Assembly (NCBI GenBank): GCA_003164595.1
Contig: PLTT01000007.1
Span: 62,001 to 126,000, forward strand
Origin: Candidatus Saccharimonadota bacterium
Lineage (GTDB): Bacteria; Patescibacteriota; Saccharimonadia; Saccharimonadales; UBA4665
Direction of reading: 5' to 3'
Length of the DNA: 64,000 bases
The notes under the pieces: model-generated
What the model was told of the DNA's origin: nothing
The model's input: only the letters and a program-made list of their open reading frames with translations
Database searches by the model: none
Program-made: the position numbers and the translations under genes
Shown: piece by piece, positions 1 to 64,000 of the stretch
Numbering within the stretch: position 1 is the first letter of the stretch
Layout of the letters: each line of letters begins with the position of its first letter

Positions 1-158
1 ATCTGTTTTTGTAGATTATAGTTGGTCTGCAAAGCCTTAACGCCGCTCCAGCTAATAAGAAGTACGATGACCAGAAATACCAATAGCCCAATATTCTTTG
101 GGTCACGAAGTGATTTCCAGGGTATTTGGTGATAATAAGTGTTTATTTTATTGAACAT
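1..158 (-). CDS. DivIC/FtsB-like septum formation initiator (5' part only)
   Basis: This is the first 52 codons of a minus-strand gene that runs off the left edge. It starts with an ATG at 156-158. The product begins with a short basic, aromatic N-terminus (about 20 residues containing YYHQIPWKSLRDPKN). One hydrophobic segment (IGLLVFLVIVLLISW, about residues 23-37) follows, and then the start of what looks like a helical region (LQTNYNLQKQ). A short cytoplasmic tail, one membrane helix and a coiled coil is the architecture of FtsB/DivIC/FtsL-type divisome proteins. The coiled coil itself lies outside the window, so the family call is an inference from layout. Confidence 0.5.
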   Translation of the reverse strand, partial: MFNKINTYYHQIPWKSLRDPKNIGLLVFLVIVLLISWSGVKALQTNYNLQKQ

Positions 159-224
159 GGGATACTCATATTATAATCTATTTGCAAATCTGATATACTC
201 TCATCTGTTAACTATATAGACCGA

Positions 225-300
225 GGGGGTGTAGCTCATCGGTTAGAGCAGGCGGCTCATAACCGCTTGGTAGTCGGTTCGATTCCAACCACCCCCACCA
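225..300 (+). tRNA. tRNA with CAU anticodon (probably Ile2, possibly elongator Met)
   Basis: A complete cloverleaf of 76 nt with an encoded CCA. The 7-bp acceptor stem is 225-231 with 290-296, the D-arm is GCTC/GAGC, and the anticodon loop CTCATAA carries CAT. Initiator features are absent: base 1 pairs with 72, and the anticodon stem lacks the three G-C pairs. The stretch GAGCAGGCGGCTCATAACCG resembles bacterial tRNA-Ile2, whose C34 is changed to lysidine by TilS, more than it resembles elongator tRNA-Met. One T-stem pair is a C-A mismatch (275 with 287). A promoter-like TATACT lies at 194-199. Confidence 0.95.
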
Positions 301-361
301 TAAAGCTTATGTTAATTTGTAAATATTCTGCCTCGGGCATATGCTTTTGCTTAATTTACTA

Positions 362-395
362 TTGACTTTTGCTTTACTTTTTGATAAAGTAAAGC
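362..395 (+). promoter_or_regulatory. Leaderless promoter with overlapping palindromic operator of the vapBC pair
   Basis: A -35 element TTGACT (362-367) is followed after 17 nt by TAAAGT (385-390), which puts transcription start at or next to the ATG at 397. A perfect 10-bp inverted repeat, GCTTTACTTT (371-380) and AAAGTAAAGC (386-395) with a 5-nt spacer, covers the spacer and the -10 box. This is the arrangement expected for autorepression by the AbrB-like antitoxin. There is no Shine-Dalgarno sequence before the ATG. Confidence 0.7.
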
Positions 396-396
396 A

Positions 397-621
397 ATGA
401 AGACTATAACCCTATCAAGCAAAAATCAGGTGGTAATTCCTAGCTCGGTAAGACTAAAGCTTGGTCTTAAAAGTGGCAACAAACTCATCGTGGAAAGTGT
501 TACCGACACACAAGTAGTTCTTAAGAAAGAGCCAAGTTACAAGGATTTGATCGGCACTATACCTACCCAGAAAAATGATCCCGTGGTACGTATACAAACG
601 ATTAGAGACAATTGGGAGTAG
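397..621 (+). CDS. SpoVT/AbrB-domain antitoxin (VapB/MazE type)
   Basis: A 74-aa protein whose first 45 residues form a swapped-hairpin AbrB domain: MKTITLSSKNQVVIPSSVR is the typical start of this fold and is followed by LGLKSGNKLIVE. The C-terminal 25 residues (LIGTIPTQKNDP...) would be the toxin-neutralising tail. The stop codon lies 10 nt before the start of the PIN toxin, so the two form one operon. The antitoxin should bind the palindrome just upstream of its own gene. The call rests on the domain and the neighbour. VapB and MazE antitoxins share this fold, and the PIN partner favours VapB. Confidence 0.88.
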   Translation: MKTITLSSKNQVVIPSSVRLKLGLKSGNKLIVESVTDTQVVLKKEPSYKDLIGTIPTQKNDPVVRIQTIRDNWE

Positions 622-631
622 AGTGCCCCGC

Positions 632-1012
632 ATGCTTTACATAGACACAAATATTTTTATCTACTTGTTTGAAAATCATGTCTCCTATAGTGAGCGAGTG
701 GCCAATAAGTTGGAAGAGTATGTAGGCCAAGGTGGACGGTTAATAACATCCTCTATTACCGTTACTGAGTTTTTAGCTGGCACAGATACGTCAAGCCTAG
801 AGACACTGCATCAAGTACCAAATCTAACTATAATATCGTTGGATGAAAAATTAGCAGAACAAGCAGCTCTTTTACAAAGAAAGGCCAAAATTAAGATTGG
901 GGATTCTATACATCTAGCTACCGCATTACACTTACGAGCTGAGGCTTTCTTTACTAACGATAAGCAACTATCAAAAATCGTAGAGCAATATATACCAGTT
1001 TTTAATGCTTAG
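632..1012 (+). CDS. PIN-domain ribonuclease toxin (VapC type)
   Basis: A 126-aa PIN-domain endoribonuclease, presumably cutting RNA when released from the AbrB-type antitoxin upstream. The acidic metal-binding residues are visible: D5 in LYIDTNIF, E46 in SITVTEFLAG, D91 in KIGDSIHLATA and D110 in FFTND. The frame is open back to 575, but the ATG at 632 is preferred because PIN toxins begin directly at the LYIDTN strand. A GTG at 623 is also possible. GGGAG at 614-618 could serve either start. Transferred toxin-antitoxin pairs often sit near tRNA genes, and here a tRNA ends 96 nt before the pair. Confidence 0.9.
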   Translation: MLYIDTNIFIYLFENHVSYSERVANKLEEYVGQGGRLITSSITVTEFLAGTDTSSLETLHQVPNLTIISLDEKLAEQAALLQRKAKIKIGDSIHLATALHLRAEAFFTNDKQLSKIVEQYIPVFNA

Positions 1013-1055
1013 CCATTGCTAGCTGTATTTACCCGAGGAATATATTGATAAAATC

Positions 1056-1087
1056 GTTCTAACTTGGTGTAATGTGCCCCACCATAA
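1056..1087 (+). repeat. 32-nt direct repeat, copy 1
   Basis: The sequence starting GTTCTAACTTGGTGTAATGT and ending CCACCATAA recurs at 1516-1547 with two substitutions (T/C and C/T). Its last 11 bases, CCCCACCATAA, are identical to the 3' end of the tRNA at 293-303 including the CCA. TGGTG and CACCA within it can pair as a small hairpin. Copies lie just after the PIN toxin gene and just after the next gene, so the small membrane protein gene sits between two copies. Confidence 0.85.
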
Positions 1088-1156
1088 GCATTTTATCTCT
1101 ATCATGGATTAACCTGTATTTGCCTTCAATCGCGCGTAAGTCTATGCTTAAAGAAT

Positions 1157-1516
1157 ATGAGCAAGGTTGCTAAAAGAATTTTACTTTCCTTCATTCTTGC
1201 AGTGCTAATAACCGCTGGGACCTATTTCATAAGTCATAGCTCTCAAGTGTCTTTTACGCAACCATTCGGAGGATGCGCTTTGACTACTTCCAACACATCT
1301 CTGCCATCACAATCACAAAATAAAACAAGCCACGGATTCCCAGCAGAATATAAACAAGATACGCTTCACCAGCTGGCTGGCGGTATATGCGGAGCAAGTT
1401 TAGAATATACACACCAGTACAATTATGGCTATGTAGTGCTTGATGTATTCATTTGGTGGGCGGTTGTCTATGCAATTTTTCAGGTATCTAGACCTAACAA
1501 GAAACAAGCAAAATAG
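1157..1516 (+). CDS. Small two-helix membrane protein of unknown function
   Basis: A 119-aa protein I do not recognise. It has a membrane segment at about residues 8-26 (LLSFILAVLITAGTYF) and a second at about 90-108 (VLDVFIWWAVVYAIFQV). Between them is an extracytoplasmic loop of about 60 residues containing two cysteines and several Ser/Thr. TTGCCT (1120-1125), 16 nt and TATGCT (1142-1147) form a promoter ending 9 nt before the ATG, so the leader is very short or absent and there is no Shine-Dalgarno. The gene is framed by the two 32-nt repeats, which suggests it moved as a unit with them. Confidence 0.6.
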   Translation: MSKVAKRILLSFILAVLITAGTYFISHSSQVSFTQPFGGCALTTSNTSLPSQSQNKTSHGFPAEYKQDTLHQLAGGICGASLEYTHQYNYGYVVLDVFIWWAVVYAIFQVSRPNKKQAK

Positions 1517-1547
1517 TTCTAACTTGGTGCAATGTGCTCCACCATAA
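1516..1547 (+). repeat. 32-nt direct repeat, copy 2
   Basis: The second copy of the repeat at 1056-1087, identical at 30 of 32 positions. It begins with the last base of the stop codon of the preceding gene. The tRNA-end-like core reads CTCCACCATAA here, one change from the tRNA. The two copies are 460 nt apart. Confidence 0.85.
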
Positions 1548-1675
1548 TCTTCGCTATAATTTGTCTAAAATAAGATTATATTAATTAGACGTCTTCGGTA
1601 ACTCTATTAATGATTTATTATTAATTGCTTGATGAATCAGCCAATGCCAGTGATAATAACTTGGGTAGTAATAAA

Positions 1676-2647
1676 ATGAAACGAAAAACAATATCAAAAT
1701 GGATTCTATGCATTGTACTTGGTATAGCTGTTGCGACTATGGCCCTATGGGGCAGAGTATCCGATTACATGACACTATCCTCGGCAAACCCTGCGCTGGT
1801 TCAGCTGGCTAAGGATTCTGGCATGAGCAAGCGAGGAGAGATATTATTCTTAAGAACAGATCCCCGAATTGAGTCTGGAACAAAATTCAGCCAAGATTGC
1901 TCGGCCTCGACAAGTAATAATATTGGTTTTTCAGTACTGGGTTGTTATATACCTGGCACTAACCGGATATATCTTTTATCGATGCCTGCGGATCTATATG
2001 ATGAAGAGGTTGCGACAGCGGCATATGAGACATTACACCCGATATACATAAGTCTTTCAGGAGATAACTCTAGTGCCCTCAATCTAGCGATCGAGGCTAA
2101 TTATAAGGCTGTGGTCATAGACTCTAGTTCGTGCACCGAGGATATTCCTAGCCAAGTGGCGGGTTTCTCGAAGACAGAGCCAGGGGCAAGAGACAATGAA
2201 CTATTTTCTCTGCTAGGAACAAAATGCAATCATCTATCCCCTGCCTTGTCCGCCTACTATGCGCCGTACTTCACGGATATTGGTCTGGCAGTCGTGGATA
2301 ATCAGAGTATTGATAATATATTCCAGGGTCTTCAATCCCAGCTTAACCAAATCCAGGTAACGATTAACAACTATGACAGTGATGCCAATACAAGCCTTGG
2401 TAGTGCTAATATTGCCTACGATAACAGCGTGAGATGGGCTGATGCTGGCAATGCCTACGAGGATAATTATAATTACAATGTTTACGTCCAAGACTTCAAT
2501 ATCTATAAACAAGACGTAAGTGATGAGAACACGGCAATAGATCAATATAACTCTACAATAGCCGAATATAACTCACTTGTTTCGGCTATCAGTGGAGGCC
2601 AACCCATCAGCCAAATACAGAATGTTCAGCCACAAAAGTCACAATAA
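1676..2647 (+). CDS. Membrane-anchored protein resembling a metallopeptidase without its zinc motif
   Basis: A 323-aa protein with an N-terminal signal anchor (about residues 9-25, WILCIVLGIAVATMALW) and an extracytoplasmic domain. Around residue 125 it reads EVATAAYETLHPIYISL. In CPR proteins of similar layout I remember a zincin motif of the type AAHEMLHAVY here. The first zinc His is Tyr in this copy, so zinc catalysis looks lost. The later part (FSLLGTKCNHLSPALSAYYAPYF) also fits that family by memory. The C-terminal 100 residues are Asn/Tyr/Asp-rich and may be coiled. The frame opens at a TTG at 1625, but the ATG at 1676 sits directly before the signal anchor and is preferred. Family membership is an inference. 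Confidence 0.6.
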   Translation: MKRKTISKWILCIVLGIAVATMALWGRVSDYMTLSSANPALVQLAKDSGMSKRGEILFLRTDPRIESGTKFSQDCSASTSNNIGFSVLGCYIPGTNRIYLLSMPADLYDEEVATAAYETLHPIYISLSGDNSSALNLAIEANYKAVVIDSSSCTEDIPSQVAGFSKTEPGARDNELFSLLGTKCNHLSPALSAYYAPYFTDIGLAVVDNQSIDNIFQGLQSQLNQIQVTINNYDSDANTSLGSANIAYDNSVRWADAGNAYEDNYNYNVYVQDFNIYKQDVSDENTAIDQYNSTIAEYNSLVSAISGGQPISQIQNVQPQKSQ

Positions 2648-2700
2648 TTTGACTTCTTTTTGTTGTAATAATAAATGTTATTGGTTATGCTTAATTTAAT

Positions 2701-3696
2701 ATGGATAGTGATTTCAAAATACCTACTAGTATACCTATTAAGGACGAGCCGGCTGATAACCCGGTAGAGCCTGTAATGACCGAAGATCATTCGCCCGTGG
2801 AAGACCAACCGCATGAAGAGGTTGTTGCTGAAGCAACGCCTGAAGTAACGCCTACAGAAGAAGAGTCTATGGGACCTGTAATGGGTGAAGATCATTCACC
2901 CGCGGAAGACCAACCGCATGAAGAGGTTGTTGCTGAAGCAACGCCTGCAGAAGAAGAGTCTATGGGACCTGTAATGACCGAGGAGCATTCGCCCGTGGAA
3001 GACCAACCGCATGAAGAGGTTGTTACTGAAGCAACGCCTGAAGTAACGCCTGCAGAAGAAGAGTCTGACGTTTCTAGTCAAGATGGATCTGTGGAGTCTC
3101 ACTCAATAGTCACCCAACCCATGGTTGAGGGACCGGTAAAAATTAAAAATGCGCATAAGTTCATTTATGGTTATGTTGGGCTTATTGTGCTAGTGGTGAT
3201 TGTCGCAGGTGTGTATGTCTGGCAACATGATAAAGTATCAACCCTCAATCAACAGTTGGTTGTTGCTGATTCAGCGCTTAGTAGCGAGCAAAAACAAGTT
3301 ACCAGCCTAGAAGCTAAACTAGCAAAAGCTACGGTCACGCCAACTTTAGGTTTATCAGTTATAAAAGCTGTTCGCTATACGCCCAAAGGAGCTACGACGC
3401 CAAATACGGGCGTAGCTGTTGACGTTTCAATCACGAACTCTAGTAGCTCGGCCTTTAACCTAGTAACATCGGCCTTTAAGTTGAAGGATGCAAAAAACAA
3501 TAGTTATGTAGCTACTAATTTTCCAACCCAAACTACCGATTCAAGTCTACCGACCGGCTATAGCTTGCTTATTGATCAATCCGTACCCTCAACATTCATC
3601 GCTCAAGGAACTTTAGAATTTACGGTTTCTAATACTGCCCTGACCTCCTTCACGCTAGTCTACGGATCTCAGTCCATTCCAGTCACGCTTAACTAG
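2701..3696 (+). CDS. Single-pass membrane protein with acidic repeats and a DUF4352-like domain
   Basis: A 331-aa protein. Residues 20-120 contain three near-identical acidic repeats, each with a core like EDHSPVEDQPHEEVV followed by EATPEVTP and EEES, presumably cytoplasmic. A membrane helix follows at about 153-173 (IYGYVGLIVLVVIVAGVYVW), then a short coiled coil (LNQQL...EAKLAK). The C-terminal domain of about 115 residues has the alternating-strand pattern of DUF4352-like Ig folds (VAVDVSITNSSSSAFNL, SFTLVYGSQSIPVTL). The function is unknown. The repeats are also near-identical in DNA, so copy number may vary between strains. Confidence 0.65.
   Translation: MDSDFKIPTSIPIKDEPADNPVEPVMTEDHSPVEDQPHEEVVAEATPEVTPTEEESMGPVMGEDHSPAEDQPHEEVVAEATPAEEESMGPVMTEEHSPVEDQPHEEVVTEATPEVTPAEEESDVSSQDGSVESHSIVTQPMVEGPVKIKNAHKFIYGYVGLIVLVVIVAGVYVWQHDKVSTLNQQLVVADSALSSEQKQVTSLEAKLAKATVTPTLGLSVIKAVRYTPKGATTPNTGVAVDVSITNSSSSAFNLVTSAFKLKDAKNNSYVATNFPTQTTDSSLPTGYSLLIDQSVPSTFIAQGTLEFTVSNTALTSFTLVYGSQSIPVTLN
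2778..3065 (+). repeat. Three in-gene tandem repeats (about 90-105 nt each)
   Basis: The segments starting at about 2778, 2880 and 2970 share long identical blocks, for example GAAGACCAACCGCATGAAGA and GAAGAAGAGTCTATGGGACC. They encode the acidic repeats of the surrounding gene. Units differ by loss or gain of whole codons (the EVTP block is missing from the middle copy), which is typical of slippage or unequal recombination within a coding region. Confidence 0.85.
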
Positions 3697-3723
3697 ATAC
3701 TCGGGGAAGAATATAATCGTCTT

Positions 3724-4656
3724 CTAGCTAATGCTGTCAACGAGTTTTAATAGCTCGTCTATTGACTCCGCGTGCATTAGTTTATCTCTGATATCCTTAG
3801 CTCCGTCAAATCCGTTGACATAGATCTTACAGTATTTATTCAGTGTCTTCATGGCTCTCTCCCCATTCTTATAGGTATCTTTGAATAGGTTGATGTGCTT
3901 CTTATAAAGGTTAATCCGTTCCTGTATTGTTTGATGCGACCAAGGACTATCTTTAGAGAATATATAAGGGTCTGCAAAAATACCTCGTCCGATCATTATG
4001 CCATCTAGTTTGTACTGTTTGGCTAGTTCTGAGCCTTGGCTTCTGCTTATAACGTCACCATTACCAACAATCAAGGTTTTCGGAGCAATTTTATCTCGTA
4101 ACTTTCTTACCTCTCCTATTGATGCCCAATCACACGGTACCTTACTCATCTGTTTTCTTGTTCGGCCGTGGATAGTTATCATGTCCAAATTCTGATTAAG
4201 CAAAAGTTCGTGCCAAGAATAGTCAATATCATTAAAACCAAGCCTCGTTTTCACGCTAACTTGGATGGTTCCTGAGGCTCCTTCTTGAGTGGCTTTAATT
4301 ATCTCAACCGCCAAATCTCGGTTGTTCATCAGAGCGCTGCAGGCACCGTTACTGACAACGTCCTTCACTGGACACCCCATATTGATATCCACACCGGCAA
4401 AACCCATCTCCACTAGTTCTTTGGTTGTTTTGTAGAAATTATCTGGTTTCAGCCCCCAAATTTGGGCGATTATAGGTTTCTCTATATTGGCGAATTCAAG
4501 CTTATGGATTAATTTTGGCCTACCAGGACTCTGAAGACCATCAACGTTAACAAACTCTGTGACAAACAGATCTGGCGCGGCACAGCCAGCAATTACCTGC
4601 CGAAAGACAGTATCTGTTACGTCATCCATTGGGGCCAATATAAATTTAGGTGTCAT
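3724..4656 (-). CDS. dus: tRNA-dihydrouridine synthase
   Basis: A 310-aa FMN-dependent enzyme that reduces uridines in tRNA D-loops. It starts with the Dus signature FILAPMDDVTDTVFRQ. The catalytic cysteine lies in NMGCPVKDVVSNGACSALM, and the phosphate/flavin-binding part includes ITIHGRTR, LIVGNGDV and DGIMIGRG. The length fits single-domain bacterial Dus proteins, and which of DusA/B/C it matches best cannot be told by eye. The ATG has no Shine-Dalgarno. TATTAT lies 7 nt upstream, so the mRNA is probably leaderless. Confidence 0.93.
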   Translation of the reverse strand: MTPKFILAPMDDVTDTVFRQVIAGCAAPDLFVTEFVNVDGLQSPGRPKLIHKLEFANIEKPIIAQIWGLKPDNFYKTTKELVEMGFAGVDINMGCPVKDVVSNGACSALMNNRDLAVEIIKATQEGASGTIQVSVKTRLGFNDIDYSWHELLLNQNLDMITIHGRTRKQMSKVPCDWASIGEVRKLRDKIAPKTLIVGNGDVISRSQGSELAKQYKLDGIMIGRGIFADPYIFSKDSPWSHQTIQERINLYKKHINLFKDTYKNGERAMKTLNKYCKIYVNGFDGAKDIRDKLMHAESIDELLKLVDSIS

Positions 4657-4663
4657 TCAAAAT

Positions 4664-4669
4664 ATAATA
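4664..4669 (-). promoter_or_regulatory. -10 box of a leaderless promoter for dus
   Basis: On the minus strand TATTAT ends 7 nt before the dus ATG, placing the transcription start on the start codon. The -35 is weak (TTAGAA about 16 nt upstream). Confidence 0.5.
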
Positions 4670-4685
4670 CTTGATATTATCTGTT

Positions 4686-5375
4686 CTAATTACGAATATA
4701 TGAACTAGCCTTGATATTTTGTTCTGTTTGATTCGCCATTGAGCTCCAAAAAGTATATTCATTATTTATTGACTCCCAAGCGGCTGACCAACGTACAGTA
4801 AGTTCATTCTCATCAAGCGTAGACATAAAATCAAGTTCGTCTCTTTTTGATTTTTCTATTTTATCACTATCTAAACTAGACCAGTTGGACTGCGCAAGAG
4901 CACTTGCCCTAAGCTCATGTAAAGCAACTACTTCCATAGCCCTAGAACTTGAAGTTAGGGCGCCAACAGTAAAAGTTGTAGGGTCATATCTGCGTCCCTC
5001 AATAATGCTGTTCGCATCCGTAAGATGTCCGAGTTCGATGTTTGTCATAGTCTGCCTAGCTGTTAAACTTTTATAATATGCTCTGATCTCTTTTGCTCTA
5101 ATCTCTGGTCTTGTGTTCTCATATTTTATCGTTTTTTTATAAATATCATCTATTTTGTCACCGACATTAGTTAGAGCAATCGTTATTGCCCCACGGCTCT
5201 CAGGAACAAAACCAAGTTTTGCGTCTATAAAATTTTCAACTAATAGATCACGTTTTTTTAATTTTTTTTCTCTGGCGGCAACGGCAAGGTAACCTAGCGT
5301 CCCTCGTGGAATATAATCAAGATCGCCTTCCAGGTCGCCTGGGCGTTCGCCATTTACTATTTTAGAAGTTGACAT
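4686..5375 (-). CDS. Hypothetical soluble protein
   Basis: A 229-aa protein I do not recognise. It has no signal peptide or membrane helix, is rich in charged residues and is predicted by eye to be mainly helical. Notable parts are ARQTMTNIELGHLTDANSII in the middle and VVALHELRASALAQSNWSS further on. The gene follows the ABC permease gene in the same direction but has its own leaderless promoter overlapping the permease stop codon, and it lies 29 nt before dus. No function can be suggested from the sequence. Confidence 0.7.
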   Translation of the reverse strand: MSTSKIVNGERPGDLEGDLDYIPRGTLGYLAVAAREKKLKKRDLLVENFIDAKLGFVPESRGAITIALTNVGDKIDDIYKKTIKYENTRPEIRAKEIRAYYKSLTARQTMTNIELGHLTDANSIIEGRRYDPTTFTVGALTSSSRAMEVVALHELRASALAQSNWSSLDSDKIEKSKRDELDFMSTLDENELTVRWSAAWESINNEYTFWSSMANQTEQNIKASSYIRN

Positions 5376-5382
5376 GTCAAAT

Positions 5383-5411
5383 ATTATATCACACTTGTGC
5401 TTATTTGTCTA
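5383..5411 (-). promoter_or_regulatory. Leaderless promoter with extended -10
   Basis: On the minus strand TAGACA (5406-5411), 17 nt and TATAAT (5383-5388) preceded by TGA (TGnTATAAT, an extended -10) end 7 nt before the ATG of the hypothetical gene. The -35 overlaps the stop codon of the upstream permease gene. There is no Shine-Dalgarno. Confidence 0.65.
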
Positions 5412-6557
5412 TTCCCAACGGAAAACTTTAAAGGCTATGGCGTAGATAATTACTGTCCAGATTGCCATTAGTCCAAGCTGTGGGCCAACTTGGGTCAAAT
5501 GATAGCCTTCTGTAGCTATCAACCGCACGCCGTCAATAACTGGAGTCAGAGGCAGATAGTTGGTCACGTGCTGGAGCCATATAGGCATCGCATAGCGCGG
5601 GAAGAAGGTTCCAGAGAGGAATAACATAGGAAAGACAATAATATTTGATAGCGGGGCTGCCTGGCGCTCATTTTTAGCCCAGCCACCAATTGCCAAGCCC
5701 ATGCCCAGTATCATGATGATTGAGAACACCAAAAATATTATAATTTCCAGGTAATTACCGACTACTTTAAGATTGAACACGAGTATTGCCGTTATGAACA
5801 TGACGGCGATCGATATCAGGCCAATAATAGCCTGTGAAGCCATAGTGGCAGTAAAGTACTGCCAGACGCGAATCGGCGTAGTATGTAGTCGGCGTAGTAT
5901 CCCCTGTTTCTTTAGTTCTGGGAAAACATTTACTGGGCCAAAAATACCAAGCCCAACTATTGAGAAGCCAAGTAGACCTGAGAAGGTGTAATCAAATTCG
6001 GTTAAGCTATTCTTGTTTAGTTCTTTGCTGGCCGCCGTAAATGGCGTACTAATCTGAACATATTTTGTATTTATTGATTGGAACTGTGACTGCAAGATAG
6101 ATACTAGAGTCTCTCCGGCCTGAGAATTATTCTCGGTGTAATAGACCAGGAGTTGACCCGATGGTATTTTGGAATTGGTTGTAACGCCAAAATTGCTTGG
6201 CAAAACAATTGTTGCATCAAGTTGTCCGTCAACCATCTTAGTTTCGGCGGCCGATAGTGTCGATACGCTGGAATCTATTTTGAGAATCTTACTAGCGGCT
6301 GATTGTTTGACGAACTGTGAAGCAATAGAGCTGTTGGATTCATTGATCAGCCCAACATTAAAGGTCACTGAATTACCGGATTTACTGAAGAGGCTACCAA
6401 ATACAAAAAGGAAGATTAGCGGGAATAGGATACCGAAAAATAATGCCAGGCGGTCTCTAAAAAAGCGTTTCGTACTAAGTTTTGTGAAGATTAGTACTGT
6501 ATATAGCTTTTTCTTTAGCGAAAGGGGCTGAGTTAGAGTGTCTCTGGGTTTTTGCAT
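5409..6557 (-). CDS. ABC-2 type transporter permease
   Basis: A 382-aa integral membrane protein, the permease half of an export ABC transporter. It has a first membrane helix at about residues 35-55 (LFFGILFPLIFLFVFGSLF). An extracytoplasmic domain of about 130 residues follows, and then five helices near the C-terminus (for example IVGLGIFGPVNVFPELKKQG, LIIFLVFSIIMILGMGLAI and FPMLFLSGTFFP). This layout matches the drug/lipid exporter ABC-2 group. The ATPase gene lies 1 nt upstream, so the two are co-translated. The substrate cannot be inferred. Confidence 0.9.
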   Translation of the reverse strand: MQKPRDTLTQPLSLKKKLYTVLIFTKLSTKRFFRDRLALFFGILFPLIFLFVFGSLFSKSGNSVTFNVGLINESNSSIASQFVKQSAASKILKIDSSVSTLSAAETKMVDGQLDATIVLPSNFGVTTNSKIPSGQLLVYYTENNSQAGETLVSILQSQFQSINTKYVQISTPFTAASKELNKNSLTEFDYTFSGLLGFSIVGLGIFGPVNVFPELKKQGILRRLHTTPIRVWQYFTATMASQAIIGLISIAVMFITAILVFNLKVVGNYLEIIIFLVFSIIMILGMGLAIGGWAKNERQAAPLSNIIVFPMLFLSGTFFPRYAMPIWLQHVTNYLPLTPVIDGVRLIATEGYHLTQVGPQLGLMAIWTVIIYAIAFKVFRWE

Positions 6558-6558
6558 A

Positions 6559-7317
6559 CTAATCTCTCAGAGCCTTTCCAGTTAGGTCTATAAAGACATC
6601 TTCGAGGTTAGCCTGTTGCACTTGCTCGTGTTTCTTAAAGCCCTTCTTGAGTAGATCCTCGATCAATTGCTTGGGGGTATCCAGGGCTATTATTTTTCCA
6701 TCGTCCATAATAGCGACACGGTCACATAGTAGTTCTGCTTCTTCCATGTAGTGAGTAGTTATAATAACCGTGACTCCTTTTGACTGGATGTGCTGGACAA
6801 GCTCCCAAAGATTCCGTCGGGCCTGTGGATCCAGGCCAGTGGTTGGTTCATCCATAAAGAAGACTTTTGGACTATGGACAATCGCTACGGCAATACTTAG
6901 CCTTTGTCGTTGGCCACCGGATAGACTTTCAGCATATGAATTTGCTTTATCTGCTAGTTGAACATCTTTTAGGAAATCCATGGCATTAACTCGCTCGCCA
7001 TAGGCAGCGGCAAACATTTCAATGATTTCGGTCAGTTTTTGTTTGTCTTGGAAGGCTGCAGCTTGCGGCTGGACGCCAATCACTCGTTTGACACTTTCTG
7101 GGTCTTCGGCAACGTTAATACCGTCCAGTATTGCCTTACCCCCATCTATAGGACGAATTGCCTCGAGCATCTCAAGAGTAGTAGTCTTACCAGCACCATT
7201 TGGGCCTAAGATTCCAAAAACTTCACCTTCTTCGACGTCAAAGCTAATACCCTTAACAACCTCGTTGTCGCCATAAACCTTACGCAAATTTTTTGCAGAT
7301 ACAATTTTTTTGGCCAT
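6559..7317 (-). CDS. ABC transporter ATP-binding protein
   Basis: A 252-aa ATPase of the ABC-2 exporter group. Walker A is GPNGAGKTTTLEML, the signature is LSGGQRQRLSIAVA, and Walker B with the D-loop is VFFMDEPTTGLDPQA. The switch His is in IITTHYMEEAELLCDR. It powers the permease encoded 1 nt downstream. The residues after about 215 (ALDTPKQLIEDLLKKG, VQQANLEDVFIDLTG) match the usual end of CcmA/NatA-like subunits. Confidence 0.94.
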   Translation of the reverse strand: MAKKIVSAKNLRKVYGDNEVVKGISFDVEEGEVFGILGPNGAGKTTTLEMLEAIRPIDGGKAILDGINVAEDPESVKRVIGVQPQAAAFQDKQKLTEIIEMFAAAYGERVNAMDFLKDVQLADKANSYAESLSGGQRQRLSIAVAIVHSPKVFFMDEPTTGLDPQARRNLWELVQHIQSKGVTVIITTHYMEEAELLCDRVAIMDDGKIIALDTPKQLIEDLLKKGFKKHEQVQQANLEDVFIDLTGKALRD

Positions 7318-7364
7318 TACTAAAAAACTCTAACAGATGATTATTTCTTTGTATAGGGTAAAAA

Positions 7365-7397
7365 TAAATACACCCGGGGAAATCCTCGGGTGTATTT
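7365..7397 (-). terminator. Rho-independent terminator
   Basis: Read on the minus strand, AATACACCCG and its partner CGGGTGTATT form a stem of about 12 bp interrupted by one mismatch, followed by TATTTTTA. It lies 18 nt after the stop of the 64-aa gene and separates it from the ABC transporter operon. Confidence 0.8.
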
Positions 7398-7415
7398 ATC
7401 AAGTGTGCAAAAAAA

Positions 7416-7610
7416 TTACTTGCGCTTGACAGTCAAGAAACCGTTTCGTGGGTTTTCGTTGACCATGAATCCGTCTGGCAAATCTGATGCCTCTGGGCGG
7501 TTGTCCTTGCTAAAGTAATAGATAGTTTGTTCCTTACCACCACGAAGTGTTACCTTCTTGGAATTTAAGTGATAAGTTACACCCTTTGAGTTTGTGTGCT
7601 CGTATGCCAT
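7416..7610 (-). CDS. Small conserved-looking protein, 64 aa
   Basis: A compact, charged 64-aa protein (MAYEHTNSKGVTYHLNSKKV...) with alternating strands: VTYHLNSKKVTL, TIYYFSKD, GFMVNENPRNGFLTVKRK. It has no membrane segment. It is monocistronic, with a good Shine-Dalgarno (GAGGGAG), its own promoter and a strong terminator, suggesting substantial expression. I associate proteins of this kind with Saccharibacteria and other CPR, but the function is unknown. Confidence 0.8.
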   Translation of the reverse strand: MAYEHTNSKGVTYHLNSKKVTLRGGKEQTIYYFSKDNRPEASDLPDGFMVNENPRNGFLTVKRK

Positions 7611-7651
7611 GCGTTACTTACTCCCTCTCTTATAATTAGTATAGTACCCCT

Positions 7652-7681
7652 AACATACTCTGTTGAGATTTTGTTTGTCAA
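7652..7681 (-). promoter_or_regulatory. Promoter of the 64-aa protein gene
   Basis: On the minus strand TTGACA (7676-7681), 18 nt and TATGTT (7652-7657) form a near-consensus promoter about 42 nt before the ATG, with GAGGGAG as the ribosome binding site. Confidence 0.6.
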
Positions 7682-7823
7682 CCCTAAGTATTGTAATTTA
7701 TCTCTCTTACAGGGGTAGTTGATTTTATGGTATTGGTTTTTACACCGATTTATATTTGCAACTGATAATGTTTATGTATTAAACTAGTACGGTAAAGATT
7801 TATAAAATAAGAGGGAAAATTAC

Positions 7824-8420
7824 ATGGATTTATCAGTTAGAAGTGCTCAAGCTCAAAACTCACCAACAGGTTCACCTGTCAGTACTCTAGGATCGGTGCC
7901 ATCAGGCAAAAATAGATCACCAAGAAGTAATAAAGTATTCGAGGGTAGCAGGCTAATCCGCGTACTTTACGTAATTCTACTCGCTGGCATAGCTATCCTA
8001 CTTGTTGCTATTGCCTTCTCCTTCGTATTCGGACCTAAGTCTGAATCAGGCTACGTCAATAAGAATGACTTCCAGGCTGTAGATATTAGTGTTGGTGGTT
8101 CTACGACTGGCGACCAAATTTACTTTGGTAACGTCAAGGCCCTAACTAGTAGCTATGTAGTACTTAATAATGTTTACTACATCCCTACAAGTACCACTAG
8201 TACTTCAAATGTCACTCTTGAACCGTTAGTCTGTCAGATTGATGCACCATTTGATCAGATGATCATCAACCGCAGCAGCGTTAACTGGTGGGAGAACCTA
8301 CAGTCAAGTAGCAAAGTCTCAACTAGCATTGCATCTTACGAGAAGAGCAATCCAAAGGGACCAACCTGCCCTAAGACTTCGACTTCGACTACCACTCCAA
8401 CTACTTCAACGACAAAATAA
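7824..8420 (+). CDS. Single-pass membrane protein with Ser/Thr-rich tail
   Basis: A 198-aa protein with a cytoplasmic N-terminus of about 45 residues and one membrane helix at about 48-70 (VLYVILLAGIAILLVAIAF). An extracytoplasmic domain of about 100 residues follows (for example GDQIYFGNVKALTSSYVVLN), and the C-terminus ends in a run of Ser/Thr/Pro. Two cysteines (VCQID, TCPKT) may pair. The function is unknown. A ribosome binding site (GAGGG) lies 9 nt before the ATG, and a perfect hairpin terminator follows the gene. Confidence 0.75.
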   Translation: MDLSVRSAQAQNSPTGSPVSTLGSVPSGKNRSPRSNKVFEGSRLIRVLYVILLAGIAILLVAIAFSFVFGPKSESGYVNKNDFQAVDISVGGSTTGDQIYFGNVKALTSSYVVLNNVYYIPTSTTSTSNVTLEPLVCQIDAPFDQMIINRSSVNWWENLQSSSKVSTSIASYEKSNPKGPTCPKTSTSTTTPTTSTTK

Positions 8421-8452
8421 ATACGTTTGATTCGCTAGGTTAGTTGAAATCT

Positions 8453-8484
8453 AACAGGCAACTCCACCGAGTTGCCTGTTTTAG
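8453..8484. terminator. Bidirectional terminator between convergent genes
   Basis: A perfect 12-bp stem, AACAGGCAACTC (8453-8464) with GAGTTGCCTGTT (8469-8480) and a 4-nt loop, with TTTTAG on the plus side. It lies between the plus gene ending at 8420 and the minus gene ending at 8485. Confidence 0.9.
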
Positions 8485-9090
8485 TTAGCGAGAGAAGTTC
8501 TTGATGTAGTATCGCGTAGCGAAAGTTACTATAAATATTATAGCCAACACAATACTTGCCAGAAGTGACCAACCAGCTAAATCTGGTGACCAGCTCGGGC
8601 TAAGGAAATTAAATTCATAAAGACTGGGCGGGATAACCTGAACCGTTGCACCGTGACTAGTTATGTACTGTTCAATGCAACTTATGCGGTATCGCCCTGA
8701 GAAACCGGTCGGTATGGCCTGTTGGCAATAATCCTCAGCATTAGTGTAGAGTGCTTGGTTAACGGCGCTAGTAGTAGCAGTATTGGCTGACTGTAATCTA
8801 GTATAGGTATATTCGAGCTGTATGGGTGGATAGGGGGCGTTTGGACCGCTCGAAAGGTTAGCATTCATGTGAGTAGTTACGTATGCCTGCAAAGCTTCCA
8901 GGGCAGCGCTAACATCGGTATTGTTCTTATCGGCACTATAGACGGCATCACGCAGTTTAACCATCTGTAGGTTATTTTGCCTAAGTGCGTAGATACTTAC
9001 GCTGGCGGTAATGACCAATAAGACCAGTATGTACCAGGGTTTTATGAGTCGGACCCGTGTCCAGATGTGATGAAGTTGTCGTTTATCCAT
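8485..9090 (-). CDS. Two-helix membrane protein of unknown function
   Basis: A 201-aa protein with an N-terminal helix at about residues 19-37 (WYILVLLVITASVSIYAL). The extracytoplasmic domain of about 130 residues contains a helix pair (DAVYSADKNNTDVSAALEAL) and two cysteines, in DYCQQAIP and ISCIEQY. A second helix lies at about 172-193 (LAGWSLLASIVLAIIFIV). The family is unknown to me, although the layout is of a type seen in CPR genomes. It is divergent from the Mur ligase gene. Confidence 0.75.
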   Translation of the reverse strand: MDKRQLHHIWTRVRLIKPWYILVLLVITASVSIYALRQNNLQMVKLRDAVYSADKNNTDVSAALEALQAYVTTHMNANLSSGPNAPYPPIQLEYTYTRLQSANTATTSAVNQALYTNAEDYCQQAIPTGFSGRYRISCIEQYITSHGATVQVIPPSLYEFNFLSPSWSPDLAGWSLLASIVLAIIFIVTFATRYYIKNFSR

Positions 9091-9166
9091 AACTAACGCT
9101 TATAGTTTACAGCATAGCCATAATTAAAACTTGATCGATGGAAGCCGATACTTGATACTTAATCAT

Positions 9167-10465
9167 ATGCATATACATTTCAGCGGAATTGGCGGAGCCG
9201 GTATAGGACCACTTGCCCAGGTAGCCTTGCAAGCAGGCTACGAGGTTTCAGGCTCAGATAAGCAGATGTCTCTATACATTGAATATTTACAGAAGCACGG
9301 AATTAAAGATATTGTCATCGGCCAAACCGAGGGTGATATAGCGGCTGTTCACGAAAAAAACCCGATCGATTGGTTTGTCTATAGTTCGGCCCTAATACTG
9401 GAAAATGCCAAGGCACCAGAAATTACCTATTGCCTAGGCCAAAATATAAAGGTATCAAAGCGTGATGAATTCCTAAACAGTATCATTACAGATCATGACT
9501 TAAAACTTATAGCCATTGCTGGCACTCATGGCAAAACTACAACCACAGCATTAGTTGTCTGGCTATTCAAAGAATTGGGTATTGCAATTGATTATATCTT
9601 GCCCGCCAAAGTTAGTTTTGGGGATATGGGTCAGTTTGATAAAGAAGCTGAGTATTTTATTTACGAAGCCGATGAATTTGATCATAACTTCCTATCATTT
9701 ACGCCACACCTAAGCCTAATAACTGGGGTTAGCTGGGACCACCATGAGATCTTCCTAACTCGTGAAAATTATAAGGAAGCTTTCCGAGAATTCATCTCTC
9801 AGTCAAAACAAACTATTTTATGGACTGATGACTATGACTACTTAGGCCTAGAGGAAGCACCTCTAAACCTGCTCGTCCAAAATTCCGATAATCCAATTAT
9901 CAATACCCTAAAACTTAAGGGTAGGTTTAATCGTTTAGATGCCTGGTTAGCCCTGCAGGCCGTCCACCGTATTACCCGGCAGCCTATGAGCAAATTAATC
10001 GGGATTGCTAATCAGTTCCCTGGCTTATCTCGCCGCATGGAGGAGATAGTGCCAAATCTATATAGCGATTATGCTCATACTCCAGAAAAAATTCGCGGAG
10101 CAATGAGTGTCGCCAGTGAAATGGCAGCCGAAAAACAGCAAAATATAGTCGTAGTTTATGAGCCGTTAACCAACCGTCGGCAACACTACATGCTTGACGA
10201 CTATAAGGACTGTTTTGCCGGAGCGATGAAGCTTTATTGGCTGCCAAGCTATTTAGCCCGAGAAGATTCCACGCAGCGAACAATTGAGCCGGCAGAGTTA
10301 ATAAGTCACCTAAGCGACCCGTCCATAGCCTTCCCCTCTAAAAGGGATAATGCGCTGAAGTTAGTCATAGAAAAACACCTTAAAAATAATGATATGGTAG
10401 TTGCTATGAATGGAAGTGGTGGCAACGGGCTTGATGAATGGCTAAGGCACGAATTTATCAAGTAA
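9167..10465 (+). CDS. murC: Mur ligase, UDP-N-acetylmuramate--L-alanine ligase type
   Basis: A 432-aa Mur ligase adding the first amino acid to UDP-MurNAc in the cytoplasm. The N-terminal Rossmann part has FSGIGGAGIGPLAQ (5-18), and the central ATPase loop is AIAGTHGKTTTT (116-127). A substrate-binding acidic stretch, YEADEFDHNFLSF, is followed by GVSWDHHEIF. The C-terminal domain contains SDYAHTPEKIRGAM, the MurC/Mpl-type motif. The first motif favours MurC over other Mur ligases, while Mpl remains possible. The open frame begins with TTG at 9131, but the ATG at 9167 starts directly at the first strand. Its last base is adjacent to the stop of the convergent gene. Confidence 0.85.
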   Translation: MHIHFSGIGGAGIGPLAQVALQAGYEVSGSDKQMSLYIEYLQKHGIKDIVIGQTEGDIAAVHEKNPIDWFVYSSALILENAKAPEITYCLGQNIKVSKRDEFLNSIITDHDLKLIAIAGTHGKTTTTALVVWLFKELGIAIDYILPAKVSFGDMGQFDKEAEYFIYEADEFDHNFLSFTPHLSLITGVSWDHHEIFLTRENYKEAFREFISQSKQTILWTDDYDYLGLEEAPLNLLVQNSDNPIINTLKLKGRFNRLDAWLALQAVHRITRQPMSKLIGIANQFPGLSRRMEEIVPNLYSDYAHTPEKIRGAMSVASEMAAEKQQNIVVVYEPLTNRRQHYMLDDYKDCFAGAMKLYWLPSYLAREDSTQRTIEPAELISHLSDPSIAFPSKRDNALKLVIEKHLKNNDMVVAMNGSGGNGLDEWLRHEFIK

Positions 10466-11419
10466 CTAAAGGATCAATGCTAGAAATATAGCAAAGATTA
10501 TTACTATCAATATGATCCAAAGTACCGGGTCTATGGAGTTATAGTTATCGCGACTTAGAACATCCCGGTCTCTGATAGATGACTGCGTATAAGGGGCGGG
10601 TTGACTACTGTTTAGGATTGCCGCGTCGGCATCATTAACGCTATTGAGTATCGGCGAGCTAACCGCCAGCTGTCCGCTAGCGGTGGCAATTGCTCCATCG
10701 TGATCGAAGCTATTAGCTTCGGCCTTTTGTTCATCCTTAAATGCTTCCCCATAGGTAAAGCTTGGCTGCTCGGCGGCTCGGCCTGTTTTGTTGTTAATTT
10801 CTATATTATGCCAAGCGCTTTGCTCGAGGTGATGATCTTTGGCTGGTTGCAGGCGATCCATAATGTCTTGGGCCTCTTTGGGTAGTTGTTCCTTATAGGA
10901 AGGTGCAGCGGCCTCTAAGGCGTGTTCCCTGGCAATATTGGCAACTGCCTGGCTGTGCATAGCGGCTTCAGCGGCCAAGGCTGGGTCTAGTGAAATAGGT
11001 TTTAACTCGGTCGGTGCCGGAGAGGGTTTGTTTTCTACGCTCGGAGACACTTGGGGTTTTAGTTCTCTTTTGGGTTGTTTATCATGCCATGGCTCCCAGA
11101 GCGGATCTGACTTATTATCGAGTTGAACGCCATCATGTATTTGCTCAGCGTCGATATGTAAACGAATTTCTTTCTCAGCAAGTTCATTAAACTTTAAAAT
11201 ACCCTCACTGGGCGTTTTACTTGGACTTTGTTGAACTTTGTCAGCTATAGTCTTTTCCCAGTCGCTACGCAGTGATTTTGGGTTATCTTCGACTTCTTTG
11301 AGTATAAATTTACCTTCGGTCTTTGTTTGCTTGCCCGATAATCTTTTTTTGTTGGCATTGTCCAGCCGCAAATCTTCGCTATCTAATATGTCAGGTTGTT
11401 TGAGCTCCATAGGTTTCAC
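10466..11419 (-). CDS. Hypothetical protein with C-terminal membrane anchor
   Basis: A 317-aa protein with a long hydrophilic, probably disordered N-terminal part rich in Lys, Glu, Pro and Ala. A single hydrophobic segment at the very end (LWIILIVIIFAIFLALIL) implies tail anchoring with the bulk in the cytoplasm. A helical region at about 150-185 (LAAEAAMHSQAVANIAREHA) may form a coil. No family is recognised. There is an AGGTGA ribosome binding site before the ATG. The stop codon abuts that of the convergent Mur ligase gene. Confidence 0.7.
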   Translation of the reverse strand: MKPMELKQPDILDSEDLRLDNANKKRLSGKQTKTEGKFILKEVEDNPKSLRSDWEKTIADKVQQSPSKTPSEGILKFNELAEKEIRLHIDAEQIHDGVQLDNKSDPLWEPWHDKQPKRELKPQVSPSVENKPSPAPTELKPISLDPALAAEAAMHSQAVANIAREHALEAAAPSYKEQLPKEAQDIMDRLQPAKDHHLEQSAWHNIEINNKTGRAAEQPSFTYGEAFKDEQKAEANSFDHDGAIATASGQLAVSSPILNSVNDADAAILNSSQPAPYTQSSIRDRDVLSRDNYNSIDPVLWIILIVIIFAIFLALIL

Positions 11420-11470
11420 CTATCTAAGTACTATAATTATAACAGATTATAGGAAATCGGCAACTTAGGA

Positions 11471-11812
11471 CTAGCGATTGTCGCCTGCACCTTTAATAAC
11501 AGCGCGCTTTTGCCTATCGATTAGTTTTGAGATATTGAGCTGGACTATTTCCTCTAGTGTTAGTCCTAGGCTATCGGCAAAAACAGCTAAGTACCAGATG
11601 ACGTCACCTAATTCTTTTTTTAGTTCCTGGAGATCTTCGCTGCTAATATTACCGGATTTATAGGCAACTATTTTCTTCCATTTCTCGATTACCTCGCCAG
11701 CTTCACCGCTAATTCCCATAGCCCAGATGGTTTGTTCCATTAGGTTACCGGCGTGTTTTGGGTCGGTGTAGGCGGTTGTTAACGCCTGTTTCTGATACTC
11801 ATCAAATGTCAT
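11471..11812 (-). CDS. MazG-like nucleotide pyrophosphohydrolase
   Basis: A 113-aa all-alpha NTP pyrophosphatase that probably removes non-canonical or excess NTPs. The metal-binding acidic motif is split as in MazG: ISGEAGEVIEKWKK (EAGE pair) and ELKKELGDVIWYLAVFA (ELGD). It is a single MazG domain, half the length of E. coli MazG, as in small MazG-like enzymes. It follows the Pro-rich membrane protein gene by 8 nt in the same direction. Confidence 0.88.
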   Translation of the reverse strand: MTFDEYQKQALTTAYTDPKHAGNLMEQTIWAMGISGEAGEVIEKWKKIVAYKSGNISSEDLQELKKELGDVIWYLAVFADSLGLTLEEIVQLNISKLIDRQKRAVIKGAGDNR

Positions 11813-11820
11813 GAGTGGAA

Positions 11821-12159
11821 TTACTTTTTCTTTACTGCAAGTATTACTAGCAGAACAACGAATACAAGCACTACAATAGCTACAATAATTGCGCCAAGTG
11901 GAATATGTTTTTTTGCTTTTTGTGGGACGATAGACTCTGGTACTGATGGCATAGGGCTGCTGGGAGCCATTGGTTGATTATAAACTGGCGTGGCAGCAAC
12001 TTGTGGTTCAGCCGGCACTGGGGGCTGCTCGAACGAAGGTGGCGTTGGAATGGGTTCTGTTGGTGGTGTCGGCGTGAAGACCGGTGGTGTTGGCTCTGGA
12101 GTTTGTGGAGTAAACTCTGGCCCTATAGGGTTAGTGGGTTGCTGTTGATCAGGCTCCAT
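11821..12159 (-). CDS. Proline-rich membrane protein
   Basis: A 112-aa protein whose first 75 residues are rich in Pro, Thr and Glu (for example TPPVFTPTPPTEPIPTPPSF). A C-terminal hydrophobic helix follows (HIPLGAIIVAIVVLVFVVLLVILAV), closed by Lys residues. It is probably tail-anchored with the Pro-rich arm in the cytoplasm. The ribosome binding site GGAG lies 6 nt before the ATG. Its function is unknown, and it is co-oriented with the MazG-like gene. Confidence 0.65.
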   Translation of the reverse strand: MEPDQQQPTNPIGPEFTPQTPEPTPPVFTPTPPTEPIPTPPSFEQPPVPAEPQVAATPVYNQPMAPSSPMPSVPESIVPQKAKKHIPLGAIIVAIVVLVFVVLLVILAVKKK

Positions 12160-12355
12160 TTGGTCTCCAATCGACTTATATATATTAAAAATATTTTACC
12201 ATAAGCGGTTGGCTATAGTCTAATTTGCCAGGCCACGTAGTATTCGAATATAAGCCAAATATGTAGTCACATAATCGTCTTGGCTGAACTTAAGAGTGTG
12301 TTGTTGTGGTTAACCGTGAATTTGTGCGCGTTTTTACTATTTTTCACGATTTATG

Positions 12356-12364
12356 TGCTATAAT
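12356..12364 (+). promoter_or_regulatory. Extended -10 leaderless promoter of the Fic gene
   Basis: TGCTATAAT (TGnTATAAT) ends 6 nt before the ATG at 12371, so transcription starts on the start codon. A clear -35 is not seen, as is usual with extended -10 promoters. No Shine-Dalgarno is present. Confidence 0.7.
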
Positions 12365-12370
12365 TATAGT

Positions 12371-13255
12371 ATGATTAACCAGATTACTAAAGATCGAGTC
12401 GCGACACTTTTTGATCAATACAAAAATCTAGCAACCGACCTCGAAAATGCAATTCGTGAAATCGCTATAGCAGAAATCCCTGAGATGGTCTATAACAGCA
12501 ATGCTATTGAAAATTCTACTCTTACATTTAAGGATACAGAAGATATTCTACTTAGAGATACTATTAAAAAGGATCACGATATTCGTGAAGTTTATGAAGC
12601 TAAGAATCTAGCCAATATTACAGAATATCTACTGAGTACCCCAGTTAAGCAGCTCAATGTTGAACTTATTTTATCACTACATAAAATGCTACTTTCAGGC
12701 GTTCGTGACGATTGGGCGGGTAGATTTCGTAGTGGTAAAGAATGGGTACGTGTCGGTGCTCATGTTGGCGCAAATCCTGATTTTGTACACAAATTAATGG
12801 ATACATTGGTGAGCGACTATAAAAATTTAGATGATCGTTATTTCCTAGATATTATAGCTTGGTTTCATGCCGAGTTTGAGACAATCCATCCTTTTAACGA
12901 CGGTAATGGACGAATGGGTCGTGTCCTAATTAATCTACAGCTCACTAAGTTAGGATATCCGCCAATTATTATTCCAAACAAAGGTAAGCGCACAAGCTAT
13001 TACCCGGCTTTCGACTCATACCGTACCACTGGAAAGTACGATGATTTTACAGAATTATTTGCTAGCCAGTTGATAGAATCGCTCTATAAGCGGATAACTC
13101 TTTTATCATCACCGAAAGTTATCAGACTATCCGCCTGGGCTAAAGCAAACAATATAACGGGCAATATTGCAGCCAACAAGGCGAGTCGTGGTACTATCCC
13201 GGCGTTTCGGATGCGCGAAAAATGGATGATAGCTGCGAATTATCACGAAGGGTGA
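12371..13255 (+). CDS. Class II Fic protein with C-terminal helix-turn-helix
   Basis: A 294-aa Fic enzyme, predicted to transfer AMP (or another nucleotide) from NTP to a protein hydroxyl. The catalytic motif HPFNDGNGRMGR (His173) is complete. An inhibitory-helix motif of the (S/T)xxxE(G/N) type is present near the N-terminus (S43NAIEN48), making this a class II, autoinhibited Fic. The last 45 residues (LSAWAKANNITGN...GTIPAFRMREKWMI) resemble an excisionase/AlpA-type winged helix that could bind DNA or position a target. The frame is open from 12353, but the leaderless ATG at 12371 fits the promoter. There is no partner gene, in keeping with a built-in inhibitor. Confidence 0.9.
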   Translation: MINQITKDRVATLFDQYKNLATDLENAIREIAIAEIPEMVYNSNAIENSTLTFKDTEDILLRDTIKKDHDIREVYEAKNLANITEYLLSTPVKQLNVELILSLHKMLLSGVRDDWAGRFRSGKEWVRVGAHVGANPDFVHKLMDTLVSDYKNLDDRYFLDIIAWFHAEFETIHPFNDGNGRMGRVLINLQLTKLGYPPIIIPNKGKRTSYYPAFDSYRTTGKYDDFTELFASQLIESLYKRITLLSSPKVIRLSAWAKANNITGNIAANKASRGTIPAFRMREKWMIAANYHEG

Positions 13256-13416
13256 AGCTAATTTTTAATTAAATCTAATGACTGGCAGCGTTACGTTAGA
13301 GTAAAGCGATCCTAAAATTTATGCGGTAGATGTTCTTGGTTCGAATCCAACCCGCGTAAGATACTTGTTTTGTTAGTAATAAGGATTAATGTTGTAGACT
13401 AAACTACCGAAAAATA
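13256..13416 (+). other. Intergenic stretch with a degenerate tRNA 3' remnant
   Basis: At about 13320-13358 the sequence has a T-arm (CTTGG, loop TTCGAAT, CCAAC) followed by CCGCGTA. An upstream ATGCGG can pair with CCGCGT. No proper anticodon or D-arm can be formed before it. It looks like the broken 3' half of a tRNA gene, possibly an old integration scar next to the Fic gene. No open reading frame is seen here. Confidence 0.4.
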
Positions 13417-13545
13417 ACTGAATTACTTGACAAGCACAAGCGTCTGGTAATAACCTGCTATTATGGCGAATTCAGTGTAGTGGTTGTCGTGCTTGAAACC
13501 CTCTTGGGGTTTTAAGATGATAATTTTTTTATACTTTTTTTGCCA
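13417..13545 (+). ncRNA. Candidate structured RNA with possible pseudoknot
   Basis: The stretch has two long-range pairings that cross: ACTGAATT (13417-13424) with AATTCAGT (13469-13476), and CAAGCAC (13431-13437) with GTGCTTG (13489-13495). A hairpin AAACCC/GGGTTT (13496-13512) and two T-runs (to 13541) follow. A TTGACA at 13427-13432 might be a -35 for a shorter transcript. No ORF is seen. It could be a small RNA or the leader of the DUF998-like gene. The structure was found by eye only. Confidence 0.35.
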
Positions 13546-13566
13546 GAATAAAAAAAGTTAAAATTG

Positions 13567-13598
13567 CCTCCCGTAACAAAATAGTGCGGGAGGTTTTT
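13567..13598 (+). terminator. Rho-independent terminator
   Basis: CCTCCCG (13567-13573) pairs perfectly with CGGGAGG (13587-13593) across a 13-nt loop and is followed by TTTTT. It ends 27 nt before the next plus-strand gene. It therefore either ends the candidate RNA or acts as a leader attenuator. Confidence 0.85.
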
Positions 13599-13625
13599 GA
13601 TTTATATGAGATTTAAAAAGCTATA

Positions 13626-14201
13626 ATGAAAATAATGCGCGCTAGAGCTAACAAGTTAATCGCGGTTGGAATGCTGTGTTTTAGCCTGGGGCTGATTATT
13701 TGTGTCTTACTTAAGCCAGTTGGACTCGGCGTAAATAGTGGCATTAGTTATTTTGGTAACTACCGGCTGACAATTGTTCCCTATGCCATTGCGATCCTAG
13801 GATATGGCCTAATTAATATATTATTGGCTCGCTGCATATCGGCGAAAGAATTATGGCCGCTAAAGCATAGCTTGTATGTGCTTGCTGTCTTGAGTCTAAT
13901 TATTACCATTACACCGTACTCGGTAAGTTCTCTGCTTGATAATATCCATACCGCAACAGGAACTGTCCTATTCCTTCTACAGCTAATACTAAGTGGCTGG
14001 CTAATTATCAAAATGCATTATGATAGGTGGCCAATTGTTTTTAGCGGCCTAATGCTTGCCTCGGGCATCGCCGCGGCTTTCTATATTGAAGGCCCGCATG
14101 GCTTTTTGATTCAAGCCCAGATTGTCTTTCAGTGGTCATTCGCAGCGGTTCTTTATACCGCCGTCAATAATCTAATTCCTGCCAACACTAAAGCGTCTTA
14201 G
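13626..14201 (+). CDS. Six-helix membrane protein (DUF998-like)
   Basis: A 191-aa integral membrane protein with about six hydrophobic segments: LIAVGMLCFSLGLIICVLL, LTIVPYAIAILGYGLINILL, LYVLAVLSLIITITPY, TGTVLFLLQLILSGWLII, WPIVFSGLMLASGIAAAFYI and FQWSFAAVLYTAVNNLI. Loop motifs such as NIHTATG and the size fit DUF998-like proteins, whose function is not established. An ATG at 13635 would shorten it by three residues. The gene stands alone and faces the aspS gene. Confidence 0.75.
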   Translation: MKIMRARANKLIAVGMLCFSLGLIICVLLKPVGLGVNSGISYFGNYRLTIVPYAIAILGYGLINILLARCISAKELWPLKHSLYVLAVLSLIITITPYSVSSLLDNIHTATGTVLFLLQLILSGWLIIKMHYDRWPIVFSGLMLASGIAAAFYIEGPHGFLIQAQIVFQWSFAAVLYTAVNNLIPANTKAS

Positions 14202-14237
14202 CGCTTACCTTATGTAATCGTGACACAAACGCTTAAT

Positions 14238-15545
14238 TTACGGCGACAGGCGGTTGATGTCCCGGGGGAACAGGATCGCTTCTTTGACGTTGTCTAGTCC
14301 AATAACTTTTTCGGTTAGTCGATCGATGCCAAAGCCAAAGCCACCATGTGGCGGGAGACCATGCCTAAAGGCACTGACATAGGCACTAAAGCCTGGGCTA
14401 CTTGGATCAACACCAGCTTTCTTCATTTGGGAAACCAGTTCGCCATAGCGGTGCTCGCGCTGGGGAACAGTAGCTATTTCGACACCTCGAAACAATAAGT
14501 CAGCTGACCTAGCCGTGCCCTCTTCACCCTTCATGTGATAAAACTTCATCTTGCTCTCGGGTAGTCCCGTAGCAAAGACAGCTTCACAACCATCATTCTT
14601 ACGGGAATATTCGCAGATCCACTTCTCTTCATCAGGCGTAAGATCAATTTCCTTGGAAACGTCCTTACCGGTCTCCTTGTGATACATCTCATGAATCTGC
14701 TTCATAGAATAGCGAGGGAAATCGGCTTTGAGAGTTAGGTCTGGGGCCCCCAGACTCTTCAGCTCTTCTCCTCGTTCTTTATAGAGCCTGGTCAGCACGT
14801 TAAACACTAGGTTTTGCAAAAGATCCATTACTTCACTGTGGTCACTAATAAAGCCCATTTCAACGTCAAGCATGGTCACTTCACTGACGTGACGAGTTGT
14901 AGCGCTTAACTCAGCTCTAAAAGCCGGGGCTATTTCAAAAACACGCTCAAAAACACCAACCATAATTTGCTTATATAGTTGGGGGCTTTGGGCCAACGTG
15001 GCCTCTTTGCCAAAGTAATCTAACTTGAAAACCTCTGCTCCGCCCTCTGCGGCACCGGCGACAAGCTTGGGGGTATTTATTTCCACGAAGTCTTGTTCGT
15101 AGAGAAAGTCTCTAATATATCGCAGAAGTTCGCTACGTAGCTTAAAGATTTTAGCTTCTTGTAGATTACGTAGACCTAGGGCTCGATAATCAAAAAGTGT
15201 TTCTAGATTGTCTGACTTATGGCTAAGTGGCTTATCGATTTCAATCGGTGGTTCCTCGGTTACGGCAACTATTACCTCAATATTAACGTCGTGAAGTTCA
15301 ACTTGGCCAGGCGCTCGTTCTTCATCTACGGCTGAACCCGTTAGGCGCAGAACAGTCCCTACTTGTAGTCCGCGCAGTTTCTCAACCTCGTTCTTGTCTT
15401 TGATAACAGCTTGAATTAAACCACTGCGATCTCTAATATTGATAAAAGTTAGACCGCCAAGAAGACGTTTCTTGTGTAGCCAGCCTTCAACCATGACCTT
15501 ACTGCCACTATGTGTCTTTAGGTCTCTTGCTAAAACTCGTTCCAT
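14238..15545 (-). CDS. aspS: Aspartyl-tRNA synthetase, archaeal-type length
   Basis: A 435-aa class IIb synthetase. The N-terminal OB fold binds the anticodon (KVMVEGWLHKKRLLGGLTFI...RDRSGLIQAVI). Motif 2 is FRAELSATTRHVSEVTMLDV, and motif 3 is HGGFGFGIDRLTEKVIG. It lacks the GAD insertion of the usual bacterial AspRS (about 590 aa), so it belongs to the archaeal/AspRS2 type. Such enzymes are often non-discriminating and also charge tRNA-Asn, relying on GatCAB. Specificity cannot be read here. It lies 5 nt downstream of the CBS protein gene, probably in an operon. Confidence 0.92.
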   Translation of the reverse strand: MERVLARDLKTHSGSKVMVEGWLHKKRLLGGLTFINIRDRSGLIQAVIKDKNEVEKLRGLQVGTVLRLTGSAVDEERAPGQVELHDVNIEVIVAVTEEPPIEIDKPLSHKSDNLETLFDYRALGLRNLQEAKIFKLRSELLRYIRDFLYEQDFVEINTPKLVAGAAEGGAEVFKLDYFGKEATLAQSPQLYKQIMVGVFERVFEIAPAFRAELSATTRHVSEVTMLDVEMGFISDHSEVMDLLQNLVFNVLTRLYKERGEELKSLGAPDLTLKADFPRYSMKQIHEMYHKETGKDVSKEIDLTPDEEKWICEYSRKNDGCEAVFATGLPESKMKFYHMKGEEGTARSADLLFRGVEIATVPQREHRYGELVSQMKKAGVDPSSPGFSAYVSAFRHGLPPHGGFGFGIDRLTEKVIGLDNVKEAILFPRDINRLSP

Positions 15546-15550
15546 ATAAC

Positions 15551-16606
15551 CTATTCTATCATCTCTTGAGTGTCACTGGTGCTAGCTTGATGCTCGGCGT
15601 GCTCTTTCTTGGCCTTAGCAGCAGCAACGGCGTGGAGATCTTCGAAGTTATCAAACTCATCACTAATCGACTCGCCTAAGATATCAGACACGATGTTATC
15701 AATAGTTACCACGCCAACGAATTCTTCAAATTTATTAACTACTATAAACAGATGGTGGTGGGTTTTCAAAAAAGCATGGAAGACTTTTAGAACGTTAAAA
15801 TCTTCGTGGACGTAATAGGCCACCGGCTGCATGATATTTTTAATTTGTTGGTTACTTTTTGCCTGGTCTAGGTCTATAAGATCGCCAATAAAAAGTGTTC
15901 CGACAATATTGTCTTTCTTTGAGTCGTAAACTGGGAAGAAACTAAAACCGCTCTTATGCAGTTCATCAATTAAAACCGGGCTAATATTATCCTGGGCATT
16001 AACAGAATGAACTACGCTTCTTGGGACAAGGATATCGCTAATAGGCGTATCGCCAAAAGAAAGAATCGACTGCGCCATGTTTAGCTCTATCAGAGGAATG
16101 TGGTTGTCTGTTTGATCTTTTTGCCACTGCAATAAGTCAACTAAGTCGGTTTTATCATACAGCCCAGTATGATCATATGATGCCGAACGATCATGCATGA
16201 TGTGGTTAAGTTTTTCGAATATTGGATGGGCGTAGTTAAGCAGCCAAGCCAGAGATGGAGCAAACCAGATTGCTAGCTGACGTCCAAAAGAACTTGAGCG
16301 AGATGAAGGTAGCCAAAGGAATGCAAACCATAGTAGAAAAATAATAACTAGGAAGGTAAACCAACTACTAAGTTGACCGGCTAACAATACGAAGCTCCCG
16401 GCTGCACACAAAACAGTAATCACTACCAAGAGAGTCTGAAGGCTGGCCCCATAAGCACTAACTCTGTAAAGTGTCCTCTCTGGCTGTTTGTTGAGACGAG
16501 CTTTATGCCTGAGCTCCCTGATTGGTAGCTGATGATATGTTTTATTAAGGGAGATTGCTAAAAACATAATTATTGCCAGTACAACCGCTAAAAGAAAGTT
16601 GGTCAT
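15551..16606 (-). CDS. CNNM/CorC-like membrane protein with CBS pair
   Basis: A 351-aa protein with an N-terminal membrane helix (LLAVVLAIIMFLAISL), two further helices at about 55-100, and a linker. A CBS-domain pair at about 190-310 follows (PISDILVPRSVVHSV, SFFPVYDSKKDNIVGTLFIG, HHHLFIVVNKFEEFVGVVTI). The sequence GDTPISDILVPR is the CorC/HlyC-type first CBS motif. The protein may handle Mg2+ or another ion, or sense adenosyl ligands. The usual DUF21 membrane domain is poorly conserved, so the transport role is uncertain. It is co-oriented with aspS. Confidence 0.8.
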   Translation of the reverse strand: MTNFLLAVVLAIIMFLAISLNKTYHQLPIRELRHKARLNKQPERTLYRVSAYGASLQTLLVVITVLCAAGSFVLLAGQLSSWFTFLVIIFLLWFAFLWLPSSRSSSFGRQLAIWFAPSLAWLLNYAHPIFEKLNHIMHDRSASYDHTGLYDKTDLVDLLQWQKDQTDNHIPLIELNMAQSILSFGDTPISDILVPRSVVHSVNAQDNISPVLIDELHKSGFSFFPVYDSKKDNIVGTLFIGDLIDLDQAKSNQQIKNIMQPVAYYVHEDFNVLKVFHAFLKTHHHLFIVVNKFEEFVGVVTIDNIVSDILGESISDEFDNFEDLHAVAAAKAKKEHAEHQASTSDTQEMIE

Positions 16607-16688
16607 GTACCAATATTAGCGTGCGTAAGCTGTGAATACAAAACAATCGCTATGATATACTTATCTAAAGATATAAGGAGAGATCATA

Positions 16689-17387
16689 GTGGATAAACGA
16701 TTTTGGGGAATTTTGATTGTCATAGTTTTAGTTTTTGGTGGCATATTTATAGTTTCTAATAACAATAAAAATAACAGCTCAGACTCGACAACAACCAATA
16801 CGCCGACAAACCACACCAGTGGCCAGGATAAGGATAAAGTAACCTTGCTCGAATATGGTGATTTTGAATGTCCTTACTGCGCCGAATATTACCCAATCGT
16901 CGCCCAAGTCGCAACCGCCTATGCACCCTACATTACTTTCCAATTTAGAAATCTACCACTTACGACAATTCACCCCAATGCTTTTGCTGGGGCCAGAGCA
17001 GCTGAGGCTGCTGGTTTAATGGGACAGTACTGGCAAATGCACGATCTTCTATACCAACAGGGTGAGTCTTATTATGCTTCTAATGAAAAAAGCGCCAGCT
17101 GGATTAGTAGTGCAAATCCTCTGACAGACTTTGACCAATTTGCTACACAACTTGGTTTGAATGTTACTAAATTTAATACCGATTACGCTTCGACTCAGGT
17201 CAACAACAACATAAATTCTGACGTTGCAGCATTTGCTAAAACTGGCGCCCAGGAAGCAACTCCGACATTCTTCCTAAATGGTACGCAGGTTCAACCGGCT
17301 GCTTCATTCGCTAGTTTCCAAACGTTCATCAATGCCGCTATCAAAAAAGCCGGCTATCCCGTTCCGGTTGTCTCTGCCGGCTCCTAG
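16689..17387 (+). CDS. DsbA-family thiol-disulfide oxidoreductase
   Basis: A 232-aa membrane-anchored thioredoxin-fold protein. A signal anchor is at residues 5-22 (FWGILIVIVLVFGGIFIVS), followed by a Ser/Thr/Asn-rich linker. The active site CPYC lies in EYGDFECPYCAEYYPIVAQ, and the cis-Pro loop is EATPTFFLNG. It should form or rearrange disulfides in extracytoplasmic proteins, several of which in this window carry paired cysteines. The start is a GTG with a clear AGGAG ribosome binding site. No DsbB or VKOR partner is seen nearby. Confidence 0.93.
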   Translation: MDKRFWGILIVIVLVFGGIFIVSNNNKNNSSDSTTTNTPTNHTSGQDKDKVTLLEYGDFECPYCAEYYPIVAQVATAYAPYITFQFRNLPLTTIHPNAFAGARAAEAAGLMGQYWQMHDLLYQQGESYYASNEKSASWISSANPLTDFDQFATQLGLNVTKFNTDYASTQVNNNINSDVAAFAKTGAQEATPTFFLNGTQVQPAASFASFQTFINAAIKKAGYPVPVVSAGS

Positions 17388-17598
17388 TAGACTATAAACT
17401 CTCGCCACTGTGGCAACTGCACCGTAACAATAACATTACTACTACGCGTATATACATACTTAACTTTTATAGGCATTCTTTTTAAACTTATCCTTTTGCA
17501 CCACCACGGTACTTTTTATTGTTTTTGTCTCATGTGGCTTTAGGCACCACATTGAAGTCTGAGTAGTATGACACGTTTAACCATAAGCGGTCAATATC

Positions 17599-17628
17599 TT
17601 GGCAAATTAACTACTGGAACTGTACAAT
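17599..17628 (+). promoter_or_regulatory. Promoter of the antiporter gene
   Basis: TTGGCA (17599-17604), 18 nt and TACAAT (17623-17628), with the ATG 24 nt downstream of the -10 box. A dyad ATGTGG/CCACAT lies further upstream at about 17532-17553. Confidence 0.55.
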
Positions 17629-17651
17629 AAAAACAGTAGTAATAAACAAAC

Positions 17652-19349
17652 ATGAACACTGATACAATTTTCATTCAACTTAGCATGGTTATTGCCCTAG
17701 CTACCGGCATTGCGATTATTATGAGGTTGATCCGTCAACCCCTAATAATAGGCCACATACTGACCGGTATAATTGTTGGCCCACTTATTCTAAATCTAAT
17801 AAAGACGCCGCAGACCATCGCAACGTTTAGTGATATTGGCATTGCCTTACTGCTGTTCATAATTGGACTAGGGTTAAACCCGCGGGTTATTAAGGAAGTT
17901 GGTAAGACCGTTGCCGTCATAGGACTGGCACAGATTGTACTTACGACGGCCTTAGGCTGGGCTGGAGCGGTACTACTTGGTGTCAAAGATCAACAGGCCT
18001 TAATACTCGGCATAGCTCTGTCTTTTAGTTCGACGATTATTATATTAAAGCTGCTTAGTGATAAAAAAGAGCAGTCACGTTTGTATGGCAAGTTGGCAGT
18101 TGGTCTATTACTAGCTCAAGACATAGTCGCTATGGTAGTACTGCTGTGGCTAAGTGGACTAACCAGTAGCAAGTCTTTCCCAGTTCACCATTTCATACTC
18201 CTGGCCGGTAAGGGAGGCTTGGTTGTCTTGGCGATGTTTATTATTGGCTGGGGGATATTGCCAAAGGTTACCAAGTTCATTTCCTCAAACCAAGAATTGT
18301 TATTCTTATTTGCCATAGGCTACGGTTTTGGAGCAGCTGCCCTGTTCGCTAAGATTGGCGGCAGCTTAGAAGTTGGAGCATTGCTAGCCGGTATATCACT
18401 AGCTTCACTACCCTATACCCAGGAAATGAGCGCACGCCTGCGCCCACTGCGGGACTTCTTTGTTGTAGTCTTCTTTATTGCTCTGGGAACGCGTTTACAA
18501 TTTAGCAATATATCCCACATGCTATCGATCATAATATTCGGCAGCTTAGTGGCCATTATTATTAAGCCTCTAGTCGTTTTAGCGCTACTTGGAATTATGG
18601 GTTACACCAAGCGGACAAGTTTTAAAACGGCAATCACTACCGGTCAGATAAGCGAATTCTCCTTAGTACTGGTCATACTAGCCAATAAACAAGGCATGTT
18701 TAGCGGTGATCTGGTAAGCAGCGTGACAGTTATAGCCCTAATAACTATTGCCGTATCAACCTACCTGACTATGTACAACGAGCAGATATATAACAGTTTA
18801 GCTAGGTTCCTGGGTATTTTTGAGCATCCCAGAGAGCACTTTGAGCGTGAGCTTACTCATCATAACGATATGATCCTTTTCGGTTACCAGCATGGTGGTC
18901 ATGAATTCGTAAAATTGTTTAAGGGTCTTAAGAAACCTTACGTTGTTATTGATTATGATCCGGAGGTTATTGAGCTACTAGAACAACAGAAGTTCCCAGC
19001 CATTTTTGGTGATGCCATGGATATAGAGTTACTCGAGGAAGCCGGACTGGATAAGGCTAAGCTGATTGTCTCAACTATTAACGACTACCATACCGATTCA
19101 TTTATTCTTGAGCTGCTTAAGAAGGTTAATGCTGGCGCTGTATCGATTATCCATACCGACAGCATTGAGCATGCTCTAGGACTTTACGAACAAGGTGCAA
19201 GCTATGTTATCCTACCCCATTTCGTCGGAAGCCAACAGATTTCTTCGTTTATCCGAAAGAATGGTTTAAGCAAGAAAGAATTTAAGCATTATAGAGAGAA
19301 ACACTTAGCTTATCTTAAGCAAAACTATCCATTATTGACTGAGATATAG
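17652..19349 (+). CDS. CPA2 cation/proton antiporter, KefB type, with RCK domain
   Basis: A 565-aa protein. Residues 1-385 form the Na+/H+ exchanger membrane domain with about 12 helices, including the typical GHILTGIIVGPLIL, FSDIGIALLLFIIGLGLNP and LGIALSFSSTIIILKLLSDK. The C-terminal part (about 405-525) is a TrkA-N/RCK nucleotide-binding domain with MILFGYQHGGHEFV as the glycine loop and VVIDYDPEVIELL following. It likely exchanges K+ or Na+ for protons, gated by NAD(H). Its last 25 nt overlap the convergent nadD gene. Confidence 0.93.
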   Translation: MNTDTIFIQLSMVIALATGIAIIMRLIRQPLIIGHILTGIIVGPLILNLIKTPQTIATFSDIGIALLLFIIGLGLNPRVIKEVGKTVAVIGLAQIVLTTALGWAGAVLLGVKDQQALILGIALSFSSTIIILKLLSDKKEQSRLYGKLAVGLLLAQDIVAMVVLLWLSGLTSSKSFPVHHFILLAGKGGLVVLAMFIIGWGILPKVTKFISSNQELLFLFAIGYGFGAAALFAKIGGSLEVGALLAGISLASLPYTQEMSARLRPLRDFFVVVFFIALGTRLQFSNISHMLSIIIFGSLVAIIIKPLVVLALLGIMGYTKRTSFKTAITTGQISEFSLVLVILANKQGMFSGDLVSSVTVIALITIAVSTYLTMYNEQIYNSLARFLGIFEHPREHFERELTHHNDMILFGYQHGGHEFVKLFKGLKKPYVVIDYDPEVIELLEQQKFPAIFGDAMDIELLEEAGLDKAKLIVSTINDYHTDSFILELLKKVNAGAVSIIHTDSIEHALGLYEQGASYVILPHFVGSQQISSFIRKNGLSKKEFKHYREKHLAYLKQNYPLLTEI

Positions 19350-19939
19350 AGCCACTGTTTTTTTACGTAGCGATAAACGCTTGGCAATAAACCAGCTACA
19401 ACTTTGTTGTCTCGAAGTGCCTGACGAATTTTGGTAGATGAGACGTTCTGCTCAGATGTTTTTATGATTACTACCTCTTTTGGTTTAAACGGTAGTTTGG
19501 CTAATCTCTGCTGCAAGTATTTAGGGTCATCTCCCTCGCGCATAGCAATGATTAGATTACCGGCTTTGAAATAGCGCTTAATGGCATCTTTCGACCAGCT
19601 ATCGGTATTCATCTCCAGCGCGTTATTTGATCCCATCATAAACAGCAGTTCAGAGTTGGGGTATTTTTTTCTTAGCTGGGGCAAAGTCCGCGTAACATTG
19701 AAAAACATGTCTGGTAGCTCGAGTAGTTCCAAATTACTATAGGGTTTGATAGCCTGGGTTATCATGGCAGTTCGATGACCAAAATGCTCTACTCCCTGCT
19801 TGCGCGGTGGACGACGTTCTGGCATAAATACAACTTTATCTAATTTGGCAGTCCTAGCAGCTTCCAAAGCGAAGAATATATGCCCGGCGTGGATAGGATC
19901 AAATGTACCGGCGAAGATACCAACACGTTGCTTGATCAT
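19325..19939 (-). CDS. nadD: Nicotinate-nucleotide adenylyltransferase
   Basis: A 204-aa nucleotidyltransferase that converts nicotinate mononucleotide to deamido-NAD. The N-terminal loop VGIFAGTFDPIHAGHIFFA contains the HxGH motif, and SSTKIRQALRD is the C-terminal SSTxxR motif. FMMGSNNALEM lies in the middle as in NadD. The ribosome binding site is AGAGGG. It is convergent with the antiporter gene and overlaps it by 25 nt. The length is normal for NadD. Confidence 0.9.
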   Translation of the reverse strand: MIKQRVGIFAGTFDPIHAGHIFFALEAARTAKLDKVVFMPERRPPRKQGVEHFGHRTAMITQAIKPYSNLELLELPDMFFNVTRTLPQLRKKYPNSELLFMMGSNNALEMNTDSWSKDAIKRYFKAGNLIIAMREGDDPKYLQQRLAKLPFKPKEVVIIKTSEQNVSSTKIRQALRDNKVVAGLLPSVYRYVKKQWLYISVNNG

Positions 19940-20105
19940 GGCTTCCCTCTTTGAATGATTGTCTCTTGTGATAGTTATTATTGTATAGGCTTATTGCCAA
20001 CTATCATACATAGGGATGGCTGCATATTTAGTGGTTAAAAGATTATCTTTCTAAATCTGACGGAAAAACTTAGAAAAATATCTGCGTGTTTGGTTGATGT
20101 ATTTA

Positions 20106-20134
20106 TTGACAATCGGTATGTTTTGTCATAGACT
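20106..20134 (+). promoter_or_regulatory. Leaderless promoter of the BrnT/BrnA-like operon
   Basis: TTGACA (20106-20111), 17 nt and TAGACT (20129-20134), with the GTG start codon 6 nt further on. Transcription should start at the start codon. No Shine-Dalgarno is present. Confidence 0.65.
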
Positions 20135-20140
20135 TAAAGA

Positions 20141-20425
20141 GTGAAGTACTTTGATTGGAATGATATAAAGAATACGTACCTTAAAACTGAAAGAGGCATT
20201 GGCTTCGATGATGTTCAGGCGGCGGTTGAGGGGGGTAAAATACTCGCCGATATAGAACATCCCCTGAAGTCACAGTACCCCAACCAAAGAGTGTTTATCA
20301 TTGAGTTTAACGACTATGTTTACATAGTCCCATACGTTGAAGACGCGACAAAGATTTTTTTAAAAACAATTTACCCGAGCCGAAAAATGACCAAAAAGTA
20401 TTTAAGAGGAGGAAAGAATATATGA
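20141..20425 (+). CDS. BrnT-like toxin candidate
   Basis: A 94-aa protein (MKYFDWNDIKNTYLKTERGI...) with the pattern of BrnT/DUF4258-type RelE-fold toxins. It has an N-terminal helix containing an acidic WND, then GIGFDDVQAAVEGG. Strand pairs FIIEFNDYVYIVPYV and KIFLKTIYPSRKMTKKYL follow, the last matching the C-terminal strand rich in basic residues. It starts with a leaderless GTG and overlaps the next gene by 4 nt (ATGA). Toxin before antitoxin is the BrnTA order. The function is inferred from fold pattern and context. Confidence 0.75.
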   Translation: MKYFDWNDIKNTYLKTERGIGFDDVQAAVEGGKILADIEHPLKSQYPNQRVFIIEFNDYVYIVPYVEDATKIFLKTIYPSRKMTKKYLRGGKNI

Positions 20426-20694
20426 AATACTATGAACTAGAGGCAGAAGAAAAAAAGGAGCTTGAGGCAATCGAGAGAGCCATAGAAAGTGGCGAGATTA
20501 AAAGCGTGCCTGATTTCACTAAACGTAAAAAAGAATTACAACAGATTGCCAAGAGCACTCTTAATAAAACAAGAAACATTAATATAAGACTTTCTGAGAG
20601 AGATTTGTATAAGCTAAAGAGCAAAGCCATTGAGGAAGGCATCCCTTATCAGACACTGGCTTCTTCTATTCTGCACAAATCGACAGTAAGATAA
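20422..20694 (+). CDS. Antitoxin candidate of the BrnA/CopG type
   Basis: A 90-aa protein with an acidic N-terminal helix (LEAEEKKELEAIERAIESGE) that could wrap the toxin. The C-terminal ribbon-helix-helix region NINIRLSERDLYKLKSKAI, followed by EGIPYQTLASSILHK, is a typical antitoxin layout (RISERDL...AIEEGIPYQTLI). It overlaps the toxin gene by 4 nt and has a strong GGAGG ribosome binding site inside the toxin gene, which would favour antitoxin excess. It should bind the promoter at 20106-20134. Confidence 0.82.
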   Translation: MKYYELEAEEKKELEAIERAIESGEIKSVPDFTKRKKELQQIAKSTLNKTRNINIRLSERDLYKLKSKAIEEGIPYQTLASSILHKSTVR

Positions 20695-20723
20695 CGTTCA
20701 TAGCACCTCCAGGCGCACTATGC

Positions 20724-21257
20724 CTAGGCTGTTACAAGATACTTTCGGCCAGCTTTTATAGCTAACCAGTAGACACCGAAGAACATTGCTGTATAGAACA
20801 TATCGCTCATGGCAGTGTTGCGGAAGAAAGGTAGTGCCATGGTGAAACAATAGGCTAGTCCGCTTAGAGTGTGGCTATACATACCGCCAAACATCCAGAC
20901 TGCAAAGTTGGTAACCGCAAAGAAGAAAATCGATGACGAGAAAGTTATACCTATCCCCTTAATGAAACTTGGTTTTTTCATATAGTAGCTACTGGCTAGA
21001 GCAATCAACATATAACATCCCCAGATAATGGGCATGATGTTATAAAAACCAATAATGGCATCCGAGGCCACCATAACACTCAAAGGTATCCAGATGGCTA
21101 ATTTACGAGGCAATACTGCCCCTCCAAAAATAGCTATAGCTGCAACTGGCGCAAAGTTAGCCGGGTGCGGTAGAAGACGCATCAGCGCACCTAAGACAAT
21201 TAAGGTAACTGCAATGGTTATTTGTAGATGTTTGTCTTTCATTATTGTAACTTCCAA
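20724..21257 (-). CDS. DUF6580-like membrane protein, putative cobalamin transporter S-component
   Basis: A 177-aa protein with five or six membrane helices. It carries the N-terminal pattern LLPHPANFAPVAAIAIFGGAVL and then WIPLSVMVASDAIIGFY, which I associate with DUF6580, a family resembling ECF-transporter substrate-binding subunits. It overlaps the DUF4430 gene by 16 nt and shares its cobalamin riboswitch, so uptake of B12 or a precursor is the likely job. The energising EcfA/A'/T subunits are not in the window. An ATG six codons in (MKDKHL, 21242) is an alternative start. The stated start is TTG- or ATG-ambiguous (MEVTIMKD). Confidence 0.75.
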   Translation of the reverse strand: MEVTIMKDKHLQITIAVTLIVLGALMRLLPHPANFAPVAAIAIFGGAVLPRKLAIWIPLSVMVASDAIIGFYNIMPIIWGCYMLIALASSYYMKKPSFIKGIGITFSSSIFFFAVTNFAVWMFGGMYSHTLSGLAYCFTMALPFFRNTAMSDMFYTAMFFGVYWLAIKAGRKYLVTA

Positions 21258-21622
21258 GTAAGAGTATCACTATTTTTGGTTACATACGAGCTGGCACCCA
21301 TAGCCGCTTCTTTGCCGTTAATATAGAATGTCCAGTACTTTGGGCCGTTACCAACAACACCGTTGATCGAGGTTACGAAATCACCAAATGAATAGTGCTT
21401 GACGCCGACCGTTACGTGTCTTTCAAGTAGCGTCATGGCATTTACGCCTGCTTGGCCCTTGTAGCTAACTTCACTAAGTTGATTCTGGCTATTAACAACA
21501 ACCGACAACTTGTGACTAGGCGTATTGGCAACATATGCCCAGCTTCCAAGACCGACAGCTATCGCCAGGATTACGATGACACCGACAATGATGTTTATTT
21601 TTGACTTGGCTAACTTACTCAT
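21242..21622 (-). CDS. DUF4430 (transcobalamin-like) exported protein
   Basis: A 126-aa protein with an N-terminal membrane segment (IIVGVIVILAIAVGLGSWAYV, about residues 10-30). A DUF4430 domain follows, with VNAMTLLERH, SFGDFVTSINGVVG, YWTFYINGKEAAMGASSYV and DTLTWKLQ at the end. DUF4430 is related to the C-terminal domain of transcobalamin/intrinsic factor and binds cobalamin-like ligands in those proteins. The frame is open to 21658, but the ATG at 21622 directly precedes the signal anchor. It lies 3' of a cobalamin riboswitch and overlaps the S-component gene, so a surface B12-capture role is likely. Confidence 0.85.
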   Translation of the reverse strand: MSKLAKSKINIIVGVIVILAIAVGLGSWAYVANTPSHKLSVVVNSQNQLSEVSYKGQAGVNAMTLLERHVTVGVKHYSFGDFVTSINGVVGNGPKYWTFYINGKEAAMGASSYVTKNSDTLTWKLQ

Positions 21623-21704
21623 GATTTGTTCTTTCTGCCCGGTCGCTATAGTTATCATCTGGCAAAAAAGAAATTATATATCTTGCTCGAGATTCCTAAA
21701 GAGA

Positions 21705-21836
21705 CTAAAGGCTATCGCTGTATCGGACTCATGGGTTTTGATCTAACCCATATACCGTTGCGGCACAGTTCCCGAATTGCACGGGATTCCAGCGTTATTA
21801 ATTGTTAAGTGATCTCACAATAACACAAGTTGCCTA
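21705..21836 (-). promoter_or_regulatory. Cobalamin (B12) riboswitch
   Basis: On the minus strand the sequence contains the conserved core GTGCAATTCGGGAACTGTGC followed by CGCAACGGT (within 21754-21793), preceded by GCTGGAATCCC. A hairpin ATGGGTT/AACCCAT follows, then GAGTCCGATACAGC (21717-21730), the B12-box-like part. AGGC (around 21831-21834) and GCCT (around 21707-21712) can close helix P1. It lies 83 nt before the DUF4430 ATG. No clear intrinsic terminator follows it, so control of translation is more likely than attenuation. Confidence 0.93.
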
Positions 21837-21877
21837 CACTATATGTAGTATTATTTGCACCGACTGAGACGCTATTT

Positions 21878-22588
21878 CTATAAGGCCTTGAAGCTGGTTA
21901 GCATATCGATAAACATCGCCTCGTCAGGGACTATGTTGCGGTCGGAGAATAGAAAGAAATAACTATGAGTGCCAGATGTTGGCCCGGTAATGGTTGTCGT
22001 ATTGATCTGTGAACCAATCGTGCCGGTGCCAACCTGATTATCTGTAAACCTGGCAAGGTCACATATAAAATTAACACTGTCCCATTCGCTTTCCTTGGGC
22101 GCCAGCAATTCAGCCTGAGCGTCATTTTGGGTTCCACCGGGCGTGAAATCTGAACAATTCTGCGACAACGTACCAACAACAAAGTGGTTACCGTCGGGCT
22201 GAATTGGTAGCTCGGCATTAACGGGTGTGGTGGCTGGAATGGTATCGATATAGATCTGCAGGATGCGATCAGAATAATATTTAGCAGTCGCCTGCCAGGT
22301 AATAGAATGGTCACTTGGTACATCAATTGAAGCGGTCTGCACCCAGTCTGATGGCAACTGAATGGTAAAGGTTGGCTCTTTGATGGTTATTACTGATGTT
22401 CCCGTTATAAGCTGCGGAACAATTACCGCTTTGCCAACTATAACTTTGTGTTTTGGTTGAAAATGGCTCCATAAGATAAATAACCCAATACAAACGCCAA
22501 CGACTACAACTGTGACTTCGGAGGCTCTAAGTAAAAAGTGACCAAATGGTCGACGCTTGCGAGCGGTATATTGATAAGTTTTTTTCAT
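21878..22588 (-). CDS. Membrane-anchored extracytoplasmic protein
   Basis: A 236-aa protein with a basic N-terminus, a membrane helix at about residues 26-44 (VTVVVVGVCIGLFILWSHF) and an extracytoplasmic domain of about 185 residues. Parts such as FTIQLPSDWVQTASIDVP and DRILQIYIDTIP suggest a beta-rich fold, and two cysteines (NCSDF, ICDLA) may pair. The family is not recognised. The start codon overlaps the stop of the LexA-like gene (ATGA, 4 nt), so its expression is coupled to that regulator. It is the only obvious co-transcribed partner. Confidence 0.75.
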   Translation of the reverse strand: MKKTYQYTARKRRPFGHFLLRASEVTVVVVGVCIGLFILWSHFQPKHKVIVGKAVIVPQLITGTSVITIKEPTFTIQLPSDWVQTASIDVPSDHSITWQATAKYYSDRILQIYIDTIPATTPVNAELPIQPDGNHFVVGTLSQNCSDFTPGGTQNDAQAELLAPKESEWDSVNFICDLARFTDNQVGTGTIGSQINTTTITGPTSGTHSYFFLFSDRNIVPDEAMFIDMLTSFKAL

Positions 22589-23049
22589 GTATTTTGGATA
22601 TGTTTGCGTAAATCAGCCAGCCGAGGAATAAAACTCTGGGCGGCACCATCAAGTCCGAGTACTTTAAGTGCCCCAACCAAAACGTAGAGTTGGTCGATCT
22701 CAGCAACCTCAGGACTAGCCGATTTCTCGGCAATATTAAAAAAATAATCCACTTTTTCAATCATCCATCTCTCTTCGCCGGGCTTTACTTGATTGGTTAT
22801 AATTTTGGTTTGAGGTTCTAGGCTTTGCGTTACTGCCAGCGACCGAGCGCTACGATCACGTTTTTGAAGCAGGCCACGCTTTATAAGGTTGTTAACATGC
22901 AAAGCAACAGTGGCAACTGAATTGTAATTTAGGCCTTTCATAATCTCGCGGTAGCTAGGGCTATAGCCATGTTCACTAACAAAGGCTTCGATGTAGGATA
23001 GAAGCTCCTTTTGTTTTTTTGTTGGTAGAACTGTTTGTTTTTCGTTCAT
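22585..23049 (-). CDS. LexA-type DNA-binding protein without the S24 peptidase domain
   Basis: A 154-aa regulator whose first 70 residues are a LexA winged helix (PTKKQKELLSYIEAF, GYSPSYREIMKGLNYNSVAT, ALHVNNLIKRGLL). The expected Ala-Gly cleavage site and Ser-Lys catalytic dyad are absent. The remaining 75 residues are instead helical (ERWMIEKVDYFFNIAEKSAS, IDQLYVLVGALKVLGLDG). It cannot self-cleave like LexA, so induction must work differently or be absent. The next gene downstream overlaps by 4 nt and encodes a membrane-anchored protein. The mRNA is leaderless. Confidence 0.85.
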   Translation of the reverse strand: MNEKQTVLPTKKQKELLSYIEAFVSEHGYSPSYREIMKGLNYNSVATVALHVNNLIKRGLLQKRDRSARSLAVTQSLEPQTKIITNQVKPGEERWMIEKVDYFFNIAEKSASPEVAEIDQLYVLVGALKVLGLDGAAQSFIPRLADLRKHIQNT

Positions 23050-23055
23050 AATTTA

Positions 23056-23061
23056 ATTATA
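23056..23061 (-). promoter_or_regulatory. -10 box of a leaderless promoter for the LexA-like gene
   Basis: On the minus strand TATAAT ends 6 nt before the ATG at 23049, so transcription starts at the start codon. No good -35 is seen at 16-18 nt. A TTGACA lies 32 nt upstream of the -10. Confidence 0.55.
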
Positions 23062-23126
23062 TCGTAGTTCTTATGTCTCTATATTTATCTTGATGTCAAA
23101 GACAACTAATTTTAGCGGATCAATGC

Positions 23127-23132
23127 TACAAT
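23127..23132 (+). promoter_or_regulatory. Putative -10 box for the polysaccharide locus
   Basis: TACAAT about 84 nt before the TTG start of the phosphoglycosyl transferase. A weak -35 (TTTAGC) precedes it. The leader of about 80 nt is AT-rich and ends in a strong GGAGG ribosome binding site. Confidence 0.35.
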
Positions 23133-23215
23133 CAGTGGTAGTTCATGAGTAATTATAGATTTAATTTATATTCATTAAAAGTATTTAATAATGGGCTTCC
23201 ATTGGAGGTCAACAC

Positions 23216-24640
23216 TTGAAAAATAATACTTCACTGGTTTATAACATTTTCTTAGTTATTGGTGACTTTGTTGCCTTGGTTTTGGCCTTCGGAGCGGCTT
23301 ATATAATTAGGGCTCACTATTTCACTACGGCAGTTGCCCATCCGATTCACGGTTCAACATACATAGAAATTTTCTTAAGTCTTTTGCCTTTTTGGATAAT
23401 AATCTTTGCACTTATCGGCCTGTATAACCAATATATCTATGAAAAACGCTTTCAAGAAGTTGGATTACTGCTAATTGGATCATTCCTGGGATTCTTGTTT
23501 GTAATATTTTGGGATTTCATTTCCTTGCATCCAATATTCCCGTCTAAGTTGGTGCCAATAATCGGACTTGCCCTAAGCTTTGTACTCTTGGTTATTTTCC
23601 GCAATCTTGCCCGTTACGTACGCACCAAACTATACAGTTATGGGATTGGTCTTAACAATGTACTGCTTGTTGGTAATACCCCAATGACCTTGGAGCTGGT
23701 TGATTCGTTAGGAGATTATAAATCTACTGGGTATAAAATTGCCGGAGTAGTCGGTGACAAGCGGATGTTTTCAAGGCTTCAAAACATAAATATATTTGCT
23801 AACTTTGCTGAAGTAATAAGTGGCGGGAAACTCTACTTTAACACCATCGTTCAAACCGAGCTTTATGCCGATGAACATAGAAACCGCGAGATACTGGAAT
23901 ATGCCCAAGTTAATCATGTATCTTACCGCTTCGTGCCCGGTAACAGTGAATTGTTTGTAGGTAACATTGACGTTGAGCTATTTAGAAATTCGGTACCGGT
24001 GATTGCCATTCACCAAACGGCCTTGATTGGTTGGGGCCGAGTCTTTAAGCGACTCTTTGATGTAATTGCTGGCCTTATTCTACTAATTATTACTTCATGG
24101 TTAATTATTTTAATATTCATTGCTGAACTACTTAGCGGTGGAAACGTCTTTTTTCGCCAAGAACGTTTAACTCGTTTTAATACCCCTTTTCGGGTAATTA
24201 AATTTAGAACCTTAAAGAAGTCGTCTAACAATATGACTCCTGAGGAAGCATTTACTAAAATGGGTCGCGCTGATCTAATCCCTATATATCGAACCAATGG
24301 CGACCAGATTGAGAATGACCCACGCTTCACTAAACTAGGGAGGTTTCTGCGCCGTACCAGCTTGGACGAATTGCCTCAACTATTTAATGTAGTTAAGGGA
24401 GATATTAGTCTCGTTGGCCCACGCCCGCTGATACCCCAAGAGCTGTCGGTTTATGAAAAACGTCACACAATTTTGAGCGTTAAATCAGGCCTAACCGGAC
24501 TTGCCCAAGTTTCGGGTAGGAAAAATATAAGCTTTGAAGAGCGCCGAAAACTTGATCTATATTATGTGCAAAACTGGACTTTTTGGTTAGACCTAGTCAT
24601 TCTAGCCAAGACTATTCGCGTAATACTGAACGGTAGCTAA
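23216..24640 (+). CDS. Polyprenyl-phosphate sugar phosphotransferase (chain initiation)
   Basis: A 474-aa membrane protein of the WbaP/EpsE group that starts glycan synthesis by moving a sugar-1-phosphate onto undecaprenyl phosphate. It has four or five N-terminal helices (for example LVIGDFVALVLAFGAAYIIR) and a middle nucleotide-fold domain (NVLLVGNTPMTLELVDSLGD). The C-terminal catalytic domain has a membrane hairpin (FKRLFDVIAGLILLI), RVIKFRTLKKSSN, then DELPQLFNVVKGDISLVGPR and GLTGLAQVSGRKN. It starts with TTG and a good GGAGG ribosome binding site. It is the first gene of the surface-glycan locus, followed after 2 nt by a GT4. Confidence 0.92.
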   Translation: MKNNTSLVYNIFLVIGDFVALVLAFGAAYIIRAHYFTTAVAHPIHGSTYIEIFLSLLPFWIIIFALIGLYNQYIYEKRFQEVGLLLIGSFLGFLFVIFWDFISLHPIFPSKLVPIIGLALSFVLLVIFRNLARYVRTKLYSYGIGLNNVLLVGNTPMTLELVDSLGDYKSTGYKIAGVVGDKRMFSRLQNINIFANFAEVISGGKLYFNTIVQTELYADEHRNREILEYAQVNHVSYRFVPGNSELFVGNIDVELFRNSVPVIAIHQTALIGWGRVFKRLFDVIAGLILLIITSWLIILIFIAELLSGGNVFFRQERLTRFNTPFRVIKFRTLKKSSNNMTPEEAFTKMGRADLIPIYRTNGDQIENDPRFTKLGRFLRRTSLDELPQLFNVVKGDISLVGPRPLIPQELSVYEKRHTILSVKSGLTGLAQVSGRKNISFEERRKLDLYYVQNWTFWLDLVILAKTIRVILNGS

Positions 24641-24642
24641 TT

Positions 24643-25761
24643 ATGGACGGGACTTCCAAAAAAAAGATTGCGATTGTTTGTGATTGGCTAGTAAACATTG
24701 GCGGAGCTGAGCGAGTTGTCTATGAACTGCATAATCTCTTCCCTGATGCCCCGATCTATACCTCTCAGTACGACCCAGAAAGACTTAGCGGCTTTAATGA
24801 AGCTGATATTCGCACTGGTTGGTTAAATAAGTTACCTAAAGCTTTAAAAAAGTTCATGCCAGTACTCAGGGCCTGGTACTTTAGTCATTTAGATCTCAGC
24901 GACTACGATGTCGTTATATCCGCTACTGGGGCTGAAGCAAAAAGCGTTAAAACCGGTGACTCAACAATTCATATTGCCTATATTCATTCCCCTACCCATT
25001 ACTACTGGATTCGTTATGATGAATATTTATCTTCCCCTGGCTTCCCGAAAGGGCTAAATTGGTTGGCTTACCTTGGACTTAAATTCCTAGTTAATCCTAT
25101 GCGACGCTGGGATTTTCGGGCAGCCCAAAAACCCGATTACCTAATAGCTAACTCAACACATATTCAGGCTATGATAAAAAAATATTATAAACGGGATTCG
25201 ATAGTAATATTCCCACCAGTTGAAGTTGATCGTTTCAAATTACCGTCTAATCCTCCGCTTAGAGCCGGTTTTGTAGCGGCCGGAAGGCAGACTCCATATA
25301 AGCGCATAGACCTGGCTGTAGCGGCTTGTACGCAGCTAAACGTGCCACTTGTTGTCATAGGTAATGGCCCAGATCATCGCAAACTAGAACGCATGGCTGG
25401 CAGAAGTGTCATTTTCCTGAGTAACGTTAACGACAGTGAAATGGTAGCGCACTTTCAATCGGCAACTGCTTTGATATTTCCGACCAATATTGAAGACTTC
25501 GGAGTAACCGGAGTTGAAGCCATGGCAGCCGGTACGCCAGTAATCGCTTATAGAAAAGGTGGCCCCCTGGATTACGTAGTGCCCGGTAAAACTGGTCTAT
25601 TTTTTGATAAACAAAACGTTAAGAGTCTTATAAAGACAATCGAGAGTTTTGATCCTAGCCGCTTTAATAACGAGAAGATTGCCGAAGCTGCGCAGCAATT
25701 CTCGGTTAAAGAATTCAGGCGTCATATACTTGATTTTGTCAGAGATAATGATATAATATAA
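24643..25761 (+). CDS. GT4 glycosyltransferase (mannosyltransferase-like)
   Basis: A 372-aa GT-B fold transferase. The N-terminal domain starts KKIAIVCDWLVNIGGAERVV. The C-terminal nucleotide-sugar site contains NIEDFGVTGVEAMAAGTPVI, the E-x7-E motif typical of GT4. VDRFKLP precedes the second domain, and GFVAAGRQTPYKRIDLAV starts its first strand. The sequence resembles WbaZ/WcaC-type mannosyltransferases, which would suit the GDP-mannose genes at 31-33 kb. It lies 2 nt after the initiating transferase and 24 nt before glmS. Confidence 0.9.
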   Translation: MDGTSKKKIAIVCDWLVNIGGAERVVYELHNLFPDAPIYTSQYDPERLSGFNEADIRTGWLNKLPKALKKFMPVLRAWYFSHLDLSDYDVVISATGAEAKSVKTGDSTIHIAYIHSPTHYYWIRYDEYLSSPGFPKGLNWLAYLGLKFLVNPMRRWDFRAAQKPDYLIANSTHIQAMIKKYYKRDSIVIFPPVEVDRFKLPSNPPLRAGFVAAGRQTPYKRIDLAVAACTQLNVPLVVIGNGPDHRKLERMAGRSVIFLSNVNDSEMVAHFQSATALIFPTNIEDFGVTGVEAMAAGTPVIAYRKGGPLDYVVPGKTGLFFDKQNVKSLIKTIESFDPSRFNNEKIAEAAQQFSVKEFRRHILDFVRDNDII

Positions 25762-25785
25762 CATCTAAATGGAGCTTAGCTATAT

Positions 25786-27621
25786 ATGTGTGGCATTGTA
25801 GGATGTATTGGTAAAAAACAAGCTTGTCCGATCGTTCTAGATGGACTTAGAGCTTTGGAGTACCGTGGTTACGATTCGGCTGGGGTAGCGGTAATTGATA
25901 GTAATAACAGCGCTCAGTTATTCAAACAAGTTGGCGGCGTAGAGAATGTTGCGAGACTAATAAACTCATCTAAAAAGCCCGTTAAATCGACTGTAGCTAT
26001 TGGGCACACTCGTTGGGCTACCCACGGCCAGCCATCTATCGAGAATGCTCACCCCCAGACCAATCAGTCAAAAACAATCTTCGTTGTTCATAATGGCATT
26101 ATTGAAAATTATTCAGAAATCAGGGAAAAACTAATTGGTCAGGGATACAAGTTTATATCCGAAACTGACACTGAGGTAATTCCTCAGCTAATTGATTATC
26201 ATCTTAAAAAAGCTAAATCTTTTGAGCAAGCATTCATTAAGACTTTGGGTGAGTTACGTGGAGCTTATGCGATCGTCGCCCTAACAACCGAGGAACCAGA
26301 TAAATTATTTGCTGCCCGCTTAAGTAGCCCACTAGTCATTGGCGTAGCCGACGAGGAGCTTATTGTAGCCTCAGACCCGGCCGCGATTTTGGCTCATACC
26401 AAACAGGTCGTCTATATTAAGGATTACGAGATGGTTGTCGTAGACAGTAAATCTTACAAGATCCATAACTACTTAAAAGACACGACAGTTAAGCGTGGTA
26501 CGGAAGAACTAGATTTTGACAGTGAAGAATTTAGTAAGGCTGGCTACCCAACTTATATGCTCAAGGAGATATTTGAAGCTCCGGCAACCATTAAGAGTGC
26601 GACACTTGGTCGAATCAGGCTTGATCCGCCACTTGTTAAGCTAGGTGGCCTGGAGAGAGTCTCTTCTCAGTTAAAGTTTATTGATCGACTGGTTATAGTT
26701 GGATGTGGAACTTCATTCTACGCTGGTCTAGTCGGCGAATACCTAATTGAGGAGATAGCTAAAATTCCTGTTGAGGTTCAGCTAGCTAGCGAATTTAAAT
26801 ACCGTGATGAGCCTTTTTCCCGCAGCACTGCCTTGCTGGCTATATCGCAGTCCGGTGAGACTGCCGATACTATCGCCGCTCTTAAAAAAGTTGAGGATTA
26901 CGGCATATTACGTCTGGGTGTAGTTAATAACGTTGGTTCAACGATTGCCAGAATGACCGATGCTGGAGTGTATTGTCATGCCGGCCCAGAACGAGCCGTA
27001 GCTAGTACCAAAGCCTTTATCTCGCAGGTTGTAGTACTTGCTGAAATTGCCCTCTATCTTTCTAACGGTACCAGCAAATTATATAAGCCGCTCCTAAGCG
27101 AACTAGAACTGCTTCCCGGTAAGGCTGCAGAGCTTCTAAAGCAAACGGAGACAATCAAACGCATTGCTCTAAAGTATAAAGACGATCGAGACTTTCTATT
27201 TATCGGCAGACATTATTTGTATCCTGCGGCCCTAGAAGGCGCTTTAAAGCTAAAAGAAGTGGCCTATACGCACGCCGAAGGCTATGCCGCCGGAGAAATG
27301 AAGCATGGGCCTCTAGCCATGATAGATCCATCCTTCCCGACTCTAGCCCTGGCTACCGATTCACCTCAGCTAGAAAAAACCTATTCAAATATTCAAGAAA
27401 TTAAAGCTAGAAATGGACGAGTCGTAGCCATTGCTACTGAAGGCAATAAGCATATAGAGAGCGTAGCAGATGACGTAATCTATATGCCTCAAACCGCCGA
27501 ACAATTTCAACCTATTCTGGCAGCAACTGTGATGCAATTATTTGCTTACTATATAGCTGAAGCAAGAGGCGTTAATATCGATCAACCTCGTAATTTAGCA
27601 AAGTCTGTTACCGTAGAATAG
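25786..27621 (+). CDS. glmS: Glutamine--fructose-6-phosphate aminotransferase
   Basis: A 611-aa enzyme making glucosamine-6-phosphate for peptidoglycan and surface glycans. Cys2 in MCGIVGCIGK is the glutaminase nucleophile, and the glutaminase domain also shows GHTRWATHG and HNGIIENY. The two SIS domains have GTSFYAGLVGEYL, ISQSGETADTIAAL and EGYAAGEMKHGPLAMI. The protein ends in PRNLAKSVTVE, the conserved C-terminus, so it is complete. No glmS ribozyme is evident in the 24-nt gap upstream. Confidence 0.97.
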   Translation: MCGIVGCIGKKQACPIVLDGLRALEYRGYDSAGVAVIDSNNSAQLFKQVGGVENVARLINSSKKPVKSTVAIGHTRWATHGQPSIENAHPQTNQSKTIFVVHNGIIENYSEIREKLIGQGYKFISETDTEVIPQLIDYHLKKAKSFEQAFIKTLGELRGAYAIVALTTEEPDKLFAARLSSPLVIGVADEELIVASDPAAILAHTKQVVYIKDYEMVVVDSKSYKIHNYLKDTTVKRGTEELDFDSEEFSKAGYPTYMLKEIFEAPATIKSATLGRIRLDPPLVKLGGLERVSSQLKFIDRLVIVGCGTSFYAGLVGEYLIEEIAKIPVEVQLASEFKYRDEPFSRSTALLAISQSGETADTIAALKKVEDYGILRLGVVNNVGSTIARMTDAGVYCHAGPERAVASTKAFISQVVVLAEIALYLSNGTSKLYKPLLSELELLPGKAAELLKQTETIKRIALKYKDDRDFLFIGRHYLYPAALEGALKLKEVAYTHAEGYAAGEMKHGPLAMIDPSFPTLALATDSPQLEKTYSNIQEIKARNGRVVAIATEGNKHIESVADDVIYMPQTAEQFQPILAATVMQLFAYYIAEARGVNIDQPRNLAKSVTVE

Positions 27622-28046
27622 TATTTTTTATTTATATTTTAAGTCTCCTGTGTATTTATTTTGTTCTTGGTTAAAGTTCTATATGGTTAATTGTAGTTTG
27701 TGTTCTATATTGGTTTAGGTTTGTTTGGAGTTTCTAGTCGTTCAAGCAATGCAGTGTTTAGATAAGTTATTATTTCTTATATAGATACTATAAATAATAG
27801 TAAACAGAAAGTGGACTTGAATAACAGATGTAAACTGATTTAAAAACATACGTTAGGCAATGTACGTTTCTGGGTGAACCACCTCACTTCGAATTGGAAC
27901 CATATTATTGGAGAAATCGTAGAGTGGCATGAAACACTCAAGGGTAGTAATCTGAGGTTAATATTCCCGTAGGGAGTGGAACCTAACTAATAGACCTACT
28001 TCATTAATGGTGAGCCTAGCGGGCTTAGAGTACGAGCTAATCGCTG
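27622..28046. other. Gene-poor stretch, left edge of the decayed island
   Basis: AT-rich sequence directly after glmS with no intact gene. The second half (27843-27990) holds a coding-like fragment described separately. No tRNA, hairpin terminator or promoter could be supported here. Confidence 0.5.
27843..27990 (+). pseudogene. Gene fragment, possibly recombinase C-terminus
   Basis: Plus-strand codons read ...TLGNVRFWVNHLTSNWNH, then IIGEIVEWHETLKGSNLRL, then IFP, a TAG, GVEPN and a TAA, with no start codon. A fragment at 29192-29257 encodes a related stretch (SNWNQIKRELIAMW). RLIFPxGV is reminiscent of the C-terminal region of serine recombinases (FPEGI/V), but this is memory of a pattern, not a match. 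It marks one edge of the island. Confidence 0.4.
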
Positions 28047-29030
28047 CTATTTCAACAACTCTGATTTGAGTATTAATTGCAGAGACTTGATACTATTAAA
28101 TTCGTAAAAAGATAGGTAGGCCAGAGCCAATTTTTTGGCCTCAGTTTTTCTCAAACTAAAACCTATCCCGATTGAATTTATCAAAAGGGCATTAGCAAGC
28201 ATCCTCCCCGTTCTTTTGTTGCCATCCTCAAATGCCTGCAAATAGGGAAATAAACTCAGCGCTAGAATGGCTCTAGAAAAAGGATTTTTTGCTTTGTTGA
28301 TAATTGAGAGAATTCTATCTGCATTCTCTCTTAAGAGTTGCGGCGAAGACAATGGTTGATAATTGCTAGCAGTTATTTGAACAATTATTTTTCTGATCCC
28401 TGGCTGTATTCCAAGGTTAAATCCGATGATCTTATGGAGCTCTTCGACGGTTCTAAAGGTTAAATTATTACCAAATAAATCTATATTTTCAACGATAAAG
28501 GCTATGGCGTTCTTATGGTTTAGGATCATCTGAGTCTCAAACTCTGTTCGATTCTTGGCTTTTATGCCTTCTAAAAGCAACAGTTGAGTATCGAGCAGCG
28601 TATAGGTATTTCCTTCTAAGGCTGATGATTTCCATGACAGCTCAATCGTTAAATACTCTAGCTCTTTGGCCGTCATTTTTTTGTTGATAGGTGATTTTAT
28701 ATCATCACCGAATAATTTATCTATTTCTTCGCCAGAAAGTTGGTTCAACCAATTGATCAATTCAATATTGAAAAATCTTTCAGCTCTTTCTTCGTACTCC
28801 AATATTTTTTCAGGAAGATCAATAAATAATAGTTTAGGCTAGTTAATGGTGTATGTAGGTTTATTTGCACTTCCGTGTTTGTTGATAATGCCACTCTCAA
28901 CCAAGGAAGCAAGAGACCTTTGTATAGAGCGAACGTCAACGGATTGTATGTTCTGACTTATCGCCGTTGATGAATTGCTGCCATTTAATAAATTGAGGAG
29001 AACATTTGCTGTATTTTTATTTAATTTCAT
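28047..29030 (-). pseudogene. HTH-Fic family gene interrupted by an in-frame amber codon
   Basis: Two open segments in the same frame are separated only by a TAG at 28839-28841. The first (28842-29030, ATG start) encodes a 63-aa winged helix (TANVLLNLLNGSNSST, DVRSIQRSLASLVESGII). The second (28047-28838) encodes a Fic domain with LFPYLQAFEDGNKRTGRMLA near the C-terminus. There is no good start codon for the second part (only TTG at 28802), and HTH plus Fic is a known fusion, so this was one gene of about 327 codons. The catalytic His position of the Fic motif holds Gln. Either it is a pseudogene, or the TAG is read through, or two separate proteins are made. Confidence 0.8.
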
Positions 29031-29300
29031 ACGACAATATTAGCATATTTTTCAAAAAATATCACATTTTTGTCGTATAGAGAGCTATTTAATTACTAAC
29101 CAGCTATAACTTATATATCCAATTAACATTCTATATGTGAATCAATTTCTTTTGGGCTTCGGCAATAGATGGATACAACGTGGTGAGCTTGATGGGGTTC
29201 GAACTGGAACCAAATCAAGCGCGAGCTGATAGCCATGTGGCAAATAGTGAATGCCTAAGAGAATTAAATCCTGTTGCGGTCTAAGTCTTAGGAATTGAAC
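29031..29300. other. Intergenic stretch with second gene fragment and hairpin
   Basis: At 29192-29257 the plus strand can encode WGSNWNQIKRELIAMWQIVN and a stop, resembling the fragment at 27843-27990. The same DNA forms an interrupted hairpin: GCTTGAT (29187-29193) with ATCAAGC (29214-29220), and GGTTC with GAACC inside. The rest shows no gene. Confidence 0.4.
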
Positions 29301-29520
29301 TTATTTACTATCCTCCAGTATAGCCTTAAGTTTATCCAAATGTTTCATCGGAAATATGCTTTCAAGGTCTGTATGCACAGTCTATTCATGATATTCAAAC
29401 TCAGTAGTAGCCTTTGGAGGCTTCGTTTGTTTCTTAGATGATTTGAACCTTGCCTCTAGCGTAAACCCCAACGCCTAGGCAGTACCTGAGGCTTTATTTG
29501 ATTGTCCTCATGGGCGGTGA
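29301..29520 (-). pseudogene. Remnant of an XRE-type antitoxin gene
   Basis: The minus-strand frame reads NKASGTA, a TAG, then ALGFTLEARFKSSKKQTKPP, KATTEFEYHE, a second TAG, TVHTDLESIFPMKHLDKLKA, ILEDSK and TAA at 29301-29303. A TGA lies further upstream. ALGFTLEARF is the pattern that follows the helix-turn-helix in HigA/XRE antitoxins (ALGxxLExRF). The helix-turn-helix itself is gone and no toxin partner is seen. It is a decayed antitoxin. Confidence 0.6.
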
Positions 29521-29727
29521 CGAACTATTGCGTGTTTCAAGCTGTTATTGTACAGTTATTCGTAGCACCTACCTTTTAAAAATAGGGAGATAGGAGGGAT
29601 TGGCAATAAAATATAACTTCTCACTTAAGACAAAAATTAATACTAAAATAAACCTTACTAAACCCTACTTCTAATAGCTACTCTCTAAGAAAATCACAAC
29701 ATAACGCTTAACTACTAACTACATCTC
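29521..29727. other. Leader region of the replication-relaxation gene
   Basis: AT-rich sequence with no gene. AGGTAGG-like and GGGAGATAGGAGGG stretches occur at 29560-29600 but are too far from the next start to be its ribosome binding site. The ATG at 29728 has no Shine-Dalgarno. Confidence 0.4.
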
Positions 29728-30567
29728 ATGAAACTACCTAAAATAACTACGAGACAGCAAGACATACTAGAACTACTATATACCTATAGATACTTAGATA
29801 GAGTACAGATTCAGGCTTTCATGAATCACAAAGATAAACGACGAGTCCTGAGCTGGTTAAAAGATCTCAGAGACAAGAACTACGTCGAATGGATCTACTC
29901 TACTGACTTTGCAGAGAAAACCAAGCCAGCTATCTACTATATTAGTATTAATGGTGTACGCTACCTGAAAACAGTCCAGGCAGACGATGATAGCGCCTAC
30001 TATCCTATAGAAGAAGTGCGTAAACGCTATAAAGACAACCAGCGAAGCCGGACATTCATTGACCGCTGCTTACTGGTGGCGAATTGTTGCCTATCCCTCA
30101 AGGCCGTCAATGACCTCGAAAACACAGCCAACGGTAATAAAATCACCTATGACTACTTAACCGAATCCGATTACATTAGTCCTGACCATGAATATCACTT
30201 CTTGGCCGAACATGAGGTTCTAAGGCCTAATTTGTGCATTATTCGACAAAGAGGCCAAACAACTAAAAACTATTTGCTAGAAATCTTTGACGCTACGCTA
30301 CCTCGTTATCGGATTCGGCGAAGACTCAAAGGCTACGTGGGCTACCTTGACGATAATGAATGGGAGGGTGATGAGCCGGAACCTATTGTACTCCTAGCCT
30401 GTGCGACCCTTACTGATCTCATTTACGCGAAACGAGCAACCAAGAAACTTATTGCAGATACCTACGCCGATGACATTCATATACGGTTTACGACATCTGA
30501 GCGACTTAAGCTAGACGGGGTTAATGCCGATATTTGGGAAGAAGGTCGTGAACGATCTGGCTTGTAG
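29728..30567 (+). CDS. Replication-relaxation family protein
   Basis: A 279-aa protein with an N-terminal winged helix (ITTRQQDILELLYTYRYLDR, VQIQAFMNHKDKRRVLSWLK). Then comes YYISINGVRYLK and a C-terminal nuclease-like alpha/beta domain (HEVLRPNLCII, YLLEIFDAT). This is the layout of the replication-relaxation (PF13814) group found on plasmids and integrative elements, where it may act in mobilisation or replication control. It stands in the decayed island without any relaxase or integrase, so it is probably a leftover. The family call is from pattern memory. Confidence 0.7.
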   Translation: MKLPKITTRQQDILELLYTYRYLDRVQIQAFMNHKDKRRVLSWLKDLRDKNYVEWIYSTDFAEKTKPAIYYISINGVRYLKTVQADDDSAYYPIEEVRKRYKDNQRSRTFIDRCLLVANCCLSLKAVNDLENTANGNKITYDYLTESDYISPDHEYHFLAEHEVLRPNLCIIRQRGQTTKNYLLEIFDATLPRYRIRRRLKGYVGYLDDNEWEGDEPEPIVLLACATLTDLIYAKRATKKLIADTYADDIHIRFTTSERLKLDGVNADIWEEGRERSGL

Positions 30568-30750
30568 CCTGAGCTCTATATTATAAATTCCATTGCTTGC
30601 AATGAAATTTGAGCTGTTTTTCGCCAGAAAAAGAGCTGTAGCAACCGTCTAAAGCTAACTGCTCTACTCATAATATATAAAAAGACTACTGATCACCGAT
30701 AAATAATTTTGGGTGTTTGCGCCGAAGGCCTAACGGTTTTATCGGCTTTT

Positions 30751-31791
30751 CTAGGACTTACTTTTATTTATCTTGCTTATGTCGCCGACATTCTGTGATA
30801 AATCTTTGCGGACTACCAGGATTCCGTCAGCCGTATTAACTACCACAATATTATCTACGCCAATGACCGCAACCTTCTTATCTTCGGCATTAATAATAAA
30901 AGAGTTCTCTACTTTATCTAAATGAACATTTCCCCCTGAGATATAATTCCCTGAGTTATCTGTTTCTACGGCTTGATATAAATCTGCGAATGATCCAAGA
31001 TCCATCCAATCAAACAAGGCCTGCACAACAAGTAAATTCTTAACCTTTTCTATTAGTCCATAGTCTAGTGATTCATTTTCAAAACTTAAATATGCGTCAG
31101 AATATTCTTCCGGACTGGCCTTACTTAACTTCTTGTAGTTATTAAATAGGCTAGGGGCATACTGTTTCATGCTATTAACGAAGGTATTAATCGACCCGGC
31201 AAAATAGCCACAGTTCCATAAATATTCACCGCTTTTAAGATACTCTTTGGCAAGGCGTATATCGGGTTTCTCTTTAAAAGATTCAACATTATAAACTTGC
31301 TTAGTGGCATCTATCGAGGCGCCCTTTCTTATATAGCCAAAACCAGTTGCTGGATAATTTGGCTCCACGCCAACAAGGGTAATATTCTTCTCGTTTGACG
31401 AAACCTTGTCAGCTAGTAAAAAACTACTCTTAAAACCATTGATATTTCTTATGTAATGATCGGCCGGCATAATCACGATAGTCTCGTCATTATCATGGCG
31501 CGGAGATAAATAGTGCAGAGCTGCAATGATACAATTGGCCGTTCCCCGCCTAGCCGGTTCTACAATAAAACTATTTTCTGGGAGCTCAGCAAGTTGGGCT
31601 TTAACGAGCTCAATATGGCTAGCCTCGGAGACAACGTATATATCACTAGTAAGCTCCTTGGCACGCTGAAAAGTTAATTGAAGCAATGACAACTCATCAT
31701 TATTAATTTTCAGAAGGTGCTTAGGGTACTCGGGCGTAGAAAGAGGCCACAACCTAGTTCCAGAACCACCAGCAATTATTACGGCTATCAT
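30751..31791 (-). CDS. manC: Mannose-1-phosphate guanylyltransferase
   Basis: A 346-aa GT-A-like nucleotidyltransferase making GDP-mannose from mannose-1-phosphate and GTP. The N-terminal signature AVIIAGGSGTRLWPLSTPEY is followed by PKHLLKI. VEPARRGTANCIIAALHY and VIMPADHYI are substrate-loop motifs, and FKEKPD and WNCGYFAGS lie further on. It is single-domain, without the phosphomannose isomerase half of AlgA-type enzymes. It is divergent from the phosphomannomutase gene that supplies its substrate, 68 nt away. Confidence 0.93.
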   Translation of the reverse strand: MIAVIIAGGSGTRLWPLSTPEYPKHLLKINNDELSLLQLTFQRAKELTSDIYVVSEASHIELVKAQLAELPENSFIVEPARRGTANCIIAALHYLSPRHDNDETIVIMPADHYIRNINGFKSSFLLADKVSSNEKNITLVGVEPNYPATGFGYIRKGASIDATKQVYNVESFKEKPDIRLAKEYLKSGEYLWNCGYFAGSINTFVNSMKQYAPSLFNNYKKLSKASPEEYSDAYLSFENESLDYGLIEKVKNLLVVQALFDWMDLGSFADLYQAVETDNSGNYISGGNVHLDKVENSFIINAEDKKVAVIGVDNIVVVNTADGILVVRKDLSQNVGDISKINKSKS

Positions 31792-31859
31792 GAATAGATG
31801 ATAACAAGATTTTGATTTTAGCCATAGATTTCAGACGCTAACAGATATATAGTAGTAGC

Positions 31860-34215
<2,356 letters not shown>

Positions 34216-34216
<1 letters not shown>

Positions 34217-34788
34217 TGGCAGTAGCTACGACCGAGTTTACTGGGCATAAAACAGATATTCCTGGACTACTTATTTTTGATGTTACCTATATAGGCGATG
34301 AGCGTGGCTATTTCCAAGAAAAATACCAGAAAGCCAAACTAGTCGAACAAGAATTGCCTAACAACTTCAATGTTGTCCAGAACAGCCTGTCATATAACAA
34401 GGAGGCAGGCGTAACACGTGGGTTTCATGCTGAACCTTGGGATAAATATATTTCCGTTATCACTGGCAAAGTTTTTGCTGCTTATGTTGATCTTAGGAAA
34501 GGTGATAATTTTGGCAAGGTTGTGACTGTCGAAATTAACTCCAATACAACCGTTTTTTTACCAGAAGGTGTAGCCAATTCTTTTCAGACTCTCGAGCCAG
34601 AGACTTATTACCTTTATAGCGTTAACGACCACTGGAGCGCCGACAACTACGCTAAATATAGCTTTGTTAATCTGGCTGACCCGGATATTGACGTGAAGTG
34701 GCCAATTAACCTAGATACGGCGATAATTTCCGAAAGGGATCATAATCACCCGCTACTTAGTAAAATTAAACCAATGGAGGTTTCATGA
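34216..34788 (+). CDS. rmlC: dTDP-4-dehydrorhamnose 3,5-epimerase family protein
   Basis: A 190-aa cupin-fold epimerase, the third step of dTDP-L-rhamnose synthesis. The catalytic His is in GVTRGFHAEPWDKYISVITG, and AAYVDLRKGDNFGKVVTV and FLPEGVANSFQTLEP follow the family pattern. It reads HAEPWDK where the classical enzyme has HYQ, a variant I have seen mainly in actinobacterial and CPR homologues. The start overlaps the rmlB stop by 1 nt (TAATG), and the end overlaps rmlD by 4 nt. Confidence 0.9.
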
Positions 34789-35639
34789 ACGAAGATAGCA
34801 TTTTAATTATTGGTGCCAAGGGTCAACTGGGATTAGCTTTACAGGCGCAATACCCTAATGCTGTTGCTGTCGATGTCGACGAGCTTGACATAACAGACCC
34901 AGAATCAGTTATGAACTATGATTGGAGCAACACAAAGATTGTTCTTAATGCAGCAGCTTTTACGAATGTTGACGCAGCTGAGACCCAATCCGGTCGTGAA
35001 GCCGCTTGGAAGGTTAATGCCACCGCTGTAGGGTACCTTGTCAAAGCAGCCATAAACCATGATCTAACATTCGTCCATATTTCAACTGACTATGTATTTG
35101 ATGGTACAACTCCTGAACACAGCGAAAACGAACCATTTAGTCCCCTGTCAGTTTATGGGCAAAGTAAATCAGCCGGAGATATTGCGGTAAGTCTATTGCC
35201 AAAGTACTACATCTTAAGAACTTCGTGGGTTATTGGCGAGGGTAAAAATTTTGTCCGAACTATGCTTGATCTTGAGAAAAAAGGTATTTGCCCAACTATA
35301 GTTTCGGATCAGGTTGGCAGGCTAACATTTACTTCTGAACTCGTAAGAGCCATTGACCACTTACTCACAACAGAACCCGCTGCAGGTGTCTATAACGTTA
35401 GTAATGATGGGGATATAAAGAGTTGGGCTGATATTACTAGATATATCTTTAATGAGACAGGGGCTAAATTAGAAGTACACGACACTACCACTCCGGAATA
35501 TTACAAAGATAAAGAAGGTATTGCCCCAAGACCCTTGAATAGCGCTCTATTGTTAAACAAGATTCATGAAACGGGGTTTGTTTCACATAATTGGACAGAT
35601 GACCTAAAGTTATACATTCAAAAGGAGAACGTCAAATAA
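34785..35639 (+). CDS. rmlD: dTDP-4-dehydrorhamnose reductase
   Basis: A 284-aa SDR enzyme that makes dTDP-L-rhamnose in the last step. It has the nucleotide loop IIGAKGQLGLALQ, HISTDYVFDGTTPEHSE with the conserved TDYVFDG, the YGQSK (YxxxK) motif in SVYGQSKSAGDIAVS, and ILRTSWVIGEGKNFVRTML. It overlaps rmlC by 4 nt and abuts rmlA (TAATG). Confidence 0.95.
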   Translation: MNEDSILIIGAKGQLGLALQAQYPNAVAVDVDELDITDPESVMNYDWSNTKIVLNAAAFTNVDAAETQSGREAAWKVNATAVGYLVKAAINHDLTFVHISTDYVFDGTTPEHSENEPFSPLSVYGQSKSAGDIAVSLLPKYYILRTSWVIGEGKNFVRTMLDLEKKGICPTIVSDQVGRLTFTSELVRAIDHLLTTEPAAGVYNVSNDGDIKSWADITRYIFNETGAKLEVHDTTTPEYYKDKEGIAPRPLNSALLLNKIHETGFVSHNWTDDLKLYIQKENVK

Positions 35640-36502
35640 TGAAAGGCATAATACTTGCAGGTGGTTCCGGCACACGACTGTACCCGATAACAATGGCTAT
35701 TAGTAAACAGTTGATGCCGATTTATGATAAACCAATGATATATTATCCCTTAAGCACATTGTTAAGTGCCAGGATAAATGAGATTCTCATTATCTCAACA
35801 CCCCAAGACTTGCCACGCTTCGAGCAGTTATTAGGAGATGGGTCTAGGATTGGTTGCAAATTTACGTATAAGGTTCAAGACAAGCCAAGAGGACTTGCAG
35901 ATGCATTCTTAGTTGGAGCTGACTTCATTGGCAATGATAGTGTGGCTATGATTCTAGGTGACAACATCTTCTATGGTAGTGATTTTGATGACAACTTGCA
36001 GGAAGCTATTAAAGACCTAGATGGTGGCGTGATTTTTGGACAGAAGGTTGCCGATCCTGAGCGTTATGGAATAGTTGAATTTGATCAAGATATGAAGGTG
36101 CTATCTATCGAGGAAAAGCCAGAAAAACCAAAATCAAATTACGCCATCCCAGGACTTTATATTTTTGATAATCACGTAATTGAATATGCAAACGAGGCCA
36201 AGCCAAGTCCGCGCGGTGAAATAGAAATTACTGAAATTCAAAATGCTTATTTACGAGCCGATAAGCTGAAAGTCTTATTATTAGACCGTGGAACGGCCTG
36301 GTTGGACACTGGCACTTTTGAGAGTATGAATCAGGCTTCACAATTCGTTAAGGTCATAGAAGATCGACAAGGTCTTAAAATAGGGTGTATTGAGGAGATC
36401 GCCTTCCGGAATGGGTTCATTAATAAGCAACAACTAATAACACTAGCTAGGCCACTCGAGAAGAGTGGCTATGGCAAGTACTTGTTAAGTATAGATAATT
36501 GA
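35639..36502 (+). CDS. rmlA: Glucose-1-phosphate thymidylyltransferase
   Basis: A 287-aa enzyme making dTDP-glucose, the first step of the rhamnose pathway, although its gene is last in this operon. It has the signature GIILAGGSGTRLYPITMAI followed by SKQLMPIYDKPMIYYP. Other motifs are LGDNIFYG, VADPERYGIVEF, EEKPEKPKSNYA and RGTAWLDTGT. The length is typical. The start overlaps the rmlD stop by 1 nt. The order B-C-D-A with every junction overlapping suggests one co-translated unit. Confidence 0.95.
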   Translation: MKGIILAGGSGTRLYPITMAISKQLMPIYDKPMIYYPLSTLLSARINEILIISTPQDLPRFEQLLGDGSRIGCKFTYKVQDKPRGLADAFLVGADFIGNDSVAMILGDNIFYGSDFDDNLQEAIKDLDGGVIFGQKVADPERYGIVEFDQDMKVLSIEEKPEKPKSNYAIPGLYIFDNHVIEYANEAKPSPRGEIEITEIQNAYLRADKLKVLLLDRGTAWLDTGTFESMNQASQFVKVIEDRQGLKIGCIEEIAFRNGFINKQQLITLARPLEKSGYGKYLLSIDN

Positions 36503-36517
36503 TGTAGGTTTAATAAG

Positions 36518-37465
36518 ATGTATCGAAACTTAAAAGTTGCTGTGGTAATACCTGCTTATAATGAAGAGAAGTTAATTACCAAAACCATTGAAACACTCCC
36601 AGATTTTATAGATTATGTAATCGTAGTTAATGATTGTAGTAATGACAAAACTTTAGATATTCTAGAAAAGCTTAAAAAACCATACCATAAGCTTACGGTA
36701 TTAAGTAATGATAAAAATAGTGGTATTGGATTTACATTGATGCGAGGTTATAAATATGTTTTGTCCAAGACTGATGCGGAAGCTATTGGTATAGTGGCCG
36801 GAGATGCACAATTTGACGCTTCATATCTTCAGCCTATGCTCGATGATTTCATAGACCTAGAATTAGACTATGTCAAAGCTAGTCGTTTCTATCATCTAGA
36901 GGCCTTTCAGAAAATGCCTAAATATCGACAATTTGGTAACATATTTATCTCTCTACTTACAAAATTCTCGACAGGTTATTACAGCATTACTGACATCACT
37001 AACGGTTGCGGGTTTCTGCGGCGAAGTATTCTAGAAAAAGTTAATTTTGAATTCGTTCAGTCGCGTTATGATTATGAAACAAGTATGCTTACTGCCCTAT
37101 CAATTGCCGGAGCGCGCATAAAGGATCATGCCGTTCCGGCGATATATGGTGAAGAAACATCCACTATAAAGTTAGTTCCAACCGTACTACGTAATTTACG
37201 TGCCGTGTGGCTTGGATTTTGGCGACGTATTTACTACAGGTATATATTGTATGGTTTTCATCCTATTGCACTTTTCCTACTAAGCGGGCTTTTCCTATTT
37301 ATTGTTGGCGGGCTTTTCGGGTTGTTTTTAATTATAGAGAAGCTGTGGCATAATCTTTCTCCAACATCAGGTACAATTATGCTAGTTGTACTACCAATCA
37401 TCTTAGGGTTTCAGATGCTTCTTACGGCCTTAATAATGGATGTTAATAACGAGGGCAGAAACTAG
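36518..37465 (+). CDS. GT2 glycosyltransferase, polyprenyl-sugar type
   Basis: A 315-aa DPM1/DPG-synthase-like transferase. The N-terminal GT-A domain has VVIPAYNEEKLITKTIETL and VVNDCSNDKTLDIL, and AGDAQFDASYLQPML takes the DxD-like place. The C-terminal 80 residues form two membrane helices (IALFLLSGLFLFIVGGLFGL, IMLVVLPIILGFQMLLTALI). Such enzymes attach a sugar to polyprenyl phosphate or elongate lipid-linked glycans. It follows rmlA by 15 nt and is convergent with the HAD gene. Confidence 0.88.
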   Translation: MYRNLKVAVVIPAYNEEKLITKTIETLPDFIDYVIVVNDCSNDKTLDILEKLKKPYHKLTVLSNDKNSGIGFTLMRGYKYVLSKTDAEAIGIVAGDAQFDASYLQPMLDDFIDLELDYVKASRFYHLEAFQKMPKYRQFGNIFISLLTKFSTGYYSITDITNGCGFLRRSILEKVNFEFVQSRYDYETSMLTALSIAGARIKDHAVPAIYGEETSTIKLVPTVLRNLRAVWLGFWRRIYYRYILYGFHPIALFLLSGLFLFIVGGLFGLFLIIEKLWHNLSPTSGTIMLVVLPIILGFQMLLTALIMDVNNEGRN

Positions 37466-37494
37466 CTACTGTTATTAGATTATGATCAGCTATG

Positions 37495-38148
37495 TTACAG
37501 ATTCTTGGTGATATCGCTAAGCTTACCTATATCACGAATAATGAAATCCGGGTTAAGTAATGCAAGTATTTCTCTATTACGAATTCCGGATAGCACTGCA
37601 ACAGTTTTAAAGCCAAGTTTTTTACCAGTAATTATGTCTGCTTCAGTATCTCCAACAATCAAAGCTATTTCGTCCTTTGCAATTACTGTTGAAATTAATT
37701 CAATCTTCTTAGCATAACCGTCAGTTTCAGAATGCCCCGTCAATATTTTTTTAAAGTATTTATCTATACCAAGCCACGACAATTCGTTCATGAGATTTTG
37801 ATGCCTGCGGCGCAAACTGACTAGGTAGCAGTCATGTTGTGTTGATATTATTTGCAGCGTCGAAATGGCATCGACAAAAAGGGTATCAATTTTAAGATAT
37901 TCAGTACTTTCAATCTTAGAAATAAATGAGTCTAAAAAATCAGGCTCAAGGTCGGGCGATAGACCACTCTTTAAGAGTATTTCTTGCCAACCTATTTTTT
38001 GTCGTTTTAAATCCCAATAAGCGGCTTGCGGCATGGGCGTCCCATCATGCGCGATTACTGATTTATAGTACACTTTGTAATGACGCACTGAAACGTCTAT
38101 TAACGTGCCATCTAGATCAAAAAATATTTTTAGTTGAGTCTGTGCCAT
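37495..38148 (-). CDS. HAD-family phosphatase
   Basis: A 217-aa haloacid-dehalogenase hydrolase. Motif I is IFFDLDGTLIDVSVRHY, and motif IV is LIVGDTEADIITGKKLG, with a helical cap between. It resembles phosphoglycolate-phosphatase-like enzymes. It ends the five-gene minus-strand sugar operon and overlaps the epimerase gene by 19 nt, so it probably removes phosphate from a sugar intermediate of that pathway. Confidence 0.85.
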   Translation of the reverse strand: MAQTQLKIFFDLDGTLIDVSVRHYKVYYKSVIAHDGTPMPQAAYWDLKRQKIGWQEILLKSGLSPDLEPDFLDSFISKIESTEYLKIDTLFVDAISTLQIISTQHDCYLVSLRRRHQNLMNELSWLGIDKYFKKILTGHSETDGYAKKIELISTVIAKDEIALIVGDTEADIITGKKLGFKTVAVLSGIRNREILALLNPDFIIRDIGKLSDITKNL

Positions 38149-39029
38149 TCAATTTGCTCTTCAATTAGGTCTGGAAAAACATGTGCAGGCTTAAATTTCA
38201 TTTTACGCGTCGCTTTGTCTACATTAAGGACGATATCTGAAGCCGATTTTTCACGAGCCAGGATATTCATTGATAATCTTGGATTAACAGATTGAATAAT
38301 TGAACCCGCTGTATCCTTAATTGATATGCCTTTGCCAGTGCCTATATTGAATATCCCATTCGGAGACTTTGTTACAGCTAGATATAGAGCCTCGGCAGCA
38401 TCCGTCACGTGGAGATAATCCCTCAACTCCTCGCCGCCATATATGTCTAGATTATCGCCGGCTAATGCCTTTTTTATAAAATTGGGCACTGCGCGGTTGA
38501 TATTATCACCGGGCCCATAGAGAACAGTAAAGCGTAATATAGAAATTGGCAGGCTATTACGCTCCGCGTAGACCGAACAGAATAACTCACCTGCAAGCTT
38601 GGAGGCGCCGTAGTAGGATAGTGGTTTTAGTAATGCATCTTCAATTATTGGCTTGTCAGTAATTGGTAGCCCATAGACTTCTGCAGTACTAGCATAGACA
38701 AAGTTTTTTAAAGTTTTCCCGAAAACGTCCAACAAATTAATCGTTCCTTTAGTATTTGTTTCGAACATTGGTAAGGCTTGGTCTTCGTCCTTGTTTTTAG
38801 GAACTAACGCAGCCAAGTGAACTATAGCATCTATAGAAGGAAATGCCTTGTGGACGCCCCTAAGGGTCTCTATAGCCGTTATGTCTGCTTGTACATATGA
38901 ACAATCATCTCGATCTTGTTTGCCGAGATCCGATCTGCCTATCACTACAATGCTATGGCCCGCCCGGATCAGACGATTAGTAAGGGTCTCTCCCAGGAAT
39001 CCACTAGCACCAGTGATGAGTATTTGCAT
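38130..39029 (-). CDS. NAD-dependent sugar epimerase/dehydratase
   Basis: A 299-aa extended SDR protein. The loop ILITGASGFLGETLTNRL lies at the N-terminus. ASTAEVYGLPI has the active-site Ser/Thr, YGASK (YxxxK) is in LSYYGASKLAGELFCS, and FTVLYGPGDN and RDYLHVTDAAEAL follow. The substrate is probably a nucleotide sugar. Its start shares one base with the stop of the ATP-grasp gene, and its end overlaps the HAD gene. Confidence 0.9.
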   Translation of the reverse strand: MQILITGASGFLGETLTNRLIRAGHSIVVIGRSDLGKQDRDDCSYVQADITAIETLRGVHKAFPSIDAIVHLAALVPKNKDEDQALPMFETNTKGTINLLDVFGKTLKNFVYASTAEVYGLPITDKPIIEDALLKPLSYYGASKLAGELFCSVYAERNSLPISILRFTVLYGPGDNINRAVPNFIKKALAGDNLDIYGGEELRDYLHVTDAAEALYLAVTKSPNGIFNIGTGKGISIKDTAGSIIQSVNPRLSMNILAREKSASDIVLNVDKATRKMKFKPAHVFPDLIEEQIEWHRLN

Positions 39030-40105
39030 TACTGATGTAGCGCCTTCTTCAGCTTTTCGAGTTTAGTAACTTCCGACTCCACCTGGTCGCGTGAGACCAG
39101 AACTGGTTCAAAATCCATACCACGGATCCATATCATATTGTCTTTTGCAGGATTAACTTTCTTTTCAAACTTTGGCGGTTCTTCGCCATAAGCAAGTTTT
39201 ACAAAAGTATACGGCATATTTACCCCCAGCTCAGTAAAAAACTGATGGGTCGTAAAAAATCTGCCAATATTAATCTCAGTAGGGTTTGGAACGCCATTTT
39301 GGTCATACGCAAGATCAACCCCAAACAGTCCTGATGGTTTGGGATCAATAGCGAGGACTGTTTTTTGAGCAATCTCATCCAATATTGGGTCACTAACAGT
39401 CTCTCCGCCACCAGTGGCACCGGTCACACCTGAAGGTGAAATCTTACTAAGCTCCCAGTAAAGTCGACGTCTACCCTGCGCTAAAACTAACTCTCCATCA
39501 TGCCATATTGACATCCATGTTGTCGTGTCGTCACGGAGTAGTTCGGCAGCCGTGAATGTGCCATCCCAGCCTTTTTGAAAATCAAGCCAGTTAATTGCCG
39601 TCTGCATATCCGAAACTGGCAAAGCACCTCGGCCTCCAGCTCCTGATGTTGCCCGTACCCACATCTTTCCGCCAAAATCCTCAAACGCCTGTTCAAGCTG
39701 TTCTTTATCCGTGATAATAACTGTCTTAGGAACTTTAATACCAGCGGATTGCCATTTCTCGAATGATAGAAATTTATCTTGGCAGATTCTTACAGTTTCT
39801 TTGTCGGGAAAGAAGGTTTTTGCCTTTAGCTTCTCACGATTTTCAGATAAGAAATTTACCTCTGTATCATTCTGAGCGTGAACAAATTCAATCTTTTCTT
39901 TGTCGATAATATAGTTCAACACATCAATATACGAGGGGTCTTTAGCGAACGGGACAAGATAGCGAGCATCTGTTTCAGCCCTTTGAAGATAATATTTGTC
40001 CGCGTCTGTTCCAACTATGTAAAATTCTTCTGGTGCTTTACGCAAAGACCTAGTGAAGTTTACTGCTGGCGAACCCCCAGCTCCCGTTACCAATATACGT
40101 TTCAT
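39029..40105 (-). CDS. ATP-grasp ligase, carbamoyl-phosphate-synthase-like
   Basis: A 358-aa protein with an N-terminal pre-ATP-grasp Rossmann part (RILVTGAGGSPAVNF, DADKYYLQRAETDARYLV). The ATP-grasp core follows (MWVRATSGAGGRGALPVSDM as nucleotide loop, GVDLAYDQNGVPNPTEINIG with metal-binding residues). Such enzymes join a carboxylate to an amine or other nucleophile. Among nucleotide-sugar genes it may modify the sugar with an acyl, carbamoyl or amino-acid group. The exact reaction is unknown. It follows the oxidoreductase by 22 nt and is coupled to the epimerase (1-nt overlap). Confidence 0.85.
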   Translation of the reverse strand: MKRILVTGAGGSPAVNFTRSLRKAPEEFYIVGTDADKYYLQRAETDARYLVPFAKDPSYIDVLNYIIDKEKIEFVHAQNDTEVNFLSENREKLKAKTFFPDKETVRICQDKFLSFEKWQSAGIKVPKTVIITDKEQLEQAFEDFGGKMWVRATSGAGGRGALPVSDMQTAINWLDFQKGWDGTFTAAELLRDDTTTWMSIWHDGELVLAQGRRRLYWELSKISPSGVTGATGGGETVSDPILDEIAQKTVLAIDPKPSGLFGVDLAYDQNGVPNPTEINIGRFFTTHQFFTELGVNMPYTFVKLAYGEEPPKFEKKVNPAKDNMIWIRGMDFEPVLVSRDQVESEVTKLEKLKKALHQ

Positions 40106-40127
40106 GTGTCCTCCCTTATTATAATAA

Positions 40128-41111
40128 TCATTCGTATTTTTTAACTGCCTCTAATGCTAAGCGTAGTGCTTCGCGGGCATCCCTAGGATTAACCAAATGA
40201 GATTGTTTATCGCCATTGATTCTAGCTAGAAAAGCTTTCAACTCTACAGCAAGAGGTTCTTCAAAATCAACTTTAATGACTTCCTTTTTTGGTTCACCCA
40301 TATTTGTAACGAAATTAGAAAAACCTTTATTGGGTGTCTTTATCATATTGTGCTTATAGTACTCCAGCTCTTGGGTAATATAATTACCCTCTAAATAACC
40401 CGTGGATCCAGTAAGAGATATGGTACGTATCTTTACGGGTGTCAACCAATTAGCCTGTATAAAACCAGATGCACCTCCATAATCCATAAGTATTTCAGCC
40501 GAATCGATTTGTTTTGTATGATGCGTACGAGAGCCGTGACTAAAAATTTTTGTTGGCTGTTTACCAAGTAGAAAACTTATTATATCTATATCGTGCACTG
40601 CAAGATCAATAATTACATCTGTCTTAGGTTCTATAGCGGGAAATCCTCCGACACGCTTACATACTATTGATGTTATTTTGCCAATTTTCCCCTCGTCAAC
40701 CATTGTTTTTAGTTTAATAATAATTGGATTGTAGCGTTCAATGTGCCCAACCGTAAAAATAATACTATTTTTTTCAGCTAATTTAATCAATTCATCAGCT
40801 TCCTTGACCGTGCTTGCAATAGGTTTTTCAAGCAGCACATGAATGCCACGTTTCATGGCATATTCAGCGACCTCGGCATGAAAAGTAGTCGGTACTACGA
40901 TTGAAACTGCCTCAGGCTTGGTCTCACTCAGCATTTTCTGGTAATCAGTAAAATACTGGGCACCGTATTCATCAGCTAGAATCTTAGTGGCTGGATTGAT
41001 GTCCGCCAAAGCTACTAGATCTGCTCCGGGTAGCAGCGAATAGTTGCGCATGTGATTCTTCCCCATGTTGCCTCCACCAATAACGGCAACACGGATCTTA
41101 TGATTTGGCAT
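40128..41111 (-). CDS. Gfo/Idh/MocA-family sugar oxidoreductase (WlbA-like)
   Basis: A 327-aa NAD(P)-dependent oxidoreductase. The dinucleotide loop is VAVIGGGNMGKNHMRNY, the catalytic-region motif is LLEKPIASTVKEADELI, and IDLAVHDIDIISFLLG follows. It is similar to enzymes that oxidise the 3-position of UDP-sugars before transamination. It overlaps the aminotransferase gene upstream by 14 nt, which makes a 3-keto then amino-sugar pathway likely. Confidence 0.9.
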   Translation of the reverse strand: MPNHKIRVAVIGGGNMGKNHMRNYSLLPGADLVALADINPATKILADEYGAQYFTDYQKMLSETKPEAVSIVVPTTFHAEVAEYAMKRGIHVLLEKPIASTVKEADELIKLAEKNSIIFTVGHIERYNPIIIKLKTMVDEGKIGKITSIVCKRVGGFPAIEPKTDVIIDLAVHDIDIISFLLGKQPTKIFSHGSRTHHTKQIDSAEILMDYGGASGFIQANWLTPVKIRTISLTGSTGYLEGNYITQELEYYKHNMIKTPNKGFSNFVTNMGEPKKEVIKVDFEEPLAVELKAFLARINGDKQSHLVNPRDAREALRLALEAVKKYE

Positions 41112-42204
41112 TACTTAAGTCCTTGATGGATTCTATAATACTAGTCAAATCTTCCGCGCTCACTCTTGGATGAACCGGTAGAGATAAGACTTGTTCTGCA
41201 GCTTCCTCAGCATTAGGAAAATCGCCAATTTGATAGCCGAGTTTAGCAATATGCGAGTAAGCATGCAAGGGTTTTGGGTAATATATTGCACTGCCAATCT
41301 CTTTTTCCCTCAATGCGATCATAAGCTGCTCACGAGTAATAGAGAATTCTGGAGTTATACGGACAGTATATTGATGATATACGTGCGTTCTACCCTGCTT
41401 GACTGATGGTAATTCAAGCCCCTTGATGTTAGCCAAGCCTTCACTCAAGATCTTAGCGTTGTTTTGACGAGCCAAGCTGAAATCATCAACCTTACCTAGC
41501 TGGGCAACTGCTATTGCAGCATGCAGATCTGTCATGCGATAGTTATAGCCAATCCCAGCATACTCATAAGGCCCAACCATGCCATGTTGCCGAAAACTCT
41601 TCATGATAGTCGCTTGTTTTTCGTCATCTGTAGTCACAACGCCGCCCTCACCACACATAATGTTCTTTGTTGCATATAATGAGAAGCAGCCTAGATTACC
41701 AAGACTTCCAGCTTTTTTATCTCCATAGTTGGCTCCCACAGCCTGACATGCATCTTCAATTATTATTATTCCGTGCTCGTCAGCTAAAGCTTGTAGTTCA
41801 TTAAAGTCACAGGGTTGTCCATATAGGTGAACAGGTAGTATGACTTTTGTCTTATTAGTGATAGCACCTCTGACCTTCTCGACGTCTATATTATAAGTTC
41901 CAGGATCAATATCAACTAGAACTGGTTTTGCGCCCAAGAATAGTATTGGATTTATGGTAGCTATAAAACTAAACGGGGTCGTAATTACTTCATCACCAGG
42001 CCCGACACCGGCTGCGAATAATGCCGCATGTATAGCTGCGGTTCCGCTATTTACTGCCACTGCAAATTTAGTACCACAATACCTCGCAAATGACTCTTCT
42101 AGTTCGGATACTTTGGGGCCTTGAGCTAACATGCCACTAGAAAGTACATTATTTACGGCTTCAATCTCTTCGTCCCCAATAATTGGTGATGCGATTTGTA
42201 TCAT
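41098..42204 (-). CDS. DegT/DnrJ/EryC1 sugar aminotransferase
   Basis: A 368-aa PLP enzyme that aminates keto-sugar nucleotides. VNSGTAAIHAALFAAGVGPG, VLVDIDPGTYNID and IIEDACQAVGANYGDKKAG are typical. The PLP lysine lies in FSLYATKNIMCGEGG, and YNYRMTDLHAAIAVAQLGK follows. It starts the minus-strand operon aminotransferase - oxidoreductase - ATP-grasp - epimerase - HAD. The product is probably a modified amino sugar for the surface glycan. Confidence 0.93.
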   Translation of the reverse strand: MIQIASPIIGDEEIEAVNNVLSSGMLAQGPKVSELEESFARYCGTKFAVAVNSGTAAIHAALFAAGVGPGDEVITTPFSFIATINPILFLGAKPVLVDIDPGTYNIDVEKVRGAITNKTKVILPVHLYGQPCDFNELQALADEHGIIIIEDACQAVGANYGDKKAGSLGNLGCFSLYATKNIMCGEGGVVTTDDEKQATIMKSFRQHGMVGPYEYAGIGYNYRMTDLHAAIAVAQLGKVDDFSLARQNNAKILSEGLANIKGLELPSVKQGRTHVYHQYTVRITPEFSITREQLMIALREKEIGSAIYYPKPLHAYSHIAKLGYQIGDFPNAEEAAEQVLSLPVHPRVSAEDLTSIIESIKDLSNAKS

Positions 42205-42396
42205 AAATTATCCCCTTTACTCCTATAATATACACTATAGTCGACTTACTCAAGGAATTTGTTTTGGCCTCAACTTAATCAAAAATGTTAAAAGAATTAG
42301 ATATTTTCAAAACATAATTACATTAAATTGTATTTATTTATTAAACGTCATACTTGAAAATATTTTATACGGCTTCATGTTTATGGTGATTTTTTG

Positions 42397-42402
42397 TATA
42401 AT
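42397..42402 (+). promoter_or_regulatory. -10 box of a leaderless promoter
   Basis: TATAAT ends 6 nt before a GTG at 42409, so transcription starts at this codon. This decides the start of the small DMT protein. The -35 (TTCATG, 17 nt upstream) is poor. Confidence 0.55.
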
Positions 42403-42408
42403 ACCAAA

Positions 42409-42762
42409 GTGTCAAAAATACTTATTTCGTTGTACATATTAGCTACTACATTAGCTTTGGTAGCTCTAAAATACGGCAGTAAAGCGGGTGCTCCACTCAG
42501 CTTCATCGATCATAAATTACAATTTAATATAAACATCTACACCGTCTTGGGTATTGGTCTCTATGGAATTAGCTTTGTAGTTTATATGTATCTGATATCC
42601 AAATATGATTTGGGATATATTATTCCCCTAACTGCCGCTTTCATATATATTCTAATATTCATCGCTTCGTATTTTGTTTTCCATGAAGTTTTTACAACTA
42701 CAAAGATTTTTGGAATTGGTCTGATAGTTATCGGTTTAGTATTTCTTAACCTCAAGAAATAG
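42409..42762 (+). CDS. Small four-helix DMT-type membrane protein (ArnE/EmrE-like)
   Basis: A 117-aa protein with four membrane helices: LISLYILATTLALVALKYGS, VLGIGLYGISFVVYMYLIS, IIPLTAAFIYILIFIASYFV and IFGIGLIVIGLVFLNLKK. Its size and the ending VIGLVFLNLKK fit the SMR/EamA half-size group. Among glycan genes it may flip a lipid-linked sugar, as ArnE/ArnF do, rather than export drugs. The frame begins with TTG at 42394, but the leaderless GTG at 42409 fits the promoter. Confidence 0.8.
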   Translation: MSKILISLYILATTLALVALKYGSKAGAPLSFIDHKLQFNINIYTVLGIGLYGISFVVYMYLISKYDLGYIIPLTAAFIYILIFIASYFVFHEVFTTTKIFGIGLIVIGLVFLNLKK

Positions 42763-42872
42763 AATTACCGGAAAAAGCTACTAGAACGAGATATCATTTA
42801 TCATCATTATAATATTGTCCGAAACCTTACTGTCATAGCTGACGAGGTCTAATTTTTTGGTAATACCTTCTG

Positions 42873-44348
42873 TTAGGGAAAGTATTTTAGAGTCAACAAA
42901 ATTGACGCTGTTAAATTAATTACAGATACGCCAGCAACGATTATGCCCATGCGGTTTGATTTGTCAAAAGTGATCTTCGCCCATTTCCCTATTACGACGA
43001 ATATTGGAATTAACAGTGGTAAGATCGGTATAAAATATCTACCCTGTATACCAAGTACTTGATAATACCCAACTGGGGTCCACAATATGTATAGCGATAC
43101 GGCTATAGCTAAAATACTAATAATGAACGTAGCAGAGTATGCAATTGCTGTCATTTTATCTCTACTAAAATCCTTTAGAGAATTGCCTTTGTATAAGAAT
43201 GCAATCAGGAGGGCTGCGTAGCCGAGGCTCACGAATGCTGCTGGTAGTGCATAGGCAAACCAAGAAAAATATCCATACATGGATGTCCAGTAGAAGTCTG
43301 GTAGATCTGGATTTTTAAAACCTTGGAATATAAAAGTTCGGTATAATGTTTTGGCAAACGTTAGTGGGTGCTCAAGGATATATTTTAGTTGTGCAACTTG
43401 ATTTACATCACCAACACCAAGTACTTTTGAATAAGTTACGTAGTGTTGGTACTTTATGACGAGATACCACGAAGCAGCTACGAATATACTAATACCAAGA
43501 CCACAAGCAACTAGAATTGCTCTTTTCTTTAAACCTGTAAGAACGTTTTTAGGAAGAAAGATTATTGGTAGCAACAAGACGATATAAGTTTGTTTAGTCA
43601 GGCCGAGACCTAGGCCAATAAGTGCTATATAAAGATATTGATATCTTCTTATTGGCTCCTTCTGCAGGAAAAGCTTATGTATAAATGCAATAGTTATAAA
43701 TGATAATCCTATTGTCATAACATCAGTTGAGAGGGATGCGGCTTCTTGAATCGCTACGGGAAAAAGACCAACTACGGCGTATACCCACTTTTTTCTAGGC
43801 GCTATTTTAATGGCAAGATATATTAGAGCTACATAAGCAATTAAGTTAAAAATTCGGCCCAATATGACCATGACACCCAAAGATGGGTATATTATGCGAC
43901 CTAGATCAATACCTACTGCTTGTGGAATATAACCAACTGGGCTATACACAGCAGACGCCGGAAATGCTTCAAATTTTATATCCGATGGTGCAACTTTAGT
44001 AAAGTATTGATGCCTTGGAATTGGAGGTATTTGACTACCATTTACCGTACTAATAGAAGGTACATAGGGGACAATTCCGCCCGTCTCGCCATTTTTAGTT
44101 TCACTTAACATTTGCCCTTCACCAACCTGGTAGGCTCTATCAAAATGCACAGTTTCGTCAGGAGTCATAAAAATTGGCATTGAGAATACCATCGCTAGGC
44201 CAAATATGGCAGCAAGTAATAAGAAAACCTTCTCTGGTTGATCAAAGAAATCTTTAAAATAATGCTTTATAGATGAGTAACGTAAATTTTTAGACAAAGA
44301 ATGTTTTGTAATTTTTTGCATTAGTTCCCTAGTTTTTATCCGACTCAA
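42873..44348 (-). CDS. DUF2142 polytopic membrane protein
   Basis: A 491-aa membrane protein with about 10 helices. It carries the DUF2142 pattern near its N-terminus (FGLAMVFSMPIFMTPDETVH, FDRAYQVGEGQM). MTPDETVHFDRAY has acidic residues on the outer face of the first helix, as in GT-C enzymes. The end has GIQGRYFIPILPLLIPIFVV, similar to GT-C families. It may transfer a sugar or other group from a lipid carrier on the outside. It faces the small secreted-domain gene at 44516. Confidence 0.88.
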   Translation of the reverse strand: MSRIKTRELMQKITKHSLSKNLRYSSIKHYFKDFFDQPEKVFLLLAAIFGLAMVFSMPIFMTPDETVHFDRAYQVGEGQMLSETKNGETGGIVPYVPSISTVNGSQIPPIPRHQYFTKVAPSDIKFEAFPASAVYSPVGYIPQAVGIDLGRIIYPSLGVMVILGRIFNLIAYVALIYLAIKIAPRKKWVYAVVGLFPVAIQEAASLSTDVMTIGLSFITIAFIHKLFLQKEPIRRYQYLYIALIGLGLGLTKQTYIVLLLPIIFLPKNVLTGLKKRAILVACGLGISIFVAASWYLVIKYQHYVTYSKVLGVGDVNQVAQLKYILEHPLTFAKTLYRTFIFQGFKNPDLPDFYWTSMYGYFSWFAYALPAAFVSLGYAALLIAFLYKGNSLKDFSRDKMTAIAYSATFIISILAIAVSLYILWTPVGYYQVLGIQGRYFIPILPLLIPIFVVIGKWAKITFDKSNRMGIIVAGVSVINLTASILLTLKYFP

Positions 44349-44515
44349 TAATTCAATTCATTATAATACAGCGCGAGACCTAAACCTATAAATATAATTA
44401 CAAATACATTGAATTTTATAGTAATTATTAAAATATGATTAAGCGCATTGGCAATATTGTAATTAATAGATAAAAAAGAGTATAATCGGGTGTGGATAAT
44501 TGTTAAAATAAAAAC

Positions 44516-45052
44516 ATGCCAAAAAAGAAATTTAAGAAAATTATTTCCGGTTTACTACTAATAATATTATTGGGTATAGCTGTATATATATTGATTAATC
44601 ATTCCGGCGCGAAAAGTTCTGGTACGTCTACGATCAAGCCCACTGGGACAATTAATTATAGTCCTCCAACCCCTGCCGAAGAAACTCTTCAAAATCAAAC
44701 AAAGCAAGCTATCATTAATAATACTGTTAATCAAAATAGTAGTAGCTCGTCTACCCCTACTATTTCGCTAAGTATCTCTAGATTATCTCAGCCTGGACCC
44801 GGAGATGATATCCAGCTCAGAACTGTAATTAATGGGGCTACAACCGGTATTTGCAATGTAACCTTTACCCAAGGAACGTCAACTTTCTCACAAACGTTTC
44901 AAGTGACAGAAGAGGCGACTTATTCAACTTGTGATAGTGCCAATATCCCAGCCAGCTCCTTCCCTTCAACGGGTCTCTGGGATATGACAGTCACCGTATC
45001 TAGTGGATCTAATATTTCAAATCAGGCGAAGGCACAAGTCAATGTTACTTAA
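44516..45052 (+). CDS. Membrane-anchored extracytoplasmic beta-domain protein
   Basis: A 178-aa protein with a basic N-terminus, a helix at about residues 10-28 (ISGLLLIILLGIAVYILI) and a Ser/Thr/Pro/Asn-rich linker. A domain of about 95 residues resembles an Ig-like fold (TISLSISRLSQPGPGDDIQL, TGLWDMTVTVSSG), with two cysteines (GICNVTF, STCDSAN) probably paired. It overlaps the large repeat-protein gene by 11 nt, so the two are coupled and may work together at the surface. Confidence 0.75.
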   Translation: MPKKKFKKIISGLLLIILLGIAVYILINHSGAKSSGTSTIKPTGTINYSPPTPAEETLQNQTKQAIINNTVNQNSSSSSTPTISLSISRLSQPGPGDDIQLRTVINGATTGICNVTFTQGTSTFSQTFQVTEEATYSTCDSANIPASSFPSTGLWDMTVTVSSGSNISNQAKAQVNVT

Positions 45053-47897
45053 TTATTTCAAACGCCTGACAATAGGATCTCTTGTTATTATTTTTTCTGT
45101 AACCGCAAGCCTTACGTCAATAAGTCTACTGATCAATTCGAGCGTATCAGCATTGAGTGGTAGTGATTGGCAGGCCGGCCTCATTGTTGACGACTCTATA
45201 TTCACCAATACGTCAATAATGACAGTTTCCGATATTCAGAATTTTCTAAATGCTAAGGTGCCAGTATGTGATACTGCTGGGAGTCAAATATATAGCGGCA
45301 CAACTACCCGTGCACAGTATTCAGCATCTAAGGGGGAGAACACTACATTTACTTGCCTGGAGAACTATTATGAGAATCCTACCACTCACGCAAATAATCT
45401 AGACGGAGCGGCTATTCCTGCAGGCGCCATTAGTGCGGCACAAATAATATATAACGCGGGCGTTCAATACGGAATAAATCCTGAGGTTATATTGGTACTC
45501 CTGCAAAAAGAACAAGGCCTGGTGCTTGATAACTGGCCTTGGGACAGTGAATACACCGAAGCTACGGGTTACGCCTGCCCAGATAGCAGTGGCTGTAATA
45601 GTGCATATGCAGGATTTGATAATCAGGTTAACAACGCAGCTTGGCAGTTTAGACAATACCTAAACAACCCTTCTAATTATAATTATTTACCCGGAGCCGC
45701 TAATAACGTCGCCTACAATCCCAGTACAAGTTGTGGTAGTTCTAATGTGACCATATTATCGAGTAGTACAGCGGCATTATATGATTACACCCCCTACCAG
45801 CCTGATACTGCTGCCTTGAGCAACCTTTACGGTACTGGTGATAGTTGTAGCTCTTATGGCAATCGAAATTTCTGGACTTACTTTAATAATTGGTTCGGTT
45901 CAACTGTAGGTGGAGTTGGGCTTATCAAAGGGACATCCACGAATACAGTATATGCATTTTACAATGGTGAAAAACAAGGTATCCCAACGCCGGATGTCCT
46001 AAGCGCATGGGGTCTAGGCTCATTACCTATTGCAACCTTAGATGATGCGTCACTGGCCGCAATTCCGTCAATGCCTACGCTGACTAGGGTGGTACAAAAT
46101 CCATATAACAGCTCATTGTATTTATTGGCAGACAATGGAGGTACTTTTGATGCACTGCCTAATATGGTAACGGATTGGGGATACAATCCATCTACTGCGC
46201 CACCGATTGGTACTGATTTAGTTGCATACACGACTCGGCTTGGAACACTATCGGATTTTGTGACTTCCCCCGGGGTCAATGGTGTATTTATGATAGATGG
46301 CGGTAGTAGTAGACTATTTTCTAATCCTGCTAACTTAGCGAGTTGGGCTGGATCTACGCCAACGGTTAGTATTAGTAGCTCACTACTTGGTGACCTAACG
46401 CCCGGGAGTGGGATATTTTCAAACCAAGCACAAACCGCGTCGGCACAGTATGTTCTAGATTCGGGTAAAATATTAAGCCTTAATGCGAATTTATCAACTA
46501 TGTATCCGCGCAACTCACTAGCAACAATCAGTACCGCGCTAGCTAACATATTGCCTAGTGGCGGATCGGCATCACAATTTGTAATGGGTACAACCGGAAC
46601 AATTTATTTAGTTGACGGGGGGGCCAAGCACGGAATTGCGTCACTTGGGTTACTGGCATCCTATACACCGTCGGGGTCTGCTAATATTACATCGTTTAGT
46701 AATGCCGAGTTGGCTGAAATACCAGACGGACAAACCATTCTGACTAGATTCGCATACAATAGCTCAAATCCAACTCAACAATATTATGTAAATAATGGAA
46801 CATATACACTCACGGCACCGTTTAACGACAGTCAATATGGATTCGCCATCAGCCCAGCCGGGATAAGTGTCTTAGGGACTAGTAATGGTACTGCGAGTTG
46901 TTCTCAGGGGTTTGTACAGGCTGTAGGTTCGCCTGGTATATATATTCTAGATAATGGAGTGAAACGAGGGATAGCATCACTAAATATGTTAGGGATGCTC
47001 CAAAATAACACAAGTAACGTTTGTGAACTAGCCCCTGCAGATGTCAACGCTATCCCCACCGGAAGTCCGATCAGTCAATATGTGAGTGGTGGTGGAGTCA
47101 ATTATTTGGTTGACGGAAAGTATGCATACACAGTTAGTGGAACGGTAGCAACAAGCATCGGTGCTACAGCTTTCACTCCAGTTTCGTCTCAATTCTTGGC
47201 AAACTATATTCTAAACGGATCTATGACTACTTCGTTTATGGTTGGAAATAATTATATTTTTACAGATGGTGGAAATTACTACTCAACAACAAGTTCTACT
47301 ATCGCACAGTTATGGGGCATGACGGGTCAATTGGCTTCGCATTCAACATATTTCCTAAGCACTCTTAACTATAATGGAGCTCTGACGCAATTTGCCAGAC
47401 CATCAGACCCCACTAATGGAGAAATATTACTTGTTGATTCTGGAAAATTCTTACCCATATCAACGTTAAATGATCTGTTCAATGCAGGATATGTTAATCA
47501 GAATATTCCAACTGTAAATATAAGCTACATAAATGCCAACTTAGGATCTGTTTGGCAAGGATACTTAGCACAGGACGCAACGTCTGGAACGGTTTATGTT
47601 CTGGATAGCGGGCAGAAGCATGCCATCAGTAGTTCTCTGTTGCCAACTTGGCTTGGTACAACTAGTCCAATTACACCTACCGTATTATCCACAAACTTCT
47701 TGAGTTTACTCAGTATCGGTGTACCGACAACCAATTCTATTACAACCGGTGCGCCAGGAATATATGGAATTAATAATGGGCAAATTGCTGGCATACCAAA
47801 CCTAAAGACATATCTTGGACTCTATTCACCTAGTTTTACGGTATCTATTAAACTTATTGATTCAATTCCGTACGGTGCGCCCATACCATCTCTGTAA
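45042..47897 (+). CDS. Large secreted protein: lysozyme-like region plus about 12 repeats
   Basis: A 951-aa exported protein. The signal peptide (residues 1-39, ending SVSA) precedes a region at about 70-290 with cysteines and AAQIIYNAGVQYGINPEVIL, then VLLQKEQGLVLDNWPW. The second stretch has the Glu context of a lytic transglycosylase/lysozyme. From about 290 to the end come about 12 units of roughly 50 residues with a core like GTVYVLDSGQKHAISS or GIYILDNGVKRGIASL, suggesting beta-propeller blades. The frame is open from 45003, but the ATG at 45042 starts at the signal peptide. It probably acts on or at the cell wall. Cutting activity is not proven. Confidence 0.8.
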   Translation: MLLNYFKRLTIGSLVIIFSVTASLTSISLLINSSVSALSGSDWQAGLIVDDSIFTNTSIMTVSDIQNFLNAKVPVCDTAGSQIYSGTTTRAQYSASKGENTTFTCLENYYENPTTHANNLDGAAIPAGAISAAQIIYNAGVQYGINPEVILVLLQKEQGLVLDNWPWDSEYTEATGYACPDSSGCNSAYAGFDNQVNNAAWQFRQYLNNPSNYNYLPGAANNVAYNPSTSCGSSNVTILSSSTAALYDYTPYQPDTAALSNLYGTGDSCSSYGNRNFWTYFNNWFGSTVGGVGLIKGTSTNTVYAFYNGEKQGIPTPDVLSAWGLGSLPIATLDDASLAAIPSMPTLTRVVQNPYNSSLYLLADNGGTFDALPNMVTDWGYNPSTAPPIGTDLVAYTTRLGTLSDFVTSPGVNGVFMIDGGSSRLFSNPANLASWAGSTPTVSISSSLLGDLTPGSGIFSNQAQTASAQYVLDSGKILSLNANLSTMYPRNSLATISTALANILPSGGSASQFVMGTTGTIYLVDGGAKHGIASLGLLASYTPSGSANITSFSNAELAEIPDGQTILTRFAYNSSNPTQQYYVNNGTYTLTAPFNDSQYGFAISPAGISVLGTSNGTASCSQGFVQAVGSPGIYILDNGVKRGIASLNMLGMLQNNTSNVCELAPADVNAIPTGSPISQYVSGGGVNYLVDGKYAYTVSGTVATSIGATAFTPVSSQFLANYILNGSMTTSFMVGNNYIFTDGGNYYSTTSSTIAQLWGMTGQLASHSTYFLSTLNYNGALTQFARPSDPTNGEILLVDSGKFLPISTLNDLFNAGYVNQNIPTVNISYINANLGSVWQGYLAQDATSGTVYVLDSGQKHAISSSLLPTWLGTTSPITPTVLSTNFLSLLSIGVPTTNSITTGAPGIYGINNGQIAGIPNLKTYLGLYSPSFTVSIKLIDSIPYGAPIPSL

Positions 47898-47935
47898 TTT
47901 TTCTTAAGACAAAGAAGGTAGTTGATATGAAAGGC

Positions 47936-48922
47936 TTAGTATCCTCTATCCATAAGTCGCCATAGATATTCTTTTGGTATATTCGTGACTTTTCGAACCC
48001 TGTATCGTTTAACAATAAAAAGTGGGAGTCGTATTATCCCTATAAGTCTTCCGTTTACCACTTTCCTGACAGCATAATCTTTCCCCTGCACACGCAAAGC
48101 TTTAACGGTGTCAATATCTCCCCGAATAAGTTTCGGCAAGAGTTTTAATATCATTAACATAGGCAAATTCTTAAAAAGGAGGCCTGAGTTATTTCTAAAA
48201 GTCATATACAAAGAAAAACCTGGATTTTTACCAGAGCTAGCTGAACCCATATGATAAGCACGCGCACCAGGAACCAAATAATTATCCCAACCCATGACCG
48301 TAACTCTGGCAGCTAAATCTACGTCTTCGAGATACATAAACATAGTTTCATCAAATAGCTTTCCTTTAAAGGGCTGGTAATCAATAAATCTTCTGGTGAT
48401 AATACAGGCAGCGGCATTAACTCCAAATACTTTTTTTGGGCCAAATTCATGCTCACAAATATTGCGCCAACTACCCTGTGTTCCCTGGCCGTTGTGAGCG
48501 ATAAATATATGAGTTGAGTCAATAATGTCATGGTTATAATAATCTAGCGTTGTTCCCTGAAGGCAAGCAGCCCTTGGTTTAATTGCGGCAAATTCGACTA
48601 ACTGTTTCAACCAATCTTTAGATATGCGGGCATCAGTATTTAATAAAGCCACATACTGAACGTCTTTATCAGCTAATGCTGCTTCGATACCCAAATTATT
48701 ACCTTTCGCAAACCCAAGATTTTTCTTTGCCTCAATTATATTAACTGAGGGCATATAGGATGACACAAACGCAACGGAATCATCTGCCGACCCATTATCA
48801 ACCAATATGATGGAATAATTATTATAGGTTTGGTCACGAATTGAATCTAGGCACTCTTTTAGTAAATCTTTGTTATTCCAGCAAACAATAATAAAGGCAA
48901 CTTTAGGCATCTTATTATGCAT
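47936..48922 (-). CDS. GT2 glycosyltransferase (rhamnosyltransferase-like)
   Basis: A 328-aa GT-A transferase. VAFIIVCWNNKDLLKECLDS begins the domain. IILVDNGSADDSVAFV and LNTDARISKDWLKQLVEFA carry the nucleotide and metal-binding residues, and YLEDVDLAARVTVMGW is the acceptor/base-region motif of this subgroup. dTDP-rhamnose from the rml genes is a possible donor. It overlaps the next upstream gene by 8 nt and ends the minus operon of the exporter. Confidence 0.9.
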   Translation of the reverse strand: MHNKMPKVAFIIVCWNNKDLLKECLDSIRDQTYNNYSIILVDNGSADDSVAFVSSYMPSVNIIEAKKNLGFAKGNNLGIEAALADKDVQYVALLNTDARISKDWLKQLVEFAAIKPRAACLQGTTLDYYNHDIIDSTHIFIAHNGQGTQGSWRNICEHEFGPKKVFGVNAAACIITRRFIDYQPFKGKLFDETMFMYLEDVDLAARVTVMGWDNYLVPGARAYHMGSASSGKNPGFSLYMTFRNNSGLLFKNLPMLMILKLLPKLIRGDIDTVKALRVQGKDYAVRKVVNGRLIGIIRLPLFIVKRYRVRKVTNIPKEYLWRLMDRGY

Positions 48923-50612
48923 TATCTTCTCCGGATTTAGGCACCCTTATTACGCTAGGGAGACCGATTTCATATCTTACTCCAGTTAATGACGGACTAA
49001 AGCTGGGAGACTTCACGGTTTTATAATGCATATCGCCAAAATAATTAAAGACTGACTGGGTACGTATAATAATTTTTAAATTATCCTTCAAGATATTGTC
49101 ACATATTAAAGAAGTATTGAATTTATTTGGTAGTATATATTTTTCAACTACACTTCTCGAAGCTACCATGACTCTTCCGCTAACCTGGTCAACGCTTCTT
49201 GTGAATAATGCACTCCCAAATGGGGAGTGGGATTTAATGGGATAGCCTTTAAATAGCGGGATGAGCTCCTTACCTTGTCGCAAATAGCCCGCGTCGATAA
49301 TCGCATCAGTGGATTCATCTACTAGAATGGGCGAGACTATAGCTATGTCATCACACTGTTGACTCATCCCGGCAATATCATTCATCCAATTCTTGCCTTT
49401 CGGCAATATTGCTGCATCGATAAAAATAAAAGTCTCGGCCTGACTCTTTTTCAGTACGGACTTAACATAGTCTGTAGAATTATCACTCACAATATTACTA
49501 AGATTCATTTTGTGCTTCGTTAGATAAGCCGTATTTGCTTTTAAATTATTTGAATATATTTCTACGTCACTACCTATCGACTTTAGCTGAGTTTTTACAA
49601 ATAAACGAACATATTCGGCATAATAGTTTGCCGAATGGCTTGGCATAATTACTATGGCAACTTTTGATTTTGCAGAATATTTGACTTCGTAGTAACCGGG
49701 TTGATCTTTCAGGCTCGTAACTCTTGCCTCTAGCTGATTGCGTTTAAGGTGATCGCTAAGCGCCCTAATCCCGGCTTCAAGTACATTTTTCTTATTTGAA
49801 AAGTCGGCAGCAGTTGACGATTTGGCGGCACGCCAATGATAAAGAACTTTTGGAATATGGTAGATTACTGGTTTTTTATCAATAAGCCTTAAATAAAAAT
49901 CATAATCTTGCGCTCCATCAAATCCCATCCTATATCCACCAATTGAATCAATAAGTTTTTTTTCAATAACAGTTAGGTGATTAAGGTAATTTACTTGCCT
50001 CATAAGGTGCAGAGACCAATCAGACTTAAAGTGAGGATCAAATCTTTGTTCCGTAACTGCATTCATTTTATCTTCGTCACTATATATCAACTGGGGCCTA
50101 GGATTTAGCTGTAGGCCGCTTATAACTTCATTTAGTGCCCCGGGCGCTAGCAAATCATCGTGGTCGAGCAGTGAAACATATTCTCCTCGACATTGCTTAA
50201 TACCTTCGTTGGTATTTCCGGCTATACCAAGGTTATTGATACTGATTACCTTTATCCTATCGTCTATACCTTCACACCATTCGGTGTAATCACGTCGTTT
50301 TTTATTTGATGAGGCATTTATTAATATAAGTTCCCAATTGCCATAAGTCTGGTTCACTACAGAGAAAACCATTTCTCTTAAAAAGGTTTCCTCGACATTA
50401 AACACCGGTACAACGATGCTAATTAGTGGCATGTAGCCATCGTCAATTGTCGGACTCCAACAAAGTGGCTCCACTCCTTCAATCCATTCGAGATATCTAA
50501 CATCTACGTGGTGGGGGGGTAATAGCCTAAGTTTTCGAGCAATTTTCTTAGCTATACGATTCCGTAAGGTATGGGGGGGAAATATTTTTCTTAACTTCTT
50601 TTTGCATGACAT
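48915..50612 (-). CDS. GT2 glycosyltransferase with extra C-terminal domain
   Basis: A 565-aa protein. Residues 60-290 are a GT-A domain: LISIVVPVFNVEETFLREMV, GNWELILINASS, VSLLDHDDLLAPGALNEVIS (DxD in DHDD) and GAQDYDFYLRLIDKK. The last 260 residues form a second alpha/beta region (VAIVIMPSHSANYYAEYVRL and others) resembling a further, possibly GT-related, domain without a clear catalytic motif. It belongs to the Wzm-Wzt-methyltransferase-GT operon. Confidence 0.88.
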   Translation of the reverse strand: MSCKKKLRKIFPPHTLRNRIAKKIARKLRLLPPHHVDVRYLEWIEGVEPLCWSPTIDDGYMPLISIVVPVFNVEETFLREMVFSVVNQTYGNWELILINASSNKKRRDYTEWCEGIDDRIKVISINNLGIAGNTNEGIKQCRGEYVSLLDHDDLLAPGALNEVISGLQLNPRPQLIYSDEDKMNAVTEQRFDPHFKSDWSLHLMRQVNYLNHLTVIEKKLIDSIGGYRMGFDGAQDYDFYLRLIDKKPVIYHIPKVLYHWRAAKSSTAADFSNKKNVLEAGIRALSDHLKRNQLEARVTSLKDQPGYYEVKYSAKSKVAIVIMPSHSANYYAEYVRLFVKTQLKSIGSDVEIYSNNLKANTAYLTKHKMNLSNIVSDNSTDYVKSVLKKSQAETFIFIDAAILPKGKNWMNDIAGMSQQCDDIAIVSPILVDESTDAIIDAGYLRQGKELIPLFKGYPIKSHSPFGSALFTRSVDQVSGRVMVASRSVVEKYILPNKFNTSLICDNILKDNLKIIIRTQSVFNYFGDMHYKTVKSPSFSPSLTGVRYEIGLPSVIRVPKSGEDNA

Positions 50613-50620
50613 AATCTAAC

Positions 50621-51652
50621 TTAATCTTTCTTTCCAAATGAAGTAGCTGAATTTATTTTTGATCGCGCCGTGTTTATCTTCTGGATGGCATGCCATGATT
50701 TGCTAGACTTTATTTCACGTAGCTCCGCGACCAGTGCCACATTCTCTTGTTTAATAATGTCAGCCTCTAGGGATTTATGCTGCATTACTCGCAAATTCTT
50801 CATTTCATTCTCTAGAAGATTTAATAATACATCCTTGTTCTCAACTAGAAACTTTTCTTTTGCCTCATTGACGGCCGCGTTTTTCGGAAGCTCAACTTCT
50901 GGCTTACTAACCTTGCTAATCCAAAAGAAAGTTCTATATCCATCTTCAGAAAAATCCACATTACACATATTTTTATAATAATTTTCATAGGTTTTATAGA
51001 CAGATTCTTCGAGCAACTTATTATCGCTAAATGCTGAGTGTAGCAAATGTTGTTTTACTATTTCTCTCCAACAAATTGCTGAAAAATGCCTGAATTTTAC
51101 AAAGTTTATTTTTTGCTTTCGTAATAGGCTCTCAACTTCTTGTTCGCTTGGCAGTCCATTATCTATATGTTCTCTTAGCCAACGATGCTGAAGACCAGTA
51201 AGTTGATGATAGTAATTGTTCATTTCTGTCTCTAGTAATTCATTAGTTCCACTATTGAATGGTGCGCAGATTATTATTCCTTTGTTGCTAACTCGTAACA
51301 TTTCGTTAACAAACTTTTCTCGATCAGCATGTGGAATATGCTCCAGCACATCACAGCTAATTGAATAATCAAATTGACCATCTTTAAACGGCATAGAAAG
51401 CGCACTACCCTTAACGAAATCGGGCTCATCACTATCCTCGATATCAATAATAGTTGGCGTAAAACCAGGAAACTTCCTTAGAAGCCCCTTCTTTCCCCCG
51501 ACATCTAAAATTTTCATATCCTTTGGGTTGCCTAACATCGAAAGAATGTTGGCCATAATAAGATATCGCGATGTATGCGTTGGTTCCTCATGAATTAAGC
51601 TTCTGGGAAGTTTAACTAATTGACCAATTTGGTTCAGTTGTAACTTTTCCAT
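50621..51652 (-). CDS. SAM-dependent methyltransferase with C-terminal coiled coil
   Basis: A 343-aa protein with a class I methyltransferase domain: MKILDVGGKKGLLRKFPGFT (SAM loop), IDIEDSDEPDFVKGSALSMP, and SISCDVLEHIPHADREKFVN as the post-strand-4 motif. The last 90 residues form a coiled coil (AKEKFLVENKDVLLNLLENE...). It may cap or modify the growing glycan, as in WbdD-like chain terminators that control ABC-exported O-antigen length. The frame is open to 51667, but the ATG at 51652 is preferred over the TTG there. It overlaps the wzt gene by about 41 nt. Confidence 0.82.
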   Translation of the reverse strand: MEKLQLNQIGQLVKLPRSLIHEEPTHTSRYLIMANILSMLGNPKDMKILDVGGKKGLLRKFPGFTPTIIDIEDSDEPDFVKGSALSMPFKDGQFDYSISCDVLEHIPHADREKFVNEMLRVSNKGIIICAPFNSGTNELLETEMNNYYHQLTGLQHRWLREHIDNGLPSEQEVESLLRKQKINFVKFRHFSAICWREIVKQHLLHSAFSDNKLLEESVYKTYENYYKNMCNVDFSEDGYRTFFWISKVSKPEVELPKNAAVNEAKEKFLVENKDVLLNLLENEMKNLRVMQHKSLEADIIKQENVALVAELREIKSSKSWHAIQKINTARSKINSATSFGKKD

Positions 51653-52817
51653 GTCTCGCCTTTCCAATAATCTTAAAAGAAGTTGCAGACGTTAAATAAT
51701 CGTAAGGGCTGGTACCATTCTCACTAAAAAGCCCGACAGTTACTGTATATATTCCTGGAGATAGTGGGTTGTTATTAAATTTTGCAACTATTTTATTTGA
51801 AGCTTCTAAATCCTTACGAGTCAGTTTAAAACCAGCCTCTTTAGTATTCGGACCAATTATGCTGATTCCGTTTGCGTCAACTATACTAACGCCACATATT
51901 AGTTCTTCGACGGGCTCATTTCGTTTATACTGAACGCTAACAGTGAATTCATCTCCAACTTTCATGGAATTAATAGGTTTGCCGGTCGCGTCGGAAACAT
52001 CTACTTTTTCAACTATGTATTTGCCGGAGCCGGGGCGATCGCCGTATTGAGCGGCTGCCGCGTTGGAGTTATCCTTAGCCATTCGTGTCTCATACTCCAT
52101 AATAATATTCTCAGTGTTTCCGATATTAATCTGATCACCATAGTCTATGAGGACTGCTCGATCACAAAACTCCTGGAGACCATTAAGGTCGTGAGAGACA
52201 AATACAACGGTTCGTCCTTCGCTCTTAATTGTCCTGAATACATCAAAACATTTTTCTTGGAAGGCCACATCTCCCACCGCAAGCACTTCGTCAATTAGTA
52301 GAATGTCACTCTTTGCCCGTATAGCAATTGAGAAAGCTAGTCTAACCTGCATCCCGGAAGAATAATTCTTTAATTTTTGGTCCATAAATTTATGTAGCTC
52401 GGCGAAACTAACAATATCGTCATACATAGCCTGCATCTCTTTACGATTAAAACCGAGAAGTGCTCCATTCAAAAATACATTCTCGCGACCCGTAAGCTCT
52501 GGGTTAAAGCCGACGCCTAGCTCGATAAATGGCGTCAACTTTCCATTGATTTTAATTACTCCTTCACTGGGTGAGTAAATGCCAGCCAATAATTTGAGCA
52601 TGGTACTTTTTCCGCTTCCGTTACGGCCAACAATACCAAAGAACTCACCTTTTTTTATTTCAAAAGAAACATTGTTAAGTGCTTTCTGTTTCATGTATCT
52701 ACGTTTTCCACCACGAAAGAAATTAATTAACACTCCTTTCAAAGAGGTTTGTTTTTCAAGTGGTAATCGAAATGTCTTACTAACATGATCAACTTTAATT
52801 GCAAAGCCATCATCCAT
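51612..52817 (-). CDS. wzt: Polysaccharide ABC exporter ATPase (Wzt type) with glycan-binding domain
   Basis: A 401-aa protein. Residues 1-245 form the ATPase: Walker A GRNGSGKSTMLKLLAG, signature YSSGMQVRLAFSIAI, Walker B ILLIDEVLAVGD, H-loop VFVSHDLNGLQEFCD. Residues 270-395 form the Wzt C-terminal beta domain (MKVGDEFTVSVQYKRNEPV, LSPGIYTVTVGLFSENG) that recognises the finished glycan end before export. This points to an ABC-transporter-dependent pathway in which the chain is completed in the cytoplasm. The permease gene lies 2 nt upstream. Confidence 0.95.
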   Translation of the reverse strand: MDDGFAIKVDHVSKTFRLPLEKQTSLKGVLINFFRGGKRRYMKQKALNNVSFEIKKGEFFGIVGRNGSGKSTMLKLLAGIYSPSEGVIKINGKLTPFIELGVGFNPELTGRENVFLNGALLGFNRKEMQAMYDDIVSFAELHKFMDQKLKNYSSGMQVRLAFSIAIRAKSDILLIDEVLAVGDVAFQEKCFDVFRTIKSEGRTVVFVSHDLNGLQEFCDRAVLIDYGDQINIGNTENIIMEYETRMAKDNSNAAAAQYGDRPGSGKYIVEKVDVSDATGKPINSMKVGDEFTVSVQYKRNEPVEELICGVSIVDANGISIIGPNTKEAGFKLTRKDLEASNKIVAKFNNNPLSPGIYTVTVGLFSENGTSPYDYLTSATSFKIIGKARHGKVTTEPNWSIS

Positions 52818-52819
52818 AA

Positions 52820-53623
52820 TTAAATGTTCTCCGCAAAGAATTTTGACTCTTTTCTAAAGTAAGACACTCCTATGATTAGTACAATCACGACAATAAACAA
52901 CGGTATATATTCGTACCAACCCCCATTAAATATATGGCTTGGTATTATTGTTTTTTTGGTAATTAATACATAGCGAGCATCTTGAAGCGCTTGGGCCATG
53001 GGGTTCATTAACATTAGCTTTTGAAATGTTACATTAGTGATTCGTGATAGTGGATATAATATTGGGGTTAAATAGAAACCTGCTTGTAAAATAACCTCCC
53101 AGATATAACTAACATCACGGTATTTTACAAACGCAGCTGATAGGAAAAAAGAAACGCCTAGTGCAAATAAATAAACTTCTCCTAATAAGAGAGGAAGTAA
53201 GTAAACTTTACTGCTTGGTTCAACATGACCAATAATCATAAACAGGGTAATTATGATAAGGTTGAGAAAAAGATTAATTAGCGCCGACAGACTGCTACTA
53301 ATAACAATAATCCAGCGTGGAATTCTGATTTTACGAATCAAGTCACCACGACCTACAATAGACCCAAGACTTTGCATGGTCATTTCGGTAAAAAAGTTCC
53401 AAAGAACAATCCCAAATAATAGGTATTGTGCGTAATGCGGAGTACCTGCGCCTACTTTAAGAAACTTCACAAAAACAATATATAAAATTACGAATATAAG
53501 CAACGGCCGCAATAATGACCAAGCATAACCTAAAACTGAACCTTGATAGCGTAGCTTGAAATCAGTCCTGACTAGCTCGGCAACCAATACTCTGTTCTGT
53601 TTCGAAAAGATACGTTTAAACAT
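52820..53623 (-). CDS. wzm: Polysaccharide ABC exporter permease (Wzm type)
   Basis: A 267-aa protein with six membrane helices. TDFKLRYQGSVLGYAWSLLR is the conserved N-terminal motif, and PLLIFVILYIVFVKFLKVG starts the first helix. ALFNLIIITLFMIIGH and GYFLSAAFVKYRDVSYIWEV lie further on. It pairs with the Wzt ATPase to move lipid-linked glycan across the membrane. It is the first gene of the minus-strand operon, divergent from a GT2 gene 28 nt away, so both promoters must lie within or next to that short gap. Confidence 0.93.
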   Translation of the reverse strand: MFKRIFSKQNRVLVAELVRTDFKLRYQGSVLGYAWSLLRPLLIFVILYIVFVKFLKVGAGTPHYAQYLLFGIVLWNFFTEMTMQSLGSIVGRGDLIRKIRIPRWIIVISSSLSALINLFLNLIIITLFMIIGHVEPSSKVYLLPLLLGEVYLFALGVSFFLSAAFVKYRDVSYIWEVILQAGFYLTPILYPLSRITNVTFQKLMLMNPMAQALQDARYVLITKKTIIPSHIFNGGWYEYIPLFIVVIVLIIGVSYFRKESKFFAENI

Positions 53624-53651
53624 ATGTTATGGGGTATTATAGGGGAAAAGG

Positions 53652-54677
53652 ATGGTTAAGTCGATGTCTAAAACTACTGTTGTTATACCAAACTGGAACG
53701 GAGTTGAGTCTTTAGGGGACTGCCTGGATTCTTTACTGGGCCAATCAATCACAACAAATATTATTGTCGTCGAGAACGGCTCAAAAGATGGTTCATTGGA
53801 GCTACTCCACAATAAGTACCCGAATATTGAACTTGTTCTTCATGAAAAGAACCTTGGGTTTGCCTCAGGAGTAAATAGTGGGATTAAAAAAGCCATCAAT
53901 AATGGCTCGAACTACGTAGCCTTATTTAATAATGACGCAGTTGCTGATAAAAAGTGGCTAGAAAACTTAGTAAACTATTTAGATGCAGATCCCAAGACTG
54001 GGATAGCTACCTGTAAATTTACCTCTATTGATAATAAGCACCTAGATAGCACTGGGGATCTATATACAAATTGGGGTTTGCCCTTCCCTCGTGGCCGTGG
54101 TGAGGCAGTTGGTAGCCAATACGACAATGACACAGTCGTCTTTGCTGCTAGCGGTGGAGCCAGTCTGTATAGAGTTTCAATGCTAGACGAGATTGGCTTG
54201 TTCGATAAAAACTTCTTTGCCTACTATGAAGATGTCGATATTAGTTTCCGGGCACAGCTGGCCGGATGGAAAGTGGCCTATGTTCCGTCAGCTATCGCTT
54301 ATCACCAGATCGGTGCAACAAGCAGTAAGATCAAGGGCTTTACAACTTATCAGACGATGAAGAATCTACCATGGCTCTATTGGAAGAATGTGCCAACTAA
54401 ATATTTATTCTCTGTTGGTATTCGCTTATGGTTAGCTTATTTCTCATTTCTGCTAAGCTCACTGCAACGTAGACAGGCATGGCCGGCCGTAAAAGGAATG
54501 TTTGTGTCATTAATTTTTCTGCCCACTAAAGTTATCCAACGCTACCAGATACAGTCAAAGAAAAAGGTATCAAATGAATATATATGGAGCATCATGACTC
54601 ATGATCTGCCACCCAATGCGCATAAGTTAAGAGCTTTAAGAAGTAAATTATGGAAAATAACTGGGAGAAAAGCTTAA
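53652..54677 (+). CDS. GT2 glycosyltransferase (rhamnosyltransferase-like)
   Basis: A 341-aa GT-A transferase: KTTVVIPNWNGVESLGDCLD, IIVVENGSKDGSLELL, ALFNNDAVADKKWLENLVNY with the metal site, and FAYYEDVDISFRAQLAGW. It is closely similar in layout to the GT2 at 47.9 kb, so the two are likely paralogues using dTDP-rhamnose or a related donor. The ribosome binding site AAAGG is weak. An ATG at 53664 is a possible later start. It abuts the following GT4 (no gap). Confidence 0.9.
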   Translation: MVKSMSKTTVVIPNWNGVESLGDCLDSLLGQSITTNIIVVENGSKDGSLELLHNKYPNIELVLHEKNLGFASGVNSGIKKAINNGSNYVALFNNDAVADKKWLENLVNYLDADPKTGIATCKFTSIDNKHLDSTGDLYTNWGLPFPRGRGEAVGSQYDNDTVVFAASGGASLYRVSMLDEIGLFDKNFFAYYEDVDISFRAQLAGWKVAYVPSAIAYHQIGATSSKIKGFTTYQTMKNLPWLYWKNVPTKYLFSVGIRLWLAYFSFLLSSLQRRQAWPAVKGMFVSLIFLPTKVIQRYQIQSKKKVSNEYIWSIMTHDLPPNAHKLRALRSKLWKITGRKA

Positions 54678-55775
54678 ATGAAGAATCTTGTTATTGATGC
54701 CAGAGAGTCCGGATCAACGACTGGCCGTTATATAGATAAATTAATCGAATATCTATATAAATTAAAGCCAGCTTTTGATATTACAATAGTTACAAAGCCA
54801 CACCGCGAAGAATATATGTCTACTATTGCTCCAAACTTTAAGGTTGTAATTAGTGATTGCAAGGAATTCACTTTTGACGAACAAATTGCATTTAAAAAAC
54901 AACTTGATGGCATGAAGGCTGATTTAGTCCATTTTGGCATGGTGCAGCAACCAGTTAGATATAAGGGCAATGTTGTTACAACAATGCATGATTTAACTAC
55001 TCTACGCTTTATAAACCCAGCCAAGAATAAAATTGTATTTAAAATAAAACAATATGTTTATGCTTGGGTTAATAAATCGGTGGCCCGAAAATCCTTGGCT
55101 ATTTTCACTCCAACTAACTATGTAAAAAAGGACGTAGTTAACTACGCGCGCATTAACCCGGATAAAATTACCGTAACCTATGAAGCGGCAGATAAGATCA
55201 CCGAACAGCCAGAAATTGTCCCCGGCTTAGAGGGTAAGCGCTATATTATGTACATAGGCCGTCCTCAACCCCACAAAAACCTAAACAGGTTAATCGATGC
55301 CTTTGCCAGTTTACATGCCTCAGAACCGGACTTAATACTTGTTTTAGCCGGCAAGAAAGACGTTGTCTACTCTCAAATCGAAGAAGCCACTAAAGCTAAA
55401 GGCATAACAAATATTATTTTTACGGATTTTGTCAGCGAGGGTCAGCTTAGATGGTTATATGAAAACTGCCAGGTCTATGTCTTCCCTTCTTTAAGCGAAG
55501 GTTTTGGTTTACCAGGTCTTGAAGCCATGGTTCATGGAGCAGCAGTTGTTAGTAGTAATGCAACTTGCTTGCCCGAAGTTTACGGTGATGCTGCAGAATA
55601 TTTTGACCCCGAGGATATTAACGATATGGCTAGGGTTATAAAAAAGGTCATTACTGACGAAACACTAAGGCAGAAGCTTATCACTCTGGGTTATAAACAA
55701 GCTAGTAAATATTCCTGGGAACGAATGGCAAAACAAACACTAGACGTATATGAGACTATTTTGAATAAAAACTAG
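54678..55775 (+). CDS. GT4 glycosyltransferase
   Basis: A 365-aa GT-B transferase, mannosyltransferase-like. The N-terminal domain starts MKNLVIDARESGSTTGRYID. MTTMHDLTTLRFI is the acceptor loop, YIMYIGRPQPHKNLNRLIDA starts the donor domain, and FPSLSEGFGLPGLEAMVHGA is the E-x7-E donor motif. It follows the GT2 gene without a gap. GDP-mannose is a plausible donor. Confidence 0.92.
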   Translation: MKNLVIDARESGSTTGRYIDKLIEYLYKLKPAFDITIVTKPHREEYMSTIAPNFKVVISDCKEFTFDEQIAFKKQLDGMKADLVHFGMVQQPVRYKGNVVTTMHDLTTLRFINPAKNKIVFKIKQYVYAWVNKSVARKSLAIFTPTNYVKKDVVNYARINPDKITVTYEAADKITEQPEIVPGLEGKRYIMYIGRPQPHKNLNRLIDAFASLHASEPDLILVLAGKKDVVYSQIEEATKAKGITNIIFTDFVSEGQLRWLYENCQVYVFPSLSEGFGLPGLEAMVHGAAVVSSNATCLPEVYGDAAEYFDPEDINDMARVIKKVITDETLRQKLITLGYKQASKYSWERMAKQTLDVYETILNKN

Positions 55776-55813
55776 TTAAGAATAGAATAATTCTTTATAC
55801 TTACTTAAAATTA

Positions 55814-56227
55814 ATGAATCATTACGTAAAAACTAGAAAAATATACAATAAAAGGAAATTGGTTGAGGGATGCCCTTTTTGCGGTAGAGCCTTATTGGAA
55901 GATGGAATCATAGAGTCTAAGTACAGCTACGTAGTCCCAAACCTAACAAAATATGACTTATGGGAACTCTATGAGGTAACAGACCATTTATTGTTAGTTC
56001 CAAAAAGACACGTCATACATCTAAATGAGCTTGATGACAAAGAGAAATTAGAATTCATCAACACGCTATCAAAATACGAGGCTGATGGCTATAGTATCTA
56101 CTCTAGGAGCAGCGGTTCTAATACTAGGTCTGTAGACCATCTGCACACCCACCTCATTAAAACCTCGAATAAACAATTACGACTTATTTTATTCACTACT
56201 AAACCCTATTTCTTACTTGGTTTCTAG
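55814..56227 (+). CDS. HIT-family nucleotide-binding protein
   Basis: A 137-aa HIT-superfamily protein. The N-terminal CPFCGR (CxxC) is a metal-site pair as in Ap4A/GalT-type HIT proteins. LLVPKRHVIHLNELDDKEK and VDHLHTHLIKTS, with the catalytic HxHxH, follow. The likely reaction is hydrolysis or phosphorolysis of a nucleotide-phosphate bond. The residues after the motif (LRLILFTTKPYFLLGF) are unusual and short. The last 4 nt overlap the convergent jag gene. Confidence 0.85.
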   Translation: MNHYVKTRKIYNKRKLVEGCPFCGRALLEDGIIESKYSYVVPNLTKYDLWELYEVTDHLLLVPKRHVIHLNELDDKEKLEFINTLSKYEADGYSIYSRSSGSNTRSVDHLHTHLIKTSNKQLRLILFTTKPYFLLGF

Positions 56228-56802
56228 GATTCTTCAGATGCTTCTGCTTCTTCGGGCGCTTCTGACTCTTCAAGTTCCGCGGTTTCCTTGGTTTCTTTAA
56301 CTGCCTTGGATTTCTTTTCTGGTTTTTCGGGTGTTTCTTCCATATAGCCAAGAACTATGTGGCGATCACGCCCTTCTCCGGCAGACTCGCTAGAAAGACC
56401 CCACTCGGCGGCCAGTTGGTGGATTATGCGCCTATCAGCGGCATTCATCGGCCTTAGATCATATGGTTGCTTGGTGTCTTTGACTTGTTTAAGCCAGCCT
56501 TCGGCTCGCTCTGCCAAACGTTCGGCACGCTGTTTCTTATAGTCAGCAATGTCTAGATTGACACGGTTTAAGGCAAAATCCTGGCTCCTAAGAGCATTGC
56601 TAACCACAAACTGCAAAGCATGCATCGTGTCACCGTGCTGACCTATAAGGAAGCTATTAAACTGAGTTGAAGGCACATGGAGCTCTATAACCTCATCATC
56701 GCTACTGGTAGCATAAACATCAGTATTAAGACCAAAGAATGACAGCAAGTCCTCTATGTACTTCTTGGCATATAAAATAGCCGATTCATTATCTGTATTC
56801 AT
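56224..56802 (-). CDS. jag: Jag/KhpB RNA-binding protein
   Basis: A 192-aa protein with a KH-like domain (LIGQHGDTMHALQFVVSNAL) and an R3H domain (PMNAADRRIIHQLAAEW, with R-x3-H, then EGRDRHIVLGYME). An acidic Glu-rich C-terminal tail of about 45 residues follows. The Jag-N domain seen in Firmicutes is reduced to about 30 residues. It sits after yidC with a 1-nt overlap, the usual place for jag. It probably binds RNA near the membrane insertion machinery. Confidence 0.92.
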   Translation of the reverse strand: MNTDNESAILYAKKYIEDLLSFFGLNTDVYATSSDDEVIELHVPSTQFNSFLIGQHGDTMHALQFVVSNALRSQDFALNRVNLDIADYKKQRAERLAERAEGWLKQVKDTKQPYDLRPMNAADRRIIHQLAAEWGLSSESAGEGRDRHIVLGYMEETPEKPEKKSKAVKETKETAELEESEAPEEAEASEES

Positions 56803-57740
56803 TATTTCCTCCGTTTCTTATTAGATTTCTTGGAGGATTTTTTCTTTTTTTGGTTATTGTCTTTAACTTCAACTATCTCTGCTTCAACAATATCGGCAAC
56901 ATTCTTAGAAGTAATTTTGCCAGGGGCTTCTTCCATCTCAAGAACATCTTCGCGAAGCACTATAGATTGCTGGATAAAGGCGACTAGGCCACCCATGAAC
57001 CAGTACAAACTAAGAGCCGATGGATAACTGACGGTGAATAGGAAAATCATGACTGGCAGGAAGTAGCGGGTGCTGCGACCAATTGCAGCGTTAACTTCGG
57101 ATTGATCAGCTTGCTCGCCACTGCCGGCACCCTTTAGAATTTCGCGGAGCTTCTTGGCATTCTTATCGCTAGGCATAAGTTGTTTTCCCTGGAAAAACTG
57201 GGTTATGGCACTGGCTATAACTATCACCATAGCTGGCCAGTAAATACCGGTCTTGGATAAGGCTGCTTTGTCTAAATTAACCATCCCAAATAGAGTGTTC
57301 TTAAATGCCGAAGGATTAAGAGCAATGTGTTTCATCCAACCTATGTGCTGAATAAACCCGTACGAAAAAGTAACAAGCTCTTTTGGATCGTAGACAACTT
57401 TTCTAAGACCGCTATAAAGACCAATAAGGATAATGAACTGGATTATTAGTGTGCCAATCGAGCCAAAAGGCGAAATCTCACGCTCTTTGTATAGTTCCAT
57501 GAGCATTTTAGATTCTTGTTGTTTGTTGCCTTTGGATTCTTTCTTGATGCGCTTAATCTCCGGCTGAAGGGCGCGCATAGCCTTGGCTTGATTAAGCTGC
57601 TTTTTGACCAGTGGCCACATCAGCATTCGAATAATTATCGTGAATATAATAATAGCCAAACCGAAGTTATGGCCAGGCAATATGGCATAGACAAGCGATA
57701 ACAGATTAAAAATCGGGCGAACAATTATCGTCGTAAACAT
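56802..57740 (-). CDS. yidC: Membrane protein insertase YidC/Oxa1
   Basis: A 312-aa insertase of the short, single-domain bacterial kind. The first helix is followed by IIFTIIIRMLMWPLVKKQLN with the hydrophilic-groove Arg. A cytoplasmic helical hairpin comes next (LQPEIKRIKKESKGNKQQES), and then helices IGTLIIQFIILIGLYSGLRK, YWPAMVIVIASAITQFF and YFLPVMIFLFTVSYPSALSL. The tail is very basic (KKKKSSKKSNKKRRK), which suits ribosome contact. It overlaps rnpA by 1 nt and jag by 1 nt. Confidence 0.96.
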   Translation of the reverse strand: MFTTIIVRPIFNLLSLVYAILPGHNFGLAIIIFTIIIRMLMWPLVKKQLNQAKAMRALQPEIKRIKKESKGNKQQESKMLMELYKEREISPFGSIGTLIIQFIILIGLYSGLRKVVYDPKELVTFSYGFIQHIGWMKHIALNPSAFKNTLFGMVNLDKAALSKTGIYWPAMVIVIASAITQFFQGKQLMPSDKNAKKLREILKGAGSGEQADQSEVNAAIGRSTRYFLPVMIFLFTVSYPSALSLYWFMGGLVAFIQQSIVLREDVLEMEEAPGKITSKNVADIVEAEIVEVKDNNQKKKKSSKKSNKKRRK

Positions 57741-58132
57741 TATTTTTCCTTCCCTACTATAATATCACGCTCCTCCGGTGTGGGTTCGGATATAACTCCG
57801 CTATCTATAAGTAATTTATTAACTACTCCCTGTAATTCGCTTGGCGTTAAATCTTCTAGTTGAGGGCTGAAGACAGTAAAAACAAGATCGTATGGCTGCG
57901 AAATGATATCCTGATATACCCTGATGCATTCGTAGAGTCGTCGCCGAATCCGGTTTCTAGCGACAGCTGACTTATCGACTTTCCGGCTGACTACTACGGC
58001 GGCCCTAAAAACACTACGACGAGGGTTAACATTATATTTCAAAGACACATAAAGGCTACGGACTTGCTGGCCGTGAGTATAAACATGTCTTAAGCTACCA
58101 TATCCGTGAAAACGGTGTTTTCGGTCAATCAT
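57740..58132 (-). CDS. rnpA: Ribonuclease P protein component
   Basis: A 130-aa basic protein that assists the RNase P RNA in maturing tRNA 5' ends. The signature region is RAAVVVSRKVDKSAVARNRI followed by RRRLYECIR, matching the RNR motif of RnpA. The start is IDRKHRFHGYGSLRHVYTHG. The C-terminal 30 residues are acidic. The gene lies 47 nt after rpmH and overlaps yidC by 1 nt. Confidence 0.95.
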   Translation of the reverse strand: MIDRKHRFHGYGSLRHVYTHGQQVRSLYVSLKYNVNPRRSVFRAAVVVSRKVDKSAVARNRIRRRLYECIRVYQDIISQPYDLVFTVFSPQLEDLTPSELQGVVNKLLIDSGVISEPTPEERDIIVGKEK

Positions 58133-58179
58133 TAACTCATAGACCTCACTTATTAGTAGATATTATAGAGATCTATTGC

Positions 58180-58317
58180 CTAGTGAGACAAGCGAGCTCG
58201 GCCTTTTAGGCGGCGGCGCTGAAGTACCCTACGGCCATTTTTACTGGCCATACGAATAAAAAAACCGTGCACTTTGGAGCGGTGTCTTTTCTTTGGTTGA
58301 TAAGTTCGTTTGGGCAT
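58180..58317 (-). CDS. rpmH: Ribosomal protein L34
   Basis: A 45-aa ribosomal protein. [20 protein letters not shown] is followed by [20 protein letters not shown] and ARLSH. The block [21 protein letters not shown] is diagnostic of L34. The length matches bacterial L34 (44-46 aa). It heads the rpmH-rnpA-yidC-jag block next to dnaA, the classical origin arrangement. Confidence 0.98.
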
Positions 58318-58328
58318 AACTTGGTATA

Positions 58329-58358
58329 AGTGTAGGGGTATCACCCCTTATAAGTCAA
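58329..58358 (-). promoter_or_regulatory. Promoter of the rpmH block
   Basis: On the minus strand TTGACT (58353-58358), 18 nt and TACACT (58329-58334) lie 11 nt before the ATG of rpmH, leaving a leader of only a few nucleotides. The spacer includes a small hairpin (AGGGGT/ACCCCT). No Shine-Dalgarno is seen. Confidence 0.65.
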
Positions 58359-58379
58359 GCTAATTAACTACTTTTGTCC

Positions 58380-61007
58380 CTAATAGGGCATTTGGTATTG
58401 TCTTTGTAGGTAGCTAGAGTAGGTCGGAATTTGATTGCACCCAGCTATCGAAGCACAGGTGGATGGATCGAAAGCCCCATAAGCAATATAGGCATCTTCT
58501 TTAAGGAGCAGGTCTTGTCCAGAGACGTTGGCCGGGCTGAGTCTCATTGGATAACCCTCATAGTATTCGACTGGAATATTTGTTAGGTTGCCGTAGACGT
58601 TGGTGTTGTACTGCAGAGCCGAAATGGTAACAATCGCCCCGACTGTATTGTGATCCGGGTGGTCTTTTATGGCAGTGTTGCTGCCACTATAGGTACTCTG
58701 GGTACGTATTTCTGCTGGAGTAAATAGTGTCATTAGACTAATAAGAGAATTTTCAAGGCTTGGTAGGGTATAAATTGATTGATTATCGACTGACGTGATT
58801 GTTTTGATATTTCCATGGTAAAGTTTGGATATCGTCTCAAAGCTGGTTGATTCGAAGCCGGTGTTTTGAATCCCCCCGTCAGGCAAATGCATAAATACTA
58901 ACGAGACTTGAGTATTGCCCTTAGGACTAGCTATTGTTACGTATTCGTTATTGGCTAGTTGGACAATTTTATCTACCCACGGGGCATGGCTGCCGAGCAT
59001 TTCAGAGTAGGCGGCTTCACTACCCTTTTGTCTGCTCAAATAATAAAAAGCGCCCTCCCCGGCATCGCCGGCAGTTATGTAGATCGTCCTCTCGCAGTAG
59101 CCCTGACCCAACTCATGAATTATATCGGGGTTCATAAACAGAAGATCATCATCTTCGTGGGCAACAATGTTCATAACCGTCGGGTGATTACAGGTAATGT
59201 CTGGTAGATTGCTTATATTAATCGGAAGAATGGGTGCATTATATTCAGCTTTAGAGACATTTTTGATTATTGTCTTTGGTATACCATTATCGTAGAAAAG
59301 TAGTAATTCCTGGGGATTAGCCAATGTACCCTTAATTAATGCAGAAGAGTTTGGACGCCCGTATGTGGCCGTTACTTGGTTAATGGTACAGTTGGAATAA
59401 TTTGTTAGGTTGCCGCCTGATAGTGATAATAGGTAGGCGAAACTAACTTTATGTAGATTGGGTTGCCATAAACTACTGCTTAAGTCTTGGCGCGGAACGG
59501 TACAGCTTGAAAGTGGCGTAATTGTCTGGCTACCACTAAGAAGGAGTTTTGTCGGAATAACTCTCCAGTAATCTCCTACAAGAGTATCTACTTTATGCGC
59601 CTTTAGGGCTTGGGCAATAGTTTGGTTCCGACCATTAACTTCACTTAATGCTTGTTTGTCGGCCCTGTAGCTACTCATAGCTACTGTTGATCCAGATAGC
59701 ATAGCTATGATTAGAGCTATGCCAATCGTCACTAGTACTTCGGGTTGTAGTTTCTTGTTTGCAGAAAAGGAAGCTATAGCTACAAATATCGTAAACAAAA
59801 CTATCGTTAGGTATCTAGAATCAACGCTATAAGCGTGATTAGTAGCAATAAAGGCGGCGATAGTGGCTAGTGACGTCCAGGCCAGCATAACTGCCAGTCT
59901 ATAGTCTGGTGTTTTGTCTTTCTTCCATCTATTCTTCCTCTCAGTAAGACTGTTTCTGGTTAATTTTAATATTATAAATAATCCCAAGATCAAGATTAGG
60001 ATGTTAATTATGTAGCCGATTATGCCAGGGCTAAATAAACTATGAATGAAACTTTTTGGCATCGAACGAATTATCGTCGTGGAAGAGGCTGGGTTAGCAC
60101 CTAAATTAGTTAAAACTCCAGTAATTGAATAGAAGATTGCCAGCAGAGCGTTATGAATGGAAGTTACCAGCCCATATGGCCCAATTGACTGATTACTAAA
60201 TCGGGTTATGTGAGCCGCAGCAATCAACCATAAGATTATGGTTGATCCTACAAAACCACCAATGGTTACTATTAACCACTTGGTTACGAGGTTATCTAGA
60301 ACTAGTTTATTGCGAAAGCCATAATAGACCATAGCAATTAGGGCTGCCCCGATTGAAACTGTAAAAAATAATTTATCTGAGGCTATTAAAATAGCCATTA
60401 AGCCAATACTTAGCCATAACTTCTTCGATTTTAAAAAGGGTGATTTTATTAGCAAAATTAGAGCGTAAAGATAGACGATGTATTCCAGATTGCGGGTAGC
60501 TATCATTGCCATGTTAACCGGCAGAAGGCCTCCGGGGTATGGCTGAGCCGGAATAAGCATAAGTACTGAGGCTAACGCCAAACATATTGTCCCAAGATAC
60601 AGAGGTCTTTTCTCGATACTGCGTAGAATCAGAACAAACAAACCAACAGTTAAAAGTGTAGTTAGGATGGTAAACGTAATTAGAGTTGTACTAGTAACGC
60701 CAAAAATATGTACGAGATAAAATATCGGCCACTTGAGTAAAAATGTGTGCTGCGATGGGAGCAAAGCGTGCTGGAAGGTTGCCCTGCTAGCAAACAACAA
60801 ACTATTAACAATTTGGTCAGCATTGCCAGACTGGATTCTTGCTCCAAGTAATGACCAGAAGATTACACTAATGAGTAGTATAAGTAGGGACAGTCCAAGA
60901 TATATTACAGCAAATTTTTTAGACTGCAGTGCGCTATTAACCCTCCTTATTGTCGGGTTGGTTATTTTCTTACCAAAAAATAAATGATTCTTATGATTTT
61001 TGAACAT
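58380..61007 (-). CDS. PIG-L deacetylase fused to a polytopic membrane domain
   Basis: An 875-aa protein. The first 500 residues contain about 12 membrane helices, with loops on the outside. The C-terminal 300 residues are a PIG-L/LmbE-type de-N-acetylase: MNIVAHEDDDLLFMNPDIIH is the first zinc motif (HEDDD in place of HPDDE). TIYITAGDAGEGAFYYLSRQ follows, and IKDHPDHNTVGAIV supplies the second His pair. The fusion suggests deacetylation of a membrane- or lipid-linked N-acetyl sugar outside the cell. It overlaps the GtrA gene by 17 nt. Confidence 0.85.
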   Translation of the reverse strand: MFKNHKNHLFFGKKITNPTIRRVNSALQSKKFAVIYLGLSLLILLISVIFWSLLGARIQSGNADQIVNSLLFASRATFQHALLPSQHTFLLKWPIFYLVHIFGVTSTTLITFTILTTLLTVGLFVLILRSIEKRPLYLGTICLALASVLMLIPAQPYPGGLLPVNMAMIATRNLEYIVYLYALILLIKSPFLKSKKLWLSIGLMAILIASDKLFFTVSIGAALIAMVYYGFRNKLVLDNLVTKWLIVTIGGFVGSTIILWLIAAAHITRFSNQSIGPYGLVTSIHNALLAIFYSITGVLTNLGANPASSTTIIRSMPKSFIHSLFSPGIIGYIINILILILGLFIILKLTRNSLTERKNRWKKDKTPDYRLAVMLAWTSLATIAAFIATNHAYSVDSRYLTIVLFTIFVAIASFSANKKLQPEVLVTIGIALIIAMLSGSTVAMSSYRADKQALSEVNGRNQTIAQALKAHKVDTLVGDYWRVIPTKLLLSGSQTITPLSSCTVPRQDLSSSLWQPNLHKVSFAYLLSLSGGNLTNYSNCTINQVTATYGRPNSSALIKGTLANPQELLLFYDNGIPKTIIKNVSKAEYNAPILPINISNLPDITCNHPTVMNIVAHEDDDLLFMNPDIIHELGQGYCERTIYITAGDAGEGAFYYLSRQKGSEAAYSEMLGSHAPWVDKIVQLANNEYVTIASPKGNTQVSLVFMHLPDGGIQNTGFESTSFETISKLYHGNIKTITSVDNQSIYTLPSLENSLISLMTLFTPAEIRTQSTYSGSNTAIKDHPDHNTVGAIVTISALQYNTNVYGNLTNIPVEYYEGYPMRLSPANVSGQDLLLKEDAYIAYGAFDPSTCASIAGCNQIPTYSSYLQRQYQMPY

Positions 61008-61407
61008 GAGTTTCGCTTAATTTTATGGTCTTTTTCCCAAATATCAAATTGTATATGGCGTAATTCCAAATTGTTGCAAGAGCAATAACTGCCGTCCTTA
61101 TTTCAAAAACACCGTAGTTCTTGGAAAAGTACTTAACTGCCAGTAGAGAAATTATGTAGTTAAAGACAACCAGGCAAGAATACATAGCCAGTTGAAAACC
61201 AAGAATGTGCATTTTTTTCTCGTGGTTTTCGAAAGTAATGAATTTTTGCAGGATAAAGGCGACGGCCAGACCAAACCAATAGCTTATAGCAACTGACTTT
61301 ACTGGACTAAAACCCAGCCCAATACGCAGTCCATATAAGACTGCCATTTCCATAACATAGGAGCTGACACCAACTATCAGGTAGCGAACTAGTCTATTTT
61401 TGAGCAT
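60991..61407 (-). CDS. GtrA-family membrane protein
   Basis: A 138-aa protein with four membrane helices (LVRYLIVGVSSYVMEMAVL, VKSVAISYWFGLAVAFIL, ILGFQLAMYSCLVVFNYII and AVIALATIWNYAIYNLIFG), the GtrA pattern. GtrA proteins are thought to move polyprenyl-linked sugars across the membrane. It overlaps the GtrB-like gene by 14 nt and the PIG-L fusion by 17 nt. Together they look like a glycan-decorating set: make lipid-linked sugar, flip it, trim or transfer it. Confidence 0.9.
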   Translation of the reverse strand: MLKNRLVRYLIVGVSSYVMEMAVLYGLRIGLGFSPVKSVAISYWFGLAVAFILQKFITFENHEKKMHILGFQLAMYSCLVVFNYIISLLAVKYFSKNYGVFEIRTAVIALATIWNYAIYNLIFGKKTIKLSETHVQKS

Positions 61408-62380
61408 CTTTATTATTTCGGGCTAGCCCAATTGAATTTTCAAAATCAACAACATAGAGAGGGCGTTGTTTGGTCTGATTATGCATTAGTGATACATATA
61501 CAGCTAGAATACCTTGAGCGGTTAGGACAATTCCGACTAGGAAAATAGTAAGAATAGCTAGCATGGCTGTTCCAGTAAACTTCCATGAAAGCGGATCGCC
61601 TAGCAAAAGTTGTTCAATGAAAATAGCTAATCCTAGAATAAAGGACAAGGCCGAGATAACAACACCTAAGTAGCCAAAAAAATACAGCGGGGTGTTGCTA
61701 AAACCAACATAACTGTTTATGGCCAACTTAACTAGTTTATTAAAGCTATAGCTGGCGCTCCCCTGCGCCCTCGGCTTGGCGTTGAATTTAATGTAGCTTG
61801 TCTTAAAGCCTAGCCAATCAATTAATCCTCTAGTTATTCGGTCAGAGTCCTTAAGTTCAATGAATGCTTGTTGTACTGATCGGTCAATCAGACGAAAATC
61901 TGTTGAGCCGGCTGGAATTTTTTGTCCAGTAATTTTATTGAAGGTCTTATGGAAGAGCAAAGAACCCCATCTTTTCCTGATTCCTTCTTTGGAGTTACTT
62001 TGCCTAATACCAATGACTACCTTGTTGCCGCTTAACCAAGATTTAATAAATTCCGGCAAAAGTTCTACGGGGTGTTGGCCGTCGCCGTCGATCATCATAA
62101 TAGCATCACCACTAGCGTAGAAGATTCCTGCGCTCAGGGCATTCTCTTTACCAAAGTTTCTGGTTAACGAAATGTAGCGGATATGGTTATCGCTAGCACT
62201 TAACTTATGAAGTATTTCACTTGTCGAGTCGCTACTACCATCATCGCAGTAAATTATTTCATAACTACCTAGTGCTTCATTTAAGACACTTGTTATAGAT
62301 TTATTAAACTGTTCCAGACCCGCTGCTTCGTTAAAAAGAGGGACCACAACAGATATTTTTTTAGTAGTTAACTCGGCCAT
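61394..62380 (-). CDS. GtrB-like GT2 polyprenyl-phosphate glycosyltransferase
   Basis: A 328-aa transferase that loads a sugar onto polyprenyl phosphate. The GT-A domain has ISVVVPLFNEAAGLEQFNKS, YEIIYCDDGSSDSTSEIL, MMIDGDGQHPVELLPEF and GSTDFRLIDRSVQQAF. Two C-terminal membrane helices follow (YFFGYLGVVISALSFILGL, FTGTAMLAILTIFLVGIVLT). The frame is open to 62431 and includes an ATG at 62398, but the ATG at 62380 (MAELTTKKISVVV) starts nearest the first strand. It is paired with GtrA downstream (14-nt overlap). Confidence 0.92.
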   Translation of the reverse strand: MAELTTKKISVVVPLFNEAAGLEQFNKSITSVLNEALGSYEIIYCDDGSSDSTSEILHKLSASDNHIRYISLTRNFGKENALSAGIFYASGDAIMMIDGDGQHPVELLPEFIKSWLSGNKVVIGIRQSNSKEGIRKRWGSLLFHKTFNKITGQKIPAGSTDFRLIDRSVQQAFIELKDSDRITRGLIDWLGFKTSYIKFNAKPRAQGSASYSFNKLVKLAINSYVGFSNTPLYFFGYLGVVISALSFILGLAIFIEQLLLGDPLSWKFTGTAMLAILTIFLVGIVLTAQGILAVYVSLMHNQTKQRPLYVVDFENSIGLARNNKDAQK

Positions 62381-62431
62381 AAATTTGTTAGTTATCATTA
62401 TACAGATATCACACTCATCAATACACAACAT

Positions 62432-62673
62432 AATTGCCTGGTCAAGGTCGCTTGTGCCAAAACGTTAAATTCACAATATTTGCTCCATTGATTACTAATA
62501 GTTGTCCACGATTTACTAACTTTTCTCCACAGAAAAAACAGATTGGGTGGTTTGGTGTGTATAACTTTACCCTGTTCGCCACCAAAAATAGATTTTTTGA
62601 ATAATAAATGGTTATTTGCTTGTGGAAAAGTCCAGTCGTTCTGTATAGTAGTGAGTACGAATGGAGCGAGGGA
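62432..62673 (+). other. Putative replication origin (oriC) next to dnaA
   Basis: The region between the GtrB-like gene and dnaA has clustered DnaA-box-like 9-mers: TTGTCCACG (62502-62510), TTCTCCACA (62523-62531), and TTTTCCACA on the minus strand at about 62620-62628. A TTATCCACC lies inside dnaA at 62719-62727. AT-rich stretches lie between them (TTTTTTGAATAATAAATGG). The place beside dnaA and rpmH supports an origin. The boxes are mostly one or two changes from TTATCCACA. Confidence 0.6.
62620..62649 (+). promoter_or_regulatory. Promoter of dnaA
   Basis: TTGTGG (62620-62625), 18 nt and TATAGT (62644-62649) give a start about 18 nt before the ATG at 62674. The -35 overlaps a minus-strand DnaA-box-like sequence, as expected if DnaA represses its own gene. 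Confidence 0.5.
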
Positions 62674-64000
62674 ATGAATGACACCGATCTGTGGCAGACT
62701 GTACTAGGGGAAATAGAATTATCCACCTCTAGAGCCAGTTTTCTGACTTGGTTTAAAAATACTATTCTACTTAGCCGTGATAGCAAGCTCCTTATTATTG
62801 GTGTCCCGAATGTCTTTATTAAACAGCAACTTGAGACCAAGTTTAATGAACTAATTAATGAGACCCTTAAGAAAAACGGTATCAGGCCTGAGCGAATCGA
62901 ATACAAGATACACGCCGCTCCAGTTAAGCCCTATGTTAATGAACCTGGTGAATCAGAGGCATTGTTTAGTGCTCCTGGTGAATCAGTAGCTGAAAACCAA
63001 ACTCAGCGAAATATCCTAGCCCACACCTATAGACAAGGTTTGAACGAACGTTATACCTTTGATAATTTCGTAGTTGGTTCTGGCAATGAGCTGGCTTACG
63101 CAGCCTGCCAAGCAGTGGCTGCCCAGATTGGCACTAAATACAACCCCCTGTTTTTGTACGGTGGGGTTGGAATAGGTAAAACTCACCTTATCCAAGCCGT
63201 GGGCAATGCGGTACTGGCTCGAGACAAAAAAGCCCGAGTGGTTTATATTTCAAGTGAGCAGTTCCTACAAGAATTTGTTGATGCCCTAAGGTTCAAGAAG
63301 AATACGGATTTCGCCGGCTATTATAGAAGTACTGACGTACTGATAGTTGATGATATTCAATTTATCGCCAATGGAGTAAAGGTTCAAGAAGAGTTTTTCC
63401 ATACCTTCAACGCCCTACACCAAGCCGGTAAACAAATAATAATTAGCAGCGATAAACCACCTAAGGATATTCCAGGGTTGGAAGAGCGGTTGCGCTCACG
63501 CTTTGTTTGGGGAATGACCATCGATATGCAAAACCCTGACTTTGAGACTCGCTGTGCTATTTTGCAGAGCAAAGCGGCCGAACATGATGTTGATTTACAA
63601 CCAGATGTCACAGAGTACCTATCTAATAACGTACAGACCAACATACGTGAGCTAGAAGGAGCATTAAACCAACTCTTAGCCTTCTGTGAGATGCGCGAGA
63701 TTGAACCGTCTGTAGAGATCGCTAGTGGACTGCTTGGATCTATAAAGACTAGACCTAAGCATCTGAGTGCCCGACAAGTAATAGAGCGAACCGCTAGACA
63801 CTACCAAATACCCTACAGCGATATAGTCGGCCCAAAAAGAGATAAAGACATTGTAGTCCCTCGCCAAGTAGCTATGTATATACTGCGCAGCGAACTCCAT
63901 ATGAGCTTCCCTAAAATTGCCCGCGAACTTGGCCGTAAAGACCACACAACGGCCATACATTCAGTTGAAAAAATTGAGAGAGAATCAGCTCTAGATACTG
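62674..64000 (+). CDS. dnaA: Chromosomal replication initiator DnaA (3' end cut by window)
   Basis: 442 codons are visible, lacking only the last residues. The N-terminal domain I has LWQTVLGEIELSTSRASFLT. A linker follows, and then the AAA+ domain: YNPLFLYGGVGIGKTHLIQA (Walker A), VLIVDDIQFIANGVK (Walker B), and IISSDKPPKDIPGLEERLRS with sensor and Arg finger. Domain IV carries LGRKDHTTAIHSVEKI, the DnaA-box-reading signature. The ATG at 62674 is the only usable start in frame. Its GAGGG lies only 1 nt upstream, so ribosome binding may rely on other features. Confidence 0.97.
   Translation, partial: MNDTDLWQTVLGEIELSTSRASFLTWFKNTILLSRDSKLLIIGVPNVFIKQQLETKFNELINETLKKNGIRPERIEYKIHAAPVKPYVNEPGESEALFSAPGESVAENQTQRNILAHTYRQGLNERYTFDNFVVGSGNELAYAACQAVAAQIGTKYNPLFLYGGVGIGKTHLIQAVGNAVLARDKKARVVYISSEQFLQEFVDALRFKKNTDFAGYYRSTDVLIVDDIQFIANGVKVQEEFFHTFNALHQAGKQIIISSDKPPKDIPGLEERLRSRFVWGMTIDMQNPDFETRCAILQSKAAEHDVDLQPDVTEYLSNNVQTNIRELEGALNQLLAFCEMREIEPSVEIASGLLGSIKTRPKHLSARQVIERTARHYQIPYSDIVGPKRDKDIVVPRQVAMYILRSELHMSFPKIARELGRKDHTTAIHSVEKIERESALDT

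Follow-up and report, generated by a model that had tools for sequence, protein, structure and literature searches.

What do two proteins of families 'of unknown function', DUF4430 and DUF6580, do behind a cobalamin riboswitch in a Saccharibacteria genome, and could they provide the cell with B12? We addressed this question in a window of 64 kb (the whole stretch of DNA that was analysed) and in a set of 60 genomes composed of this genome and its relatives. The locus covers region 20724-21846 and all its parts lie on the minus strand, which the preliminary description had not given, in the order riboswitch, DUF4430, DUF6580 (Table 1). The span proposed earlier, 20724-21836, contains nearly all of them, but the aptamer reaches 10 bases beyond. 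From the sequence, the most likely start of the DUF4430 protein is the ATG at 21622 (MSK, where relatives begin MSR) rather than the start at 21658 of the ORF list. The DUF4430 stop codon TAA (21244-21242) and the DUF6580 start codon ATG (21242-21240) overlap by one base in TAATG, suggesting translational coupling.

Table 1. Features of the riboswitch-DUF4430-DUF6580 locus (positions in the window)
Feature	Position	Strand	Basis
Cobalamin riboswitch aptamer	21699..21846	(-)	RF00174, 32.1 bits, and covariation in 30 relatives
Short hairpin ATCT-CGAGCA-AGAT, 3′ of the aptamer	21676..21693 (approximate bounds)	(-)	Putatively L13-like, by position
Likely expression platform, TTTCTTTTTTGCC able to pair with GGGCAGAAAGAA	21629..21675	(-)	Local fold and analogy with relatives
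DUF4430 protein, 126 aa, N-terminal membrane anchor and transcobalamin beta-domain-like region	21242..21622	(-)	PF14478
DUF6580 membrane protein, 172 aa, S-component of CbrT kind	20724..21242	(-)	PF20221

Two neighbours of the locus can be mentioned here. At 20141-20694, on the plus strand, lies a small gene pair resembling a BrnT toxin and a CopG-type antitoxin, below Pfam cut-offs; between DUF6580 and nadD, it occupies the place held in relatives by a protein that we call X (see below). At 22585-23049, on the minus strand, a gene encodes a 154 aa protein with a LexA-type DNA-binding domain, below the NCBIfam LexA cut-off, and similar genes are found 5′ of the riboswitch in many relatives.

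The claim that a B12 riboswitch precedes the pair is borne out. The Cobalamin family RF00174 matches at 21846..21699 (-) with a score above its cut-off of 31.5 bits (E-value 2e-4 in the window and 7e-7 in the genome), and this is the sole RF00174 riboswitch of the genome (868 kb, 95% complete). The score is modest and, with a margin of just 0.6 bits, one could suspect a spurious call. However, the relatives back the identity: in an RNAalifold consensus of 30 related riboswitches, 14 of the 20 pairs show double-sided compensatory changes, which indicates that the riboswitch is not a chance match, and in many relatives the matches sit at the same position relative to the gene. We thus regard a spurious call as having a negligible probability. 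At E ≤ 0.01, RF00174 matches 50 of the 60 genomes, 16 of them over cut-off; at this threshold the search missed the riboswitches of loci L088 and L092, though the core motif is present in both.

How this riboswitch acts can be proposed from the leader. In relatives, the aptamer is followed by a hairpin with the loop CGAGCA, which recurs from one relative to the next on changing stems, and then, directly before the start codon, by a hairpin in which a CCCTC-like stretch can pair with the Shine-Dalgarno sequence (CCCTC..GAGGGTATTTTTATG). The window has the same arrangement in a less clear form: TTTCTTTTTTGCC can pair with GGGCAGAAAGAA, a purine-rich Shine-Dalgarno-like stretch before ATG 21622, but this pairing is weak, with a local fold of -8.4 kcal/mol that is on its own no better than shuffles. 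By analogy with the relatives, it is likely to be the expression platform. A pattern scan found no terminator in the leader, making transcriptional control less likely. Together with the anti-Shine-Dalgarno hairpins of the relatives, this favours translational repression by cobalamin, with the second gene coupled through TAATG, as the most likely mode. At low intracellular cobalamin, the ribosome-binding site of DUF4430 would be free, allowing translation of DUF4430 and, through coupling, of DUF6580; at high cobalamin, the riboswitch would hide this site. Both the direction and the level of regulation are here what we infer.

The second gene encodes a clear member of DUF6580 (PF20221, E 3e-45, 154.8 bits for a cut-off of 27). 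The preliminary description had likened this polytopic protein to an ECF substrate subunit, and two lines of evidence agree with it. First, a profile built from six DUF6580 proteins matches chain A of PDB 6fnp with an E-value of 0.0012, which is weak by sequence; this chain is the CbrT subunit, a proven B12 S-component, of the ECF-CbrT transporter from Lactobacillus delbrueckii (PDB 6FNP; PMC5997447). The other is the fold: when the AlphaFold2 model (pLDDT 85) was compared with the PDB using Foldseek, the first matches were the ECF S-components RibU, ThiT and FolT (prob up to 0.97, TM about 0.4-0.57, E not significant). In the DUF6580 tree, the window protein groups within a clade of Saccharibacteria (100/98) and that of genome G047 stands apart. 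A DUF6580 protein from a contig labelled Dormiibacterota (L095) also lies inside this clade, perhaps due to a binning error or a transfer.

The first gene encodes a DUF4430 protein (PF14478, E 9e-13, 48.9 bits for a cut-off of 23.8). Its translation shows a single hydrophobic stretch, at the N-terminus, is free of cysteine and hence has no lipobox. A profile of 20 DUF4430 proteins matches human transcobalamin-1 (4kki) with an E-value of 1e-6 and intrinsic factor with 1e-4, so that the earlier reading of an anchored transcobalamin-like domain holds. The alignment concerns the C-terminal part (beta domain) of transcobalamin-1; unlike transcobalamin and intrinsic factor, the window has no alpha/alpha toroid domain. 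In G047 and in several loci of the Magasanikbacteria type, a gene of its own between DUF4430 and DUF6580 encodes a toroid-like protein. The G047 locus (L064:3400-6421) thus reads riboswitch core, DUF4430, alpha/alpha toroid protein, DUF6580, with btuR nearby, and the two transcobalamin domains seem, from these sequences, to be split over two genes.

The two families go together. Within the 60 genomes, both are over cut-off in the same six, always close together, and a riboswitch lies upstream of the pair in all six (in G047, by its core motif and a weak match of 13.7 bits). We also examined 80 DUF6580 loci from named genomes, including 48 from Patescibacteria (CPR) and 27 from named non-CPR genomes: DUF4430 is upstream of DUF6580 in 42/48 CPR loci versus 0/27 non-CPR loci. 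The CPR pair is often beside genes for a class II ribonucleotide reductase and a corrinoid adenosyltransferase, NrdJ being nearby in 11 of the 48 CPR loci. Two Levybacteria loci, L102 and L107, have the order nrdJ - riboswitch - DUF4430 - DUF6580 - pduO; in L102, nrdR comes before nrdJ, and the nrdJ and pduO family calls are over cut-off. Cobalamin-clan riboswitches stand in front at L107 (AdoCbl-II, 45.6 bits) and L116 (AdoCbl, 52 bits). At a Bacteroidota locus (L143), DUF6580 has a cobalamin riboswitch on either side (74 and 79 bits) and is followed by a TonB receptor.

Does the cell have a use for B12? The genome encodes a B12-dependent enzyme of the kind that the preliminary description had pointed to, the class II ribonucleotide reductase NrdJ (NF005122, 1345 bits for a cut-off of 859), together with nrdR and the corrinoid adenosyltransferase BtuR (PF02572, 157 bits). 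Judged by the reductase and BtuR genes, this organism is in need of B12. The class II reductase model matches 58 of the 60 genomes (55 over cut-off) and BtuR is found in 57. A PduO-type adenosyltransferase is absent from all 60 relatives; BtuR stands in its place. As for a BtuC-type permease (BtuCDF), the sole FecCD match of this genome (G000:C6) turned out to be an ABC-3 zinc-type permease (194 versus 32 bits). The pair is lacking in 54/60 genomes although most of these have the same class II reductase, so that other uptake routes must exist. In one genome, at L179:1-4000 (G028:C37), class I nrdA and nrdB come after a cobalamin-clan riboswitch that scores 32.0 bits with AdoCbl-II (below the cut-off of 36.5), suggesting a B12-repressed backup ribonucleotide reductase.

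S-component transporters normally need an ATP-driven motor. EcfT (PF02361) was not found in this genome and is over cut-off in none of the 60. Across 287 Patescibacteria genomes, it is over cut-off in three, none of which has DUF6580, and in 0 of the 82 that do; the same model matched 10 of 14 control genomes. The pair should therefore not be called an ECF transporter, and DUF6580 is probably a solitary S-component. Of the B12 capture-and-uptake unit first suggested, the general idea is well supported by homology and gene context, but its reading as an ordinary ECF transporter is not. A precedent exists in BtuM, a solitary B12 S-component for which trapping by BtuR is the proposed driving force (PMC6072759), and we lean towards DUF6580 working in this way. 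The solitary mode is not assured, since CbrT from L. delbrueckii without its ECF module did not support growth of E. coli (PMC5997447). This requirement also speaks for an alternative in which DUF6580 uses an energising module missed by the family model, either an EcfT that has diverged or generic ABC ATPases that work with a different membrane protein. The absence of EcfT rests on one Pfam model, from which the protein could have diverged too far, and in a genome about 95% complete its gene could be in the missing 5%. On the other side, that model did recover EcfT in Patescibacteria and in most controls, never together with DUF6580 in the former, and DUF6580 is present in as many as 82 genomes. 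We consider such a hidden module unlikely.

Altogether, these results make it very probable that the pair is a two-gene module for B12 (corrinoid) capture and uptake under the control of a cobalamin riboswitch. The anchored DUF4430 domain would bind corrinoid, or hand it over, at the outer face of the membrane, and the DUF6580 S-component would bind it and carry it across. Inside, BtuR would adenosylate the corrinoid and NrdJ would use the product. Transport would then probably proceed by facilitated diffusion in which adenosylation traps the corrinoid, along the lines suggested for BtuM; we infer ligand binding, transport and this energy-free mode alike. The substrate could in principle be something other than cobalamin, such as another corrinoid, a B12 precursor (e.g. 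cobinamide) or cobalt: a riboswitch reports the end product and not the substrate, and ECF-CbrT also takes cobinamide (PMC5997447). The homology to transcobalamin and the context of adenosyltransferase and NrdJ argue for cobalamin, and we find this alternative improbable. More distant still is the idea that the pair transports nothing and serves at the surface as a sensor or in contact with a host, B12 being no more than its regulator. It would fit a small anchored surface domain in Saccharibacteria, a largely host-dependent group, but it accounts poorly for the homology to CbrT, the S-component fold and the pairing, in a NrdJ and adenosyltransferase context, over many CPR lineages; we give it very little credence.

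Returning to the proposed B12 uptake module, most relatives have another gene behind the same riboswitch. X lies directly behind the riboswitch, or behind the pair, in 35 of the 38 riboswitch loci examined. It is about 340-620 aa long with a C-terminal zinc-ribbon-like cysteine cluster, and a nadD-like gene follows in most loci; it occurs at riboswitch loci L038-L076, for instance at L050:1413-2564. Its profile matches 40/60 genomes, which include neither this genome nor G008, both having the pair instead. The full order riboswitch - DUF4430 - DUF6580 - X is present in G012, G029, L088 and L091. In G017:C2 (L047), an 80 aa reading frame between riboswitch and X begins like DUF4430 and ends like DUF6580, and is likely the remnant of a deleted pair. 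The gene after pduO in L102 also resembles X (profile comparison, 89.7% probability). X belongs to no Pfam family; a sequence search of the PDB gave no credible match, weak zinc-ribbon matches alone, and a fold search (model pLDDT 85) gave none.

A bolder proposal, which we rate below even and advance tentatively, is that DUF4430 and DUF6580 suffice as a B12 uptake system in Patescibacteria, independent of ATP, in which a transcobalamin-like surface trap feeds a solitary S-component and adenosylation traps the product, and that X, behind the same riboswitch, plays a second, undescribed part in acquiring or using B12 in most of the Saccharibacteria that lack the pair. Across many lineages of Patescibacteria, our analysis gives both DUF families a role in B12 uptake that can be put to the test. 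It also suggests a way in which a reduced cell may acquire the B12 on which its synthesis of DNA precursors depends. If transport without EcfT is true, DUF6580 would join BtuM as a second type of solitary S-component for B12. The analysis further draws attention to X, a protein family that most of the Saccharibacteria genomes examined have under a B12 riboswitch.

In the openly licensed papers searched, we found nothing relevant on this system in Patescibacteria or Saccharibacteria. Its general kind, a B12 S-component with a surface component, is known. Indeed, an 'additional lipoprotein component of putative cobalamin ECF transporter' is annotated in Lacticaseibacillus, where a DUF4430 gene adjoins the class II reductase gene rtpR (PMC9963975). 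The direct pairing singled out in the preliminary description is therefore notable in part; what is new is its EcfT-free, riboswitch-coupled and Patescibacteria-wide form. Like the lipoprotein of lactobacilli, the window DUF4430 protein would be a surface protein devoted to B12 uptake, but by its description it is set apart by a membrane anchor.

DUF6580 resembles the S-component of ECF-CbrT in profile and fold, and shares with it a B12 context of class II reductase and adenosyltransferase; the Levybacteria clusters even mirror the L. delbrueckii cluster nrdJ-cbrS-cbrT-pduO (PMC5997447). It differs from ECF-CbrT in that the searches here recovered no EcfT, that nrdJ and btuR are elsewhere in this genome, and that the riboswitch and DUF4430 stand directly in front of the S-component. 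BtuM (PMC6072759) is, like DUF6580, small and similar to S-components. It comes from organisms that lack an ECF module, to which the missing EcfT match here would correspond, and its gene is often a neighbour of btuR. DUF6580 differs from it by its pairing with DUF4430 and by its conserved residues: BtuM ligates cobalt with a cysteine, and in an alignment of 81 DUF6580 sequences no position with at least 85% conservation is a cysteine. His26 of the motif PHPxNFAP is invariant in these sequences, a result biased by one search pattern that contained it, and is a candidate to take the place of the BtuM cysteine as cobalt ligand.
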